Shown here one piece after another: positions 1-14,075 of a stretch of DNA of 14,075 bases. Each line of letters starts with the position of its first letter. Within the stretch, counting starts at the first letter, position 1. The notes below the pieces were generated by a model. It saw only the letters and a list, made by a program, of their open reading frames with translations, searched no databases and had not been told where the DNA came from. The DNA comes from a bacterium (GTDB lineage Bacteria > Thermosulfidibacterota > Thermosulfidibacteria > Thermosulfidibacterales > Thermosulfidibacteraceae): NCBI GenBank assembly GCA_027022065.1, contig JALVZS010000026.1, positions 1-14,075 of the forward strand. The letters run 5' to 3'. The translations under genes were made by a program, and so were the position numbers.

Positions 1-1478
1 TAGGGGACAGTTCCTATACAGGGGTGAATGGGGGTTTGGTGATTGCTGTTGCGGACGATCCCGGGCTTTACAGCTCCCAGAACGAGCAGGACACGAGAAG
101 ATACATAAAGGCGGCAAGGATCCTTGCCCTTGAGCCTGCAGACTCTCAGGAGGCTTTAATATTCACCAAAAAGGCCTTTTCCTTTTCCGAGGAGTTTGAC
201 ACACCGGTTCTCATCAGGCTCACCACCCGCATATCCCATTCCAAGTGCGTTGTTGAGGTGGGGAAAAGAGAGATTGTTGAGAAAAAGCCACCTCAGATAG
301 ATCCCTCAAAGTGGGTGATGCTTCCTGCCTTTGCCAGGGGAAGGCACAAGGCAGTGTTGGAAAGGGAAAAGAGGCTCAAAGAGTTTTCGGAAAAAAGCGA
401 GCTAAATAAAGTAGAGCTTTTGGATAAATCTATAGGATTCATAACTTCAGGCATATGCTACCAGTATGTTAAGGAGGCCTTTCCGGAGGCTTCTGTTTTG
501 AAGCTTTCCGTCATAAATCCACTTCCCATTGGGCTTATCAGGGAGTTCTGTAAAGAGGTTGAGAGGGTGTATGTGGTGGAAGAGCTGGATTCCGTATTTG
601 AGGAGCAGATAAAGGCTTCAGGAATAGAGGTTTTGGGAAAGGAGGTTTTCCCTGAAGATGGAGAGTTCAGCCCGGATATTGTGAGATCCTGTGTGGACAA
701 AAGCTTCAAACCGAGATTTGTAAGCTTTTCCGATATCCCATCTCGCCCGCCGACACTCTGTCCGGGCTGTCCCCACAGAGGGGTGTTCGTGGCCCTTAGA
801 AAGGCCAAGGTGAAGGTTCTGGGGGATATTGGTTGTTACACCCTTGGAGCGTTAAAGCCCCTCTCCTCCATACATTCCTGTATCTGCATGGGAGCCGGCG
901 TATCCATGGAGCATGGTGCAGCTATCTCTGGAATGAGGGATTCAGTGGCTGTTATAGGGGATTCCACCTTTATGCACACAGGTGTTGCCTCCCTGATGAA
1001 CATAGCCTACAACCGGTCTCCGTCCACTGTGATTATACTGGACAACGGAACCACTGCCATGACAGGGAAACAGCCTCATCCTGCGACGGGAGTTAATGCC
1101 AAGGGCCGTCCCACCACAAGGATAGCCATAGAGGACCTTGCCAGGGCCATGGGCATAAAGAGGATAAGGGTTGTGGATCCGTATAAGGTGGATGAGGTTT
1201 ACAGGGCGGTAAAGGAGGAGCTTGAGTTGGATGAGCCCTCGGTTATTATAACGAGACGCTCCTGCACGCTGATAGCAAAAAGACCCTCTAAGCGTTTTTG
1301 TGTTGATGAGGAAAGGTGCATATCATGCGGTGCCTGCCTTAAGGTGGGCTGTATGGCCCTTTCTATGAAAGATAAGGCACGCATAGATGAGGTCCTCTGC
1401 TTTGGGTGCGGTGTATGTGCGCAGGTTTGCCCTGTGGAAGCAATAGTCGCTTCTGGAGGAAATGCCGATGAAGATTGA
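1..1478 (+). CDS. iorA: Indolepyruvate:ferredoxin oxidoreductase alpha subunit, 5'-truncated by window edge
   Basis: This is the catalytic subunit that, with IorB, oxidatively decarboxylates arylpyruvates (from aromatic amino acids) to aryl-CoA and passes electrons to ferredoxin in the cytoplasm. The frame is open to the left edge (first complete codon at 3) and homology already runs through TGVNGGLV, so the GTG at 24 is internal. Roughly the first 110 residues of the usual ~600 lie outside. Visible parts are the pyrimidine-domain segment ADDPGLYSSQNEQD, the linker motif CPGCPHRG, and the TPP-binding domain with GDIGCYTLG, GDSTFMHTG and ILDNGTTAMTG. The last ~55 residues hold two 4Fe-4S motifs, C-x2-C-x2-C-x4-C and C-x2-C-x2-C-x3-CP. 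The stop overlaps the iorB start, so the subunits are co-translated. Direction of flux (fermentative oxidation or reductive synthesis) cannot be told from sequence. Confidence 0.95.
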   Translation, partial: GDSSYTGVNGGLVIAVADDPGLYSSQNEQDTRRYIKAARILALEPADSQEALIFTKKAFSFSEEFDTPVLIRLTTRISHSKCVVEVGKREIVEKKPPQIDPSKWVMLPAFARGRHKAVLEREKRLKEFSEKSELNKVELLDKSIGFITSGICYQYVKEAFPEASVLKLSVINPLPIGLIREFCKEVERVYVVEELDSVFEEQIKASGIEVLGKEVFPEDGEFSPDIVRSCVDKSFKPRFVSFSDIPSRPPTLCPGCPHRGVFVALRKAKVKVLGDIGCYTLGALKPLSSIHSCICMGAGVSMEHGAAISGMRDSVAVIGDSTFMHTGVASLMNIAYNRSPSTVIILDNGTTAMTGKQPHPATGVNAKGRPTTRIAIEDLARAMGIKRIRVVDPYKVDEVYRAVKEELELDEPSVIITRRSCTLIAKRPSKRFCVDEERCISCGACLKVGCMALSMKDKARIDEVLCFGCGVCAQVCPVEAIVASGGNADED

Positions 1479-2040
1479 CATAATAATATGCGGGGTTGGG
1501 GGGCAGGGAGTGCTTCTTGCCTCTGAAGTATTGGGCCGCTTGGCTATATCCTGTGGGCTTGATGTGAAAAAGAGTGAGATCCACGGTATGGCGCAGAGGG
1601 GAGGGAGCGTTTTTTCCCATGTGAGGATGGCGGAAAAGGTTTATTCTCCCGTGATACCTTTGGGTACGGCTGATTACATGCTGGCCTTTGAGGAGCTTGA
1701 GGCCCTAAGGTATGCCCAGTATCTCAAGCCCGATGCCAAGGTGCTGATAAACAAACAGAGGGTTAATCCTTTAACGGTGCTAAGCGGGGAAGCTAAATAT
1801 CCAGAGGATCCCGTGGCCATGATGAGGCGGCACTTTTCTGTCTGGCATATTCCTGCACTGGATGTTGCAAAAGCCATCGGTAATCCCAGGGCTTTAAATA
1901 TGGTTATGCTCGGAGCACTGTCCACATTCCTGCCTTGGAGTGAGGAGACCTGGCTTTCGGCGATTGAGATGTCAATACCCTCAAGATTTTTGGAAATAAA
2001 CAAAAAAGCCTTCCTAGAGGGAAGGGCTCTCATATCTTAG
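1468..2040 (+). CDS. iorB: Indolepyruvate:ferredoxin oxidoreductase beta subunit
   Basis: This is the small partner of IorA, a member of the POR-gamma/IorB family, which completes the active oxidoreductase. The N-terminal GVGGQGVLLASE nucleotide-binding-like loop and the EIHGMAQRGGSV motif are family hallmarks, and the ~190-residue length is normal for IorB. Two ATGs are available. The one at 1462 is only 2 bases after GGAGG (1455-1459), while the one at 1468 has an 8-base spacer and gives MKIDIIICGVGGQG, the usual family start. I chose 1468, which overlaps iorA by 11 bases. A weak hairpin with a T run follows the stop, suggesting iorAB is the end of its transcript. Confidence 0.93.
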   Translation: MKIDIIICGVGGQGVLLASEVLGRLAISCGLDVKKSEIHGMAQRGGSVFSHVRMAEKVYSPVIPLGTADYMLAFEELEALRYAQYLKPDAKVLINKQRVNPLTVLSGEAKYPEDPVAMMRRHFSVWHIPALDVAKAIGNPRALNMVMLGALSTFLPWSEETWLSAIEMSIPSRFLEINKKAFLEGRALIS

Positions 2041-2048
2041 CCTCTTTA

Positions 2049-2073
2049 CTAACAAGGTTTTTGTTGGATTTTT
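2049..2073 (+). terminator. Weak rho-independent terminator after iorB
   Basis: A 7-bp stem (CTAACAA at 2049-2055 with TTGTTGG at 2061-2067, one G-U pair) has a 5-base loop and is followed by ATTTTT at 2068-2073. It sits 9 bases after the iorB stop. The stem is AT-rich, so its strength is doubtful. Confidence 0.4.
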
Positions 2074-2124
2074 AGCTATCCCTCTGATTTTCCTTGTGAT
2101 CCGTTAAATTGCAGTGAAAATTTC

Positions 2125-2154
2125 TTGACATTATCAACATGCATGTTCTATTAT
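2125..2154 (+). promoter_or_regulatory. Sigma-70-type promoter for the AmiS/UreI-family gene
   Basis: A perfect -35 TTGACA (2125-2130) is followed after 18 bases by TATTAT (2149-2154), one mismatch from TATAAT, in an AT-rich setting. Transcription would start near 2161 and give an untranslated leader of about 130 bases before the gene at 2295. It is one of the closest matches to consensus in the window. Confidence 0.6.
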
Positions 2155-2191
2155 TAAAATATCGTTAGATAAGATTTGAGGGAGGTGCTGT

Positions 2192-2227
2192 TTGAGAAGT
2201 AGGGATCCGCCGTTTATTGCCTGTTAG
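2192..2227 (+). CDS. Possible 11-residue leader peptide in the channel-gene leader
   Basis: Within the ~130-base leader, a strong Shine-Dalgarno (GGGAGG at 2180-2185) is followed 6 bases later by TTG and an 11-codon frame (MRSRDPPFIAC) ending in TAG at 2225-2227. Around its end are two mutually exclusive small helices: ATCCG (2205-2209) with CGGAT (2231-2235), and GTCT (2227-2230) with AGAC (2237-2240), the latter closely followed by TTTTT (2244-2248). This is the layout of a translation-controlled attenuator. Both stems are short (4-5 bp), no amino acid is enriched in the peptide, and I recognise no known riboswitch. It may be chance. Confidence 0.25.
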   Translation: MRSRDPPFIAC

Positions 2228-2294
2228 TCTCGGATTAGACGTCTTTTTGTATCATTAACATTTTTAAAATTAAATTTTGATAGGAGGTTGAGTT

Positions 2295-2804
2295 ATGGCA
2301 CATGTTGCTATGAATACCTTGATTTGGGAAGCTGCGGTAATGCTTTGGATCATCGGATTTGTGGAGTTGGGCATTGGCAAGAACGATCCAAAGGATTTCG
2401 GATGGGTCCTTCTTACAGGTGGTTTGATGGAGACTATAGCCTTGGCCTTTCTTATAGCGGCTAAGGATATGTTCGGTGCCACGGCAGCAGCGGCTTTTAT
2501 TCTACTCTTGTGGGCTTTGGGAGCAGCGTTTGTGTCTGGTGATACCAACAGGCAGGTACAGGCTCATGCCGTTTGGTTCACTGGCTTTTACTTCCTGTTT
2601 GCAGCGGCTTTCTTGGCCAAGCATCACCTTGTAACGCTCACCTGGGCGTTTGGGCTGTTGGTGCCTCTTTGCTGGTTGCTTTCCCTTGGTTCCTATACAG
2701 GCAAACATGTTTTTGGAAAGATAGCTGGTTTTATCTCTTTGATTGAAGGAGTCCTTTTCTTCATAATTGCCTACTGCAACGCTGTAGGGATACATCTGCC
2801 TTAA
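2295..2804 (+). CDS. AmiS/UreI-family transporter (urea or short-chain amide channel)
   Basis: The 169-residue product is a polytopic inner-membrane protein with six hydrophobic segments at about residues 8-27, 36-57, 61-81, 90-108, 113-132 and 141-163, the count and length of AmiS and UreI. Family-like stretches are NDPKDFGWVLLTGGL (compare the DPK...GGL loop of UreI), TGFYFLFAA in the fourth helix, and a final helix with IEGVLFF (UreI has IIEGIL). Known members form hexameric channels for urea, acetamide or similar uncharged amides. No urease or amidase gene is in the window, so the substrate is open. The start is fixed by GGAGG at 2283-2287 with a 7-base spacer. It appears monocistronic, between its own promoter and a strong hairpin. 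Confidence 0.8.
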   Translation: MAHVAMNTLIWEAAVMLWIIGFVELGIGKNDPKDFGWVLLTGGLMETIALAFLIAAKDMFGATAAAAFILLLWALGAAFVSGDTNRQVQAHAVWFTGFYFLFAAAFLAKHHLVTLTWAFGLLVPLCWLLSLGSYTGKHVFGKIAGFISLIEGVLFFIIAYCNAVGIHLP

Positions 2805-2810
2805 GTTTGC

Positions 2811-2829
2811 TGGGGGCCATGGGCCCCCA
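2811..2829. terminator. GC-rich hairpin between convergent genes
   Basis: An 8-bp stem (TGGGGGCC at 2811-2818 with GGCCCCCA at 2822-2829) closes on a 3-base ATG loop. It sits in the 37-base gap between the channel gene and the convergent mgtC-type gene. Neither side has a clear T run, so it is either an imperfect bidirectional terminator or a 3'-end protecting hairpin. Confidence 0.55.
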
Positions 2830-2841
2830 CTCAGATTAATA

Positions 2842-3528
2842 CTATCGGATCTCCACATTACTAACCTCGGGTATATCAAGTAGCTTTTTCACAATTCTTG
2901 CCGGATCCTCTTCTGCCACTACACCGAGTTTCGGCCTTATAACCATCTGCACATCCACTTTGCACTGCTTGCTGTCCCTGTCTATCTCTACAAAGTCCAT
3001 GCTGTATCCTAAGGAGTCCAGCACCCTTTCTATGTCTCCCATGAGGGTTGGTTCATCCACGGCTTCAATAAACAGGGCTCTTCTGGGCTTTGTAAACAGA
3101 AAACGCTTTTCCATTCTTCCTAAAAGCCATAAGGCCAGAAGCAGAAGTCCCGTTGCTATAACGGCCGGTGCATAAAAGCCTCCTCCCACTGCCAGTCCTA
3201 TAGCCGCTGTGGTCCAGAGACTTGCCGCAGTGGTTAGGCCTTTTACAGAGGGACCCATTCTCAGTATGGCTCCGGCTCCCAGAAATCCTATGCCGCTTAC
3301 AACCTGAGAGGCTATACGGGTGGGGTCTCCTGGAGAGCTCCTTGAAACCCCGTACTTTAGAGCTGCTGCGTAGGATAGCATCATTAGTAAAGCAGAGCCC
3401 ACGGCGAGTATAGCGTGGGTTCTGAAGCCTGCGGGCTGGTTCCTTATCTCCCTTTCAATGCCTATCACTCCTCCCAAAACAAATGCCACAAATAGGCGGA
3501 TGAAGACCGTGCCGATTGACAACTCCAT
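2842..3528 (-). CDS. MgtC/SapB family membrane protein
   Basis: This is an MgtC/SapB-family inner-membrane protein. The N-terminal ~145 residues hold about five hydrophobic helices and the family signatures RLFVAFVLGGVIGIERE, AGFRTH and GIGFLGAGAILR. The C-terminal ~75 residues form a soluble ACT-like domain, as in longer MgtC homologues. Pathogen MgtC supports survival in low Mg2+ and modulates ATP synthase; in free-living bacteria the role is mostly unproven, so no gene symbol is given. The start is set by GGAGG (complement of 3535-3539): it abuts an ATG at 3534 but has a 6-base spacer to the ATG at 3528, giving MELSIGTVF and 228 residues. The gene is divergent from the zinc-ribbon gene at 3588. 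Confidence 0.88.
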   Translation of the reverse strand: MELSIGTVFIRLFVAFVLGGVIGIEREIRNQPAGFRTHAILAVGSALLMMLSYAAALKYGVSRSSPGDPTRIASQVVSGIGFLGAGAILRMGPSVKGLTTAASLWTTAAIGLAVGGGFYAPAVIATGLLLLALWLLGRMEKRFLFTKPRRALFIEAVDEPTLMGDIERVLDSLGYSMDFVEIDRDSKQCKVDVQMVIRPKLGVVAEEDPARIVKKLLDIPEVSNVEIR

Positions 3529-3561
3529 GCCCATCCTCCAAGCTAGATGTGTGAGGGAAAA

Positions 3562-3567
3562 TATAAT
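3562..3567 (+). promoter_or_regulatory. Candidate -10 element (TATAAT)
   Basis: An exact TATAAT lies in the 59-base gap between the divergent MgtC-type and zinc-ribbon genes, on the strand of the latter. There is no convincing -35 (CAAGCT at 17 bases), and the implied start near 3574 falls inside the Shine-Dalgarno region, so the evidence is thin. Confidence 0.3.
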
Positions 3568-3587
3568 CTCTGAGGGAGGGTTTTTCC

Positions 3588-3836
3588 ATGAACATAACTA
3601 GGTATAGACTGGTTTGCCCTAAGTGTGGGCAGGAGGGTGTTCTTGTGGAAAGGGAAAGTTATGAACTACCGGATATGGGAGCTACAGGAGACTGCTCCGA
3701 TGATATGACAGTGTATTACTACAGCTTTGAGGTGGAAAGGGGAAACTTTTTGGTGATTCACAACGATCCCCACAGCTTCAGCCACAAAACCTTGTGTGCT
3801 AAGTGCAGGGTGGAAGCAAAGGAGGAAAAAGAGTAG
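3588..3836 (+). CDS. Small zinc-ribbon-like protein, unknown function
   Basis: I do not recognise a family. The 82-residue soluble product has two CxxC pairs, CPKC at residues 10-13 and CAKC at 70-73, spaced like the knuckles of a zinc ribbon or a rubredoxin-like metal site. Between them is an acidic, tyrosine-rich segment (DDMTVYYYSFEVERG) and one extra cysteine (residue 36). The tail is lysine/glutamate-rich. GGGAGGG near 3573-3579 gives a good ribosome-binding site. It stands alone, divergent from the MgtC-type gene and convergent on the winged-helix gene. Its last Glu codon and stop form the left arm of the shared terminator. Zn or Fe binding is inference from the cysteine spacing. Confidence 0.75.
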   Translation: MNITRYRLVCPKCGQEGVLVERESYELPDMGATGDCSDDMTVYYYSFEVERGNFLVIHNDPHSFSHKTLCAKCRVEAKEEKE

Positions 3837-3858
3837 GGAGGGGGGTCCCTCCCTACTC
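3826..3858 (-). terminator. 12-bp terminator hairpin shared by convergent genes
   Basis: A perfect 12-bp stem (GAGTAGGGAGGG at 3831-3842 with CCCTCCCTACTC at 3847-3858) has a 4-base loop. On the minus strand it is followed by TTTTT (AAAAA at 3826-3830), making a textbook intrinsic terminator for the winged-helix gene. On the plus strand it lacks a T run but may still protect the end of the zinc-ribbon mRNA. Both genes' stop codons are inside the stem. Confidence 0.85.
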
Positions 3859-4032
3859 TGCTGGGGCATAGTAGCAGCGCTTAGGGGATATAACCTTTCC
3901 TTCGGCCTTTAGCTCTTTGATGATCCTTGAAACCTCTTTGCTTTCAAGTCCTGTGGCTTTTGCGATGTCTCCAGGCCTTACAGGTTTTCCCGCATCCTTC
4001 ATGGCCTTCAACACGAGCTCCTTTTTATCCAT
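3853..4032 (-). CDS. 59-residue winged-helix DNA-binding protein
   Basis: This short gene is easily missed. It begins at ATG 4032 after a near-perfect Shine-Dalgarno (AGGAGGTGA, complement of 4036-4044) and ends with TAG at 3853-3855. The product starts MDKKELVLKAMKDAGKPV and continues through a helix-turn-helix (PGDIAKATGLESKEVSRIIKE, residues 20-40), then GKVISPKRCYYAPAE, which reads as the beta wing. It resembles a stand-alone MarR/DtxR-like winged helix, with no ligand or dimerisation domain. The ribosome-binding site overlaps the stop of the upstream secreted-protein gene (10-base gap), so the two form an operon. It ends in the strong terminator. Its targets are unknown, and DNA binding is inferred from the fold. 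Confidence 0.85.
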   Translation of the reverse strand: MDKKELVLKAMKDAGKPVRPGDIAKATGLESKEVSRIIKELKAEGKVISPKRCYYAPAE

Positions 4033-4042
4033 GCTTCACCTC

Positions 4043-4837
4043 CTACTTTTTCAACCTGTTTAATATCATCTTGTACATCTTTTCTGGCACCACGACAAAA
4101 CCTGTTACAGCAACTCCTTGGTTTCCGTCTTTGGATGCCGCCGTTATAAACACCTTGTATCCTCCCTTTCCGGGCGGCGTGAACTCTGCCTCAAAGCTGC
4201 TGATCTTGCCGGACCATTTGAGGGGGAGCTTTGCTATGAGCTTTCCATTTTTGTAGATGTAGGCCTTAACATCTATGTCCCTTGCGTCCCATATGCATCC
4301 TGGAGATACGGGGCATCCGCAAAGGGGAGTAACATGTGCACCTATCAGGACCTTTTGGCCAAGGGTATAGAACTGATGGGGACTGGGGCTGTATGAGTGA
4401 ACAATTAGGCCGTATAGGGTGAATATTACGCCGTCTCCGTCAATGTCCTCTCCAGGAATGAGCCAAACGGTTTTTACTTCTTTGTGAACATTGAGCCCTG
4501 CACCAAGGGGACCTTCAACCTCTATTTGAAGTTTTACGGGTTTGTCTATGTCAAACACGAACTCCGCTTTTGCAGCTCCTCCTTGGGATAGCAGTGTTCC
4601 TCTCTTTATGGGCTCAAGCATGAGGATCTTTGTGTTTCCAGTGCCGCCTTCAATGCTGCCTGTTGCAAGTATCTTTCCCGTAAAGGCATCCCTCACCGTG
4701 ACTGCTACTCCTCCCACGGCACTTCCTATAAACTTGGCGTCATGCGCTCTTGCCCTCACTATAAGCTTTGTGGGTATGGCGTGAGAGGCGGAGGCTATCA
4801 AAAGAATCAGCAGTGTTGGTAGAAGAAACTTTTTCAT
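4043..4837 (-). CDS. Secreted beta-rich protein of unknown function
   Basis: The 264-residue product has a clear Sec signal peptide: MKK, a hydrophobic core LLPTLLILLIA, and a likely cleavage after SASHA near residue 20. The rest has no further membrane helix and reads as alternating beta strands, perhaps two Ig-like modules: one with VAVTVRDAFTGKILATG near residues 44-60, and a C-terminal one with FTPPGKGGYKVFITA. Between them lie an acidic EDIDGDG loop, resembling a calcium-binding loop, and a cysteine cluster C-x-C-x5-C (LCGCPVSPGC). I cannot name the family. Start is supported by AGGAGG with a 5-base spacer. It has its own promoter between the hcp terminator and the gene and is followed in the operon by the winged-helix gene. 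Location is periplasm or cell surface. Confidence 0.8.
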   Translation of the reverse strand: MKKFLLPTLLILLIASASHAIPTKLIVRARAHDAKFIGSAVGGVAVTVRDAFTGKILATGSIEGGTGNTKILMLEPIKRGTLLSQGGAAKAEFVFDIDKPVKLQIEVEGPLGAGLNVHKEVKTVWLIPGEDIDGDGVIFTLYGLIVHSYSPSPHQFYTLGQKVLIGAHVTPLCGCPVSPGCIWDARDIDVKAYIYKNGKLIAKLPLKWSGKISSFEAEFTPPGKGGYKVFITAASKDGNQGVAVTGFVVVPEKMYKMILNRLKK

Positions 4838-4866
4838 TGTTTCCTCCTTTTTTGTATTTTTTACAA

Positions 4867-4895
4867 AAGTTATGCCAGCCTAATTCGGTTGTCAA
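4867..4895 (-). promoter_or_regulatory. Promoter for the secreted-protein operon
   Basis: Reading the minus strand, TTGACA (complement of 4890-4895) is followed after 17 bases by TAACTT (complement of 4867-4872). The -35 is perfect and the -10 poor. It lies directly after the hcp terminator, leaving about 30 bases to the gene start. Confidence 0.45.
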
Positions 4896-4898
4896 TAT

Positions 4899-4923
4899 AA
4901 AAAGGGAGGGAATACTCCCTCCC
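4899..4923 (-). terminator. Intrinsic terminator of hcp
   Basis: On the minus strand an 8-bp stem GGGAGGGA/TCCCTCCC (4916-4923 with 4904-4911, loop 4912-4915) is followed by TTTTT (4899-4903), 7 bases after the hcp stop. The same GGGAGGGA arm occurs in the terminator at 3826-3858. Confidence 0.85.
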
Positions 4924-4930
4924 GTAGTTC

Positions 4931-6538
4931 CTAGCCTAGGATTTCCTTTAGATCCTCCTCTGGTGTCTTTATTAACTGGAGGTTGTACTTCTCCTGGACG
5001 AACTTGAGGATGTTCTCAGTGAAGAACTGGGGCGCTGTCGGTCCTATCTTGATGTTTTTGATGCCTAGATACAGTAGCGACAGTAGTATAGCAACAGCCT
5101 TCTGCTCGTACCAGGAGAGGATGAGCGAGAGGGGCAGGCTGTTAACATCGGTGTTGAACACCTCTGCAAGCTTCAGAGCAATTTGAACCGCGGAGTAGGA
5201 GTCGTTGCACTGTCCTATGTCCAAAAGTCTTGGGATGCCGTCAATGTCTCCCAGCTTTTTGGTGAAGAAGCGGAACTTTCCACAGGCAAGCGTCAGTATA
5301 ATGGTGTCTTTGGGTGCCTTTTCCACAAACTCTGTGTAGTAGTTTCTTCCAGGCCTTGCTCCGTCGCATCCTCCAACCAAGAAGAAGTGCCTGATCTTTC
5401 CTGCCTTTACCAGCTCAACGATCTTGTCTGCCACGGACAGCACTGCATTTCTGGCAAATCCGGTGTAGCAGTAGTCCTTTTCCTCATCTTTGTCAAAGCC
5501 AGAAAGTTTGAGGGCGTGCTCAATTACTTGGGAAAAGTCATGGTCATTTATGTGCTTAACGCCTGGAAAGCCCACGGGTCCCATGGTGTACACTCTGTCC
5601 TTATAGCTGTCCTTTGGAGGCATGAGACAGTTTGTGGTCATCACTATGGGACCGGGGAACTTTTCAAACTCCTCCCTTTGGTTCTGCCAGGCTGTTCCGT
5701 AGTGGCCTACCAAATGTGGGAATCTCTTAAGTCCTGGATATCCGTGGGCGGGTAGCATCTCTCCGTGGGTGTAAATGTATATGCCCTTGCCCTCTGTTTG
5801 CTCCAAAAGCTTTTCAAGGGCCAAAAGGTCATGGCCTGAGACAAGTATAGCCTTTCCCTTTTTGGTTCCAATACTCACCCTTGTGGGCTCGGGGTGACCG
5901 AACCTCTCCACGTGTCCGTTATCCAGAAGTTCCATGGCTAGGATGTTGTACCTTCCCGTTTCAAGGGCAAGATTAAGCCATTGCTCCATGTTTCCGTTTT
6001 CGTAAATCTTTATCAGCACATCGTGTACGAACTTGAATAGTCCGTCGTCCTTCTTGCCCAGCTCCCATGCGTGATACGCGTAGGACGCTACACCCTTAAC
6101 ACCATATAGGGTGGTGAGCTTTAGGCCCATAACATCTTTGTCCTCTGCCTTGTCAAAGGAAAGCTCCACCTCTTCCGCCTGCTTCGAAAGTCCGTCGGTG
6201 CTGGAGGCGGGCTGAAACTTTGCCGCTTCTGTTTCTAGCTCCACATTTGCCTCTTTTGCCAGCTTGTCCCTCAACTGAACGGCCTTTCTTATGTACTCCT
6301 CAATCCTTGCGGGATCAAAGTTCACATTTGTTAGGGTAGAGAATATAGCCTCACAGCTGAATGCATCGGCCTCTTCCGTATCAACTCCCTTTTCTTTGGC
6401 CTTTAGGGCAGCCTCTCCCAGACCGGCCAGTACGTAGATCAAGAGATCCTGTAAGAGATCCGTTATGGGATCCTTACCGCATACACCAATCTTTGTGCAT
6501 CCTCCCTTTGCCGACTGCTCACACTGATTGCAAAACAT
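4931..6538 (-). CDS. hcp: Hybrid-cluster protein (hydroxylamine reductase / NO detoxification)
   Basis: Hcp is a cytoplasmic iron-sulfur enzyme that reduces hydroxylamine in vitro and acts as an NO reductase and nitrosative-stress protein in studied bacteria. The 535-residue length is typical. The N-terminal cubane ligands C3, C6, C14 and C20 (C-x2-C-x7-C-x5-C) give the short spacing found in anaerobes rather than the longer enterobacterial one. All hybrid-cluster ligands are present in order: H236 (SGHDL), E260 (THGEML), C304 (TTNCLMPP), C391 (GGCDGARPGRN), C419 (LACGKF), C444 (IGQCNDSY), E478 and K480 (SWYEQK). GGAGG with a 7-base spacer supports the ATG. It is preceded by the hcpR-type regulator and a CRP/FNR box, and is monocistronic up to its terminator. 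No adjacent hcr reductase gene is present; the electron donor is unknown. Confidence 0.97.
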   Translation of the reverse strand: MFCNQCEQSAKGGCTKIGVCGKDPITDLLQDLLIYVLAGLGEAALKAKEKGVDTEEADAFSCEAIFSTLTNVNFDPARIEEYIRKAVQLRDKLAKEANVELETEAAKFQPASSTDGLSKQAEEVELSFDKAEDKDVMGLKLTTLYGVKGVASYAYHAWELGKKDDGLFKFVHDVLIKIYENGNMEQWLNLALETGRYNILAMELLDNGHVERFGHPEPTRVSIGTKKGKAILVSGHDLLALEKLLEQTEGKGIYIYTHGEMLPAHGYPGLKRFPHLVGHYGTAWQNQREEFEKFPGPIVMTTNCLMPPKDSYKDRVYTMGPVGFPGVKHINDHDFSQVIEHALKLSGFDKDEEKDYCYTGFARNAVLSVADKIVELVKAGKIRHFFLVGGCDGARPGRNYYTEFVEKAPKDTIILTLACGKFRFFTKKLGDIDGIPRLLDIGQCNDSYSAVQIALKLAEVFNTDVNSLPLSLILSWYEQKAVAILLSLLYLGIKNIKIGPTAPQFFTENILKFVQEKYNLQLIKTPEEDLKEILG

Positions 6539-6574
6539 CTCTCTACCTCCTTTGGTTTTTTGTTTCTAAGCTAG

Positions 6575-6580
6575 ATGATA
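6575..6580 (-). promoter_or_regulatory. Predicted hcp -10 element
   Basis: TATCAT on the minus strand (complement of 6575-6580) is one mismatch from TATAAT. There is no recognisable -35 at 17 bases (AAGGAT). The CRP/FNR-type box centred at 6608.5 would sit at about -41.5 of a start near 6567, so activator-dependent transcription is expected. Confidence 0.5.
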
Positions 6581-6601
6581 GGCCTGCTTCGGAGGAAATC
6601 C

Positions 6602-6615
6602 TTGACTTATGTCAA
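6602..6615 (-). promoter_or_regulatory. CRP/FNR-type operator (likely HcpR box) upstream of hcp
   Basis: A perfect inverted repeat TTGAC-TTAT-GTCAA has the half-site spacing of FNR/HcpR sites. It overlaps the stop codon of the adjacent CRP/FNR-family gene and lies 64 bases upstream of the hcp start. The position relative to the predicted -10 fits a class II activator. That the neighbouring regulator binds it is inference from its recognition helix and from the known HcpR-hcp pairing in other anaerobes. Confidence 0.75.
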
Positions 6616-7289
6616 TCCATACCAAATTCCGCTATTTCTTTTAATTTATCAAAGGAGAGCACCCTAACCATGCTCCCTCTAACATCAATGGCTCCTGCCC
6701 TTGAAAGCTTCTTAAAGGCCCTTGAGAGGGTTTCTGGCGCGGTGCCCAAAAGCAGTGCCAGCTGGCTTTTGCTAACGGGAAGCAGGAAGATCTCTCTGCC
6801 CTGGGAAGCCTCAAGGAGATACTGTGCGAGTCTTGATGGAACCTCTTTTAAAGACAGCATCTCCACCAAATTAGCCAGATACTTGAGCCTCTTTGCCATG
6901 CTGTATATCAGGGATACCGCTACATCCGGCTCCTTTCTTATAAGATCCACCAGCGCCCTTCTTTCTATGAACACCAGCAGACTTTCTTCCTCCGCCTCTG
7001 CGTAAACGGGATAGCTGCTTCCCTCAATAACGGATACTTCGGCAAATACCTCTCCCTTCTCCACAAAAGTTACTGTTTGCTCCTTTCCAGATGAGGAGAG
7101 CTTGTAGAGTCTTACCCTGCCCTCAACAACCGCCCATATGCCTTTGGCACTCTCATCCTGGGAGAATAAGAGCTTGCCTTTGGGCGCCTTAACAAGCCTT
7201 GATATTTCAGACAGCTTCTTTAAAGCTTCTGATGGTACATGGGAGAATATCTCAATGCTTCTAAGGATAGCCGTCGTTGTGGTTGCTAT
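6612..7289 (-). CDS. hcpR: CRP/FNR-family regulator, HcpR type, probable ATA start
   Basis: This is a transcription factor that probably activates hcp under nitrosative stress. From the ATA at 7289 it has 225 residues, the normal family length. The cyclic-nucleotide-like sensor domain spans roughly residues 14-130 (IFSHVPSEALKKLSEI, then GIWAVVEGRVRLYKLSSSGKE), followed by the dimerisation helix and a C-terminal HTH (SKSQLALLLGTAPETLSRAF). The recognition-helix residues E..SR match the FNR type, which reads TTGA half-sites. The protein has no cysteine, so it is not an Fe-S FNR; haem or another cofactor is possible, as known for HcpR. No ATG, GTG or TTG occurs in frame between the upstream stop (7353-7355) and GTG 7064, which would delete half the sensor domain. 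A strong Shine-Dalgarno (AGGAGGT, complement of 7294-7300) is followed by ATA. The start is inferred. Confidence 0.85.
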   Translation of the reverse strand: MATTTTAILRSIEIFSHVPSEALKKLSEISRLVKAPKGKLLFSQDESAKGIWAVVEGRVRLYKLSSSGKEQTVTFVEKGEVFAEVSVIEGSSYPVYAEAEEESLLVFIERRALVDLIRKEPDVAVSLIYSMAKRLKYLANLVEMLSLKEVPSRLAQYLLEASQGREIFLLPVSKSQLALLLGTAPETLSRAFKKLSRAGAIDVRGSMVRVLSFDKLKEIAEFGMD

Positions 7290-7318
7290 CTCTACCTCCT
7301 TTTTCGTTTTTGCAATAA

Positions 7319-7348
7319 ATTTTATCTTGGGTTTCTGCCGGTCGTCAA
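7319..7348 (-). promoter_or_regulatory. Promoter for the hcpR-type gene
   Basis: On the minus strand TTGACG (complement of 7343-7348) and TAAAAT (complement of 7319-7324) are separated by 18 bases, each one mismatch from consensus. Transcription would start near 7312, about 12 bases before the Shine-Dalgarno. This supports translation beginning around 7289 rather than at 7064. Confidence 0.55.
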
Positions 7349-7364
7349 TTTTTCAGTCTAAAAT

Positions 7365-7393
7365 TTGACAGGCTGTTAATAATAGACTATCCT
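7365..7393 (+). promoter_or_regulatory. Promoter and palindromic operator candidate for the toxin-antitoxin pair
   Basis: TTGACA (7365-7370) and TATCCT (7388-7393) are 17 bases apart, pointing at the gene at 7439. A 15-base near-palindrome TTGACAG-G-CTGTTAA (7365-7379, 6 of 7 pairs) overlaps the -35, the usual place for an autorepression operator of a toxin-antitoxin operon. The divergent -35 of the hcpR-type gene is 16 bases away, so one bound protein could affect both. Confidence 0.4.
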
Positions 7394-7438
7394 GTATAAA
7401 GACTAAAGGTTTTGAAGTTTAATTAGAAGGGGGGAAGT

Positions 7439-7801
7439 ATGCGGGAAATTTCTTCGCCAGCGACTTTTAAAGACAGTTACATAGCCGAAGTTAAAGAGGA
7501 GCTTGCTAGGGAAGGGGTTCAGGTGCTTAAAGTGAAGAAAAATACAACAGCTAAAAGTGTGAGGAAGCTCAAAGCTCCAAGGCATATAAAAGCTGTTTTA
7601 CGAGAGGCTATCTTAGAGCTTTTGAAAGAGGGGAGAGTACCTACTTACAAAGAGATTAAGCAAAAAGCTCTTGAAATATACCAGGCGAAAAAGCAGCATC
7701 AAGAGTCTATTGTAGAAAGATACTACGGCCTGTGGAAAATAGAGGACAAAAATTTGGTAAGCGAGATTGCCTTGAATGAAGAAATTTACTATGAAAGATA
7801 A
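7439..7801 (+). CDS. Putative antitoxin partner of the PIN-domain toxin
   Basis: The 120-residue product is highly charged and mostly helical, with no membrane segment and no fold I can name. Residues ~38-85 (KSVRKLKAPRHIKAVLREA, then LLKEGRVPTYKEIKQKAL) read as a basic helical bundle, and the acidic C-terminus (EIALNEEIYYER) could wrap the toxin. It has no evident AbrB or ribbon-helix-helix N-terminus, which standard VapB antitoxins have. It starts after a purine-rich AAGGGGGG (7427-7434) and overlaps the downstream PIN gene, the classic antitoxin-first order. The cassette is visibly richer in A/T codons (AAA, TTA, TTT) than its neighbours, which fits horizontal acquisition. The antitoxin role is inferred from context alone. 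Confidence 0.55.
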   Translation: MREISSPATFKDSYIAEVKEELAREGVQVLKVKKNTTAKSVRKLKAPRHIKAVLREAILELLKEGRVPTYKEIKQKALEIYQAKKQHQESIVERYYGLWKIEDKNLVSEIALNEEIYYER

Positions 7802-8291
7802 AATCAAATGTTTATATGGAAGGAAGATTCTGGTGGACAGCAACGCTTTTATATATTTTCTTACTGGTCAGAGCCTTCTGGTTAAAGAGTTTTTTCAAGC
7901 TTCAGTAGAAGGAAGACTAAAACTGCTTACTACTGTGAGAATCCTTGATGAGGTCATCTTTAAAACATGTATTTTACTAGCCAAGATGCGTTATGGGTTT
8001 TATAAAAAGACATTAAATAAGCTTAAGAAGAATCCTCATTTGATATCAGAGTTATCCGAAGATTGCCGGAAGATAATTGACATGTGTCAAGCCTTTAATT
8101 TTGTGGTATTTGACCTTAGCTTCAGAGATTTGGAAAAGCTACCTAATATAATGCAAAATTATGGATTGGTAGGTAATGATGCTTTGACAGTGGGTATTAT
8201 GCAGAAGATGAATTTAAAATATCTACTTTCCGCAGATAAGGATTTTGATGCCGTTCCATGGATCAAAAGGATAGATCCGCTTGACTTTTGA
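7776..8291 (+). CDS. PIN-domain ribonuclease, VapC-like toxin
   Basis: The 171-residue product carries the PIN-domain acidic residues in order: D21 (ILVDSNAFIYFL), E59 (ILDEVIF), D135 (LVGNDAL), then D154 and D158 (LSADKDFD). PIN toxins cleave tRNA or rRNA with Mg2+/Mn2+ and are held inactive by a co-encoded antitoxin. It is somewhat longer than typical VapC (~130), with an insert of basic helices around residues 63-105 (FYKKTLNKLKKNPH). The start at ATG 7776 overlaps the upstream gene by 26 bases. ATG 7791 (11-base overlap) is equally possible, as neither has a strong Shine-Dalgarno. There is no terminator before the nicotinamidase gene 38 bases later, so read-through is likely. Confidence 0.85.
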   Translation: MKKFTMKDKIKCLYGRKILVDSNAFIYFLTGQSLLVKEFFQASVEGRLKLLTTVRILDEVIFKTCILLAKMRYGFYKKTLNKLKKNPHLISELSEDCRKIIDMCQAFNFVVFDLSFRDLEKLPNIMQNYGLVGNDALTVGIMQKMNLKYLLSADKDFDAVPWIKRIDPLDF

Positions 8292-8309
8292 GGCTGGGAA
8301 GGTTCTAAC
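8281..8309 (+). promoter_or_regulatory. Weak candidate promoter before the nicotinamidase operon
   Basis: TTGACT (8281-8286, end of the toxin gene) and TCTAAC (8304-8309) are 17 bases apart. The -10 is poor. It would give the operon its own start independent of the toxin-antitoxin promoter. Confidence 0.3.
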
Positions 8310-8329
8310 GCAACTGGGGGTAATTTGAG

Positions 8330-8902
8330 ATGGCAAGGGTTGAGATTGTCTTGGGGCGGATGGATGCGCTGATTGTGGTTGATATGCAGAAGGACTTTAT
8401 TGAGGGTTCTCTTCCTGTGCCCGGGGCGAGGGATATTATTCCAAATATCAACAGGTATATTAAGGTGTTTGCCGAAAAGGGCTGTACTGTGGTCTTTACC
8501 AGGGACTGGCATCCTGAAAACCACGCTTCATTTAAGGAAAACGGGGGATTGTGGCCCAGGCACTGTGTTGCAGGAACTGAGGGAGCGATGATCCACAAGG
8601 ATATAACTTTGCCCAAAGAAGGTTTCTTTGTGATAAACAAGGGAACGAGTCCCGACTTTGACGCCTACTCTGGATTTCAGGATACTAAACTTGATGCTCT
8701 GCTCAGGGAAAGGGGGATTAAAAGAATCTTTCTCTGTGGCGTTGCCACTGAGTACTGTGTGAAGGCCACTGCCGAGGGAGGGTTGAACCTTGGCTATCAG
8801 GTGTTTCTGTTACTTGATGCGATAAAGGGCGTGGGCGAGGAGGCTTCCAGAAAAGCCCTTGAGGATCTCTACCTGAGGGGTGCGGTGGGTATAGAGCTGT
8901 GA
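8330..8902 (+). CDS. pncA: Nicotinamidase (isochorismatase-like family)
   Basis: This enzyme hydrolyses nicotinamide to nicotinate and ammonia for NAD salvage in the cytoplasm. All catalytic residues are visible: the triad D18 (VVDMQKDF), K104 (INKGTSPDFDAYSGF) and C143 (GVATEYCVKATA), and metal ligands D59, H61 and H65 in RDWHPENH plus H78 in RHCVAGTEGA. Residues 1-10 (MARVEIVLGR) precede the usual family start. ATG 8360 would give MDALIVVDMQKDF but has GGGG only 3 bases away, while ATG 8330 has GGGGG 9 bases upstream, so the start is unsettled. The stop overlaps the next gene's GTG by 4 bases. It begins a run of overlapping genes. Confidence 0.92.
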   Translation: MARVEIVLGRMDALIVVDMQKDFIEGSLPVPGARDIIPNINRYIKVFAEKGCTVVFTRDWHPENHASFKENGGLWPRHCVAGTEGAMIHKDITLPKEGFFVINKGTSPDFDAYSGFQDTKLDALLRERGIKRIFLCGVATEYCVKATAEGGLNLGYQVFLLLDAIKGVGEEASRKALEDLYLRGAVGIEL

Positions 8903-10599
8903 GTTCCGTTGACAAACTGGCCCAGAGGTTAAAAAAGCTTCACCTTAGAGGATACAAGGCACTTAAGGATATAGAGGGAAGCTATCGGCTACCAGATGGC
9001 ACAATCCTTGACATAATTCATGTTCAAGGGGATCCCTTTGCCTCTCCCAGCAAGCTTAGGCTCATAATTTCCATGGATGTGGCGGGGTTTCCCAAAGAGC
9101 TTTTCAGTAATCCTCCAAGGAAGATAGGGCTTCAGGACTACATTCTCAGGGTGTTTGCGAAAAGGCTTTCTGCCTTTTCAAGGCCAAGGGGGACGGGGAA
9201 GAGCGGGCTTTACTTTGTTGATGCAGGTGCTCAAAAGGTGCTTCTTCGCTCTGACTGCATAGTTAGTGAGGATAAGGTGGAGATAAGGTTTACGGCGGGA
9301 CTTCCCGCAAGGGGAAGGAGTATTCTGGCCGATGTGGCTGTGGATATGCTGTGCCGTGAGGTTCCCAAGGCAGCTTCTCAGATAAAGTGGAGCCTTTTCA
9401 ACCAAAAGGAGGCTGTTGAGTTTGTAAACCTCGTGGAGGATGCAGAATACATTCGCTCAAGGCTCAAGGAGAAGGGTGTAGTAGCCTTTATCAGGGATGG
9501 AAGCGTTCTTCCGAGAAGAAGTGGGGTGGATGACAGGCCGTTAGAGGGGGCGGTGGTGTTTAAAAGCCCAGATTCGCTAAAGGTGAGTTTTGATACCCTT
9601 CATCACGGCGTCGTTGAGGGGATGGGAATACCGGAAGGGGTTACCTTGATTGTGGGTGGGGGTTTTCATGGGAAAAGCACCCTTCTTTCCGCCATTGAGA
9701 TGGGGGTGTACAACCACATACCGGGGGATGGAAGGGAATGGGTGGTTTCAAATCCAAAAAGCGTGAAGGTGAGAAGTGAGGACGGAAGGTATGTTGAGGG
9801 GGTGGATATTTCAAGCTTTATAAATCACCTGCCCAACAATGCAGATACGAGCTTTTTCTGCACCGAAAATGCCTCTGGCTCAACCTCTGTGGCGGCTGCC
9901 ATATCTGAGGCCTTGGAAATGGGGGCTGAGGTGTTGCTCATGGACGAGGATACCACTGCCACCAACTTCCTCATAAGGGACTCAAGGATGCAGAGGCTGA
10001 TCGCTAAAGAGAAGGAACCTATAACGCCCTTCATAGATAGGGTAAGGGAGCTTTACGAGAGGTTCGGGGTTTCAACCATCATGGTTGCAGGTGGAGCTGG
10101 AGACTATCTGGATGTTGCAGATACGGTAATAGCCATGGAGGACTATGTGCCCAGTGATGTAACGAATGTGGCAAAAAAAATAGTAGAGGAGATGCCTTCG
10201 GACAGGGTAAAGGAGGTAGAAGAGCCCTTTAGTATGCCTCCAAAAAGGAGGGTGCTTAAGGAAACCTTTCATGTGAGGAAAAGCCACAAGGTAAAATCCA
10301 AGGGCCTAAAGGAGATAATTTTTGGGAACGAGGTTATAGATGTCTCCTTCGTTGAGCAGTTGGTGGATGACAGCCAGCTTCGCTATATAGCGGAGCTTTT
10401 GAGGAGACTATCTCAGAAAAAGGACGGTTTTCTGTTGAGGGATGAGCTTGAGAGGCTGGATAGCCTTGTTGAAAGCAGGGGCTTTGATGCCGTATCTGGC
10501 CATATTACTTTTGGGCTTGCCTATGCCAGGACTTTTGAGGTAGCATCCTCAATAAACAGAATGAGAACACTTAAGGTGAGGCAGGAGGAAAGAGGTTGA
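8899..10599 (+). CDS. Predicted ATPase of the ABC class, role unknown
   Basis: The 566-residue soluble protein matches the 'predicted ATPase of the ABC class' family in length and organisation. A long N-terminal domain (LRLIISMDVAGFPKELF near residues 55-71) precedes the nucleotide-binding core. Walker A is GGGFHGKST at residues 253-261, a signature-like ENASGSTSVAAAI lies before Walker B, and Walker B is VLLMDEDTTATNFL with D349-E350. The usual LSGGQ is replaced by SGSTS. No transmembrane domain is present, so it is not a transporter by itself. The cellular role of the family is unknown to me. It starts with GTG in a GTGA overlap with pncA and ends in a TTGA overlap with the aminotransferase, implying coupled translation. 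Confidence 0.88.
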   Translation: MSSVDKLAQRLKKLHLRGYKALKDIEGSYRLPDGTILDIIHVQGDPFASPSKLRLIISMDVAGFPKELFSNPPRKIGLQDYILRVFAKRLSAFSRPRGTGKSGLYFVDAGAQKVLLRSDCIVSEDKVEIRFTAGLPARGRSILADVAVDMLCREVPKAASQIKWSLFNQKEAVEFVNLVEDAEYIRSRLKEKGVVAFIRDGSVLPRRSGVDDRPLEGAVVFKSPDSLKVSFDTLHHGVVEGMGIPEGVTLIVGGGFHGKSTLLSAIEMGVYNHIPGDGREWVVSNPKSVKVRSEDGRYVEGVDISSFINHLPNNADTSFFCTENASGSTSVAAAISEALEMGAEVLLMDEDTTATNFLIRDSRMQRLIAKEKEPITPFIDRVRELYERFGVSTIMVAGGAGDYLDVADTVIAMEDYVPSDVTNVAKKIVEEMPSDRVKEVEEPFSMPPKRRVLKETFHVRKSHKVKSKGLKEIIFGNEVIDVSFVEQLVDDSQLRYIAELLRRLSQKKDGFLLRDELERLDSLVESRGFDAVSGHITFGLAYARTFEVASSINRMRTLKVRQEERG

Positions 10600-11723
10600 A
10601 TCTCACCTCCTTCATAGTGATGGATGTCTTAGAAAGGGCCCTTGAGATGGAGAGATCCGGTGTGGATGTGGTTCACATGGAGGTTGGTGAGCCTGACTTT
10701 ACCGTTGCTCCGAAGGTTAAGGAAAGAGCTGCAGAAGCGCTTATGGAGGGACTCAACAAGTACTCCCCAAGCTACGGAATCCCTGAGCTGAGGGAGGCTA
10801 TAGCCTGCTTTTATAGGAAAAGATACGGGGTTGATCTCAATCCAGAGCGGATATTCATCACGCCTGGTAGCTCCCCGGCCCTTATGGCGGCTATAAGGAT
10901 GCTGGCAGAGGATTACGGGGAGAGGATCGCCTTCACGGATCCCGGGTATCCCTGCTACAAGAACATGGTGAGGTTTTTTGGCCTTAAGGAGGTGTCTGTT
11001 AAGGTATTTGAAGATACGGGTTTCGAGCCCAGGCCTGATCAGATAAGGGATGCGGATGTGCTCATAATAAACTCCCCTGCAAATCCCACAGGCTCCGTGC
11101 TTTCTCTAGCTGAGCTTGAAGAGATAGTGGAGGTGGCCAGGGATCGCAACCTAGGCATTATTTCCGATGAAATATATCAGGGTATAGAGTACGAAGAGAA
11201 AGCACACTCAATCCTGGAGGTTTACGATAGGGCCGTTGTTATAAACGGCTTTTCCAAGTTCTTTGCGGCCACGGGCTGGAGGCTGGGCTGGATCATAGTT
11301 CCAGAGGATAAAATCAGGCTCTTTCAGTGCATAGCCCAGAACCTCTTTATATGTGCCCCTACCCCATTGCAGTACGCGGCTGTGGAGTGCTTTACGGAAG
11401 AATCCCTTAAAGTTTACCGAAGCTATGTGGAGGAGTACAGAAGAAGGAGGGATTACCTCATCCCAGCCCTTAAGGATTTGGGCTTTGGCGTAAACTACAC
11501 TCCTCAAGGGGCTTTTTATGTATTTGCCAGAGTGGATGCCTTTACAAACGACAGCTTCTCCTTTGCCATGGAGGCCCTGGAGAAAGCCAAGGTGGCCATA
11601 ACCCCTGGAAAGGACTTTGGCGAAAACTTGACCCACCTTTATGTTAGGTTTTCCTACGCTACCTCCCTTGAGGACATCAGGAAGGCGGTGAAAAGGCTTA
11701 GAGAGTGGTTAAGTACTACCTGA
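10596..11723 (+). CDS. Class I aminotransferase (PLP-dependent)
   Basis: The 375-residue cytoplasmic enzyme is of the aspartate/alanine aminotransferase fold (type I). The PLP Schiff-base lysine is K221 in NGFSKFFAATGWRLGW. Other hallmarks are NSPANPTG (Asn near the PLP ring), SDEIYQ (Asp to the pyridine N, Tyr to O3') and the substrate-carboxylate Arg in LYVRFSYA. EVGEPDF near residues 29-35 and NKYSPSYGIPELREAI are standard for the family. The amino donor cannot be chosen from sequence; an aromatic or broad-specificity enzyme would fit the iorAB genes but is only a guess. The TTG start has GGAGG (10584-10588) 7 bases upstream and overlaps the ATPase stop by 4 bases. Confidence 0.93.
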   Translation: MNLTSFIVMDVLERALEMERSGVDVVHMEVGEPDFTVAPKVKERAAEALMEGLNKYSPSYGIPELREAIACFYRKRYGVDLNPERIFITPGSSPALMAAIRMLAEDYGERIAFTDPGYPCYKNMVRFFGLKEVSVKVFEDTGFEPRPDQIRDADVLIINSPANPTGSVLSLAELEEIVEVARDRNLGIISDEIYQGIEYEEKAHSILEVYDRAVVINGFSKFFAATGWRLGWIIVPEDKIRLFQCIAQNLFICAPTPLQYAAVECFTEESLKVYRSYVEEYRRRRDYLIPALKDLGFGVNYTPQGAFYVFARVDAFTNDSFSFAMEALEKAKVAITPGKDFGENLTHLYVRFSYATSLEDIRKAVKRLREWLSTT

Positions 11724-12172
11724 GCATAGGATTTTTAGGCCTTATCTCCAGCATGCTTTTCTTCATGGCTTCCTACGCCGAAAAGAAGTTCTACGAGACG
11801 GTGAGCAGGATCTATGAAGTATGGGATCAGGAGAGAAGGAGGCTGGCTATAGGGACTGAGGAGTACAGAAGGCGCATGGAAGCCATGGAGAGGCTGATGC
11901 CCAAAACGGCAGAGCTTAGAAGGCTTTTAAATGTGGCAAGTGTAACTATAGTGGTGGGTCTTTTGTGCTACTGCTACAGCATTCTAGCTCTGTTCAAGGG
12001 GTGGCAGCCTCAGGAGAGGCTGTTAAAGCTCTTTGTGGTGTCCGCCTTCTTTTTTATTTTTAGCGGGTTTTCTTCCTACTACACGGGGAAAAAGATAAAT
12101 ACCTCAATACAAAAAATATCAAAATTTTTAAGGGAGATAAGCGTTGAAGCAGAAAGAGATAAGGGTAGATAA
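11705..12172 (+). CDS. Small membrane protein with a charged, possibly coiled-coil segment, unknown function
   Basis: I do not recognise a family. The 155-residue product has a hydrophobic N-terminal segment (residues ~5-24), a highly charged helical stretch (~27-72, EVWDQERRRLAIGTEEYRRR onward) that could form a coiled coil, two more membrane helices (~77-98 and ~108-127) and a charged C-terminal helix (~130-155). The start is GTG 11705, overlapping the aminotransferase by 19 bases, with only a weak ribosome-binding site. The end overlaps the kinase gene by 29 bases. Because that kinase has no membrane segment of its own, this protein could be its membrane partner. That is speculation from gene order. 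Confidence 0.7.
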   Translation: MVKYYLSIGFLGLISSMLFFMASYAEKKFYETVSRIYEVWDQERRRLAIGTEEYRRRMEAMERLMPKTAELRRLLNVASVTIVVGLLCYCYSILALFKGWQPQERLLKLFVVSAFFFIFSGFSSYYTGKKINTSIQKISKFLREISVEAERDKGR

Positions 12173-14018
12173 CCTGCGGAGGGTTTTGGAAAGGTGTGCT
12201 ACGGAAGACGCTACTGTGGAGGCGCTTTGCAGGTTTCTCTCAAGGGATGAGGGCATCATTGGTGTAAGTGTGCTCTTCAAGGAGTCCAGGGACAGATACG
12301 GTGTAGCTCAAAGGTGCTGTGGAAAAATGGAGAATTTAGGTAAAGAGTTTGAAGGGATTTGTGGCACTGTGTACTTTCTTAGCCATTCCGCTGTGGAACA
12401 GAAAAAGTTTATAAGCGAGAAGCTTCCTGCTGGCAACATAGATGTGTGGGTGCACTCTTACCCTCTTTGTAGAGGGGATGTGTGCTTTGGCTGTCTTTCT
12501 TTTGTAACCTTTGACAGGGAGCCTCAGGAGTACCTGAAAGGAGTGGCAGAGGCTTTTGCCGAAGCCTTGGCCAAGATCATAATAAACAGGGAGGCATCCC
12601 GCATATTTGATATAGTTTTGAGGATCTTTGCTATTATAGATGAAGCCATATGGGTGGTGGATAAAGAGGGCAACATAGTTGAGTGCAATCCCGCAGCGGA
12701 GTATATATTTGGAGTCCCTCGCAGCGAGATAAAGGGGAAGAAGTGTTTTGAGCTTATCCACAACGACAGCAAGTTTACCCCTCTCTGCCAGAGCCTCAGG
12801 TACTCTCCCATGAATAAGACTGATTTTGTGCTAACGGTAAGGGACAGGGTGTACAACATCACGATGTACAAGTTCGTGGACGATGTGTTTGAGGAAGAGT
12901 TTGTTGTGCATGTGGCAAGAGACATAACCAAGCATGTTCAGTTCCACATGCACCTTACCCAGGCGGAAAGGGCAAAGATGATAGAAAGAGTGATCTCCAC
13001 AATATCCCATGAGCTTAACAACCCTCTAACGGGCATCATCGGATTTTCCGAGCTGCTTTTGGAAATTGAGAAGGATCCCAACAAGAAAAAGATGCTGGAG
13101 TACATAAGGGATGAGGCGATTAAGTGCTCCAGGGTGGTGCAGAATCTTTCCATACTAAGCCCCCAGAGCCACCCTCAGGTATCCACGGTGGATCTCAACA
13201 AGCTGATTTTAGATATACTTGAGCTTAAGGAGTCCTACTACAAGGAGAAGGGTATTCAAGTGGTGTTTGAGCCGGATTACAACATTCCTCAGATACAGAC
13301 CTCTTCCTATGCTGTTCAGCATACCTTTTTGAACATCCTCACCAATGCGGAGGATGCGCTTGAGGAGACTGATGGTGATAAGAAAATAATTATAAAAACA
13401 GGTGTTAAAGGGAAAGAGGTCTTTTTCAGTGTGGAAAATACGGGACCCCAGATTCCTGAGTACATCATGGACCATATATTTGAGCCCTTTTTCACTACAA
13501 AGAGGGACAGGGGAGGAACAGGTATAGGCCTCAGCGTTTCCAAGGAGCTTATAGAGAAGAGGGGAGGCAGGATAGAGGCGGAAAATACGGATATAGGGGT
13601 TAGGTTTACCGTTTACCTTCCCGTGGATAGATCCGAGCTTGCCGAAGTAGATAAAGGGCTTACCCTTGCGGGCACTAGATTCCTGGTGATTTCTTCGGAG
13701 CCCAGTTTCTCCAATATGCTACACATGTTTCTCACAACTTACGGTGCCTCTGTTTTTACGTGTAGCAGTTGTGAGGAATGTGAAAAATCCCTTATAGAAG
13801 TGTTTAGCTGGGTGATTGTGGATGCACCCTTTAACGAGAAGGATACGGTTCATGTTGTAGAGAAGCTTTTGGAGAAGAGGCCCTCTTTAAAGGGGAAGGT
13901 TATTGTTACAACCTACCAGTTTAGCGATCCAGAGGAGTACCAAAGGCTATTGGACATGGGGTGTAAAGTTCTTTTTAAGCCCTTTACTGAAGAAGAGCTT
14001 TTGGCCGAGATAGAATGA
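12144..14018 (+). CDS. Soluble PAS sensor histidine kinase with degenerate receiver domain
   Basis: The 624-residue protein has four visible parts. Residues 1-~150 are a GAF-like, cysteine-rich input region with C58-C59 and C109-x4-C114-x2-C117. Residues ~154-265 form a PAS domain (IIDEAIWVVDKEGNIVECNP). HisKA has the phospho-acceptor H289 in STISHELNNPL, followed by HATPase with the N box NILTNAEDAL and FEPFFTTK, GGTGIGLSVSKEL. Residues ~510-624 resemble a receiver: D560 (WVIVDAPF), a Thr in IVTT and K612 (LFKPFT) are kept, but the acidic pocket is SSE (517-519) instead of the usual DDE. No transmembrane helix is seen, so it is cytosolic. The TTG start has AGGGAG 7 bases upstream. No separate response regulator is in the window. 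The signal is unknown; the cysteines suggest redox or metal sensing (inference). Confidence 0.92.
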   Translation: MKQKEIRVDNLRRVLERCATEDATVEALCRFLSRDEGIIGVSVLFKESRDRYGVAQRCCGKMENLGKEFEGICGTVYFLSHSAVEQKKFISEKLPAGNIDVWVHSYPLCRGDVCFGCLSFVTFDREPQEYLKGVAEAFAEALAKIIINREASRIFDIVLRIFAIIDEAIWVVDKEGNIVECNPAAEYIFGVPRSEIKGKKCFELIHNDSKFTPLCQSLRYSPMNKTDFVLTVRDRVYNITMYKFVDDVFEEEFVVHVARDITKHVQFHMHLTQAERAKMIERVISTISHELNNPLTGIIGFSELLLEIEKDPNKKKMLEYIRDEAIKCSRVVQNLSILSPQSHPQVSTVDLNKLILDILELKESYYKEKGIQVVFEPDYNIPQIQTSSYAVQHTFLNILTNAEDALEETDGDKKIIIKTGVKGKEVFFSVENTGPQIPEYIMDHIFEPFFTTKRDRGGTGIGLSVSKELIEKRGGRIEAENTDIGVRFTVYLPVDRSELAEVDKGLTLAGTRFLVISSEPSFSNMLHMFLTTYGASVFTCSSCEECEKSLIEVFSWVIVDAPFNEKDTVHVVEKLLEKRPSLKGKVIVTTYQFSDPEEYQRLLDMGCKVLFKPFTEEELLAEIE

Positions 14019-14075
14019 AGGCGATTCTCTGCCACGATAAGGCGGACTTTGACGCATTGGCCTCCCTTGTTGCGG
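14015..14075 (+). CDS. DHH-family protein, 3' end beyond window
   Basis: Only the first 20 codons are present, starting with ATG in an ATGA overlap with the kinase stop. They read MKAILCHDKADFDALASLVA. The H-x3-DFDALAS pattern is the N-terminal metal-binding motif of DHH phosphoesterases, and this opening is typical of the DHH-CBS-tRNA nucleotidyltransferase fusions of some anaerobes and thermophiles. Which DHH subfamily it is cannot be decided from this fragment. It continues the overlapping operon that begins at 8330. Confidence 0.7.
   Translation, partial: MKAILCHDKADFDALASLVA

Follow-up and report, generated by a model that had tools for sequence, protein, structure and literature searches.

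The question raised by this locus was whether translation of a regulator gene of the CRP/FNR type can begin at an ATA codon. The window, a stretch of 14,075 nucleotides from a genome of the Thermosulfidibacteraceae, carries the gene on its minus strand directly upstream of hcp. We consider it probable that translation of this CRP/FNR gene starts at ATA 7289-7287 and that it encodes a regulator of the HcpR type acting on the neighbouring hcp. The call of the ATA codon is based on one metagenome-assembled genome of 1.57 Mb in 251 contigs, estimated to be 88% complete.

Start region of the regulator gene

As the initial annotation had stated, the minus-strand frame was open from 7352 to 6612. It comprised 246 codons without a stop according to the sequence and the ORF list, and the ATA was codon 22. 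ATG, GTG and TTG were absent from this frame from the upstream stop down to GTG 7064-7062, which lies 75 codons 3' of the ATA; a canonical ORF would thus be restricted to 7064-6612. The sequence ATA-GCA is one base away from a standard ATG-GCA start. The coordinates of the features are given in Table 1.

Table 1. Features of the regulator gene and of hcp, with positions numbered along the window.
Feature	Position	Strand	Remarks
hcp, hybrid cluster protein (hydroxylamine reductase family)	4931..6538	-	NCBIfam PRK05290, 1.9e-237; ATG start, leader AAAGGAGGTAGAGAG
-10-like TATCAT of hcp	6575..6580	-	Read from sequence; function inferred
HcpR/FNR-type box TTGACATAAGTCAA	6602..6615	-	Overlaps regulator stop codon; 77 bases upstream of hcp ATG
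hcpR-like CRP/FNR regulator gene, read from ATA	6612..7289	-	225 aa plus stop; Pfam domains and AlphaFold model
First canonical in-frame start, GTG	7062..7064	-	Inside sensor beta-barrel; not credible as start
Putative ATA start codon	7287..7289	-	Sequence; position agrees with homologue N-termini
Shine-Dalgarno AGGAGGT	7294..7300	-	GGAGG ends 5 bases before ATA
Promoter-like site TTGACG-18-TAAAAT	7319..7348	-	Consensus match only, chance level

The perfect Shine-Dalgarno sequence described in front of the ATA was found in the order GGAGG-TAGAG-ATA. Its spacing of 5 is normal for this genome: in the 313 genes where GGAGG precedes a canonical start, the distance between the two peaked at 6-7 and was 5 in 47 genes. 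The duplex with the anti-Shine-Dalgarno sequence was predicted at -13.9 kcal/mol, equal to that of hcp, and the leader of the regulator gene matched the hcp leader almost letter for letter. The regulator leader was not found in a scan of viral contigs.

A good promoter had also been proposed just upstream of the gene. The TTGACG-18-TAAAAT pair is present as described, and pairs as good are expected by chance 1.4 times per 1.2 kb, so that it lends the start little weight. The promoter predicted from this pair would put the transcript start near 7312 and would leave the upstream near-cognate codons untranscribed. The -35 of the regulator itself is overlapped by an FNR-like half site with two mismatches (7348-7335), which was rejected as being at chance level; for this reason no autoregulation of the regulator is claimed. 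The other two minus-strand frames were closed by TAG 7294-7292, inside the Shine-Dalgarno sequence, and by TAG 7263-7261; both stops had been noted earlier, the second of them at about 50 bases further on instead of the actual distance of about 30. It was correctly recognized that no frameshift could rescue an ATG, and the upstream ATGs in those frames never reach the gene.

The regulator protein and its relation to hcp

Both a cNMP-binding-like beta-barrel and a Crp-type HTH of the CRP/FNR superfamily were found in the regulator (Pfam cNMP_binding PF00027, 3e-20; HTH_Crp_2 PF13545, 1.7e-16), and its fold matches in the PDB were CRP/FNR proteins, with a best E value of 8.9e-20. In the protein read from ATA, the Pfam sensor domain starts after about 33 residues and extends well past GTG 7064. 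Modelled by AlphaFold from residue 1, the 225-residue protein had a mean pLDDT of 90, with a helix at 2-10 directly after the ATA residue and the next at 20-28. GTG 7064 corresponds to residue 76, and in the model a start there would cost the protein its N-terminal helices together with strands one to five of the sensor barrel. The claim that recognizable sensor-domain sequence lies upstream of the first canonical start is thus upheld by the frame, Pfam and the fold model. In most homologues the methionine sits 13-15 residues before the end of a conserved (I/L/F)F motif, and the ATA lies at 15; one distant homologue begins MATTSRGLKTIPIF, and its counterpart in the regulator is (ATA)-ATTTTAILRSIEIF. 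Because of the sensor domain, the fold model and the N-termini of the homologues, a complete protein would require initiation at or very near 7289.

Apart from the regulator, no cNMP_binding protein turned up in this genome, which is 88% complete. A search of 98 related genomes and the GTDB contig collection for a close orthologue sharing this start gave none above 48% identity. In relatives at the level of the order, which are 41-47% identical and lie in a different gene context, the start codons appear to be canonical, often weak GTG or TTG. In order-level relatives (L002, L004, L005 and L006) the regulator homologue lies away from the hcp contig, directly behind a response-regulator-like gene or overlapping its end; that gene ends in ...HPGVGYRFEPGE.

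The consensus TTGACnnnnGTCAA is known for HcpR from delta-proteobacteria and cyanobacteria (PMC1274295), and the box at 6615-6602 matched it exactly. Two exact copies were present in the 1.57 Mb genome, which is about the chance expectation; it is therefore the position of the box, and not its mere presence, that counts. Judged from the -10-like TATCAT, the box would be centred near -41 relative to the hcp transcript start, a class II position. Four relatives (G003, G005, G006 and G007) have FNR-like boxes 71-78 bases ahead of hcp. Of the eight other genomes of the phylum, these same four and no others carry hcp together with a strong match to the regulator; the two genes were either both present or both absent. 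The hcp neighbour, the exact box, its conserved position and this co-occurrence indicate that the regulator gene is most likely hcpR. As in delta-proteobacteria and cyanobacteria, a CRP/FNR protein is encoded beside hcp and TTGACnnnnGTCAA precedes hcp; no odd start was noted there, whereas the present gene has ATA (PMC1274295).

The translated regulator has no cysteine and only one histidine, and its sensor barrel lacks methionine. An FNR-type 4Fe-4S oxygen sensor was considered and rejected, since the cysteines that bind the cluster are absent. The heme ligand of Porphyromonas HcpR is Met68 (PMC12750200); without a barrel methionine, the present regulator has no evident counterpart of it. By homology, the signal of the regulator is probably nitric oxide or nitrite stress.

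ATA in infC, genome survey and alternative explanations

Non-canonical starts of infC are the classical case of autoregulation by IF3. In this genome infC reads ACGGAGGTGTAGCC-ATA-GCG-GCG-AAA, with no ATG, GTG or TTG in the first 41 codons of the open frame. Of seven genomes of the phylum, six (the present one and G001, G004, G005, G006 and G007) had ATA behind GGAGGT in infC, and G003 had canonical codons at that place. The infC gene of this genome was found at L038 and L084 (G000:C249), on the minus strand, and those of relatives at L059-L062 and L064. In S. aureus the infC start was mapped as AUA by ribosome profiling (PMC13009471). Given the ATA of infC here and in most of the phylum genomes, this organism very probably does initiate at ATA codons preceded by a strong Shine-Dalgarno sequence. 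The regulator gene resembles infC genes with AUU, AUC or AUA starts in its non-canonical codon and strong Shine-Dalgarno sequence, and infC of this very genome also has ATA; infC differs in encoding the proofreading factor itself, hence its direct autoregulation.

We surveyed 898 kb (57%) of the genome, in which 785 complete coding frames were found by codon composition. Frames were selected by a coding signal preceding any canonical start, and by a strong Shine-Dalgarno sequence with a codon at 4-9 bases and no canonical start among the 12 codons that follow. Weaker rows with a canonical start 14-16 codons on, such as L043, L052 and L077, were left out of the count. Three convincing genes with a strong Shine-Dalgarno sequence, no usable canonical start and a coding composition from that point onward remained among the 785 frames: infC (ATA), the regulator (ATA) and a methyltransferase (CTG). 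The last is THUMP/RlmKL-like (L120:4810-5967, G000:C76); CTG is the only start near its Shine-Dalgarno sequence AAGGAGGTTGTGGT, and the first canonical codon follows 37 codons later. A fourth case of a late start, an AhpC/TSA peroxiredoxin (L097:560-1225, G000:C53), has TGA at the active-site cysteine (DFTFV-TGA-PTEL) and is a probable candidate for a selenocysteine peroxiredoxin. GGAGG was common inside genes, and a scan for GGAGG followed by any codon in all frames was uninformative. Lost starts are no general feature of this assembly, which reduces, though not to zero, the probability of a base error at the regulator.

Such an error, in the consensus or the assembly, would mean that the true codon is ATG and the gene an ordinary hcpR. 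In its favour, ATG-GCA behind this Shine-Dalgarno sequence would make a textbook start, the assembly is fragmented into 251 contigs, and homologues of the regulator appear to use canonical starts. However, a consensus error falling exactly on a start codon is improbable, and the survey of 785 frames gave no background of lost starts, the other cases with a strong Shine-Dalgarno sequence being infC, whose ATA is common in the phylum, and one CTG gene. We therefore favour a real ATA start on account of infC in the same genome and the few lost starts in the survey, and regard a base error as unlikely. The ATA could also be a real and recent mutation of ATG in the strain or population, merely weakening or silencing the gene, with no regulatory role. 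That the codon is not common to relatives and was seen in a single genome agrees with such a mutation, but the frame of 225 codons, the box and the promoter region of hcp are intact with no sign of decay, and the strong Shine-Dalgarno sequence would still permit some initiation; this explanation appears less likely still than a base error.

Initiation at a codon other than ATA 7289 is the least plausible of the alternatives and seems very improbable. The frame is open upstream to 7352, and the start could be placed at a near-cognate ATT or ATA within 7352-7290, reached by a frameshift from the out-of-frame TTG 7315-7313, or moved to GTG 7064. But the upstream near-cognate codons have no Shine-Dalgarno sequence and the predicted transcript start is near 7312; the frame of the TTG ends at TAG 7294, inside the Shine-Dalgarno sequence, with no good slippery site; and for GTG 7064 the closest AAGGAG is about 15 bases off and the product would include half of the sensor domain. 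The initial annotation had read the locus as an infC-like non-AUG start of a low-level regulator, naming a base error as the simple alternative. That reading gained support from infC, which has ATA in the same genome and in most of the phylum, and the regulator can now be named HcpR from its neighbour and the box.

Possible role of the proposed ATA start; flanking genes

IF3 rejects non-canonical starts. Bacterial starts other than AUG, GUG and UUG with experimental support are few, namely infC, sigR and ccpN, and also pcnB. A non-canonical start in a regulator is already known from sigR and ccpN, and the present gene would add another case. The sigR gene of Streptomyces starts at GTC and is repressed by IF3, and canonical codons there led to uncontrolled expression of the regulon (PMC5472188). 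It is likewise a transcription regulator of a stress response with a non-canonical start in a genome whose infC is also non-canonical; the two differ in the codon (GTC vs ATA) and the protein (sigma factor vs CRP/FNR), and sigR was proved experimentally, whereas the present gene is known from its sequence. For ccpN of S. aureus an AUA start was found by ribosome profiling, and AUA reporters reached about 10-30% of AUG (PMC13009471). The ccpN gene of S. aureus and Bacillus is also a transcription regulator with an AUA start and an extended Shine-Dalgarno sequence, and infC of S. aureus has AUA as well; it differs in being conserved between genera, ribosome-profiled and of another protein family.

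With genes whose non-canonical start is IF3-sensitive, the regulator gene shares two sequence features, namely the lack of a usable canonical start and a near-cognate codon at the correct distance from the Shine-Dalgarno sequence. The strong Shine-Dalgarno sequence may place the ribosome at the AUA and offset the poor codon, with fMet inserted. Initiation would be weaker than at AUG, perhaps to the degree of the Staphylococcus precedent (about 10-30%), and proofreading of the AUA by IF3 may hold the regulator scarce and couple it to the level of IF3. On nitrosative stress, the few HcpR molecules would activate hcp; the benefit may be that HcpR stays scarce and hcp is switched on only under such stress. 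Each added regulator of this kind backs the idea that poor start codons keep regulators scarce under IF3. It is a tentative and rather doubtful extension that ATA is an established regulatory start codon in this phylum, with infC and hcpR forming a small IF3-controlled set; readiness for nitrosative stress would then be coupled to the condition of the translation initiation machinery. Gene finders limited to ATG, GTG and TTG would call the present gene at GTG 7064 and lose half of the sensor domain.

On the plus strand, two overlapping genes at 7439-8291 are divergent from hcpR, and the second encodes a PIN-domain protein (6.3e-08); the two resemble a pair of the toxin-antitoxin type. The PIN-domain gene contains the second TTGACnnnnGTCAA site (8077-8090), which was taken as a chance occurrence. 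Further on, 8899-10599 (plus strand) encodes a predicted ABC-class ATPase with PF09818, PF20446 and MRB1590_C domains, an ordinary and little studied protein.
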